NCBI GenBank assembly: GCA_019115525.1
Contig: DXDJ01000044.1
Location: forward strand, 1-39,897
Length of the DNA stretch: 39,897 nucleotides
Origin: Candidatus Helicobacter avistercoris
GTDB taxonomy: Bacteria; Campylobacterota; Campylobacteria; Campylobacterales; Helicobacteraceae
Reading direction: 5' to 3'
The position numbers and the translations under genes were made by a program. Below, piece by piece: positions 1 through 39,897 of the stretch. The notes under the pieces are model-generated. The model saw nothing but the letters and a program-made list of their open reading frames with translations, had not been told where the DNA came from and did not search any database. Within the stretch, counting starts at the first letter, position 1. Each line of letters opens with the position of its first letter.

Positions 1-342
<342 letters not shown>

Positions 343-505
343 AAATGTTGTGTTTGTCCTAAAACTCTGTTATGTCTTTAAATCACAAGTTATAACTTCA
401 ATATAGAAAAATCTATACGGGTTATAAGAGTTGTAAATAAATAACATCAGAATATTAAGTGTTTAAAAAAGTAATTGCTTTTTAAAACTTAACTTTCTTT
501 TGCTT

Positions 506-520
506 AGTTGTCAAAGATCA
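506..520 (-). promoter_or_regulatory. boxA-like antitermination element in the 16S leader
   Basis: Read on the minus strand this is TGATCTTTGACAACT, about 165 nt upstream of the 16S 5' end. It resembles the rrn leader boxA (E. coli TGCTCTTTAACAA), which recruits NusB and related factors so that untranslated rRNA is transcribed without early termination. A nusB gene lies in this window at 13282. The position inside the leader and the match are seen; the function is inferred from the family. Confidence 0.55.
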
Positions 521-585
521 TTATCTAAAGTTATTTAAGTGTTTTATTTATCAAACATTTTTTCAAAGTTTTACTCTATATACAT

Positions 586-620
586 AATATAATAAAGAGA
601 AGTCTTTGAATTGCTTTCAA
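586..620 (-). promoter_or_regulatory. candidate 16S rRNA promoter
   Basis: On the minus strand an A+T-rich block contains TTGAAA (615-620) and -10-like hexamers TATATT/TATTAT (584-594), upstream of the boxA-like element. The spacing between the two hexamers is longer than ideal, at 20 bp or more. Promoters in this group often lack a clear -35, so the -10 region carries most of the weight. Transcription would start around 577-580, giving a leader of about 240 nt. Confidence 0.35.
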
Positions 621-857
621 AATCTAGAACAATCAAATAAAAATAAATAGAACATCACAAACATGAAAACTTAAATCTTGAAAAGACAATAAGACTTCTA
701 ACTCTTAAAGAAGTTAGAAACTAAAGCCAAATTCTAGGGAGATTTAATGTGTCTCACTGAATGTGAGCTGGAAGTATACAACAAAAAAAATCAAAATGAG
801 TCAAGAAATTTCAAAAATTTGCAAAAAAATTGAAATTTGTGGGGAAAATGGGGAGGA
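621..857. other. gene-free stretch between the rRNA promoter and the radical SAM gene
   Basis: No credible coding sequence was found on either strand. Two small inverted repeats are visible: TTCTAACT (696-703) with AGTTAGAA (712-719), and CTCAC (753-757) with GTGAG (763-767). Neither is followed by a clear T-run in the direction of the radical SAM operon, so I do not call a terminator. They could help end that operon or be part of a short untranslated RNA; the sequence does not decide. Confidence 0.4.
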
Positions 858-1700
858 TTATGGGTTTAATGCTGGATAAGTGCAACGCTTGCACTGCTCT
901 TCTACTGCTATTCCTCTTTTAAAACCTTCAATAATATTTCTTGCTCTATTACTTTGTAGGATTTCTTCTAGGCTTTGAGTTTTGATATTGCCCAGCTCAA
1001 TTCCCCCATCACAATCAATACAGCATGGCACAACTATACCATTTGAGAGAAGCCCAATCTGAGAGAGAAGCCCATGACATTTTTTTCTCACCTCTCCACT
1101 CTCCTCTTCTTGCTCTGCCCTTACCCACTCAAAGCTTTTGGTCAAAAGCAAAAAAACTTTGTAACCCAATCGAACTTTCAAGTCTTGCCCTAGGGTATTT
1201 TCTACTCCAAAACTCTTGCATAAGTGCTCTGCTAGAGTAGTATTGAGCTTGTCTGCATGCATTCTAAGGTTGACAAAGGTTTGTGAGAAAATCTCTTGAT
1301 GGATATCAATCAATCTTACACACTCACTCACCACCCTCTCTCTTATCTCCTCTCTCAACTCCTCCAACGCACTCAAAGAAATACTAACTTGTCTAATTGG
1401 ATCTGAGAGAAGCAAAGAAGAATCAAACTTAGAGAGATATAGCCCACTTGTAACAATCTCAACACTTAGCTGGTGTTCTTGTGCAATCTGTAAATATAGA
1501 GGGAAATTTTTTAAATAAAGCGGATCTCCTAAGAGATGAAAAGTTATGCTCTGAGTAAGTGGGGCAACTTGTGAGCAAACTCTCTTAAAAAGCTCAAGCC
1601 CCATCTCTCCTCTTCTTCCTTTGGGTGCAGGACAAAAGGAGCAAGAAAGCCCACACAAATCACTGATTTCTATATAAGTGCGAATAAACCTCTTAGACAT
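858..1700 (-). CDS. radical SAM/SPASM domain protein
   Basis: A 280-residue radical SAM protein. The N-terminal CX3CX2C motif (C16, C20, C23, within CGLSCSFCPAP) binds the 4Fe-4S cluster that cleaves S-adenosylmethionine. The C-terminal part has a SPASM-like Cys set (C208, C226, C227, C230, C270, C273), expected to hold auxiliary Fe-S clusters. Family members modify peptides or proteins or act on other small substrates; no precursor peptide is visible next to this gene, so the substrate is unknown. It is the last gene of the long minus-strand operon. Its start overlaps the end of ychF by 8 nt, which supports translational coupling. The fold assignment is firm; the reaction is not. Confidence 0.85.
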   Translation of the reverse strand: MSKRFIRTYIEISDLCGLSCSFCPAPKGRRGEMGLELFKRVCSQVAPLTQSITFHLLGDPLYLKNFPLYLQIAQEHQLSVEIVTSGLYLSKFDSSLLLSDPIRQVSISLSALEELREEIRERVVSECVRLIDIHQEIFSQTFVNLRMHADKLNTTLAEHLCKSFGVENTLGQDLKVRLGYKVFLLLTKSFEWVRAEQEEESGEVRKKCHGLLSQIGLLSNGIVVPCCIDCDGGIELGNIKTQSLEEILQSNRARNIIEGFKRGIAVEEQCKRCTYPALNP

Positions 1701-2793
1701 TGAAGCGGAAATGCATCACATCGCCATCTTGGACAATGTATTCTTTGCCCTCTACTCTCATTGCTCCGGCTTCTTTTGCTTTGGCTTCACCTCCATATTT
1801 GATAAAGTCTTCATAAGCAATCGTTTCTGCTCGAATAAAACCTTTTTCAAAGTCTTTGTGTATGACCCCTGCAGCCACTGGAGCACTATCACCTCTATGG
1901 ATTGTCCAAGCTCTCACCTCTTTCACACCTGCTGTAAAGTAGCTAATCAAACCTAGTTTTTCAAATCCTTTTTGGATGATTTGTTCCAATCCACTCATCT
2001 CACACCCCAAAGAACCCAAAAACTCCGCTCTCTCGCTCTCATCCATGCCTACCATTTCCTCTTCTAGCTTAGAGCAAAGCTTAATGACTTCACAGCCATT
2101 GCTAGAAGCATACTCTTTAAGTGCTTTGACATAGGAATTGTCTTCTCCTAAGTCCTCTTCTCCTACATTTGCTCCATAAATCACTTCTTTATTTGTTAAA
2201 AATCTTAGCTCTTTGTTGATTTCAACAAAAGCCTCGCTCTCTTTATCTTTAAAAGTTCTAGCAGGATTCCCCTCTTCAAGATGAGCTTTTAGAGAGAGTG
2301 CGACATCTAGCATTGCTTTGGTATTTTTATCTGCTTTGCTTTGACGCTCAAGACGCTCGATTCGCTTCTGCAAAGTCTGCAAATCTGCAAACAAAAGCTC
2401 AAGCTCAATGATTTCTACATCACTCACAGGATTCACTCTTCCCTCCACATGGGTAACATTCTCATCATCAAAACATCGCACAATATGCAAAATCACATCC
2501 GTTTCTTTGATATTTCCTAAAAATTGATTTCCAAGTCCCTCACCCTTACTTGCACCTCTCACAAGTCCTGCGATATCTACAAACTCCACGACTGAATGCT
2601 GAATACGCTCAGGATTGACAATCTTGGCTAGTTCATCTAGTCTTTTATCTGGCACAGGCACCACAGCACGATTTGGCTCAATAGTGCAAAAGGGGTAGTT
2701 TGCTGCTTGAGCATTTTGGGTTTGGCTTAGGGCGTTAAAGGTTGTAGATTTTCCGACATTGGGCAACCCAACAATTCCGATTGATAGTCCCAT
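1693..2793 (-). CDS. ychF: redox-regulated/ribosome-binding ATPase YchF (OBG family)
   Basis: A 366-residue protein, close to the usual YchF length (E. coli 363). The G1 loop is GLPNVGKST (residues 9-17) and G3 is DIAGLVRGASKGEGLG around residue 73. The usual G4 is replaced by NVGEED, the NxxE form that gives YchF a preference for ATP over GTP. The C-terminal ~85 residues form the TGS domain. The family binds ribosomes and affects stress responses. The start codon directly abuts the pepA stop with no gap, and AGGAG lies at the end of pepA. It matches HP0569 (gtp1) in H. pylori order. Confidence 0.96.
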   Translation of the reverse strand: MGLSIGIVGLPNVGKSTTFNALSQTQNAQAANYPFCTIEPNRAVVPVPDKRLDELAKIVNPERIQHSVVEFVDIAGLVRGASKGEGLGNQFLGNIKETDVILHIVRCFDDENVTHVEGRVNPVSDVEIIELELLFADLQTLQKRIERLERQSKADKNTKAMLDVALSLKAHLEEGNPARTFKDKESEAFVEINKELRFLTNKEVIYGANVGEEDLGEDNSYVKALKEYASSNGCEVIKLCSKLEEEMVGMDESERAEFLGSLGCEMSGLEQIIQKGFEKLGLISYFTAGVKEVRAWTIHRGDSAPVAAGVIHKDFEKGFIRAETIAYEDFIKYGGEAKAKEAGAMRVEGKEYIVQDGDVMHFRFNV

Positions 2794-4188
2794 TTACTTC
2801 TCCTCACACAAAGATATTGCAAACTCAACGCAAGCTCTCACCCCAGCTCCACTTGCTCCATAAGGATTGATATCCCACTCTTTCTCCACATACGCTGGCC
2901 CTGCGATATCAAGGTGAAGCCATTTGTCTTCATTTTCTTTGCGAATAAACTCACCCAAAAACATTCCTGCACTGATTGCTCCACCATAGCGAGTGGATGA
3001 GACATTGCAAATGTCTGCGATTTTTGAATCAATGAGTTTTCTAATATGAGAGTTGAAGGGGAGTTTTGCCACAAGCTCGCCACTTTGAAGAGCTTCTCTC
3101 TCAAATGCACTCTTTAGCTCTTCATTGTGCCCCATAATCCCAAAGGTATATTCTCCCAATCCCACAACACATGCTCCTGTAAGAGTTGCAATATCAATGA
3201 GATAATCAGGCTTTAGATCTTGAGCATAGCTAAGGCAATCAATTAGCACGAGTCTTCCCTCAGCATCAGTGTTTCTCACCTCAATACTTTTGCCTTCTCT
3301 TGAGCTTAAGATATCATCAGGTTTATAAGCATTGCCTCCAATCATATTCTCCACTGCTCCAATGATTCCATGCACTTCTAGTGGTAGCCTAAGCTTTGCA
3401 ATCGCACTAATAATGCCCAAAACTGCACATCCACCACTTTTGTCTGCTTTCATTGTTACCATAAAATCTGAAGGCTTAAGACTTAAACCCCCGCTATCAT
3501 AGGTTAATCCCTTGCCCACAAATACAAGCTTTGCTTTGGGATTTGCTCCTTTATAACTTAGATGAATGACTTTTGGCTCCTGACTTGAGGCTCTTGAGAC
3601 TGCCAAAAGAGAATGCATTTTCTCACTTTCAATCTCTTTTTTGGAGAGGATTTTGCACTCAATCCCCAAATTCTTGGCTTCTTGAATTGAGTATTCTGCA
3701 AGATAGCTAGGAGTTGCATCACATGGAGGAGTGTTGATCAAATCCCTTGTGAGTTTTAAACTTTCAAAAACAATTTGAGCCTTGCTGATCAAATCTTCAC
3801 TCACATGGCTTACACAAATACCTTCAATCACACAAGATTTTTTCTCGCTCTTGTATGTATCAAAACTATACCCCCCACTCAATGCTCCAAGCAAGATTGC
3901 ATAGTCCTCTTGCTCGTTTGCAAAAGTTGGAATTTTCACACTTTTATAAGAGAGAGTGTTTAGGTATTTGATCGCCTTGTATGCCCCCTCACGCAACAAA
4001 TCGATATCTCTTTTTGCAAGATTGACATAGAGTATCTTACTACTTTGCACAAAAGTTATATCTTTAAAATTTAGCTCTTGCAATGTGTCTTTATCGCTTA
4101 ATCCTTCAAGATTTTTATCCCACACCCAAACAACAGAGCAATCTGCCTGAATTCTCTCAAAGCTCTCTTTAAAAACTTTTATCTTCAT
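2794..4188 (-). CDS. pepA: leucyl (cytosol) aminopeptidase, M17 family
   Basis: A 464-residue M17 aminopeptidase that removes N-terminal residues from peptides in the cytoplasm using two metal ions. The signature NTDAEGRL and the ligand segments GKGLTYDSGG and MKADKSGG carry the expected Lys, Asp and Glu residues. The start at 4188 is chosen because AAGGAG lies 6 to 7 nt upstream. The reading frame stays open to 4266, but an upstream start would bury about 98 nt in the dedA gene and adds unlike sequence. Even so, the gene overlaps the end of dedA by 20 nt. It corresponds to HP0570 in H. pylori order. Confidence 0.96.
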   Translation of the reverse strand: MKIKVFKESFERIQADCSVVWVWDKNLEGLSDKDTLQELNFKDITFVQSSKILYVNLAKRDIDLLREGAYKAIKYLNTLSYKSVKIPTFANEQEDYAILLGALSGGYSFDTYKSEKKSCVIEGICVSHVSEDLISKAQIVFESLKLTRDLINTPPCDATPSYLAEYSIQEAKNLGIECKILSKKEIESEKMHSLLAVSRASSQEPKVIHLSYKGANPKAKLVFVGKGLTYDSGGLSLKPSDFMVTMKADKSGGCAVLGIISAIAKLRLPLEVHGIIGAVENMIGGNAYKPDDILSSREGKSIEVRNTDAEGRLVLIDCLSYAQDLKPDYLIDIATLTGACVVGLGEYTFGIMGHNEELKSAFEREALQSGELVAKLPFNSHIRKLIDSKIADICNVSSTRYGGAISAGMFLGEFIRKENEDKWLHLDIAGPAYVEKEWDINPYGASGAGVRACVEFAISLCEEK

Positions 4189-4771
4189 ATCTTTCTCCTT
4201 GTTTTTTGGTTTTAAAGTGAAAATACGCCAAGATTCCTCCACCAAAGGCAATTGCCAATGGGACAAGCAAATAAGGACGAGATTTAAACCAGCCCAAAAT
4301 CTCCCAAATCACTTCTCCAAAATACCATACAAACACAATTGTAATCGCAGCCCAAACCCATGCACTCAAAAGATTAATAAAGGCAAATTTCACTGCACTG
4401 TATCTTGTAAGACCAATGCTGATAGGGATAATCGTTCGCATTCCATACATATAGCGTTGGATAAAAATAATAGGCCATCCATATTTTTTGAGCAACAAAT
4501 GGGCAAGAGCAAATTTTCTTCTTTGAGAATGAAGCATCTTGCTCAAAGAACGCTTATTGAATCTCCCAATATAAAAATAAAACTGATCCCCCACAAACCC
4601 TCCAATCCCTGCAATAAATACAGCCAAAAATACATTCATGTGTCCATCATGGCTTGCAAGTCCTGCAAAGATAAGACCAATTTCTCCCTCCAAAATACTC
4701 CAAAAAAACAAGATTGCATATCCCCAAGTTCCTACATGTGTATTCCAAAGATCTGTAAGCCACGCTTCCAT
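4169..4771 (-). CDS. DedA family inner-membrane protein
   Basis: A 200-residue integral membrane protein with about five hydrophobic segments. It shows DedA (SNARE-associated/VTT) hallmarks: FWSILEGEIG near residue 25, GFVGDQFYFYIGR near residue 60, and a later segment with RYMYGMRTIIPISIG carrying the conserved arginines. Members affect lipid carrier recycling, envelope integrity and proton-driven transport. The ATG at 4771 shares one base with the apt stop (TGATG), so the two are coupled. A TTG one codon earlier is possible but less likely. Same position as HP0571. Confidence 0.9.
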   Translation of the reverse strand: MEAWLTDLWNTHVGTWGYAILFFWSILEGEIGLIFAGLASHDGHMNVFLAVFIAGIGGFVGDQFYFYIGRFNKRSLSKMLHSQRRKFALAHLLLKKYGWPIIFIQRYMYGMRTIIPISIGLTRYSAVKFAFINLLSAWVWAAITIVFVWYFGEVIWEILGWFKSRPYLLVPLAIAFGGGILAYFHFKTKKQGERYEDKSF

Positions 4772-5304
4772 CAATCAATCTCCAACACACTATATACATT
4801 CACTATTTTGCCCAATTCCTTTGATCCACCTAGAGCAATCAAATCAAGCAAAAAGCACGCTTCCACACACTCTCCGCCAATCGCCTCTGTGAGTTCTACT
4901 CCAGCCTTTGCTGTCCCACCAGTGGCAATCAAATCATCAATAAGCACTACTCTTGCTCCCTTTTTCTCTCCAAAAGCATCAATATGGATTTCTATACTAT
5001 CTTCACCATACTCTAGAGCATAGCTTTTAGAGATTGTTTTATAGGGAAGTTTTCCCTTTTTTCTGATGGGAACAAATCCTACATTCAACGCATAAGCCAA
5101 AGCACTTCCAAAAATAAATCCTCTTGATTCTAATCCTACAATGTAGTCAATATTTTGTGTTTCATAACGAATCTTAAGATGTGTGATGAGTTCTGAAAAA
5201 GCCTGTGCATTACCAATAAGCGTTGTGATATCGCGAAATAAGATCCCTTCTTTGGGATAATTGGCAATCTCACGAATACTTGAAAGTAGTTTTTGTTTTA
5301 GCAT
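4771..5304 (-). CDS. apt: adenine phosphoribosyltransferase
   Basis: A 177-residue type I phosphoribosyltransferase that converts adenine and PRPP to AMP in purine salvage. The PRPP loop is [16 protein letters not shown] near residues 118-133. An upstream segment with [16 protein letters not shown] is typical of Apt. The length equals that of the family. It lies 9 nt downstream of a small membrane gene and is coupled to dedA at its 3' end. It corresponds to HP0572. Confidence 0.97.
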
Positions 5305-5313
5305 TTCTTATCC

Positions 5314-5658
5314 TTATAGTAATGATTCAATTTTTTGCTCTAGCTCTTTAATCCTTGCCTTATAACGATCGGCTTCGATTTTGTATTGAGAGTTTCTCTG
5401 CTTTAAAGAGCGAATATCCCCTTTGAGAGCTGTAAGCTCTTGAGTGAGAATATCAATATCGCCCAAGGCCCTTTGAAGCTGGACTTGATGTTTTCGGATC
5501 AAAATCTCTGCATCTTGCAATGTAAGCTTCATATTGACTGAGTTTTTTTCTTCTCTTTGAGCGACTGAACGATAATAAAAAGTTCTAATCACCATATAAA
5601 GCACAAAGATAATAAAACCCGTAACAAAAAACCATTGCTCCAAAATCGACCAACTCAT
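5314..5658 (-). CDS. small membrane-anchored coiled-coil protein, function unknown
   Basis: A 114-residue protein with one N-terminal transmembrane segment (about residues 9-26, FFVTGFIIFVLYMVIR). A basic patch follows, and then a long heptad-rich helix to the C terminus (residues ~45-113, rich in Leu, Gln, Glu, Lys). It is likely anchored in the inner membrane with a cytoplasmic coiled coil. The start shares a base with the rpiB stop (TAATG). It sits where HP0573 is in H. pylori. I recognise no catalytic motif and assign no function. Confidence 0.85.
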   Translation of the reverse strand: MSWSILEQWFFVTGFIIFVLYMVIRTFYYRSVAQREEKNSVNMKLTLQDAEILIRKHQVQLQRALGDIDILTQELTALKGDIRSLKQRNSQYKIEADRYKARIKELEQKIESLL

Positions 5659-6092
5659 TATCCAATCTCCTCAATCTTTTGGATTCTTATCTGATGCCTT
5701 CCACCTTCAAATTCTGTATCAATAAACGCTTCAAGAATTGATTCTATCTCTCCAAGACCGCTAATACGCTCTCCCATACACAATACATTTGCATCATTGT
5801 GAGCTCTTGTCATTTTTGCCATATATGCATCTGTGCAAAGTCCAGCTCTTATGCCTTTGAAGCGATTGGCAGAGATGCTCATCCCAATTCCACTTCCGCA
5901 CACCAAGATCCCTCTAGAATCGGGATTTTGCAAGACTTGAGTGCAAACCTTTTTTGCAAAATCTGGATAATCCACTCTCTCTTCACTCCTAGGCGAGAGA
6001 TCTACTAGCTCAATACCTCTTTTTGCAAAATATTCCACGATAAAGTCTCGCACTTTGATTCCAGCGTGATCCGTTCCTAGAAAATACTTCAT
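5658..6092 (-). CDS. rpiB: ribose-5-phosphate isomerase B
   Basis: A 144-residue RpiB/LacAB family isomerase that interconverts ribose 5-phosphate and ribulose 5-phosphate in the pentose phosphate pathway. Visible motifs are GTDHAGIKVRD at the N terminus, LVCGSGIGMSISANR around the catalytic Cys, and AKMTRAHNDANVLCMG. I chose the ATG at 6092, with AAGGAG 6 nt upstream, over a GTG one codon earlier. H. pylori HP0574 in this position was annotated early on as a galactoside acetyltransferase (LacA), but the motifs are those of RpiB. Confidence 0.96.
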   Translation of the reverse strand: MKYFLGTDHAGIKVRDFIVEYFAKRGIELVDLSPRSEERVDYPDFAKKVCTQVLQNPDSRGILVCGSGIGMSISANRFKGIRAGLCTDAYMAKMTRAHNDANVLCMGERISGLGEIESILEAFIDTEFEGGRHQIRIQKIEEIG

Positions 6093-6102
6093 CACTCTCT
6101 CC

Positions 6103-6750
6103 TTATAATAAAAATTTCATCATAAAAAGTGCAGGGTAAAGGATTAGGTTGTTAAGTGGCGTAAAAAACACAATCAAAAGCACAAAGAGTTGATAAGGAG
6201 CAAGAAAAGAATAAAATCTTGCAAACAAATCGCTCTGAAATTTTAATCCTATATAACTGAGGATTCGCAACCCCTCATAGGGTAAGATTGGGCAAAGTTT
6301 GATAAAGGCAAAAAAGATATTGAAGAGAATAATATACTGTGCTAGATTTGTTACCTCTGCACTTGGAGAAAAATCTGAAATCAATGAAGCAAAGAAAGCA
6401 ATAAAAAAGTGGAAAAATATCCCTGAACTTTCAAGCAAAATAGCAAAATTAAACCCATAACGAGAGATAACTCGAGGATAATCCACAAAAATATTTTTAC
6501 TCCAACCAAACATAATGGGGGATTGCAAAAGAATCACAATAAGAGGAAATACTCCACTCCCCATCACATCAAAATAAGCAATAGGGTTAAAACTCATCTT
6601 CCCTCTTGAGCCTGAAATATTGCTCGTATCTACACAATCTTGAGTATAACGATAGCCAACATAAGCATACACAATAGCACATCCCAAAATTGTAATAAGC
6701 AATGCTACATATCGCAATAAAGCATCAAATAAATCAAAAGAATTAAGCAT
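6103..6750 (-). CDS. membrane protein related to site-2-type (M50) peptidases, probably inactive
   Basis: A 215-residue integral membrane protein with about five hydrophobic segments, in the position of H. pylori HP0575. The layout resembles the short M50 family, including FNPIAYFDVMGSGVFPL (residues ~53-69), which parallels the usual NP..HIDP.G..L.P block with its Asp retained. The first helix, where HExxH should lie, instead reads AIVYAYVGYRYTQD, so both His ligands and the catalytic Glu are absent. This suggests a pseudoprotease or a protein of different function. It lies between lepB and rpiB, 2 nt after the lepB stop. Confidence 0.75.
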   Translation of the reverse strand: MLNSFDLFDALLRYVALLITILGCAIVYAYVGYRYTQDCVDTSNISGSRGKMSFNPIAYFDVMGSGVFPLIVILLQSPIMFGWSKNIFVDYPRVISRYGFNFAILLESSGIFFHFFIAFFASLISDFSPSAEVTNLAQYIILFNIFFAFIKLCPILPYEGLRILSYIGLKFQSDLFARFYSFLAPYQLFVLLIVFFTPLNNLILYPALFMMKFLL

Positions 6751-6752
6751 TG

Positions 6753-7682
6753 CTAATCTTCCTTGCTGATTTCTTTTTCTAGACTCTCAACGCTTCTAAA
6801 TACTCGATTCCATCGCACTGTGTATTTCCACCAGCCATCGCTTTTGCCTAGCTCTTGAGCTTTTTCTTGTGCTTCCTGTGAATTATCAAGATTGATAGAA
6901 AAATAAATCAACCATGGACTTCCAATAATCTTTGAGTAAGGCACACTCCCCCAATAGCGAGAATCAAGACTATTATCACGATTATCTCCAATCATAAAAA
7001 ACTCATCTTTTGCAATTTTTTTGTAAAACACAATCTCATCACTTGCATAACTCTGATTGGGGATAATCTCTCCGCCATCAAGTAGCATAGGTTTCATCGC
7101 AAAACCCTGTCCTCCCATCACTCTCCATTCTTTTCCGTCATAACGGATACTTGAGAGAGCTTCGCGGAATCGCAAATTATTCATCGCATAATGTATGCCT
7201 GCATGTTCTTGCATATAGGGGTTTTTTACAAAAGTTTTTCCAAAAAACTCTTTTGTTTGTGCATTTGAAAAATTCTTAGCAATATAAGCATCCCCCTCAC
7301 TAGGTCGCAAATAAAACCCATCATAAGCATAAACCACTTCATCTCCACATACTGCAAAGTTTCGCTTCACATAATAAGTCTTTTCAATGTGAGGAGGAAT
7401 GAAAACTACAATATCTCCTCTTTTTGGTCGTTCTCCATCAATAAGATGTCCATTGCCTTGAAAATCGGGCAAAACTGGGATCTCAAGCCATGGGATTCGT
7501 GGGATTGGAAGACCATAGGAGAATTTTTTGACAAAGAGCATATCTCCCTCATAAAGAGTTCCAACCATTGAGCGAGAAGGGATTACAAAAGCTTGAGCGA
7601 TGAAAAAAATCACAAAAGCAACAATAAGAATCGTCCCAGTCCAAGAGGAAGAGAAACGATAGAGTTTTTTTAAAAATTCCAT
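6753..7682 (-). CDS. lepB: signal peptidase I
   Basis: A 309-residue inner-membrane serine/lysine protease that removes signal peptides from exported proteins. One N-terminal membrane segment (residues ~15-34) is followed by the catalytic Ser38 in IPSRSMVGTL. The general-base Lys is K106 in YYVKRNFAV, and GDNRDNSLDSRYWG is the conserved C-terminal box. The large periplasmic insertion between K106 and GDNRDNS is in keeping with Gram-negative LepB proteins. The gene follows folD after 3 nt. It would process the exported proteins encoded elsewhere in this window, such as the porins, CrdA and CrdB. Confidence 0.97.
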   Translation of the reverse strand: MEFLKKLYRFSSSWTGTILIVAFVIFFIAQAFVIPSRSMVGTLYEGDMLFVKKFSYGLPIPRIPWLEIPVLPDFQGNGHLIDGERPKRGDIVVFIPPHIEKTYYVKRNFAVCGDEVVYAYDGFYLRPSEGDAYIAKNFSNAQTKEFFGKTFVKNPYMQEHAGIHYAMNNLRFREALSSIRYDGKEWRVMGGQGFAMKPMLLDGGEIIPNQSYASDEIVFYKKIAKDEFFMIGDNRDNSLDSRYWGSVPYSKIIGSPWLIYFSINLDNSQEAQEKAQELGKSDGWWKYTVRWNRVFRSVESLEKEISKED

Positions 7683-7685
7683 TTT

Positions 7686-8540
7686 TTACCTTTTTAATTT
7701 TGTTTTTGCAGATTGTAGTGTATTTTGCAGAAGTGTAGCAATCGTCATTGGCCCTACGCCCCCTGGAACAGGAGTGATAAAACTACATTTTGGAGCAACA
7801 TTTTCAAAATCCACATCTCCAACAAGTTTGCCATTTTCTAAGCGATTGATCCCGATATCCACAACAATTGCTCCCTCTTTGATCATATCTGCGGTGATGA
7901 GATTGGGTTTGCCCACTCCTACAAAAACAATATCTGCCATTTTTGTATAAAGTGATACATCTTTTGTATCAATATGACACACACTCACAGTTGCACCGGC
8001 ATTGAGAAGAAGAGTTGCAAGAGGTTTGCCCACGATATTGCTTGCACCCACGACAACACAATCTTTTCCACGCAAATTGATTTCATACTCACTCAAAAGA
8101 TGCATCACACCCAAAGGTGTTGCTGGGATAAAACATTCAAATCCCAAAGTTGCACGCCCTACATTAAGAGCATGAAACCCATCCACATCTTTTTGGGGGC
8201 AAATGGCTGCCAAGATTTTGCTTGTGTTGATATGCTTAGGCAAGGGGAGTTGCACCAAAATGCCATCGATTTTTTCATCTTCATTGAGCTTTGCAATTTT
8301 CTCTAGCAATCGCTCTTCTCTTGTTTCAGAAGGCATTGCAAAAGTCAGAGTATTCATCCCAACTCTCTCGCATGCTTTGGACTTCATTTTGACATAAGAG
8401 GCACTTGCAGGATCATCCCCCACCAAAATCACTGCAAGTGTAGGATAGATGAAATTTTTGTTTAGTTCTCTAACTTCTTCTTGAATGTGAATCTCGAGTT
8501 TGCAAGCAAGTGCTTTCCCATCAAGGATTTTCATAAGCAT
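7686..8540 (-). CDS. folD: bifunctional methylenetetrahydrofolate dehydrogenase/cyclohydrolase
   Basis: A 284-residue FolD that converts 5,10-methylene-THF to 10-formyl-THF using NADP. Motifs include YVKMKSKACERVGM with the catalytic Lys, VQLPLPKHI, the nucleotide-binding GKPLATLLLNAGATV, and PVPGGVGPMT near the C terminus. It is the first gene of the minus-strand operon that runs to the radical SAM gene. A second ATG at 8534 is possible; AAGGGAT lies just upstream of both. It matches HP0577. Confidence 0.97.
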   Translation of the reverse strand: MLMKILDGKALACKLEIHIQEEVRELNKNFIYPTLAVILVGDDPASASYVKMKSKACERVGMNTLTFAMPSETREERLLEKIAKLNEDEKIDGILVQLPLPKHINTSKILAAICPQKDVDGFHALNVGRATLGFECFIPATPLGVMHLLSEYEINLRGKDCVVVGASNIVGKPLATLLLNAGATVSVCHIDTKDVSLYTKMADIVFVGVGKPNLITADMIKEGAIVVDIGINRLENGKLVGDVDFENVAPKCSFITPVPGGVGPMTIATLLQNTLQSAKTKLKR

Positions 8541-8568
8541 ATCCCTTCAAAGTGTTTGTGAAAGTTGT

Positions 8569-8574
8569 ATTATA
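8569..8574 (-). promoter_or_regulatory. -10 box of the folD-ychF operon
   Basis: The minus strand reads TTTTATAATAC here, with a perfect TATAAT. Transcription would start near 8562, leaving a leader of about 22 nt before the folD ATG. No consensus -35 is seen, only a T-rich run, as is common in Helicobacter promoters. Confidence 0.5.
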
Positions 8575-8604
8575 AAACATAATTACTCACCTAAAAAATA
8601 AAAC

Positions 8605-8637
8605 GCGACTTCAAACTCTTCAAAAAGTCGCTTTTTT
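8605..8637. terminator. terminator-like hairpin between divergent folD and accD
   Basis: GCGACTT (8605-8611) pairs perfectly with AAGTCGC (8625-8631) around a 13-nt loop and is followed on the plus strand by six T's (8632-8637). On the minus strand the same stem is followed by GTTTTATTTTTT. It lies upstream of both divergent genes, so it cannot end either one. It may stop transcription that starts in this region, or be a leftover of a rearranged junction. Confidence 0.45.
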
Positions 8638-8639
8638 GA

Positions 8640-8645
8640 TAGAAT
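8640..8645 (+). promoter_or_regulatory. candidate -10 box for the accD operon
   Basis: TAGAAT in the context TTTTTTGATAGAATAGCGG, 36 nt upstream of the accD start. The T-run of the adjacent hairpin lies immediately upstream. A start near 8652 would give a leader of about 30 nt. Confidence 0.4.
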
Positions 8646-8681
8646 AGCGGATTTAAAACTTTTTCTTTGCAAGGAAATCTG

Positions 8682-9569
8682 ATGGGATTTGAAGATTTTT
8701 TTAAAAAAATCGGAATAAAAGGATCAAACAAAACATCTAAGGAGAGAGCATCAAAAGATGAAGCTCCAAGCCATTGGGTGAAATGTCCAAGTTGTAACGC
8801 AATCGTGTATTATAAAGAGGTTTTAGGACAAAATAATGTCTGTCCAAAATGTGCATATCATTTCAAAATCACAGCTCAAGAACGCATTGAACTATTAAGT
8901 GACGAATTTATCGAGTGCGATAAAAATCTTGCCCCTATTGATCCTCTAAATTTTGTAGATAAAAAAAGCTACAAAAAGCGAATTGAAGAAGGTGTGGCAA
9001 AAACAGGAAGAGCAAGTTCTGTTATTAGTGGAGAGGCAAAGATTCAAAATATTGGCGTCCAGCTTGTTGTGTTTGATTTTGCCTTTATGGGTGGAAGCTT
9101 GGGGAGTGTTGAGGGGGAAAAAATTTTGCGAGCGATCAAGCGAGCGATCGATCAAAAACAAGCCCTGATCATTGCCTCTACAAGTGGTGGGGCAAGAATG
9201 CAAGAATCAACCTATTCTCTTATGCAAATGGCAAAAACAAGTGCGGCTCTCAATATTTTGGCTGAGCATAAACTCCCCTTTATCTCACTTTTAACCGATC
9301 CAACATTTGGAGGTGTAAGTGCGAGTTTTGCATTTTTGGGTGATGTGATCATTGCCGAACCAGGAGCAACAATTGGCTTTGCTGGGCCAAGGGTAATCAA
9401 ACAAACAATCGGTGCGGATTTGCCTCAAGGTTTTCAAACTGCTGAGTTTTTGCTTGAACATGGACTCATTGATATGGTTGTTGAGAGAAAGAATCTCAAG
9501 CAAACCCTCTATAATCTCATACGAATTCTTAATCCTCACTATGAAAATCAATGTGTTCTCAATCGTTAA
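8682..9569 (+). CDS. accD: acetyl-CoA carboxylase carboxyltransferase subunit beta
   Basis: A 295-residue AccD, partner of AccA in the carboxyltransferase step that makes malonyl-CoA for fatty-acid synthesis. It carries the N-terminal zinc ribbon with two CX2C pairs (KCPSCN and VCPKCA) and the crotonase-like core with [10 protein letters not shown] and [12 protein letters not shown]. The ATG at 8682 has AAGGA 6 nt upstream; an in-frame TTG at 8667 lies before that site and is rejected. It is the first gene of a long plus-strand run. It corresponds to HP0950. Confidence 0.97.
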
Positions 9570-9990
9570 AAACGATGAATATCAACCACTCTATGATGAT
9601 TTTGTCAAGCAATGCAGGGGATTTGGAGCAAATTTGATTATCAAAGATATTTTCAATAACGACATTGCAAAAGCCCAAAAAGCAGAAAAAAAAGAAGCTC
9701 AAGCCTCATATACTCAAGCTTTTTCTCCCTTTTTATCTGCATCAAGTTTTGCATTGCATCCAAGAGGAAAAATGCTTGATAGTCTTGAGTTTGCAAAACT
9801 ACTTGAAAATAAACTTGAGATAAGTTTTTTTATCGGTGGAGCTTATGGATTTGAAGAATCTTTTCTCTCACGCACTCAGCCCATTTCTCTAAGTCCTCTT
9901 ACTTTTGCACACAAAATTGCAAAGATTGTGCTATGTGAGCAAATTTATCGAGCATTGAGTATCAATGCCAATCATCCCTATCACAAATAA
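9541..9990 (+). CDS. rlmH: 23S rRNA pseudouridine-1915 N3-methyltransferase
   Basis: A 149-residue SPOUT methyltransferase (E. coli 155) that methylates pseudouridine 1915 in helix 69 of 23S rRNA. The knot motif FFIGGAYGF and the C-terminal block with [19 protein letters not shown], ending in NHPYHK, are typical. The start codon at 9541 lies inside the end of accD, with a 29-nt overlap in another frame. The reading frame is open upstream to 9412, but that extension has no family match. It corresponds to HP0949. Confidence 0.95.
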
Positions 9991-9999
9991 GGAGCAACA

Positions 10000-10353
10000 A
10001 TGAATGAAAAGATTTTAAAAAAGTTTCAAAAAATATTGCAAGATCGCAAAGAGATTATTCTAACTCATATCAATACAGCCAATAATTCCATTGCACAGAT
10101 TCGTGAAGAATCTCTAAATGATCACGCCGATGTTACATCAGCAAATTCTCAAGAAATGCTCAACAATTCTCTACTTGTGCAATATGAAACCGAACTTAAA
10201 CACATCGATCTTTCTTTGGAGCGTATCAAAAATAAAACTTTTGGAATCTGTCAAATGTGTGGAGATGAGATTGATGAGGCTAGGCTAGAAATCAAACCCC
10301 ATGCAAGATATTGTATTATTTGCCGTGAAATTTATGAAAAAAGTCAAAAGTAA
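10000..10353 (+). CDS. dksA: DksA/TraR family RNA polymerase-binding factor
   Basis: A 117-residue protein with an N-terminal helical hairpin and a C-terminal C4 zinc finger (CQMCGDE and CIICRE). The coiled-coil tip region reads NDHADVTSANSQE, keeping the two Asp residues of the DksA DxxDxA tip. Such factors bind the RNA polymerase secondary channel and work with ppGpp to adjust rRNA and stress gene transcription. It is shorter than E. coli DksA (151 residues), as expected in Campylobacterota. It lies 9 nt after rlmH, as HP0948 does. Confidence 0.88.
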   Translation: MNEKILKKFQKILQDRKEIILTHINTANNSIAQIREESLNDHADVTSANSQEMLNNSLLVQYETELKHIDLSLERIKNKTFGICQMCGDEIDEARLEIKPHARYCIICREIYEKSQK

Positions 10354-10362
10354 GGATAAGTT

Positions 10363-11364
10363 ATGCGAGTGAAGTATTATTTTTCATTTTTTATTGTTTT
10401 TATCATCGTTTTTTGTGGGGGATTTTATACTCTTTCTCAAAGCTCAGGAGATATTACCCTTAGTGTTTTTGGGCATTCTGCAACTCAGCATGCAGTTATT
10501 TGGATTGCTTTTGGGATTTCTATTTTTTTCTTATTTACGCTTTTGTTTTTTGCAGGAAATTGGTTTTCAAATTTTGCAAACTCCTATCGCAATGATAAAG
10601 ATTTCGATCATTTGCTTGCACAAATTTATTCACAAGCTTTGCACAAAAAGGAAGAAAATCTTCACTTCAAAACAAAGCACTACAAAATGCTCTCAAATAT
10701 TCTAAAACGCTTTGATCTTCACGCAAAACTTAATACCCAACCCTCATCATGTGCAAAGATTGATTCGCTTTTTAGCTCTCTTGAAGAAGTGAAAAAGGGA
10801 GGAATTTCTTCAATTAAGCTCCCAGAAGAAAATGAGTTTTGGACTCTTAATGCAAAAAACTCTATCCGATCAGATTATAAATTTGCTCACAAAGTGCTTG
10901 AGGGGGAATACACAGAGGATCTAAAGATCTTAGCTCTTGAAGAATTGGCGCAAAATAATCACTTAAATGAAAAAGCTATTCATAAATTTTTAAGCTCTTC
11001 TCCAAGCCCCACTCTAGCAAAATCAATGCTTGATAATCTTCTTTTGATAGGATACAGGCTTCCAATAGAAACTATCAAATCCCTGCTCTTACACTCAAAA
11101 CTCTCTACAAAAGATTATCTCTCCAAAACACAAGCTCTTAAAGCAATGTTTTCCCCTGATGAATGCATTGGGCTTTTTGAAGATTTGAGTTTGCAAGATC
11201 AAAATGCAAGAGAAGCTTATGTCTTCTTGCTTCTTGATTTCTCTATGATGGAAAAGGCTCAAGAATTCTTAAGAGATAATGAAGATCTAATCCTCGCTCA
11301 TGCTTTTGTTGATCTTAAAAAAATGGGGAAAAACTATACCTTAGATAGCTTTTTTAGTTTTTAA
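10363..11364 (+). CDS. inner-membrane protein with large helical cytoplasmic domain, function unknown
   Basis: A 333-residue protein with two N-terminal transmembrane helices (about residues 5-26 and 45-68). About 260 residues of mostly helical, charged sequence follow, containing repeated short helix-turn patterns that could be a TPR- or HEAT-like array. It lies 9 nt after dksA and 9 nt before the carbonic anhydrase gene, so it is co-transcribed with them. It sits where HP0947 follows HP0948 in H. pylori. I see no catalytic motif. Confidence 0.8.
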   Translation: MRVKYYFSFFIVFIIVFCGGFYTLSQSSGDITLSVFGHSATQHAVIWIAFGISIFFLFTLLFFAGNWFSNFANSYRNDKDFDHLLAQIYSQALHKKEENLHFKTKHYKMLSNILKRFDLHAKLNTQPSSCAKIDSLFSSLEEVKKGGISSIKLPEENEFWTLNAKNSIRSDYKFAHKVLEGEYTEDLKILALEELAQNNHLNEKAIHKFLSSSPSPTLAKSMLDNLLLIGYRLPIETIKSLLLHSKLSTKDYLSKTQALKAMFSPDECIGLFEDLSLQDQNAREAYVFLLLDFSMMEKAQEFLRDNEDLILAHAFVDLKKMGKNYTLDSFFSF

Positions 11365-11373
11365 GGAGACAAT

Positions 11374-12009
11374 TTGGACAAACTATTACAAGGTGCGATC
11401 AAATTTAAAGAAGAAGACTATATAGAGCACAAGGAGCTTTATGAAAGTCTAAAAAAAGCTCAAAATCCCGACACTCTCTTTGTAGGATGTGCGGATTCTA
11501 GAGTGGTTCCTAGTCGAATCACAGGCACACTCCCTGGTGAGCTTTTTGTAGTGAGAAATGTAGGCAATATCATCCCTCCATTTACCAATAACAATGATTC
11601 CTATCTCTCTACAACATCAGCTATTGAATATGCTGTTGTGGTGCTAGGAGTGCAAAATATCATTATCTGTGGGCATAGCAATTGTGGAGCTTGTCAGGCT
11701 CTTTATGATGATAATCTTGGGAAAAATACAGAACATTTGCAAAAATGGATTGAACTCCTTGATCCTGTCAAAGAGCAAGTTGCCCTCCTCTCTCCCAAAA
11801 GCAAGGCTAGACGCACATGGTTAACAGAACAAATCAATATTGAAGTGCAAATTGATAATCTTCTTACTTATCCTTTTGTCAAAGAGAAATTTGATAATGG
11901 AGAACTTAAGATCTTTGGTTGGTATTATATAATTGAGACTGGAGAAATTATGAACTATGATTTAGAGAAGAAAAAATTTCGAGTCATTCAAAAAACAAAG
12001 GAGAAATAA
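11374..12009 (+). CDS. icfA: beta-class carbonic anhydrase
   Basis: A 211-residue beta-carbonic anhydrase that interconverts CO2 and bicarbonate. The zinc ligands C39, H101 and C104 and the catalytic D41/R43 pair are present in [13 protein letters not shown] and GHSNCGAC. There is no signal peptide, so it is cytoplasmic and could supply bicarbonate for AccABCD and pyrimidine synthesis. The start is TTG with TAAGGAG 7 nt upstream; no nearer ATG fits. It is the HP0004 equivalent, and a gamma-class relative is at 36308. Confidence 0.96.
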
Positions 12010-12806
12010 TGATACTTATGAGCGGACCCTGTGTGATTGAAAGCTATGACAATCTAGCCAAAATCGCCTCGATGTTAGAACCAATTGCTAAAAATCCAAA
12101 AATTGATTTTTATTTCAAATCAAGTTTTGATAAAGCCAATCGAACAAGTCTTGATAGCTATCGCGGACCTGGATTGCAAGAGGGGCTAAAAACACTGGAG
12201 AGAATCAAAAAAGAGTTTGGCTACAAACTCATCACCGATATTCACGAAAGCCACCAAGCCCAAGCACTCTCAGAAGTCGTAGATGTGATCCAAATCCCAG
12301 CTTTTTTGTGCCGACAAACCGACCTCATCGTCGCAGTTGCAAAGAGTGATAAAATCATCAATATCAAAAAGGGGCAGTTTATGAATCCCAAAGATATGAA
12401 ACACAGCGTGCTAAAAGCAATCAAAACGCGTGGTGGAAGCTTGGCAAACTATGAAGAGAGCAAAAAATATGGGATATGGCTTACAGAGAGAGGAAGCACT
12501 TTTGGCTATGGCAATCTAGTTGTGGATATGAGAAGTCTAGAGATTATGAGAGAGTTTGCTCCTGTGATTTTTGATGCAACTCATAGCGTGCAAATGCCTG
12601 GAGCTGGAGATGGGAAAAGTGGAGGAGATAGTCGCTTTGTCCCTTCTCTCTCAAGAGCAGCTGCTGCTGTGGGGGTAGATGGATTCTTTATGGAAACCCA
12701 CTTTGATCCAAGTATTGCACTCAGCGATGGACCCAATATGATAAAAACTCAAGAGTTAGAAAAGCTTGTCAATCAACTCTTAGCTATAGAAGAAATTTCA
12801 AAATAA
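12009..12806 (+). CDS. kdsA: 3-deoxy-8-phosphooctulonate (Kdo-8-P) synthase
   Basis: A 265-residue enzyme that condenses arabinose 5-phosphate with PEP to give Kdo-8-phosphate for lipopolysaccharide. The N-terminal motif is SGPCVIES, with Cys where E. coli KdsA has Asn. This marks the metal-dependent class II form known from Aquifex and H. pylori. The C-terminal DGPNMI is also as expected. The start shares one base with the carbonic anhydrase stop (TAATG). It corresponds to HP0003. Confidence 0.96.
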
Positions 12807-12815
12807 GGAAAGATT

Positions 12816-13280
12816 ATGCAAATCATCGAAGGAAAACTCAAGCTTGAAGGAAGCGAGAAAGTCGCAATCCTCTCAAGCCGATTTAATCACATCATCACAG
12901 ATAGACTCATTGAGGGGGCAAAAGACTGCTTCTTGCGTCATGGAGGAGAAGAGAGCAATCTTTCTTTGATCCTTGCTCCTGGTGCGTATGAAATCCCTTT
13001 TGTGCTTCAAAGATTGCTTCAAAGCAAGAGTTATGATGGAGTTTGTTGTGTAGGAGCAATCATCCGTGGAGGAACACCGCATTTTGATTATGTTTCTGCT
13101 GAAGCTACAAAGGGAATTGCAAATATTGCTTTGCAATACAATCAAGCCGTAAGTTTTGGAGTTCTCACAACAGATAATATTGAGCAAGCTATCGAGAGAG
13201 CTGGAAGCAAAGCAGGGAACAAGGGCTTTGAAGCGATGAGCTCATTGATTGAGCTTATCAATCTCTACAAAAAGGTGTGA
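12816..13280 (+). CDS. ribH: 6,7-dimethyl-8-ribityllumazine synthase
   Basis: A 154-residue lumazine synthase, the penultimate enzyme of riboflavin synthesis. Motifs are [38 protein letters not shown] with the catalytic His, and [17 protein letters not shown]. It lies 9 nt after kdsA and 1 nt before nusB, the same ribH-nusB pairing seen in many bacteria and in HP0002-HP0001. Confidence 0.97.
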
Positions 13281-13281
13281 T

Positions 13282-13683
13282 ATGGCTACACGCACACAAG
13301 CTAGAGAAGCCGTAGTAAGTTTGCTTTATGCCTATGACAGTGGCAATGAAGAGATTACTAGCCTTGCTCCTGAAATCCTAGATGAGAAAAAAATCAAAAA
13401 CAAACAGCAAGAATTTGCCCTCTCGCTTTTTAATGGGGTGTTAAAAAAACTCACAAATGTCGATGAGCAGGTCAGCAAACATCTCAAAGAGTGGGATATC
13501 CAAAGAATTGGTGGGATTGAGAGAGCGATTTTAAGACTTGGGGTTTATGAACTTTGTTTCACTTCTACTGATGCACCCATTGTCATCAATGAAGCCATAG
13601 AACTTGCTAAGCTTTATGGAAGCGATAATGCCCCAAGATTTATCAATGGGGTTTTAGATGCTATTGTTAAGGAGAGAAAATAA
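13282..13683 (+). CDS. nusB: transcription antitermination factor NusB
   Basis: A 133-residue all-helical NusB that binds boxA RNA with NusE and promotes rRNA antitermination. It begins with MATRTQAREAVVSLLYAYD and ends with the typical block containing APIVINEAIELAKLYG. The ATG at 13282 is preceded by AAAAGGTG. The frame is open upstream to 13249, but that would extend into ribH with no family match. A boxA-like site for it to act on is visible at 506-520. Confidence 0.96.
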   Translation: MATRTQAREAVVSLLYAYDSGNEEITSLAPEILDEKKIKNKQQEFALSLFNGVLKKLTNVDEQVSKHLKEWDIQRIGGIERAILRLGVYELCFTSTDAPIVINEAIELAKLYGSDNAPRFINGVLDAIVKERK

Positions 13684-14357
13684 TGCAACTCTGCCTAGCT
13701 CTTGATATGAGCTCAAGAGAAGAGAATCTTGCTTTGCTTAAGGAATTGAGAGATTTTGATATATGGGTAAAAGTAGGGCTTAGGAGTTTCATTCGTGATG
13801 GAAAAGAATTTTTGAATGAAATTAAAGCGATCAATCCCAATTTTAAAATCTTTTTGGATCTCAAACTCTATGATATCCCAAACACTATGGCAACAGCCAC
13901 TCAAGAGTGTATTGCCCTAGGAGTAGATATGCTCACAATCCATGCAAGCTCAGGGATTGAAGGGATGAGGGCTGTAAGTGAAGTGGCAAAGAATAGCTCA
14001 CTTCTTATCTTTGCAGTTACAGCTCTGACAAGCTTTGAAGATTGCACTTTTGCCTCCATCTACAACGCCACTATCGCCTCACATGCCAAAACTTTGGCAC
14101 TTCTAGCACAAGAGGGAGGGTGTAATGGCGTAGTTTGTTCAGTGCTTGAGAGCAAAGAGATCAAATCTAGCACTTCACTTCTTACTCTCACTCCAGGCAT
14201 TCGCTTTGAGGAAACCCCCACTCAAGATCAAAAGCGTGTTGCCACTCCAAAGGGAGCTAAAGAAGCTGGGGCAGATTTTATCGTAGTGGGTCGTCCAATC
14301 TATCAAGCACAAAACCCCAAAATCATCACAGAAAAAATCTTGGAAGAAATCAAATGA
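13683..14357 (+). CDS. pyrF: orotidine 5'-phosphate decarboxylase
   Basis: A 224-residue TIM-barrel enzyme giving UMP, the last step of de novo pyrimidine synthesis. The catalytic Asp-Lys-x-x-Asp segment is [11 protein letters not shown] near residues 57-67, and the C terminus has [13 protein letters not shown]. It overlaps nusB by one base (TAATG). It corresponds to HP0005, which in H. pylori is, as I recall, oriented apart from HP0001-0004; here all are co-directional. Confidence 0.96.
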
Positions 14358-15181
14358 AAACCCCCATACTTCTAAAAACCACTCAAGAGCTTAAAAAATG
14401 GAGGGAGAGTATTACAGGAAGTTTGGGATTTGTGCCAACAATGGGGGCATTGCATGCAGGGCATCTAAGTTTGCTACAAGCCTCAAAAGCTCAAAACTCC
14501 CATACCCTTCTCTCTATCTTTGTCAATCCTACACAGTTTGGAGCCAATGAAGACTTTGGCAAATATCCTAGAACTCTTGAATCTGATATTGCACTAGCTC
14601 AGGGGGTGGATGCGATTTTTGCTCCAGAAATTTCAGAGATGTATCCAAACAAAGATGAGATCACACTCAATCCTCCCAAATCAATGGGCAGTGTCTATGA
14701 GGGTGCGATAAGAGAGGGGCATTTTGCTGGAGTATTGCAAGTGGTGCTTAAGCTTTTCAATCTCTCTTCTCCAACTCGAGCCTATTTTGGGAAAAAAGAT
14801 GCCCAACAACTTTTGATTTTGCAAAAAATGTGCAAAGACTTTTTCCTCCCCCTAGAAATCGTGCCTTGTGAAATTGTGCGAGATACTGATGGTTTAGCTC
14901 TTAGCTCAAGAAATGTTTATCTAAGCAAAGAGGAGAGAGCCTTGGCACTGAGTATCCCTCAAACTCTGCAAAAAATCGCCTCTTTGATCGCTCAAGGAGA
15001 AAGTGATGTAGCAAAGCTTTATGATTTTGGAATGAATGAGTTAAAAGACTTGCAAGTAGATTATTTGGCATTTTGCAATCACAGCTTAGAGCCAATTAAG
15101 AGTATTATTCCCTCTCAAACCCTCATCCTACTCACATGCAAAGTAGGAAATACACGATTATTGGATAACTTATGGATATAA
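14354..15181 (+). CDS. panC: pantothenate synthetase
   Basis: A 275-residue ligase joining pantoate and beta-alanine with ATP to make pantothenate. Motifs include [14 protein letters not shown] (the HIGH-like site), [44 protein letters not shown] and [10 protein letters not shown]. It overlaps pyrF by 4 nt (ATGA), as in the HP0005-HP0006 pair. The C terminus is overlapped by the following porin gene. Confidence 0.97.
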
Positions 15182-16341
15182 AAAAACTCTCTCTCTCACT
15201 CCTTGCTTCACTTCTGACACTTGGAGCTTATGAAAATATCGATGAAGCACTCAAAAATGGGATCACCAAAGGAAGTGTAGGAATCTATAGCGATTATTAT
15301 GATCCCTTTGCCACAAGCATTGCAGATACTTTTGGCATGAAAGATGAGAGTTATGCTGCTTTGACAATGGAATTGCACTATCGCTCAGGTTTTTACAAAA
15401 ATATGCGACTCTCTGTTGGTTTTGGTGCAGGTTTTGCACTTTGGCAATGGCACAAAGGAGATATCAATCTAGACTTTGATAGCTCAAACCCAATCTTGCT
15501 CAAAGATACATTTTTAGAATACTTTGATGGAGATACAAGCATTAAAGCTGGACGATTTTTTCTTAGCAATGAATGGGTGAGCAATCAAGTCGATGGCTTT
15601 TGGGTGAGAAATCGCTCACTAGAGAATCTTCTCTTAGAGATGTATTGGCTCTACTCTTATGGGGATGTAACTCCTACAAGTATGTCTGCTCTCACTCGCT
15701 ACAACCCAAATTGGAGTGGATTAACTCATCTTGCTGCCAAATACAATCTCACCACAAAAGATTGGGAATTTTGGTCAAAACTCTACACAAGCTTTGCATA
15801 TTCTGTCAATTATGTCTTAGGTGCAGAAAGTGGATTTGAGTATAAATTTGGCAAAAACAAAGTCGGAGTCGCCCTCAATGCTGCAGGAAGCTTTGAGTTT
15901 AGCAATGGTGCAAGTGGAGGAGATGGGGTCGATTTTGATATAAAAGCCTATGTTGAGGGGGCTGGACTTGAGTTTTCTCTAGGATATATCCAAACAGGAA
16001 AAGATAGTGGTTGGGGAAGCCTTAATCGTATCAACAAGACTATCTCTCCTCTAGGAGTAGGAAAAGTGCTTGATTCTGCTTTTGCATTGGATACAAGCGT
16101 GATTTATGTCAGACTTGGAGGGGAGTTTGATCGTGTCACACTAGGTTTGCTCTATGGTGTGGGACTCTTTGAATCCCCTCTTATTGGGGGACGCCATATC
16201 CAAAATGAAGTGGATTTTGCAATGGGTTTTAACTTTACAAACAATGTTTCAGCCTTCCTCAATGTTTATAACACTCACTTAAGCAATGATGCAATCCCTA
16301 ATGTCATTCAAATCCAAGGAGGGATCAATCTCTCTTTCTAG
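15172..16341 (+). CDS. Opr/Hof-type outer-membrane porin
   Basis: A 389-residue predicted beta-barrel. Residues 1-20 form a signal peptide ending LTLGA. The mature part starts with the ...[19 protein letters not shown] pattern of the Helicobacter/Campylobacter OprD-like porins and has the family's KAGRFF...W block around residues 124-135. It ends in LSF, a terminal Phe suited to BAM-dependent insertion. Its ATG lies inside panC (10-nt overlap), which ties a surface protein to a biosynthetic operon. The substrate is unknown. Confidence 0.85.
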
Positions 16342-16391
16342 GATTTTCTCCTAAGCTCACAAATCCCCTCACCCTTGGAGTGGTTTTATGC

Positions 16392-16397
16392 TAAAAT
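16392..16397 (+). promoter_or_regulatory. candidate -10 box for the 16467 barrel gene
   Basis: TAAAAT within TTTTATGCTAAAATC, 69 nt upstream of the next start. No -35 at normal spacing was found. The 125-nt gap also holds a weak inverted repeat around the preceding stop (TAGGA 16339-16343 with TCCTA 16349-16353) that may help end the upstream transcript. Confidence 0.35.
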
Positions 16398-16466
16398 CAT
16401 CAAAAAACTTTCAAAAACTCTTTTGGGTTTAGGTCGTCCAAAGGGGTTATCTCAAGGACTGACATA

Positions 16467-17120
16467 ATGAAAAAACTGCTTTTGGCTTTTGCTGTTTTTT
16501 GTAGCACACTTGGTGCAAATGAATCCTCAAACACAACTTCTCAATGGCAAAGCTATTTTGGGGTTGAAGGGGGAGTAGGGATTCTCGATATCGCTCCATT
16601 CTTTCTTTTTGGATACAACTCAGGATTGTTTGGTAATGAATATGGACTTAGGGGATTATCCTATGGAGTAGGAATCTTTGGGGGTTGGCAAAAATATACA
16701 AGTGAAAAAGTAGGAGTAAGAAATACTCTAGGCTTAAGAGTGTTTGGAACAAAAGATACGAAAGCAGGGAGTATCAAGAAAGCACTTTTTAGTGATGTGG
16801 AATTTGTCAATGAAACCAAAAGTTTGATTATCGATGTTGTCCCCTATTATGCCCTTGATGGACTATTTGATTTTGTCAGAAGTGGAGAAAATCGCTTTGG
16901 AATGAATCTTGGTTTTGCAGTTGATGTGCTTCATCTTTCTTTTTTAAAAGATCTTAAGGGGGTTGGTGCTGTTACCTTATCTGCAAGATTGGGATTCTAT
17001 ACGCAATTTAATTATAATGTGATTGAGCTTATTGCGACATCTCCACTTATTAGTGTTGGTGGTGGTAAGGTTTTTGCCTACAACTCCACCCTCACCCTCG
17101 GCTACAAATACCTTTTCTAG
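16467..17120 (+). CDS. small outer-membrane beta-barrel protein
   Basis: A 217-residue protein with a clear signal peptide (MKKLLLAFAVFCSTLGA, residues 1-17). The rest shows alternating hydrophobic strands and many Gly and aromatic residues, and it ends GYKYLF, the Helicobacter outer-membrane protein terminus. The length suits an 8- to 10-strand barrel. It appears to have its own promoter and is followed by the iron-regulated feoB region. No specific ligand or role can be read from the sequence. Confidence 0.75.
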   Translation: MKKLLLAFAVFCSTLGANESSNTTSQWQSYFGVEGGVGILDIAPFFLFGYNSGLFGNEYGLRGLSYGVGIFGGWQKYTSEKVGVRNTLGLRVFGTKDTKAGSIKKALFSDVEFVNETKSLIIDVVPYYALDGLFDFVRSGENRFGMNLGFAVDVLHLSFLKDLKGVGAVTLSARLGFYTQFNYNVIELIATSPLISVGGGKVFAYNSTLTLGYKYLF

Positions 17121-17164
17121 CCTTTCCCCCTCTTTGCATTTTTGACTTTTTCAGAATCATATAT

Positions 17165-17187
17165 AAAATGATAATAACTATCATTTT
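17165..17187. promoter_or_regulatory. Fur box upstream of feoB
   Basis: A perfect 9-bp inverted repeat, AAAATGATA and TATCATTTT, separated by five bases. The core closely follows the classical Fur consensus built from GATAAT units. It ends one base before the -35 of the feoB promoter, so an iron-loaded Fur dimer bound here would block RNA polymerase. The repeat is seen directly; Fur binding is inferred from the family and from the downstream ferrous iron transporter. Confidence 0.75.
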
Positions 17188-17188
17188 A

Positions 17189-17217
17189 TTGACAGAATAG
17201 AAAAAAATATGTAGAAT
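17189..17217 (+). promoter_or_regulatory. sigma-70 promoter of feoB
   Basis: A perfect -35 TTGACA (17189-17194), exactly 17 bp, and then -10 TAGAAT (17212-17217). Transcription would start around 17224, about 29 nt before the feoB ATG. A full -35 is unusual in this genome, where most promoters show only a -10. This suggests a strong promoter held down by the adjacent Fur box. Confidence 0.8.
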
Positions 17218-17252
17218 AGAGAAAAAAATCAAGATTTTTCAAAGAGGACACA

Positions 17253-19391
17253 ATGAAAAAAAATATCACCATTGCTCTTGCAGGACAGCCCAATGTGGGC
17301 AAAAGCTCTATCATCAACAAAATGAGTGGAGCAAATCTTAGGGTGGGAAACTTTACAGGCGTAACTGTTGAAAAAGCTTATGCAAATTTTGAATATCAAG
17401 ACTACTCAATCACAGTGATTGATCTCCCTGGAACTTATTCACTCAATCAATACACTCAAGAAGAAAGAATCACGCAAGATTTTTTGCTCAATGAAGATTA
17501 TGACATCATCCTTAATGTTGTAGATAGCACAAACTTAGAGCGAAATCTTGCACTCACAGCTCAAATCTTAGAACTTGAGAAAAAAACAATTGTTGCACTC
17601 AATATGAATGATGAAGCAATCAAAGAGGGAATTGAAATCAATGAAAAGCAACTTTCAAATATTTTGGGCGTAGCTATACTCAAAGTTACCTCATCAGATG
17701 CTCTAGATATCCAAAGACTCTTAGAGATGATTGTTGAGCTATACAAAAAACCTTTCTGTCCCTCCAAACGCACTTATACTGAGTGTATTGAAGAGGAGAT
17801 AAAGATTCTTTGTGATCATCTTGTAAGCAAGCAATATCCATGCATCCAACAACTTCTTAGAGATGGAGTAATTCTAAACTATCGCAAACTTGCAATTTTA
17901 CTTTTACAGCAAAATGAAGAAATCTATCAAATTCTCAGCACAAAGCCTTGCTGGGTAGAACTCACACCACTTCTAAGCAAAAGTATCAATCGTATTTGCT
18001 CAAATCTAGGCAATGAGAGCTTGGGGAGTATTTTTAAACTTGAGCATTATGCTTATGCCAAGGGAGCAAGTCTTGAGGTACAAAAGCAAAAGCCTCGCCC
18101 TATTGATAAAACACAAAAAATTGATAGCATTTTGCTCAACAAATATCTTGGAATCCCTATTTTTCTTTTTTTGATGTGGCTTTTGTTTCAAGCTACTTTT
18201 ACTCTAGGTGCAATCCCAAAAGAGTGGATTGAGGGGGGATTTGAAGCGATTGGGGAGCTTGTAAGGGAACATATCGCTTCTGAAACTTTGGCATCTCTAA
18301 TTTGTGATGGAATGATTGCTGGGGTAGGTGCAGTAGTGAGCTTCTTGCCTGATATTTTAATCCTCTTCCTTGGGATTGTCATCTTAGAGGGCAGTGGATA
18401 TATGGCAAGGATTGCATTTTTGCTTGATGGATTCTTTCATCGATTTGGATTGCATGGCAAGAGTTTCATCCCACTTGTTACAGGCTTTGGGTGTAGTGTC
18501 CCAGCCTTTATGAGTACAAGAATGCTAAAAAGTCGTGGAGATAAAATGCTCACACTCTTTATCATCAACTTTATGAGTTGTGGAGCTAGACTTCCAGTCT
18601 ATGTGCTTTTCATTGGTGCATTTTTCCCTCAAGAACACTCAGGAAACATTCTCTTTGGGATTTATATTTTTGGTGCATTAGTGGGACTTGTGATGGCAAA
18701 GATTCTTAAGCTCACAGCTTTTAAAGGAGTGGATGAACCATTTGTAATGGAGATGCCCAAATACCGCTTCCCCTCAGCCAAACTCATCATTTATAGTGTA
18801 TGGAACAAAGCAAAAATGTATCTAAAAAAGGCAGGGACTTTCATCCTAGCAGCCTCAATGCTTATTTGGTTTTCTACCCAATATCCCAAACATCCAGAAA
18901 TTGAAGAGAGATTTCAATCTCAAATCCAAACTTTAGAGCAAAAAGAGGGAAGCGAGGAGCAAATTGAAGAACTTGACCATCAAAAAGATGCTTTATTGCT
19001 AGAGAAAAGTTATTTGGGATATTTTGGGGAAGCCATTGCTCCTATTTTTGCCCCCTTTGATTTTGATTGGAAGCTCTCTGTTTCTCTTGTAAGTGGGCTT
19101 GCAGCAAAAGAAACAATGATTTCAACCATGGGAGTGCTTTATGCCCTTGGGGAAGATTTGGATGAAGAGAGCCAATCTCTTAGAAGCACACTTTCTAAAA
19201 CTCTCTCTATCCCTACAGCAATTGCTTTTATTCTCTTTGTTATGTTTTACAACCCTTGCCTTGCAGCCACTATCGTTTTTGGTAAAGAGGCAGGAGGAAA
19301 AAAATACATCCTTTATCTTTTCTTGCTGACAACTGCCGTGGCTTATGGTTTTGCACTTCTAGGCTTTTATTTTGCAAAACTTTTTATATGA
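17253..19391 (+). CDS. feoB: ferrous iron transporter B
   Basis: A 712-residue FeoB that imports Fe2+ across the inner membrane. The N-terminal G domain shows G1 GQPNVGKSS, G2 NFTGVTVEK, G3 DLPGTYSL and G4 NMND. The membrane part carries both Gate motifs, with GFGCSVPAFMSTR and CGARLPVYVL and their conserved Cys. A charged coil-like insertion (residues ~548-585) lies between late helices. No feoA is adjacent. The start has AGAGGA upstream. Expression is likely iron-repressed through the Fur box at 17165. Confidence 0.97.
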   Translation: MKKNITIALAGQPNVGKSSIINKMSGANLRVGNFTGVTVEKAYANFEYQDYSITVIDLPGTYSLNQYTQEERITQDFLLNEDYDIILNVVDSTNLERNLALTAQILELEKKTIVALNMNDEAIKEGIEINEKQLSNILGVAILKVTSSDALDIQRLLEMIVELYKKPFCPSKRTYTECIEEEIKILCDHLVSKQYPCIQQLLRDGVILNYRKLAILLLQQNEEIYQILSTKPCWVELTPLLSKSINRICSNLGNESLGSIFKLEHYAYAKGASLEVQKQKPRPIDKTQKIDSILLNKYLGIPIFLFLMWLLFQATFTLGAIPKEWIEGGFEAIGELVREHIASETLASLICDGMIAGVGAVVSFLPDILILFLGIVILEGSGYMARIAFLLDGFFHRFGLHGKSFIPLVTGFGCSVPAFMSTRMLKSRGDKMLTLFIINFMSCGARLPVYVLFIGAFFPQEHSGNILFGIYIFGALVGLVMAKILKLTAFKGVDEPFVMEMPKYRFPSAKLIIYSVWNKAKMYLKKAGTFILAASMLIWFSTQYPKHPEIEERFQSQIQTLEQKEGSEEQIEELDHQKDALLLEKSYLGYFGEAIAPIFAPFDFDWKLSVSLVSGLAAKETMISTMGVLYALGEDLDEESQSLRSTLSKTLSIPTAIAFILFVMFYNPCLAATIVFGKEAGGKKYILYLFLLTTAVAYGFALLGFYFAKLFI

Positions 19392-19413
19392 TAGGGATTC
19401 CCCCTGTCATTTT
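19390..19413 (+). terminator. candidate intrinsic terminator after feoB
   Basis: GATAGGG (19390-19396) pairs with CCCTGTC (19402-19408) with one G-T wobble around a 5-nt loop, followed by ATTTTCATCTTTT. The stem begins at the feoB stop codon itself. It is modest in strength, but position and T-rich tail fit. Confidence 0.5.
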
Positions 19414-19438
19414 CATCTTTTAAATTCTATTTTGGTAG

Positions 19439-19444
19439 TAAAAT
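19439..19444 (+). promoter_or_regulatory. candidate -10 box of the tatBC operon
   Basis: TAAAAT in the context GGTAGTAAAATACAG, 39 nt upstream of the tatB start. No clear -35 is present. Confidence 0.4.
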
Positions 19445-19483
19445 ACAGGCTTTTTAATTTCATTAAATCAATAAGGTTATGTG

Positions 19484-19918
19484 ATGTTTGGTATGGGATT
19501 TTTTGAGATCTGTATGGTCTTGATTGTCGCAATTATTTTTCTTGGCCCAGAAAAGCTTCCTAAAGCTATGGTGGATTTAGCAAAGTTTTTCAAAGCACTC
19601 AAAAAAACAATGGATGAAGCAAAATCCAGTCTTGATGAAGAGCTAAAACTTCAAGAACTCAAACAAGAAGCATTAGAATACAAAAATACTTTTACTAAGG
19701 GATTAGATTCAATCAAAAAAGATAGCGGCCTTGATGAATTTCACTCCATTCTTGATGATACTCCATCACTCAAACCTGAAGAAAAACATGCAATCCAAAA
19801 CGAGCTCAATGCTCAAAGTCTAAAAGATAAAGAACAAAACCTTAAAGAACAAAACCTTAAAGAACAAAACATTTCCCTCTCTTCCACTCAAGAAATTGGC
19901 TACAAAAAGGAGCAATAA
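19484..19918 (+). CDS. tatB: Sec-independent protein translocase subunit TatB
   Basis: A 144-residue TatB that, with TatC, recognises twin-arginine signal peptides of folded proteins for export. One N-terminal transmembrane helix (residues ~5-21) is followed by the FLGPEKLP hinge and an amphipathic helix. The long tail is charged and carries near-exact KEQNL repeats encoded by a 15-bp tandem (19829-19870). The ATG at 19484 has AAGG 7 nt upstream; a GTG one codon earlier is possible. It overlaps tatC by one base (TAATG). It corresponds to HP1060. Confidence 0.93.
   Translation: MFGMGFFEICMVLIVAIIFLGPEKLPKAMVDLAKFFKALKKTMDEAKSSLDEELKLQELKQEALEYKNTFTKGLDSIKKDSGLDEFHSILDDTPSLKPEEKHAIQNELNAQSLKDKEQNLKEQNLKEQNISLSSTQEIGYKKEQ
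19829..19870 (+). repeat. 15-bp tandem repeat inside tatB
   Basis: About 2.8 copies of AAAGAACAAAACCTT, in frame, encode KEQNL-KEQNL-KEQN near the TatB C terminus. The unit is a multiple of three, so copy-number change would alter length but not frame. Confidence 0.9.
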
Positions 19919-20661
19919 TGCTAGAAGATTTCAAACCCCATATCCAAGAATTGCGCAAACGCCTCATCATTTCTTTTGTTGTCCTTGGCTTTGTTTTTAT
20001 GATTTGCTTTTCTTTTTGGGAATATATTTTTGCACTCATTAAAGAACCCATTGAGCTAGCTTTTGCCCAAAATGTCAAGGGAGAGCTTGTCCAGCTCTCG
20101 CCTGCTGAGGGGGTTTTTACTGCGATGAAGGTGAGCTTTTTGAGTGCGATTGTGATTTCTCTGCCTGTGATTTTTTGGCAAATGTGGCTTTTTATTGCAC
20201 CTGGACTTTATAAACATGAAAAAATGATTGTCATCCCTTTTGTGCTTTTTGCCACTGTGATGTTTTCTTTGGGAGCTGGATTTGCTTATTTTGTCGTTTT
20301 TCCTTTTATCATCAAATACATTCTTACTTTTGGAAATACTCAGTTTAGCTCAAGCATAAGCGTAGAGAGCTATGTAACATTTTTCACTCGTCTTATTCTT
20401 GGTTTTGGTTTAGCATTTGAGCTTCCTGTGATTAGCTATTTTCTTGGAAAAGTTGGATTAATCACTGATGCAACACTTAAGAGCTTTTTTAAGTATGCAG
20501 TGGTTATTATTTTTATCCTTGCTGCGATCTTGACACCCCCTGATATTCTCTCACAATTCCTCATGGCAATCCCTCTTATGGGACTCTATGGACTTTCTAT
20601 CCTAATCCTAAGTTTTGTAAATCCCGCAAAACAAGAAGATGATGAGAAAGAAGAGGAGTAA
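19918..20661 (+). CDS. tatC: Sec-independent protein translocase subunit TatC
   Basis: A 247-residue TatC with six transmembrane segments. The N-terminal HIQELRKRLIIS, the FTAMKVSF region and the later FAYFVVFPFI block are characteristic. The TatBC complex is the receptor for twin-arginine precursors. It overlaps both neighbours by single bases, indicating tight coupling within tatB-tatC-queA. It corresponds to HP1061. Confidence 0.97.
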   Translation: MLEDFKPHIQELRKRLIISFVVLGFVFMICFSFWEYIFALIKEPIELAFAQNVKGELVQLSPAEGVFTAMKVSFLSAIVISLPVIFWQMWLFIAPGLYKHEKMIVIPFVLFATVMFSLGAGFAYFVVFPFIIKYILTFGNTQFSSSISVESYVTFFTRLILGFGLAFELPVISYFLGKVGLITDATLKSFFKYAVVIIFILAAILTPPDILSQFLMAIPLMGLYGLSILILSFVNPAKQEDDEKEEE

Positions 20662-21704
20662 TGAGAGATCTCTACACCCAAAGCTATGATTACACTCTCC
20701 CTCCTCAAAACATAGCCTCTTTCCCAGCCTCTCCACGAGAGAGTGCAAAACTCCTAGTCTATCTTAGAAAAGAAGATAAAGTCATTCATAGTGATTTTTT
20801 TCACTTCTATGACTTTGTGCCAAAAGACTATCTTGTCGTTCTCAATGATACAAAAGTGATCAAAGCTCGGATGTATGGACATAAGTTTTTGGATGGAAAA
20901 CTTGGAGGAAAGGTAGAGGTTCTCTATCATCGACATATCAAAGATTTTGATTTCTTAGTTCAAATCCGTGGAAAAGTAAGAAGTGGGACACAAATTCTTA
21001 TTTCCTCACACTTTGGTCTTGAGGTTTTAGAGCTTCAAGATGAGGGGTTTAGGGTTGTGAGATTTTTTGAGGGATCAAGATATTTAAACCTAGCCGAAGT
21101 TCTTCAGAGGGTGCAAAGTATCGGACATGTTCCTTTACCCCCCTATATCAAAAGGGCAGATCAAGCAAGTGATGAGAATGAATATCAAAGTGTTTTTGCT
21201 CAAAATCTCGGAGCTGTGGCTGCTCCAACAGCTTCACTGCATTTTAGTGATATTGCCTTTCTCAAATCTCACTATCAACACTGCTTTGTAACCTTGCATG
21301 TAGGAGCTGGAACATTTTTGGGCGTAGAGAGTGAAATCATTAGCAATCATCAAATCCATACAGAAAGCTTTAGTATCACTCAAGATTCGTGGCAAAAAAT
21401 TTCTAATGCCTCTCACACACTATGCATAGGAACAACTTCTGCACGAGTTGTAGAATATCTCTATCGCAATCCCCCCAACTTCTCAAACGCAATCTATGCT
21501 GGAGAATGTGATTTATTTCTCAATCCTCTCAATCCTCCCAAAAAGATAGATGCACTTCTTACCAACTTCCACCTCCCCAAATCTACGCTAATTATGCTTG
21601 TTAGCTCATTGGTTGGTAGAGAAAAATGCTTAGAGCTTTACAATCTTGCTATAAAAGAAAATTATCGTTTTTACTCTTATGGCGATGGGATGTTGATTTT
21701 ATGA
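20661..21704 (+). CDS. queA: S-adenosylmethionine:tRNA ribosyltransferase-isomerase
   Basis: A 347-residue QueA that transfers and rearranges the ribosyl group of SAM to make epoxyqueuosine in tRNA. Motifs seen include GHVPLPPYIKR, GAVAAPTASLHF, LHVGAGTF, TESFSI and GTTSARVVE. It shares a base with the tatC stop and overlaps the next gene by 4 nt (ATGA). It corresponds to HP1062. Confidence 0.97.
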   Translation: MRDLYTQSYDYTLPPQNIASFPASPRESAKLLVYLRKEDKVIHSDFFHFYDFVPKDYLVVLNDTKVIKARMYGHKFLDGKLGGKVEVLYHRHIKDFDFLVQIRGKVRSGTQILISSHFGLEVLELQDEGFRVVRFFEGSRYLNLAEVLQRVQSIGHVPLPPYIKRADQASDENEYQSVFAQNLGAVAAPTASLHFSDIAFLKSHYQHCFVTLHVGAGTFLGVESEIISNHQIHTESFSITQDSWQKISNASHTLCIGTTSARVVEYLYRNPPNFSNAIYAGECDLFLNPLNPPKKIDALLTNFHLPKSTLIMLVSSLVGREKCLELYNLAIKENYRFYSYGDGMLIL

Positions 21705-22231
21705 AACTCCATCAATATGCTTCACTGCTCCTACAATGGAATCAAACCCATAATCTCACAGGAGCAAAAAATCTTGATGAAATAGAAAAACATATTCAAG
21801 ACTGCCTTTATCCCTTGGAGTTTATCTCGCCCTTTTCTTATGCTATTGATATTGGATCTGGTGCAGGCTTTCCTGCTATTCCTCTTGCAATCTCATTACC
21901 GCATTGTCATTTCTCTCTCACAGAACCCAGAATTAAGAGGGCAAGCTTTCTAAAAATGCTTTGTATAGAGTTGGAGCTTAAAAATGTAAGTGTATATCCT
22001 TCATTGATTCAAAAATGCCACTTCCCACAAAAGGCAGATCTTATCACAAGCAAAGCCGTTGCCTCTACTCCCATGCTTTTAGAGCTTGCCAAACCTTTTG
22101 TTGCAAACAATGTGTCTTATCTTTTCTACAAAGGCTCAAATCTCCTTAATGAAGGAGAGGAAATAAAGGAGAATGAGATTTTTTACTCAAAAAGAAATCA
22201 AGTTTATTTTTATCGGAGGTGCTTATGCTAA
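21701..22231 (+). CDS. rsmG: 16S rRNA (guanine-527-N7)-methyltransferase
   Basis: A 176-residue RsmG (GidB), somewhat shorter than E. coli (207), methylating G527 of 16S rRNA. The SAM site reads AIDIGSGAGFPAIPLAI, preceded by WNQTHNLTGAKN, a family signature. The ATG at 21701 overlaps the queA stop in ATGA form; upstream in-frame starts lie inside queA and lack family sequence. It corresponds to HP1063. Confidence 0.95.
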   Translation: MKLHQYASLLLQWNQTHNLTGAKNLDEIEKHIQDCLYPLEFISPFSYAIDIGSGAGFPAIPLAISLPHCHFSLTEPRIKRASFLKMLCIELELKNVSVYPSLIQKCHFPQKADLITSKAVASTPMLLELAKPFVANNVSYLFYKGSNLLNEGEEIKENEIFYSKRNQVYFYRRCLC

Positions 22232-22425
22232 AAACTTTGATTGTCCTAGGGATTCTAGCTGGTCTTGTTTGGTTCTTTTTTCTCAAAAAGCGTCCTAACA
22301 AAAAAGTAGAAGAAACAATGGTGGAGTGCAACAGATGCGGGACTTTTGTAACACAAGAAGAATGTATTTGCTCTGAGGGGAAATATTACTGCTCACTTGA
22401 ATGTCTCAAAAGAAGCCAACAATGA
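22225..22425 (+). CDS. small membrane-anchored zinc-ribbon protein (PP0621-like)
   Basis: A 66-residue protein with one N-terminal transmembrane helix (residues ~2-20), a Lys/Arg stretch and a C-terminal Cys cluster (CNRCG, CICSEGKYYCSLEC) that could bind one or two zinc ions. The layout matches the PP0621 family of unknown function. GGAGG lies 5 nt before the ATG. It overlaps rsmG by 7 nt and the next gene by 4 nt. Confidence 0.8.
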   Translation: MLKTLIVLGILAGLVWFFFLKKRPNKKVEETMVECNRCGTFVTQEECICSEGKYYCSLECLKRSQQ

Positions 22426-22802
22426 AAATCTTTGGCTTCCCCCCTATTGCTCATCCTAATTTCAAACAGATTTTTTCCATAGAGGATGTAAAAAATTCAA
22501 ATGCAAATGAAGTGCTTTTCTTCAAAGACACGCTTACTCATTGCTTGGAGCTTGGTGCTTTCCTGCAAAAGAACAACACAAACTATGCAGTAGAAATCAC
22601 AAGTGTTCAAAATTTTTTATTTTTCTCCAATCTAGGAGCAAAATACGCTCTAGTTCGCACCCTAGCTTCAACATACCAAAATCTTGCAAAAGAATATATG
22701 TTAGACATTTTGGTTTTGCAAATCATCAATCAGCAAGAAGAGATCTTAACTGTATCGGCTGAAGGAATTGATGGAGTGATTTTTGAGAATCTTCTTTTGT
22801 AA
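22422..22802 (+). CDS. conserved hypothetical protein
   Basis: A 126-residue soluble protein with no signal peptide or membrane segment. It has a mixed alpha/beta pattern, with a motif-like FGFPPIAHPNFKQIF near the N terminus and AKYALVRTLASTYQNLAKEYMLD in the middle (given here only as landmarks at residues ~9-20 and ~73-95). The start overlaps the previous stop in ATGA form. I recognise no domain. It is the last gene of the tatB run, in the position of HP1065. Confidence 0.75.
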   Translation: MKIFGFPPIAHPNFKQIFSIEDVKNSNANEVLFFKDTLTHCLELGAFLQKNNTNYAVEITSVQNFLFFSNLGAKYALVRTLASTYQNLAKEYMLDILVLQIINQQEEILTVSAEGIDGVIFENLLL

Positions 22803-22842
22803 AAATAAGGAACATTTTTATTATCAAAATAGATTTTTTACT

Positions 22843-22848
22843 ATAATT
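22843..22848 (+). promoter_or_regulatory. cadA: candidate -10 box of the P-type ATPase gene
   Basis: A perfect TATAAT within TTTACTATAATTCCACC, 28 nt before the ATG. Between it and the start, CCCC and AAAGGGG could pair and partly cover the ribosome-binding site, but the stem is short. Confidence 0.5.
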
Positions 22849-22876
22849 CCACCCCAAATCAACTAAAGGGGTTTTT

Positions 22877-24712
22877 ATGAGTTCTTGCTGTCATTGTTCT
22901 AAGCCAAAAAACAAAGAAGTGGGATTTTTACTTTCTTTGATTTTTGGCTATTTTGCCTGTATCGCATTTTTGCATTTTGGATATTCTTGGGCATATTTAG
23001 GGCTTGCTCTTTTATATGTTGTTGCTGGAATCCCTGTTTTTAAGGGGAGTTTTAAAGATCTAAAAGACAAAGAATTTTTCACAGAAAATACTTTAATGCT
23101 CACTGCAACCCTCTCTGCTATTGGCATACAAGCATATTATGAAGCAGTAGCAGTGATGATCTTTTTGAGGATTGGAGAGTTTTTTGAAACTCTAGCACTT
23201 AAAAAATCAGAGCAGAACATCAAAGCTCTGCTAGATATTAGCCCTCATCTTGCAAGAAAAAAACAAGGAGATGAATGGATAGAAGTTTTGCCAGCAGAGC
23301 TAAAAAAGGGGGATATCGTCCTTGTGAGGGCTGGAGAAAAAATCCCTAGTGATGGAATCATCCTCAGAGGAGAGAGTGAGCTGGATTATCAGGCAATCAG
23401 TGGCGAGAGCCTGCCTGTTTATAAAAGAGAGGGTGAGGATATTTTGGGTGGAAGCATCAATCTTGTTTCTGCTTTGGAAATAGAGATTAGCACCCCTTAT
23501 GATTGTAGCTCTATTGCTAGGCTTATTTCTCTAGTGCAAGAAGCCTCACAAAAGAAAAGCAAAGTCGAAAAGTTCATCACTTCTTTTGCAAAAATCTATA
23601 CCCCAAGTGTATTTGCCCTTGCACTCTGTATCTCACTCTTGCCCCCTATATTGGGGATGGGGGAGTGGAAAGAGTGGATTTATCGCTCTTTGGTCGTGCT
23701 TATGGTGAGCTGTCCATGTGCTTTGGTTTTGAGCGTGCCTTTGGGATATTTTGGTGGGATTGGTGGAGCCTCAAAACGAGGGATATTGATTAAGGGTGGG
23801 AATTTTATTGAAGCTCTTGGAAAATTGGAAAAAATTTTCTTTGATAAAACAGGGACGCTCACTCAAGGAAAATTTGAAATTTCCTCCATTCATCCTATCT
23901 TAGGAGTAAGTGAGCAAGATTTGCTCTCTATGGCCTCATGTGCAGAACATCTCTCCTCTCATCCCATTGCTCAAGCTCTCAAATCCAATCATCTTGCACA
24001 CTCCCCCTCTTCTCACCAACAAATCAATGGTATGGGGATGGTAGCACAATGCTGTGGAAGAGAGATACTTGCAGGAAATGCAAAATTGATGCAAAAGTAT
24101 TCAATCCTATTTGAAGAAGTCAATGCTCAAGGAAGTGTAGTGTATATTGCCAAAGATAGAATCTATCAAGGATACATCCTTATTCAAGACAAGCCCCGAA
24201 GTGAAGCCAAACAAACTCTTCAAACTCTTAAAAGTATGGGGATAGAGATTGCCCTACTCTCTGGAGATAGCCAACAAAGTGTTGAGCAATTTGCCAAAAG
24301 AATGGGGATTGGGGAGTTTTTTGGGGGACTTTTGCCTCAAGAAAAACTAGAAAGATTTATAAAAACCAAGAAAAAATATAGTGCTTTTGTTGGCGATGGA
24401 ATCAATGATGCCCCCACTCTATCAAACGCAGAAGTTGGGATCTCTCTAGGTGGAGCTGGGAGTGATTTGAGCAAGGAGAGTGCTGATGTGATTATTCTCA
24501 ATGATGATTTGAGCAAAATCCCTCAAGCCATTACTTATGCAAAAAGAGTGCAAAACATCATCAAACAAAACATCGCATTTGCACTCATTGTTAAGGGACT
24601 TTTTGTGATTTTGGGTGCAATGGGTGTAGCAAATATGTGGGAGGCTGTGTTTGGGGATGTAGGTGTTTCCCTTCTTGCCTTACTGAATGCTATGAGAGTG
24701 CTAAGGGATTAG
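22877..24712 (+). CDS. cadA: Zn/Cd-exporting P-type ATPase (P1B-2 type)
   Basis: A 611-residue metal-exporting ATPase. It has SCPCALVLSVP with C279-P-C281 in the membrane, DKTGTLT with the phosphorylated D323, and GDGINDAP. The last helices carry a Lys (ALIVKGLF) and an Asp (GDVGVSLLALLNAMRVL), the Lys/Asp pair of Zn/Cd/Pb pumps rather than Cu pumps. It lacks a full N-terminal heavy-metal-associated domain but starts with a Cys-rich tail (SSCCHCSK). H. pylori CadA (HP0791) gives Cd, Zn and Co resistance. Cu is probably handled by the 30711-36294 system instead. Confidence 0.9.
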   Translation: MSSCCHCSKPKNKEVGFLLSLIFGYFACIAFLHFGYSWAYLGLALLYVVAGIPVFKGSFKDLKDKEFFTENTLMLTATLSAIGIQAYYEAVAVMIFLRIGEFFETLALKKSEQNIKALLDISPHLARKKQGDEWIEVLPAELKKGDIVLVRAGEKIPSDGIILRGESELDYQAISGESLPVYKREGEDILGGSINLVSALEIEISTPYDCSSIARLISLVQEASQKKSKVEKFITSFAKIYTPSVFALALCISLLPPILGMGEWKEWIYRSLVVLMVSCPCALVLSVPLGYFGGIGGASKRGILIKGGNFIEALGKLEKIFFDKTGTLTQGKFEISSIHPILGVSEQDLLSMASCAEHLSSHPIAQALKSNHLAHSPSSHQQINGMGMVAQCCGREILAGNAKLMQKYSILFEEVNAQGSVVYIAKDRIYQGYILIQDKPRSEAKQTLQTLKSMGIEIALLSGDSQQSVEQFAKRMGIGEFFGGLLPQEKLERFIKTKKKYSAFVGDGINDAPTLSNAEVGISLGGAGSDLSKESADVIILNDDLSKIPQAITYAKRVQNIIKQNIAFALIVKGLFVILGAMGVANMWEAVFGDVGVSLLALLNAMRVLRD

Positions 24713-24724
24713 AGTATCCCTAGC
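24700..24724. terminator. hairpin spanning convergent stop codons
   Basis: GCT-A-AGGGAT (24700-24709) pairs with ATCCCTAGC (24716-24724) around loop TAGAGT, with a single bulged A. The stop codons of both convergent genes (24710-24712 plus, 24709-24711 minus) sit at its tip. There is no T-run, so it may act as a transcript-end stabiliser or weak two-way terminator. Confidence 0.45.
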
Positions 24725-26244
24725 TTCTGAAATACTGGAATCCATTCTTTGATTTTTTCTTCCTGCATTTTTAGCTCTTCTTTTGTTTGAGCCTCATTAA
24801 GCTCTTTGCCATCTTTGATGATATTTTCTTTTCGCGAGGAAAGAAGCTCATAAACATACTCGCTCCATTCTTTTTTTTCTTTGTTTAAATATGCATACAA
24901 AAAGAGCAGTTCAAAGCGGTTGAGTGCGATCCCTTCCCCAGTGAGAGGAGAAACAATATGGCGAATATAATCAGGAGTCTGCAAAGCTTGCTCTAGAATG
25001 TGTGCATTGAGTCTTTGAGTATATGGTTTGCTTGCTTTTGCAACCTCATCATCACAAGCAAGCTTGATGCAGTCCTTTGAGCTAAGTGCTATTAGGGATT
25101 CGATGAGTTCATTGTAAGCAACTTCTCTTTTGAGTTTTTGATCTAAGTGGGATTTGATCTCCCTAACTTCAATAGGATGATTATCTTTGAGAAGCTCAAA
25201 GATTGGGGCATAAAAATCTTGGTTGAGATTGAGAACTCCTCTTCGTGTGTTGAGAGTGTAGTTGATTTGCGAGTAGGGAATAGTAAGAACAATGCGAAGT
25301 TTTAGAAGCTCTTCTTGGCATTGAGGGGTGCTAAGTGGGATAGATCCTCTTACCCAATAATCGCTTCTAAAACTTGTTGCAAACATCAAATCTTTGAGCA
25401 TTTCATAAATTGGGCGTGAGTGGCTAACTCTTGAGAGGATACCCCTCTCTTGATCTGAGAGCTGAATATTGCTCAAATGATCGCCAAAGCCTGCATAAGT
25501 TCCGAATTCAAGCTTTGCTTCCTCCATTTCTTTGCTAATTTCTAAGAAATTGAAAGCGACTTGATTCTCATTGAGAAGCTCGTGTGCAAGATAGGTATCA
25601 TCCATTTTATTGAGTGTTTGGAGCATGGAGATGATTTGAGGATTTTTGATTGTTTCTGTGCTTGGCAATCTCATTAACTCTTCTACAAACTCTAGCCCTT
25701 CCCTTGTGCGAGTTGAACTGGGTTTGCCTGTTGGGGTTAGATAGATAGAGTAGGCACGGATTAACTCTCTGAGTGGAGAGATCGAAGCCCACCCTGCCTG
25801 AGTATTGTAGCTTAGCATCACAACTCCCCCATAGCGTAGCTTTTTGCTGATAAATTCTCTAATCTGCCCTCTTACCTTTGGCGACACCCAGCTGTAAATC
25901 CCATGCAACGCAATGAAATCAAATTGTGGAATATCACGCTTGATAAAATCTTCAAAACTATCATCAAAAACTTTTAGTGAGGTGTTAGAAATCTCACAAA
26001 GATGATGAGCAAAACTAGCTTGAGAAGGGTTAAAATCTGTCCCATACCACGAAACAGAAGGATTTGTAGCATTAAAATTGAGCGTAATCCCCTGTCCAAA
26101 TCCCAATTCACAAGCGTTTCTAATCTTAGGTGGCATAAGTCTTTGAGCCAAAAAACAAAGGCTTATTCTCAATGGATTGAGTGTAGAGTAATACCCCTTG
26201 GTATAACTAATATCTGTAACATACCCTTGATTCCAACTATGCAT
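24709..26244 (-). CDS. SAM-dependent methyltransferase with regulatory domain (PKMT-like)
   Basis: A 511-residue protein. The N-terminal class I methyltransferase domain has ACELGFGQGI (motif I, residues ~41-50), then YGTDFNPSQ and FDFIALHGIYSWVSP. The middle and C-terminal parts match the layout of the methyltransferase-regulatory domain proteins, which include the Rickettsia protein-lysine methyltransferases PKMT1/2 that modify the autotransporter OmpB. The substrate here is unknown; an autotransporter is encoded 10 kb away. It is downstream of xthA with a 12-nt gap and AAAGGAG before the ATG. Its end overlaps the P-type ATPase gene tail-to-tail by 4 nt. Confidence 0.8.
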   Translation of the reverse strand: MHSWNQGYVTDISYTKGYYSTLNPLRISLCFLAQRLMPPKIRNACELGFGQGITLNFNATNPSVSWYGTDFNPSQASFAHHLCEISNTSLKVFDDSFEDFIKRDIPQFDFIALHGIYSWVSPKVRGQIREFISKKLRYGGVVMLSYNTQAGWASISPLRELIRAYSIYLTPTGKPSSTRTREGLEFVEELMRLPSTETIKNPQIISMLQTLNKMDDTYLAHELLNENQVAFNFLEISKEMEEAKLEFGTYAGFGDHLSNIQLSDQERGILSRVSHSRPIYEMLKDLMFATSFRSDYWVRGSIPLSTPQCQEELLKLRIVLTIPYSQINYTLNTRRGVLNLNQDFYAPIFELLKDNHPIEVREIKSHLDQKLKREVAYNELIESLIALSSKDCIKLACDDEVAKASKPYTQRLNAHILEQALQTPDYIRHIVSPLTGEGIALNRFELLFLYAYLNKEKKEWSEYVYELLSSRKENIIKDGKELNEAQTKEELKMQEEKIKEWIPVFQKLGIL

Positions 26245-26256
26245 TTTCTCTCCTTT

Positions 26257-27012
26257 TTATTCTTTTATCTCTAATTCTACCGGACAATGATCGCTTCCAA
26301 ACACCTCAGGGTAGATTTTTGCACCAATTAGAGAATCTTGCAAACTCTTAGAGGCCAAAAAATAATCAATCCTCCACCCCGTATTGTTCTCTCGTGCCTT
26401 TCCCATATAACTCCACCAAGTATAAGCCCCCTCTAGCCCAGGATAAAAATATCTAAAAGTATCGATAAATCCACTCTGCAAAAGCTCGCCAAACTTTGCC
26501 CTCTCCTCATCAGTAAATCCTGCATTTTTGCGATTGGTTTTTGGATTTTTTAGATCAATCTCTGTGTGAGCGACATTGAGATCCCCACATACTATTACAG
26601 GCTTGGTTTTCTCCAAATTTTTTAGATACGCCCTAAAGTCATCTTCCCACTCCATTCGATACTCTAGCCTTGCAAGTTCTCGCTGAGAGTTTGGCGTATA
26701 GACTGTTACAAGATAGAAGCTCTCATATTCTGCACAGATGATTCTGCCCTCTTTGTCATGATGCTCTATCCCCATATCATAGCTCACGCTCAAAGGCTTA
26801 GTTTTGGAGAAAATTGCTACACCTGAGTAGCCTTTTTTCTCTGCTGAGTTCCAATACTCCTCATATCCTTTGAAATCAAAAGTAGCCTGATCTCTATGCA
26901 TTTTGCTCTCTTGGATACAAAACACATCCGCATCCACACTCTCAAAAAAATCCATAAATCCTTTGTTCATACACGCTCTTAAACCATTAACATTCCACGA
27001 AATGAGTTTCAT
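26257..27012 (-). CDS. xthA: exodeoxyribonuclease III
   Basis: A 251-residue exonuclease/AP endonuclease for base-excision repair. It begins [15 protein letters not shown] and has the catalytic [21 protein letters not shown] and [11 protein letters not shown] blocks. The ATG at 27012 follows GGAG at 5 nt. The frame is open to 27054, but that adds 14 residues of non-family sequence. It heads a two-gene minus-strand operon with the PKMT-like gene. It corresponds to HP1526. Confidence 0.95.
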
Positions 27013-27043
27013 ATTTGCTCCATTCACATAGATTAAACTCTGC

Positions 27044-27049
27044 ATTTTA
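27044..27049 (-). promoter_or_regulatory. candidate -10 box of xthA
   Basis: TAAAAT on the minus strand (GGGTAAAATGCAG), about 32 nt upstream of the xthA start, divergent from the -10 at 27071. Confidence 0.4.
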
Positions 27050-27070
27050 CCCAAGAGGCTAGAGATTTGA

Positions 27071-27076
27071 TAGAAT
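27071..27076 (+). promoter_or_regulatory. candidate -10 box of the AAA ATPase gene
   Basis: TAGAAT within TTTGATAGAATCCCC, 34 nt before the ATG, the same form as the accD candidate. Confidence 0.4.
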
Positions 27077-27110
27077 CCCCACTTTAAAAATCAAAACCAA
27101 AAGAGAAATA

Positions 27111-28841
27111 ATGCAATACTATTTAGACTTTATCAACTCAAAAGAAATTCAAAAATCCCAAATCTTCTCCTCCCTAAAATGCGATGAAGATGAGGCAAAA
27201 ATCTTGCAATATATGGCAAAAGCCCTCCTAAACTCCGAGGTTGAGGTCATGGTGCTAAGCCTGATTGAAAATCTCTTTGGACTTAAAGGTGAGGCAACGC
27301 TCACTTATCTGCCAAAAATCAAAAATCTCTTAGAGCTTGGCTGGATCTCTCAAAGCAATTTCTCACGCCCTACCAACACCCTACTCCTTGAGCTCCTCAA
27401 TGAAAATATTTATCTCACCCATAGTTTTTTAAGATTGCTTGAAGATGGCACGCTTGAAGTCAAACTTCCTCAAGCCTATCCCTACCAAGATCATCTTGAA
27501 TACCTCAAAGACCAATTCCTAAAAATCGATCTCATCCAGCAAATCAATCACCTCAAACTCTCCTACAAGCTTGACTCCCCCTCCCTCTCCAGGATCCAAT
27601 ACCGCCTAAGCACCCTAGAGCAACAGATCAAATACCGCCTCAAACTCACTCAAACCCCGCTTGAAATCGTCTCTCTCATCAAAGATGCCGAGCTAAGCAA
27701 TAAAGAGCAAACACTATTTTTTGCACTTCTTAAAGAGGAGTATTCAGGAGGAGAGGGGAATCTAAGAGAGATGAATGCTCTCATTGAACTCATCAGCGAG
27801 GATGAATATGACAAGATCAAAAACCGCTCTTTGCTTGATGAAAAAAGCAATTTGATTGAGAAAAATCTAGTGGATTATGATGAGATCCTCAACCCCTTTG
27901 GTGGGATTGCAAGGACATTTTTCATCAATGAAGAGATTTTGCAAAAGATCATCTACCCCAACAAAAAGAAGAAAAAGAGCAAAAACACCCTCACCAACCT
28001 CATCAAAGAGCAAGAAACCTTTGAAATCCTAGAGCCAAAAAAAGATCTGCAAGACATTGTCCTCTCTCCTAGCACCAGAGAGACACTTGAAGCCCTGCTT
28101 AAGCAAATGGATCCCAAAGTCCTCTCTCAACTCAAAGCCTGGGGGATCAAAGAGAAAAAAAGCGGAATTGAGAGCAAGATCATTTTCTATGGTTCAGCAG
28201 GTACTGGTAAAACCCTCACAGCCCTAGCTTTGGCTAAAAGTCTAAAAAAGCAGATTCTAAACTTTGACTGCTCCAAAATCCTCTCGATGTATGTAGGAGA
28301 GAGTGAGAAAAATGTGAGAAAAATCTTTGATAGCTATCGTGAAATCGCACAGAAAAGCAAAAGTGAGCCAATCTTGCTCCTAGATGAAGCCGATCAATTC
28401 CTTAGCTCAAGAAGCACAGGAGGCAGTGGAGCAGATAAAATGCATAACCAAATGCAAAATATTTTCTTAGAGCAGATTGAGAAATTTGATGGAATCCTCA
28501 TTGCCACAACTAATTTGCTAGAAACGCTTGATAGTGCATTTTCAAGGAGATTTAACTACAAAATCGAGTTTAAACGCCCTAGCAAAGAGCAAAGAAAAGA
28601 GCTATGGAAGCTCCATCTCCCCAAAAATGCCAATTTCAAAGAAGATGAAGAAACCTTGCTAGAAAAACTCTCAAGCTTTGATCTAAGTGGAGGACAAATC
28701 GCTCTGGTAGTCAAAAACACAGCCTACAAAGTCGCTACAAGAGAGGATAACACCTTTTGCCTTGAAGACTTTAAACAAGAAATCACAAGAGAGAGGGATG
28801 GAAGCTTTGATGGGGAGAAGAGTATGGGGTTTCTTATCTAA
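27111..28841 (+). CDS. AAA family ATPase, function unknown
   Basis: A 576-residue protein. The C-terminal half is an AAA domain of the FtsH/Vps4 type: Walker A GSAGTGKT (residues 361-368), Walker B LLLDEAD near residue 425, sensor-1 ATTN and the arginine finger pair SRRF. A short four-helix lid follows. The N-terminal ~330 residues are helical and match nothing I know, so they probably bind the substrate or partner. No protease or membrane segment is present, which suggests an unfoldase or remodeller. A similar gene exists in Campylobacter. It precedes the crdR-like gene by 21 nt and may share a transcript with it. Confidence 0.88.
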   Translation: MQYYLDFINSKEIQKSQIFSSLKCDEDEAKILQYMAKALLNSEVEVMVLSLIENLFGLKGEATLTYLPKIKNLLELGWISQSNFSRPTNTLLLELLNENIYLTHSFLRLLEDGTLEVKLPQAYPYQDHLEYLKDQFLKIDLIQQINHLKLSYKLDSPSLSRIQYRLSTLEQQIKYRLKLTQTPLEIVSLIKDAELSNKEQTLFFALLKEEYSGGEGNLREMNALIELISEDEYDKIKNRSLLDEKSNLIEKNLVDYDEILNPFGGIARTFFINEEILQKIIYPNKKKKKSKNTLTNLIKEQETFEILEPKKDLQDIVLSPSTRETLEALLKQMDPKVLSQLKAWGIKEKKSGIESKIIFYGSAGTGKTLTALALAKSLKKQILNFDCSKILSMYVGESEKNVRKIFDSYREIAQKSKSEPILLLDEADQFLSSRSTGGSGADKMHNQMQNIFLEQIEKFDGILIATTNLLETLDSAFSRRFNYKIEFKRPSKEQRKELWKLHLPKNANFKEDEETLLEKLSSFDLSGGQIALVVKNTAYKVATREDNTFCLEDFKQEITRERDGSFDGEKSMGFLI

Positions 28842-28862
28842 TCAAAAGAGAGATTGGAAAAA

Positions 28863-29519
28863 ATGAGAGTTTTTTTGCTTGAGGATGATGAATTACTTTT
28901 TGAAATCCTTGAGGAATTTTTGCTTGAAAAAGGCTATTGTCTTAGGGCGTGTTGTGATGGATTGGAAGCTGAGGAGATTTTGCTTTCTGAGAAATTTGAT
29001 CTCTTGCTTTTAGATGTCCAAGTCCCATCTTTGAGTGGTTTTGAATTGTTGCAAAATCTAAGAGCTTTACGAAACAAGACTCCTGCGATTTTTATCACAG
29101 CACTTGATAATTCAAAAGATCTTAAATATGCTTTTGAAATAGGGGGAGATGACTATATTAAAAAGCCTTTTGATTTGGATGAATTGGAGGCTAGAATAGA
29201 AAATATTAAAAGACTTTATCATTTTTCTTCGTTTATAGAAATCTCCAAAGATTGCACGCTAGATAGAGAAAATCTTATTTTGATCAAAGAGCAAGATACA
29301 ATTCCTCTCACCCAAAAAGAAAGTCAGATTTTGCAATATTTTCTTAATCATCCCAATCAAATTATCAGTATAGAAGAAATGATTGCAAATATTTGGAGTT
29401 ACCAATCTATGCCAAGTGAAAATACTTTGCGAAGCTATATAAAGAATCTAAGAAAATATCTCGGATTTGAGAGGATTGAGAATATTAAAGGAGTGGGTTA
29501 TCGTTTTAAAAGAATATGA
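28863..29519 (+). CDS. crdR: OmpR-family response regulator, probably CrdR
   Basis: A 218-residue regulator. The receiver domain has acidic residues E7-D9, phosphoacceptor D51 (LLLLDVQVP), T79 and K101 (YIKKPFD). The C-terminal winged helix has the QKESQILQYF and ENTLRSYIKNLRKYLG recognition region and ends GVGYRFKRI. It is directly followed by a sensor kinase and then by crdA, so it most likely activates the copper-resistance genes. In H. pylori CrdR (HP1365) does this. The ATG at 28863 is chosen; a TTG at 28854 is possible. The symbol rests on context plus family, not on a search. Confidence 0.85.
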   Translation: MRVFLLEDDELLFEILEEFLLEKGYCLRACCDGLEAEEILLSEKFDLLLLDVQVPSLSGFELLQNLRALRNKTPAIFITALDNSKDLKYAFEIGGDDYIKKPFDLDELEARIENIKRLYHFSSFIEISKDCTLDRENLILIKEQDTIPLTQKESQILQYFLNHPNQIISIEEMIANIWSYQSMPSENTLRSYIKNLRKYLGFERIENIKGVGYRFKRI

Positions 29520-30645
29520 AAGAAACGCCCTTTTTCGCTTCTTGGGAGTTTATCTTTGTAGTTCAATTTTGATTTTGGGCGTGATTGCATTTTTGGTCTT
29601 CTCCGTTCAGAAAACACAAATTTATGAAAACATTCATAATCAAATGATGCTCAAAGGCTCACAAATTGCCCAAATGATAATCTCAAGACAAATGAATGGA
29701 GAGAGTGAGTTAGATGAAAAGTTTTTACAAAATTTGCAAGAAGAGCATTGGCAATTCTCTCTCTTTGATTCACAAAAAAAACGATTGTATGGGGAACTTC
29801 ATTTTATAAAAATGGAGCAGAAGTTTTTTGTCAAAAATGGGGTAGCGTATTATTTGGATATGGGGGCATTTGGACATTTGGGGGTTGAATGGATTTTGAT
29901 TAGTAAGGATTTTTCCTATGAGATATACTCTTTGCTTTATTCTATTGGGATAATTGCTCTTGCTTGTTTGATTGTTTTAATCTGTTGCGGATTTATTCTG
30001 GGAAAAATGTTTTTAAAACCCATTCGTGATGGCATCACTTATCTTGATCATTTCATCAAAGATGTTACCCATGAGCTCAATACACCTATTTCTGCATTGA
30101 TAATGAGTGTCAATTCACTCAAAACTGGAGTGAGTGAGAACAAAATCTCAAGAATCCAAAAAGCCTGTAGGAGAATACATTTTTTATACAGCAACCTTAC
30201 TTTTTTATTTTTGGGTGAAGTGAGAGAGGTGAGAGAAAATATCGATTTTGTTGGATTATTGAAAGCTCGTCTTGAAATGTTTGAGGAGCATTATAAAGAA
30301 AAAAATATCTCTTTGGAGGTTGAGAGTGTCCAAAAACTTATGATAAATGCTGATTGCGAGGCTCTAACGCGTTTGATTGATAATCTTTTGAGCAATGCGA
30401 TCAAATATAATTTTCCCAATGGAAGAATATTGATTTCTCTCACTCCAAAAAGCTTAAAAATCAAAAATACAGGTAATCCCATTCCCCAGCACCTTATTCC
30501 CTCACTCAAGCAACGCTATGTCAGGAATAGTTCTAAAGGCTATGGTATCGGATTGGATATTGTCAGTAAAGTGGCTCATAGCTATGATTGGGAGATTTGT
30601 ATTTATACGCAGAATCATCTTAATGTTTTTGAGATTGTTTTTTAG
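29467..30645 (+). CDS. crdS: sensor histidine kinase, probably CrdS
   Basis: A 392-residue inner-membrane kinase. Two membrane segments (residues ~25-47 and ~157-180) flank a periplasmic sensor of about 110 residues. The H-box is DVTHELNTPISAL with H202. The ATP-binding part has LIDNLLSNAIKYN, NTGNPIP and GYGIGLDI. The start is unsettled: it overlaps the regulator gene by up to 53 nt, in-frame TTG codons occur at 29467 and 29476, and the best ribosome-binding site (AAGGAG, 29488-29493) has no canonical start at the right distance, only ATC at 29500. No Cys or Met cluster for copper is obvious in the sensor. Confidence 0.85.
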   Translation: MRGLRILKEWVIVLKEYERNALFRFLGVYLCSSILILGVIAFLVFSVQKTQIYENIHNQMMLKGSQIAQMIISRQMNGESELDEKFLQNLQEEHWQFSLFDSQKKRLYGELHFIKMEQKFFVKNGVAYYLDMGAFGHLGVEWILISKDFSYEIYSLLYSIGIIALACLIVLICCGFILGKMFLKPIRDGITYLDHFIKDVTHELNTPISALIMSVNSLKTGVSENKISRIQKACRRIHFLYSNLTFLFLGEVREVRENIDFVGLLKARLEMFEEHYKEKNISLEVESVQKLMINADCEALTRLIDNLLSNAIKYNFPNGRILISLTPKSLKIKNTGNPIPQHLIPSLKQRYVRNSSKGYGIGLDIVSKVAHSYDWEICIYTQNHLNVFEIVF

Positions 30646-30665
30646 ATTCCACACTTATTCCACAC
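30646..30665 (+). promoter_or_regulatory. direct-repeat operator upstream of crdA (candidate CrdR box)
   Basis: Two perfect copies of ATTCCACAC (30646-30654 and 30657-30665) lie at an 11-bp pitch, one helical turn, starting one base after the crdS stop. Tandem half-sites at 10-11 bp replacing the -35 are the hallmark of OmpR/PhoB-type activators. The second copy ends 8 bp before a -10 box. Confidence 0.6.
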
Positions 30666-30673
30666 AACATTTC

Positions 30674-30679
30674 TAAAAT
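30674..30679 (+). promoter_or_regulatory. candidate -10 box of crdA-crdB-czcB-czcA
   Basis: TAAAAT, 31 nt upstream of the crdA ATG, directly downstream of the ATTCCACAC repeats, with no sigma-70 -35 in the expected place. This is the layout of an activator-dependent promoter. Confidence 0.5.
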
Positions 30680-30710
30680 ACTCTTTGAATTTTAATTTAA
30701 GGAGTTAAGC

Positions 30711-31076
30711 ATGAAAAAATTAGCTTTTGCTTTATTAGCATTGCTGTTCTCAAGTTTTGTATTTGCACAGAGTGGAAAAGTGGGAGGAATGGAGATTGAG
30801 TATTCAACCAAAAAACCCCTAAGTAGTGGAGGCAATGATTTTATCATCACCCTCAAAAAAGATGGCAAGTTGCTTAAAGGAGCAAATATCACGCTCAAAG
30901 CCATTATGCCTCCAATGCCAAATATGCCTAAGATGGATTTTGAAGCCAAAGCACAAGAGAGTGATGAAGGGTATATCGCTCAAGTGCATTTCCCCCATGG
31001 AGGAACTTGGCAACTTAGATTTATCATTGAAATTGATGGCAAAAAATACACTTATAAAAGCAGTGTAGATTTTTAG
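30711..31076 (+). CDS. crdA: periplasmic copper-resistance protein CrdA (FixH/YtkA-like)
   Basis: A 121-residue exported protein. Residues 1-19 are a signal peptide ending FVFA. The mature 102 residues form a small beta-sandwich with KPLSSGGNDF and HFPHGGTWQLRF, as in YtkA/FixH-like domains. A Met-rich loop MPPMPNMPKM (residues ~66-75) and nearby His residues are probable Cu(I) ligands. H. pylori CrdA (HP1326) is copper-induced and needed for copper resistance. It leads the four-gene efflux operon. AAGGAG lies upstream at 6-7 nt. Confidence 0.9.
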   Translation: MKKLAFALLALLFSSFVFAQSGKVGGMEIEYSTKKPLSSGGNDFIITLKKDGKLLKGANITLKAIMPPMPNMPKMDFEAKAQESDEGYIAQVHFPHGGTWQLRFIIEIDGKKYTYKSSVDF

Positions 31077-31085
31077 GATTCAGTG

Positions 31086-32264
31086 ATGAAATCTTTCTCT
31101 TTTTTATTTTTTCTTTTGTGCTCTTTTTTGGGAGCACAAAGTTTTGATGTGGCTATTTCAAAAGCAATGCAAAACAATAGTAAAATCAAAGCTTTGCAAA
31201 TTCAGATTGAAAAATTAGAAGATGAAGCTAGGATTGCTAGAAAATGGGATAATCCCAATATCGCCCTAGGATATAACGCCCTCTATCCCAATGATCCAAG
31301 TTACCGAGATGATGCAATGCAGAGTATCTCAATCTCTTTGGCTCAAAAATTTGATTTGTTTGCAAAAAAACCAATAGAGAGCCAAAAAATTTCATTGCAA
31401 AGGCAGATAAAAATCTTAGAGCTTAAAGCTTTTCAAAAAAGTCTCATTAAAGAGATAAAAATCAGAATAATTAAGAGTAATCAAGATAAAAAGAGGATAG
31501 CAATCCTTAAATCCACGCTTGATAATATTGCTCTTTTTAAAAGTCAGATTGATTCAAATTCAAGTGATTTTTTGCTTGATGAGATTTATAAAATGGAAAT
31601 CTTAGAGACAAAAATCAAACTCAAACTCACCCAATTTTTGCAGAATCAAAAAGAGCAAATCATTGAGTTTAATGAAATAACTTTTCAAGAAAATCAAGAC
31701 ATAGATTTTAATCCTACTTTTAAAAAAGTTTGGAGTAAGGATTATTATAAGTTTAGCTATGAGCTATTAGCTCAAAAATACAAAGAGCAAATAGAAGAAG
31801 AAAATATCGCTTTGGCTAAACGCTCTTTTTTTAGTGATCCAACTTTGAATCTAGGATATTTTCATCGCAAAAATCATCAAGATTTTCTCTCTTTTGGAGT
31901 TTCTTTTTCTCTACCAATCTATGGCAAAGAAGTTTTGAGTTTGCAAAAAGCACACAAGCAATCTCAAATCACAAAAAATACAACTTTAGAGATAGAAAAT
32001 AAAATCAAATCAAAAATCAAAAAGCTTCAAAACACTTTGGAGAAAAAAGGAGAGGAGCTTGTTTTAATCGAATCAAAACTCCTTCCTAATGCAAAAAAAC
32101 TTCTCACTTTGTATCAAAAAAATATCTCAAGCTCCAAATCCGCAATGGGGGCATATCATCAAGCTCTCAATGATTTGTTAGAAGCAGAGTTGTTGAGGAT
32201 TGATGTCAAAGGAGGGATTTGGATAACTTTGTGTGAGCTTGAAAGTATAGGAGAAGAGAGATGA
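31086..32264 (+). CDS. crdB: outer-membrane efflux protein CrdB (TolC-like)
   Basis: A 392-residue TolC-family channel (counting from the ATG at 31086) with a signal peptide ending FLGA. The long helical coiled coils in two halves are typical: ISKAMQNNSKIKALQIQIEK near the N terminus and SKSAMGAYHQALNDLLEAE near the C terminus. It would form the outer-membrane duct for the CzcB/CzcA pump. The ATG lies 9 nt after crdA; a GTG one codon earlier is possible. It overlaps czcB by 4 nt (ATGA). Confidence 0.9.
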   Translation: MKSFSFLFFLLCSFLGAQSFDVAISKAMQNNSKIKALQIQIEKLEDEARIARKWDNPNIALGYNALYPNDPSYRDDAMQSISISLAQKFDLFAKKPIESQKISLQRQIKILELKAFQKSLIKEIKIRIIKSNQDKKRIAILKSTLDNIALFKSQIDSNSSDFLLDEIYKMEILETKIKLKLTQFLQNQKEQIIEFNEITFQENQDIDFNPTFKKVWSKDYYKFSYELLAQKYKEQIEEENIALAKRSFFSDPTLNLGYFHRKNHQDFLSFGVSFSLPIYGKEVLSLQKAHKQSQITKNTTLEIENKIKSKIKKLQNTLEKKGEELVLIESKLLPNAKKLLTLYQKNISSSKSAMGAYHQALNDLLEAELLRIDVKGGIWITLCELESIGEER

Positions 32265-33214
32265 AAAAAATTTTTATTTTAGTTTTATTGATAGAGATTC
32301 TATCAGCAGAATTTTATGCCAAAAGCATTAAAGTTGAAAAAGTAAAAATTTCACAAGAGAGGAAATACTATGGAAGAATTGCTTTGAATGAAGAGAGTAT
32401 TTCTGTATTTAACCTCAGAGTAGATGGGTTTGTTGAAGATATAAAAGTTTCAAACTCTTATCAAAAGATAGAAAAAGGCAGTGAGCTTTTCTCAATTTAC
32501 TCTCCAGAATTGCTCCAAGCTCAAAATGAATACATCAATGCCCTCAAATACAAAAGCAATATTGTTGCGACCAAAGAGAAGCTTTTGCTTTTGGGTGTAG
32601 ATGAGAGATTGATAAAAAAAATAAAAAAAGAGAAAAAGCCCTTAAAAGTCGTGCCATTTTTTTCAAAAAATCAAGGTTTGGTGTATGAAAAAAATATCTC
32701 TGAAGGGCAATATATTAAAAAAGGGGAGAGTGTTTATAAGATTGTTGATTTAAGCTCTGTGTGGTTTATCGCTCAAATCCCACAAGAAGAGTTTGCTTTT
32801 CTTTCAAAACCCCTAAATTCAAGCATTGAGATTTTGGGAATCAATCAAAAATTCCAAGCTCAATTTTTGCAGATTATCCCCACAATCAACCCTTCAAGCA
32901 AACTTCTTGAAGCAAGGTTTTTACTCAAAAATCCAAATCTTGAACTCTTTGAAAATCTCTTTGGAATCATTACCCTCTCTCATCCAAGTAAAGAAGTGCT
33001 TTTTGTGCCAAAAGAGTGTGTGCTTTTAAGGGACAATAAACTCTATGTCTTTAAAAAAGATGAAGAAGGAAAGTTTGCTCCTCAAGAGATTGAAGCATTA
33101 AGCTTAAATGCAGGGTATGAAATCCTATCTGGGATAGAGGAGGGAGATGAGATTGCACAAAATGCTCTTTTTATCCTTGATTCTGATGCTCAAGTCAATG
33201 GGGAATATGAGTGA
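32261..33214 (+). CDS. czcB: RND efflux periplasmic adaptor CzcB (CusB-like)
   Basis: A 317-residue membrane-fusion protein with an N-terminal signal sequence. The first beta-barrel/lipoyl region (FNLRVDGFVEDIKV) is followed by IYSPELLQAQNEYINAL of the helical hairpin, a CusB-like signature. SEGQYIKKGESVYKIVDLSSVWF gives the second lipoyl half (residues ~144-166). It is short and lacks the N-terminal Met cluster used by E. coli CusB, so copper capture may fall to CrdA. It overlaps crdB and czcA, showing stoichiometric coupling. Confidence 0.9.
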   Translation: MKKIFILVLLIEILSAEFYAKSIKVEKVKISQERKYYGRIALNEESISVFNLRVDGFVEDIKVSNSYQKIEKGSELFSIYSPELLQAQNEYINALKYKSNIVATKEKLLLLGVDERLIKKIKKEKKPLKVVPFFSKNQGLVYEKNISEGQYIKKGESVYKIVDLSSVWFIAQIPQEEFAFLSKPLNSSIEILGINQKFQAQFLQIIPTINPSSKLLEARFLLKNPNLELFENLFGIITLSHPSKEVLFVPKECVLLRDNKLYVFKKDEEGKFAPQEIEALSLNAGYEILSGIEEGDEIAQNALFILDSDAQVNGEYE

Positions 33215-36200
33215 TGATTGGCAAGATTATAGAGCTTTCTGTAAAATTTAAATTCTTTGTCTTAGGGGTTTTCTTTTTCTTGATTTTGGGTTCAATTTGG
33301 GCAATTAGAGAAACCCCCGTTGATGCTCTTCCAGACCTTAGTCCTGTTCAAGTCATTTTGCAAATTGATTATGAAGGACAATCTCCTAAGGTAATCGATG
33401 AGCAAGTGAGCTTTTTGCTAACCTCTTCTCTTATGAGTGTTCCAAGAGTTGAAGTTGTGCGAGGAATGAGTAGTTATGGAAAAGGATTGGTATATGTAAT
33501 TTTTGAAGATGGCACAGATATTTATTGGGCAAATTCTAGAATCTTGGAAAAAATTACCTCTATTCTGCCTATGCTTCCTAAGGATGCAAAAATCAATTTG
33601 GGAACGGATTCTTCAGGGATAGGCTGGGCATTTATGTATGCCCTAAGCTCTAAGACAAAAACCCTTCAAGAACTTAAAGTTTTGCAGGATTTTTACTTCA
33701 AAAACAATCTTTTAGGAGTTGATGGAGTAAGCGAGATTGCAAGTGTAGGAGGATTTGAGAAAAATTATGAAGTAACGCTCAATCAAGAAAAATTGATTGA
33801 ATATGACATTGGTTTTGATGAGATTATCCAAAAAATCAGAAAATCCAACAATGATAGTGGGGGAGGGGTTATTTATCAAGGAGGATTTGAGAAAATTCTT
33901 AGTGTTTCTGGTTATCTCAAAAATATAGAAGATATTGAAAATATTGAGATTAGAAATTTCAATGGAATCCCTCTTAAGCTCTCTGATATTGCCAAAGTCA
34001 ATCTCACCCCTGCCCCAAGAAGAGGAGTGGCTGAACTCAATGGAGAGGGAGAAGTTGTAGGTGGAGTGGTGGTGGTAAGGTATGGAGCAGATACTTTCAA
34101 GGTAATTAGAGCAGTTAAGAAAAGATTGGAACAAATTGCAAAAGAGAATCCCCAAATTCAAATCTCTCCGGTATATGATCGAAGTGAGTTTATAGAAGAG
34201 GCAATTGATAATCTTTGGCATACTTTGGTTGAGGAGTGTTTAATCGTTCTTTTTGTGGTTGCGATTTTTTTGCTTCATATAAGAAGTGCTTTTATTATCG
34301 TCATTACACTTCCATTATGTGTAGCATTGAGTTTTTTGCTTATGAAGCTTTTTGGGATTAGTTCAAATATTATGAGCTTAGGGGGAATTGCCATTGCCAT
34401 TGGAGCAATGGTAGATGCTTCAATTGTTATGGTAGAAAATGCTCACAAGCATCTTTTATCTCTTCCTATGTCTCACTCAAAAGAAGATAGAGTCAAGGCG
34501 ATTATGAGGGCTTCTAAGCAGGTGGGAGGAGCTGTATTTTTCGCCCTAATGATTATAGTTATTTCTTTTTTGCCTATTTTTGGATTAAGCGGACAAGAAT
34601 CTAAACTCTTCTCTCCTTTGGCTTATACCAAAACTTTTGCGATGCTTTTGGGGGCAATCCTCTCTATTACACTTGTGCCAATTTTGATGATTTATTTTCT
34701 CAAAGGTAAAATTATTGATGAAGAAAAAAATCCTATCAATAGATTTTTTATTTTTTTATATACGCCAATCCTTAAGATAATTTTCAAGATTAAATACATT
34801 TTTTTGCTTGTCTGCTTTGGTGGCATCGTCTATATGGGGTATCTCTATACCAAACAAAAATGGGAATTTATGCCCCCACTTGATGAAGGGGTGATGATGT
34901 ATATGCCTGTTACAAATTATGGTATTAACATCCAAACATCAAAAGAATTTCTGCTTCAGAGCAACGCAATCCTTAAGCAATTCCCAGAAGTGGAAAGTGT
35001 TTTTGGAAAAGTAGGGAGTGCCAATACCCCTACAGATCCCGCACCTCTTTCGATGATAGAAACTTTTATCACTTTCAAAGACAAATCACAATGGAGAGAG
35101 GGAATGACAACTCAAAAATTACGCAATGAGTTTGAAAAAGCTATTCAGATTAAGGGGCTTACTAATTCTTGGACTTACCCTATCAAAGGAAGGATAGATA
35201 TGCTTCTAACTGGGATTCGCACCCCTTTGGGAATCAAAGTTTTTGGGAGTGATTATGATAGGATTCAGGCAATCTCATCTAAAATCGAAGAAAAATTAAG
35301 AGGGTATGATGGAACACTTTCTGTATTTGCAGAAAGAAGTAATCGAGGTTATTTTTTGGACATTGTTCTCAAAGATGAGAAACTTGCTCAATATGGCTTA
35401 AGCAAAGAGGATGTTTTGAGTTTTATCTCTCAAGGAGTGGGAGGGACAAAAATCTCAACAATCCTTAATGGTGTGGAGAGGTATGGATTGAGTGTGAGAT
35501 TTGAAGAAAAGCAACGCAAGGATTTAGAAGCAATCAAGAGTCTCTACATCAAAACAAAATTTGGATTTACCCCACTTTATGTATTGGCAGACATTTCCTA
35601 TCAAGAATCAGCCCTTGAATTTAAAAATGAGGGAGGGTTGAAAGTAAATTTTATCTATATTACCCCCAAAGATTCCATAACCTCAGATACCTACAAGCAA
35701 GAAGCAAGAAAAATACTTCAAGATTTGCAGATGCCTAGTGGATATTATTATGAGTTTTCAGGGGAGAGTGAGTATCTTGAAAAATCTTTGCAAAAAATGC
35801 AAGTGATTATCCCTATCACTCTTTTGCTTATCTTTGTTTTGATTCTTTTGGCTTTGAAAAACTTTGTTTATAGCTTGATTGTTTTTTTCACGCTTCCTTT
35901 TGCGATTTTAGGAGGGCTATTGACAATTGATTGGCTTGGATACAATCTAAGTATCGCTGTGGTTGTGGGATTTTTGGCGTTGCTAGGAGTGGCAACAGAG
36001 ACGGCGATTGTGATGATTATCTATCTTGATGAATCAATGAAGAAAAATACAAATCAAACTCTTAAAGAAAGAGTAATTGATGGGGCAAGTAAAAGGGTGC
36101 GACCCAAACTTATGACAACGCTCTCTTTGGTGCTCTCTCTTGTGCCTATTATGTTTAATGAAGGAATTGGAAGCGAAGTGATGAAAAGAGTATCAGCCCC

Positions 36201-36294
36201 AATGCTTGGAGGGATTGTCAGCTCAATGATTCTGACACTTTTTATCATCCCTATTTGTGTGTATCTCTATGAAAAAAGCTTTGTGAGAAGATAG
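33214..36294 (+). CDS. czcA: heavy-metal RND efflux pump CzcA, CusA (Cu/Ag) subtype
   Basis: A 1026-residue inner-membrane RND pump with 12 predicted transmembrane helices and two large periplasmic loops. The TM4 motif is GAMVDASIVMVENAHK (D401), the form found in monovalent Cu/Ag pumps (CusA group) and not in Zn/Co pumps. Met residues in APLSMIET and in GRIDMLLTGI occur at the same spacing as in E. coli CusA, where they belong to the copper site. The gene name follows H. pylori HP1329. The stop codon TAG runs into a 13-G tract. Confidence 0.93.
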   Translation: MIGKIIELSVKFKFFVLGVFFFLILGSIWAIRETPVDALPDLSPVQVILQIDYEGQSPKVIDEQVSFLLTSSLMSVPRVEVVRGMSSYGKGLVYVIFEDGTDIYWANSRILEKITSILPMLPKDAKINLGTDSSGIGWAFMYALSSKTKTLQELKVLQDFYFKNNLLGVDGVSEIASVGGFEKNYEVTLNQEKLIEYDIGFDEIIQKIRKSNNDSGGGVIYQGGFEKILSVSGYLKNIEDIENIEIRNFNGIPLKLSDIAKVNLTPAPRRGVAELNGEGEVVGGVVVVRYGADTFKVIRAVKKRLEQIAKENPQIQISPVYDRSEFIEEAIDNLWHTLVEECLIVLFVVAIFLLHIRSAFIIVITLPLCVALSFLLMKLFGISSNIMSLGGIAIAIGAMVDASIVMVENAHKHLLSLPMSHSKEDRVKAIMRASKQVGGAVFFALMIIVISFLPIFGLSGQESKLFSPLAYTKTFAMLLGAILSITLVPILMIYFLKGKIIDEEKNPINRFFIFLYTPILKIIFKIKYIFLLVCFGGIVYMGYLYTKQKWEFMPPLDEGVMMYMPVTNYGINIQTSKEFLLQSNAILKQFPEVESVFGKVGSANTPTDPAPLSMIETFITFKDKSQWREGMTTQKLRNEFEKAIQIKGLTNSWTYPIKGRIDMLLTGIRTPLGIKVFGSDYDRIQAISSKIEEKLRGYDGTLSVFAERSNRGYFLDIVLKDEKLAQYGLSKEDVLSFISQGVGGTKISTILNGVERYGLSVRFEEKQRKDLEAIKSLYIKTKFGFTPLYVLADISYQESALEFKNEGGLKVNFIYITPKDSITSDTYKQEARKILQDLQMPSGYYYEFSGESEYLEKSLQKMQVIIPITLLLIFVLILLALKNFVYSLIVFFTLPFAILGGLLTIDWLGYNLSIAVVVGFLALLGVATETAIVMIIYLDESMKKNTNQTLKERVIDGASKRVRPKLMTTLSLVLSLVPIMFNEGIGSEVMKRVSAPMLGGIVSSMILTLFIIPICVYLYEKSFVRR

Positions 36295-36306
36295 GGGGGG
36301 GGGGGG
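36294..36306 (+). repeat. homopolymeric 13-G tract
   Basis: Thirteen consecutive G's start at the last base of the czcA TAG stop and end one base before the stop codon of the convergent gene at 36308. Such tracts mutate in length at high rate in Helicobacter and Campylobacter. Here length change would not alter either reading frame. Confidence 0.95.
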
Positions 36307-36307
36307 A

Positions 36308-36832
36308 TTAGATCTTGTATTCTTTTGAGAGAGTGATGTAATGCTTTGCAGATTTACCAATAAATCTTACTTCTTCCTCACTTAGCTCTCTTACAAGCTT
36401 TGCAGGATTTCCCATAATCAAAGAGCGTGGAGGGAAAGTCTTGTTTTTGGTAATAAGTGAGTTTGCCCCAATAATGCTTTGAGAGCCAATCACTGCTCCA
36501 TCCATCACAATGCTTCCCATCCCCACAAGCACCTCATCGCCAATCTCACAAGCGTGGATAATACAGCGATGCCCCACAGTGACATTTTTTCCGATTTTCA
36601 CATTTCCTGCTCCATCGTGAGGGTGATCTACATGCAGATTGCTCAGCTCTTGGATATTACTCCCCTCATCGATAGAGATACTGTTGAGATCTGCTCGGAT
36701 CACGCTCCCAAACCAGATACTACAATCTTTGGCGATCTTCACATCTCCGATGATTGCGGTCTGAGGGAAAAGGATGGCTTGGGGGTGGATGTGGGGGGTC
36801 TTGTCTTGGAAAGGCAGGATGAGAGAGTTCAT
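36308..36832 (-). CDS. gamma-carbonic-anhydrase-like hexapeptide-repeat protein
   Basis: A 174-residue left-handed beta-helix protein. Hexapeptide repeats run through residues ~25-130, and the putative zinc-site His residues are in NLHVDHPHDG and VGHRCIIHAC. A C-terminal helix follows. The family includes gamma carbonic anhydrases and YrdA-type proteins of unclear activity, so catalysis cannot be assumed. The ATG at 36832 has AAAGGA upstream at about 7 nt; an upstream ATG at 36877 overlaps the promoter region and is rejected. A beta-class enzyme is also encoded at 11374. Confidence 0.88.
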   Translation of the reverse strand: MNSLILPFQDKTPHIHPQAILFPQTAIIGDVKIAKDCSIWFGSVIRADLNSISIDEGSNIQELSNLHVDHPHDGAGNVKIGKNVTVGHRCIIHACEIGDEVLVGMGSIVMDGAVIGSQSIIGANSLITKNKTFPPRSLIMGNPAKLVRELSEEEVRFIGKSAKHYITLSKEYKI

Positions 36833-36866
36833 AAGAATCCTTTTGGTAAAATATGATAGATTAGAT

Positions 36867-36874
36867 ATTATAAT
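36867..36874. promoter_or_regulatory. palindromic -10 box shared by divergent promoters
   Basis: ATTATAAT is its own reverse complement and gives TATAAT on both strands: 36869-36874 for the plus-strand autotransporter and 36867-36872 for the minus-strand hexapeptide gene. Expected leaders are about 20 and 28 nt. The two promoters could not be occupied at the same time. Confidence 0.5.
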
Positions 36875-36901
36875 CACTTAAGCTTAGAGATGGAGAAATT
36901 T

Positions 36902-39454
36902 ATGCTCAAAAAATCAGTTTTAAGCCTTTGTTTGTTTGGAGGGGGAGAAGTGGTGTGGGGGCTTTCTTCAGAGTGGGAGGGGAGAAATAAGGAATCTTCG
37001 GCTGTTTTAAGTGGTGGAGCTAGTCAAACGGTGATTCTAAAAAGAGATTCGAGTCTCCCAACTAGTAGAGGAAACAATTTTAAGCTTTATGATTTCATTT
37101 ACTCTACCTCAGGCACAGGTTCTTCCTCTCTCACGCTTCAAAAAGATCCCAATATGCCAAGCACAAGCACGAAAAGGGATATGCAACTTTATGTGAAAGG
37201 CACAGTTGAGGCTAGAAGCAATAGTCATCTAACCCTACAACTTGATAGCAAAGGAATTGATGGAGGGCTTTTAATCCATGGTGGATCACTTTATGCCAAT
37301 GGGGGCACCATTACTATCAAAAGTGTCAAGATCATTTCTGTGGCTGATACTAGTGGGGGGCAAATCCGTATCGGCAATTCGGGGAAAGTTGAGATTAGTG
37401 ATGTGGATCGCTTCAGGATGGATTCTGAAAATCGAGCAGGTATCTTAAATGAAGGGGGAGAATTTATTCTCCATGGGAATCTAGATAATTATCTCAGTTC
37501 GAGCACTAGCCGTTCTTATGTTGGCTCTGGATTTGTCTATCATAAATCTGGGACAACAACTATCAAAGGAGATGTGAATAACACAGGATCTAAAACATTT
37601 GGAGGTTCTAGCAATGTGGATCACTCTAAAATCAGAGTTGAGAATGGGGTTTTTAGGGTTGAGGGAAATTTTTTGAATGGTGGTGGGAAAAATACTACCG
37701 ATGGAACCTATGCAAGAGGAATCTTAGAGATCACAGGGGGGAGGGTAGAAATCACAGGCAATCTTCAAAGCCGAATCGATTCTCCTGATCCCAATCACGC
37801 TCACTCTCAAATCGTCCTAAGTGGTAGTGCGATACTTACTGCAAACTCTATAGAAAACAAGGCTGGAAGCGACATCACCCTCAGCAATGCCTCACAGATC
37901 AATACCACCACAAGCTTCACTTCCGATGGTTTGGTGCATTTCGTAGGCGAGGGGAGTGGATTTGGGAAAATCTCTGGAGGGAGTATCGCACTTGCTGGAG
38001 AAGAGAGATACAGTATCACTAGTGCTTTTGCCCCAACTGCCAATCTCAGATACCTCATCATCGAGGGCACTTCAGTGAGCGGGGTGAGTGAGGGTGCGAT
38101 AACTCTTTTGGACGCAAGTGGATCCCCCGCAGACCGCTACAAAGCCAAGCTAGAAAAAGAAACCAATCAAGGCGAAAAATACTACATCACTCTTGAAAAG
38201 ATCGGAGGTAGCACAGGGGGCGGTGGCGGAAGTGGAGGAGGAAGCACAGGGGGAGGAAGTGGTGGAAACACAGGAAGTGGTGGAGGGAATGGGGGTAATA
38301 CTGGGGGAGGGGGCAACACAGGAAATGGAGGGGGTAGCACAGGTGGTGGAGATGATAGCAGTGAGGGGGGCAATGATAATCCCACACCTCCTAAGTCTGA
38401 CAAAGACATCATCTCTTCTGCTCTAGACTCTCGCTATCTCATCCTCACCCAAAAGGATCTAGACCAAGCCACAGAGACGATCAAATCCCAAATCGATTCT
38501 TTGCAAAGCAAGTCAAGATTTTTGGATGTCTCGATGCATTTTTGGACAGTGAGTATGCACCAAGCCCCTACCCAAGCCCTCACTAAGGTTGAGCTTGCCT
38601 ATGATTCTACTCTCTCTCCTTTCTCTCCCCAACAAGACATCCCCACGCCTTTGTTTGAAGAAAAAAGAGATGAAATCTTTGTCAATGCCCTTGTAGGCTA
38701 CGAGGGGGATGGAGAGGGTGGAGGGCTAAGCTATGGGCTAAATGCTGGATACAACCACAGGGGAGAGAGTGGGGTCTTTGGGGTTTATGGACTGATCAAA
38801 AAGACAGGCTATGGCTCAACCCTTAGCTCTTCGGATTCTTTGCAGTGGGAAGTGGGGGCTTATGGGAGGGTGTTTTTGCCTCAAGAGTGGGAGATGGATA
38901 TTCTTGGATTCTACTCCAACACTCACACAAGCTACAATCGAGATTTCTCTATCAACTCCACACTCCAAAAGCAAGATGGAGCTTATGGCTTAGAAAATAT
39001 TGATTTGCATTTGAGATTGGGTCATCGCTTTGAGCTAGAGGATGGGAATTCTCTCAAGCCTTATTTTGGAGTGGCTCTTGATTATTATATCTCTCCTGCA
39101 TACTCTGAGAGTGGGGAGCTTCCTTTGTATCGGCATCACTATGAGGGGCTTGGGGGCTATGGTATCGCGGGATTGGAGTATCGCAAATACTTCTTGCGAT
39201 CTAGTCTTTTCTTTGCCACAGAGGTTGTGGCAGGGTCTTCACTCTGTGGGAGTGACTATCGTGTGCGACTAGGGGAGAATCCTCAAAACACCATCACCTA
39301 TGATCGCGGACTTGATCTGATGCTCAATGCATTTGTAGGAGCAGATTTTGCCCTCACAGAGTCTCTAGATCTCAATGTGTTCATCAAGACCCAATACGCC
39401 TATCCTAGCTCTTATATGGTGGATGGGAATGTGGGATTGAGGTTTTTGTTTTAG
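36902..39454 (+). CDS. autotransporter (type Va) with Gly-rich linker
   Basis: An 850-residue surface protein. A signal peptide covers residues ~1-20. Residues ~30-430 have the repeating short-strand pattern of a parallel beta-helix passenger, with repeated GTVEAR, GGTITIK and GRVEITGN elements. A 49-residue linker of Gly, Ser, Thr and Asn (residues 435-483) leads into a Pro-containing hinge. The last ~300 residues form a 12-strand autotransporter beta-domain ending GLRFLF. The ATG at 36902 is chosen for GGAG 6 nt upstream; an ATG at 36890 is possible. The G+C content is higher than that of the genes before and after. The passenger function is unknown. Confidence 0.88.
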   Translation: MLKKSVLSLCLFGGGEVVWGLSSEWEGRNKESSAVLSGGASQTVILKRDSSLPTSRGNNFKLYDFIYSTSGTGSSSLTLQKDPNMPSTSTKRDMQLYVKGTVEARSNSHLTLQLDSKGIDGGLLIHGGSLYANGGTITIKSVKIISVADTSGGQIRIGNSGKVEISDVDRFRMDSENRAGILNEGGEFILHGNLDNYLSSSTSRSYVGSGFVYHKSGTTTIKGDVNNTGSKTFGGSSNVDHSKIRVENGVFRVEGNFLNGGGKNTTDGTYARGILEITGGRVEITGNLQSRIDSPDPNHAHSQIVLSGSAILTANSIENKAGSDITLSNASQINTTTSFTSDGLVHFVGEGSGFGKISGGSIALAGEERYSITSAFAPTANLRYLIIEGTSVSGVSEGAITLLDASGSPADRYKAKLEKETNQGEKYYITLEKIGGSTGGGGGSGGGSTGGGSGGNTGSGGGNGGNTGGGGNTGNGGGSTGGGDDSSEGGNDNPTPPKSDKDIISSALDSRYLILTQKDLDQATETIKSQIDSLQSKSRFLDVSMHFWTVSMHQAPTQALTKVELAYDSTLSPFSPQQDIPTPLFEEKRDEIFVNALVGYEGDGEGGGLSYGLNAGYNHRGESGVFGVYGLIKKTGYGSTLSSSDSLQWEVGAYGRVFLPQEWEMDILGFYSNTHTSYNRDFSINSTLQKQDGAYGLENIDLHLRLGHRFELEDGNSLKPYFGVALDYYISPAYSESGELPLYRHHYEGLGGYGIAGLEYRKYFLRSSLFFATEVVAGSSLCGSDYRVRLGENPQNTITYDRGLDLMLNAFVGADFALTESLDLNVFIKTQYAYPSSYMVDGNVGLRFLF
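38204..38350 (+). repeat. Gly/Ser/Thr/Asn low-complexity repeat in the autotransporter
   Basis: A 147-nt G-rich stretch made of short imperfect units such as GGTGGAGGG, GGAAGC and GGAAACACAGG, all in frame. It encodes a flexible linker between passenger and barrel. The imperfect repetition makes in-frame length change by slippage or recombination likely. Confidence 0.85.
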
Positions 39455-39463
39455 GGGGGGGGG
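39454..39463 (+). repeat. homopolymeric 10-G tract in a promoter
   Basis: Ten G's start at the last base of the autotransporter TAG stop. They end 13 bp before TATAAT (39477), so they fill the -35 region of the next gene's promoter. Length change would move the -35 region and upstream contacts relative to the -10 box. Confidence 0.95.
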
Positions 39464-39474
39464 TTGAGAATTTT

Positions 39475-39482
39475 TGTATAAT
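39475..39482 (+). promoter_or_regulatory. extended -10 promoter of the sialyltransferase gene
   Basis: TGTATAAT, a perfect TATAAT with bases upstream of it close to the extended -10 form. Transcription would begin near 39489, leaving a leader of about 16 nt that includes AAGGAG (39494-39499). The region where a -35 should lie is the G tract. Confidence 0.6.
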
Positions 39483-39504
39483 TGAGGTTTTTTAAGGAGT
39501 GCAA

Positions 39505-39897
39505 ATGAAACCCATCATCATCGCAGGCAATGGCCCCTCACTCGCTCAGATCGACTACACAAGACTCCCCAAAGATTTTGATGTCTTTCGGTGCAATCAA
39601 TTTTATTTTGAAGATAAATATTTTTTGGGAAAGAAAATTAAGGGGGTGTTTTTTAATTCCAATATTATCAAGGAGCAAATTTTTACACTTTTACAAATAG
39701 AAACAAATAATGAATACGACATTGACAGGATATATTGTCGTCCTAGACTAGATAATGGCGAGATTAGAATTGATGATAAAAAGATTTCCGAAGTCTTTCC
39801 TTTTGTCCTAAATACCTATGATTTTCTTATAAAACAAAATGATTATTCAAAACTTGAATTTTCATATCGATATTTTTATGATCAATATCCAACAATG
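39505..39897 (+). CDS. GT42 sialyltransferase (Cst-II-like), N-terminal part
   Basis: The first 131 codons of a gene cut by the window end. The N terminus closely follows Campylobacter Cst-II: IIIAGNGPSL, then YTRLPKDFDVFRCNQFYFED and KYFLGKK, including the Asn-Gln pair (CNQ) of the CMP-sialic acid site. GT42 enzymes add sialic acid to lipo-oligosaccharide, giving host-like glycans. After residue ~45 the match weakens; near the edge YDQYPTM lies where Cst-II has NQRITSG, so the Arg there seems to be Tyr. Donor and linkage cannot be told. The first 96 nt are about 48% G+C and the rest about 26% (hand counts), suggesting a mosaic gene. AAGGAG lies 5 nt before the ATG. Confidence 0.88.
   Translation, partial: MKPIIIAGNGPSLAQIDYTRLPKDFDVFRCNQFYFEDKYFLGKKIKGVFFNSNIIKEQIFTLLQIETNNEYDIDRIYCRPRLDNGEIRIDDKKISEVFPFVLNTYDFLIKQNDYSKLEFSYRYFYDQYPTM

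Follow-up and report, generated by a model that had tools for sequence, protein, structure and literature searches.

A Cst-II-like sialyltransferase gene of a Helicobacter with a coding G tract and a second G tract at its putative promoter

The sialyltransferase gene at the end of the window, here called cst1, may carry two slippable tracts of guanines. A tract of eleven (G11) in the coding sequence would act as the main switch, and a tract of ten (G10) at the putative promoter probably tunes the level of the transcript; we regard this reading as evenly poised between right and wrong. We infer that either tract varies in length, that the predicted -10 box is functional and that the output of the gene is influenced by the promoter tract. 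The window is the whole stretch of DNA analysed, 39,897 nt, and represents contig C30 in its entirety; the end of this contig falls inside cst1, and the remaining part of the gene is assigned below to a second contig, C50 (Table 1).

Table 1. Positions of the genes and sequence elements discussed for the cst1 region.
Feature	Position	Strand	Remarks
RND efflux pump gene (ACR_tran)	33211..36294	+	PF00873, E 1e-212; neighbour, outside the system
G13 tract	36294..36306	+	between the stop codons of the convergent RND and hexapeptide genes
Hexapeptide (gamma-carbonic-anhydrase-like) protein	36308..36877	-	synteny anchor
Autotransporter gene, 854 aa	36890..39454	+	PF03797, E 1.4e-11
T-rich block TTTTTGTTTTA	39443..39453	+	candidate upstream promoter contact, from the sequence and by inference from PMC4081817 and PMC3847290
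G10 tract	39454..39463	+	spans about -35 to -26 for a start site near 39489
TATAAT, predicted -10 box	39477..39482	+	sequence, background frequency
AAGGAG, predicted ribosome-binding site	39494..39499	+	sequence
cst1 5' part, 131 codons, GT42 sialyltransferase	39505..39897	+	PF06002; ends at the contig end
cst1 3' part, with coding G11 at L003:69-79	contig C50:1-496 (L003)		outside the window

The 5' part of cst1 matches the PF06002 (CST-I) profile over residues 4-126 (E 6.7e-32; 111.6 bits against a cut-off of 25), which bears out the original prediction of a GT42 reading frame starting at the ATG at 39505. A relative in H. brantae that is 60% identical to this part can be aligned along its entire length with solved Cst-II structures (2wqq, E 3e-63). 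When the genome was searched with the family profile, four matches emerged: the 5' part of cst1, one complete further gene located on C50, and two fragments right at the beginning of that contig. The two fragments lie in different frames and together correspond to the C-terminal half of a sialyltransferase that the G11 tract interrupts. In comparison with H. brantae Cst1, the match of the window (131 residues) stops at residue 129 and that of C50 starts at residue 133, with 81% identity across the next 32 residues. The start of C50 is thus the sole place in the genome that is able to hold the missing half of cst1. The ends of C30 and C50 have no word of 12 nt or more in common and, as they do not overlap, the join of the two contigs rests on synteny and homology. 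The gene order hexapeptide gene - cst1 - neuA - neuC - neuB - symporter - cst2, in which the sialic-acid genes neuA, neuC and neuB adjoin cst1, is common to H. brantae and to C30 plus C50; the compared genes are 71-88% identical, and H. brantae has one additional gene before cst2. This conserved order is strong support for joining the two contigs. The hexapeptide protein is 71% identical to the product of the gene directly upstream of H. brantae cst1. The gene is of the Cst-II-like (GT42) type, and the Helicobacter that carries it has H. brantae and H. pametensis among its relatives.

As assembled, the reading frame of cst1 is split over two contigs and is out of frame at G11; the whole family domain is encoded, and the orthologue of H. 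brantae is full length. The tract of at least eight G inside the cst1 reading frame lies at positions 69-79 of C50, just 3' of the conserved LTGIDFY motif, and counts eleven G, a length that, like that of G10, may be wrong in a draft assembly. At the assembled length the frame is shifted and a stop codon follows soon after, whereas H. brantae cst1 has a G11 at the same codon that is in frame there. The catalytic histidine known from Cst-II falls 3' of the tract in cst1. Slippage in G11 during replication would shift the frame and cut off the enzyme before its C-terminal half, and the tract would thus represent a translational on/off switch of cst1, most likely the main one. The usual coding-tract switch accordingly seems to be present in this gene, provided that the tract varies in length, and since cst1 already has it the promoter G10 would not be a substitute. 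The original prediction had assumed control through the promoter instead of the coding region. The location of a tract at the putative promoter is supported by our analysis, but the coding G11 of the same gene takes away the 'instead'. The interpretation was only partly right because half of cst1 had been seen; a contig break can conceal the more ordinary switch, as it did in cst1.

Inspection of the sequence upstream of the gene confirmed the anatomy that had been described for it, i.e. the G10 tract, 13 nt, TATAAT, AAGGAG and the ATG, all in their places; the tract opens with a G that also completes the TAG stop codon of the autotransporter gene. Among 41-nt stretches sampled from the genome, 1.0% contain TATAAT, and among AT-rich ones 2.7% do. 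Its occurrence at cst1 exceeds chance for the AT content, and it is normally placed, starting 28 nt before the ATG, close to the position found in other genes of the window; we assume that it serves as the -10 box. Sigma-70 promoters of C. jejuni and H. pylori feature a gnTAnaAT -10 element and, around -7, -17, -27 and -38, T-rich steps; they have no -35 box (PMC3847290). The g of this consensus is missing from the expected place at cst1, which counts against the promoter reading. A promoter scan for -35/-10 pairs found none at the cst1 site, as is expected because the promoters of this group use no -35. The statement that the tract fills the -35 region is correct in its geometry, with GGGGGG at 39454-39459 in 17-nt spacing from TATAAT, but loses weight since the sigma-70 promoters of C. 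jejuni and H. pylori are devoid of a -35 box (PMC3847290).

No other cst gene that we examined in the genus has an upstream G tract; the survey covered 42 cst genes in the family with all members of the genus included. Several cst genes in the family have upstream tracts at a promoter-like distance (-52 to -118), but most of these were rejected because they belong to an upstream reading frame or to the 3' end of an adjacent gene, often a tandem cst; only one locus, L175 (G100:C19), holds up as a promoter tract. Here, the cst start is preceded at a distance of about 50 nt by TTGACT-TTC-G14-C-TATAAT with an 18-nt spacer, and G097, a relative of G100, has only G4 at the place of G14. No coding tract was found in this cst gene of G100. 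L175 hence appears to be a cleaner candidate than the window for transcriptional phase variation of sialylation. Tracts of C are present towards the 3' ends of cst genes: the second cst gene, on C50, carries a C13 there (L003:5626-5638), and C10-C12 occur in several such genes of the genus (L047, L049, L050, L051, L177). These tracts fit the switching of C-terminal sequences described for H. canadensis (PMC2823697).

The original prediction went further and took the promoter tract for the main on/off switch of sialylation, similar to the situation in Neisseria porA. The short distance between G10 and the -10 box is in agreement with such a function, and the cst gene of G100 illustrates that G tracts can come about in the promoters of cst genes. 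In porA, the G tract forms the spacer between -35 and -10. G10, however, is located outside the fixed 13-nt gap to the -10 box, promoters of this group have no -35, and a coding tract that is out of frame would override whatever the promoter tract does. We therefore consider a main on/off function of G10 very unlikely.

A graded effect of G10 is the alternative that we prefer. On its 3' side the tract is followed by the predicted -10 box, and its 5' side directly adjoins the T-rich block TTTTTGTTTTA, which may be contacted by RNA polymerase; the length of the tract would set the distance and the facing of these two elements. If transcription starts near 39489, G10 would span -35 to -26, replace the T-rich step at -27 and separate the -10 box from the T-rich block farther upstream, an arrangement that fits graded control of the sabA type. 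A change in the length of G10 would then tune the cst1 transcript stepwise, as is the case for the T-tract of H. pylori sabA, for which a mechanism based on distance and facing was proposed with direct evidence (PMC4081817). Because epsilonproteobacterial sigma-70 promoters lack a -35 box, such a control of the level would be likelier for G10 than an on/off function, and the tract probably works as a dimmer that supplements the ordinary on/off switch. The parallel to sabA had already been drawn in the original prediction; it is valid for the presence of a promoter tract, but the tract of sabA is poly-T, not poly-G (PMC4081817).

G tracts are, on the other hand, a common feature of this genome. 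The window contains two runs of at least eight G, i.e. nine overlapping 8-mer matches versus 0.32 expected from dinucleotide shuffles, and since the genome as a whole has 48 such runs a single tract is not rare here. Nine of about 16 truly intergenic tracts outside a dispersed repeat are located no more than 20 nt 3' of a stop codon, versus 11.6% of intergenic DNA as sampled from the window plus C50; this excess (binomial p about 2e-5) was chosen post hoc and is based on simple reading-frame calls and hand sorting. The other tract of the window, G13, is squeezed between two convergent stops and cannot serve either flanking gene as a promoter tract, because both genes converge on it. G10 could likewise be a post-stop bystander with little or no effect on transcription, in which case only the coding G11 would switch cst1. 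That no further cst gene examined in the genus has a promoter tract is in line with this explanation, and because the tracts of this genome often directly follow stop codons it is a serious rival. The good -10 box 13 nt downstream of the tract and at the usual distance from the ATG argues against a bystander, and a change in length at this position shifts the upstream spacing whatever the origin of the tract. We regard the bystander explanation as serious but rather doubtful.

G tracts directly 3' of stop codons are found at 36294-36306 of the window and at L106:1595, L090:1502, L093:1502, L107:4849 and L114:20, and several of the post-stop tracts stand between convergent genes. The dispersed repeat is an element of about 140-200 nt in at least 11 copies, with several conserved stretches besides a likely hairpin that carries a G tract of at least nine in its loop (CCATCCCTA-Gn-TAAGGGATGG). 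Copies are located at L079, L085, L094, L097, L108, L111 and L115 and at the contig ends L083, L104, L105 and L109, and several contigs break off within the G tract of the element; an Rfam search with the element yielded no credible family match. Six large, probably autotransporter-like genes (L074, L076, L081, L088, L113, L116) have G11-G12 near the start codon, which is typical of translational phase variation. The gene of L113 combines an intergenic G14 upstream (1506-1519) with a G11 in the 5' coding region (1658-1668).

The autotransporter gene of the window lies between the hexapeptide gene and cst1 and is absent at this place in H. brantae; in the five other genomes of the genus, only remote relatives (23-36% identity across part of their length) were found, in two of them. 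Since it separates cst1 from an upstream region of the H. brantae type, cst1 needs either its own promoter or read-through. In the latter case cst1 would be co-transcribed with the autotransporter gene, and G10 would be part of the mRNA and act at the RNA level, for example as the target of a C/U-rich small RNA, comparable to RepG and the G-repeat in the tlpB leader of H. pylori. The two genes are on the same strand with 50 nt from stop codon to ATG, no terminator-like site was found between them, and the control of LPS by RepG via a G-repeat in a leader is established in H. pylori (PMC8295292). However, a -10 box between tract and ATG would yield a transcript that lacks the tract, homologues of RepG are reported from gastric species (PMC8295292) whereas the present organism is probably not gastric, and the mRNA around the junction of the two genes does not fold better than shuffled sequences (z 0.35). 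Co-transcription with an RNA-level function of G10 is therefore improbable. An Rfam search of the window matched nothing besides a 5' portion of 16S rRNA (positions 1-341).

Returning to a promoter of its own for cst1, we tentatively suggest, at less than even confidence, that the gene has two contingency tracts that are independent of each other, one a frame switch within the coding sequence and the other a G-tract rheostat in the promoter, which would have arisen where the autotransporter gene came to front cst1. If the reading with two tracts is true, promoter G tracts arose independently at least two times on GT42 genes, here and in G100, and sialylation has an on/off setting as well as a level setting. 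The combination of a coding switch and a promoter tract in one gene would allow one to ask if selection acts separately on the level and on the on/off state. Surface glycans that carry sialic acid imitate molecules of the host, and the way they vary shapes recognition by the host; in H. bizzozeronii, for instance, the TLR2 response is lowered by sialylation of the LPS (PMC4299687).

Neither dual tracts nor promoter G tracts are new in Helicobacter, as sabA has a promoter tract plus a coding repeat and H. canadensis has promoter tracts. Neisseria porA has a G tract in the promoter, as cst1 probably does; the spacer arrangement of porA is found in the cst gene of G100 (L175) but not in the window, where the gap of 13 nt is fixed and the scan revealed no -35/-10 pair at the cst1 site. 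H. pylori sabA, in which a T-tract rheostat of the promoter is combined with a coding CT repeat, resembles cst1 in its relation to the cell surface, in its coding repeat and in the homopolymer that precedes the core of a Helicobacter sigma-70 promoter, which for cst1 is a predicted one; it differs in that its tract is poly-T, in that it codes for an adhesin for sialic acid and not for an enzyme that adds it, and in that the effect was measured for sabA and is deduced for cst1 (PMC4081817). In H. canadensis, a member of the same family, promoter poly-G tracts of 10-20, many coding tracts and 3'-end tracts are present as well, and five promoter tracts, four of them poly-G, showed ranges of length in the reads; these are located upstream of autotransporter-like or hypothetical genes, and none is listed on a sialyltransferase (PMC2823697). 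The GT42 genes of Campylobacter and H. bizzozeronii (cst-II, cst-III and hbs2) have the enzyme family and nearby sialic-acid genes in common with cst1, and their sialylated surface glycans vary, as those of cst1 may; H. bizzozeronii produces a phase-variable sialylated LPS (PMC4299687); in contrast to cst1, the portions of the literature at hand describe variation in the coding region or by premature stops for these genes and not a promoter G tract. The tlpB-hp0102 locus of H. pylori, finally, is similar to the reading proposed for cst1 in that a G-repeat upstream of an LPS glycosyltransferase operon confers graded control, but there the repeat is part of the transcribed leader and is read by the small RNA RepG (PMC8295292).
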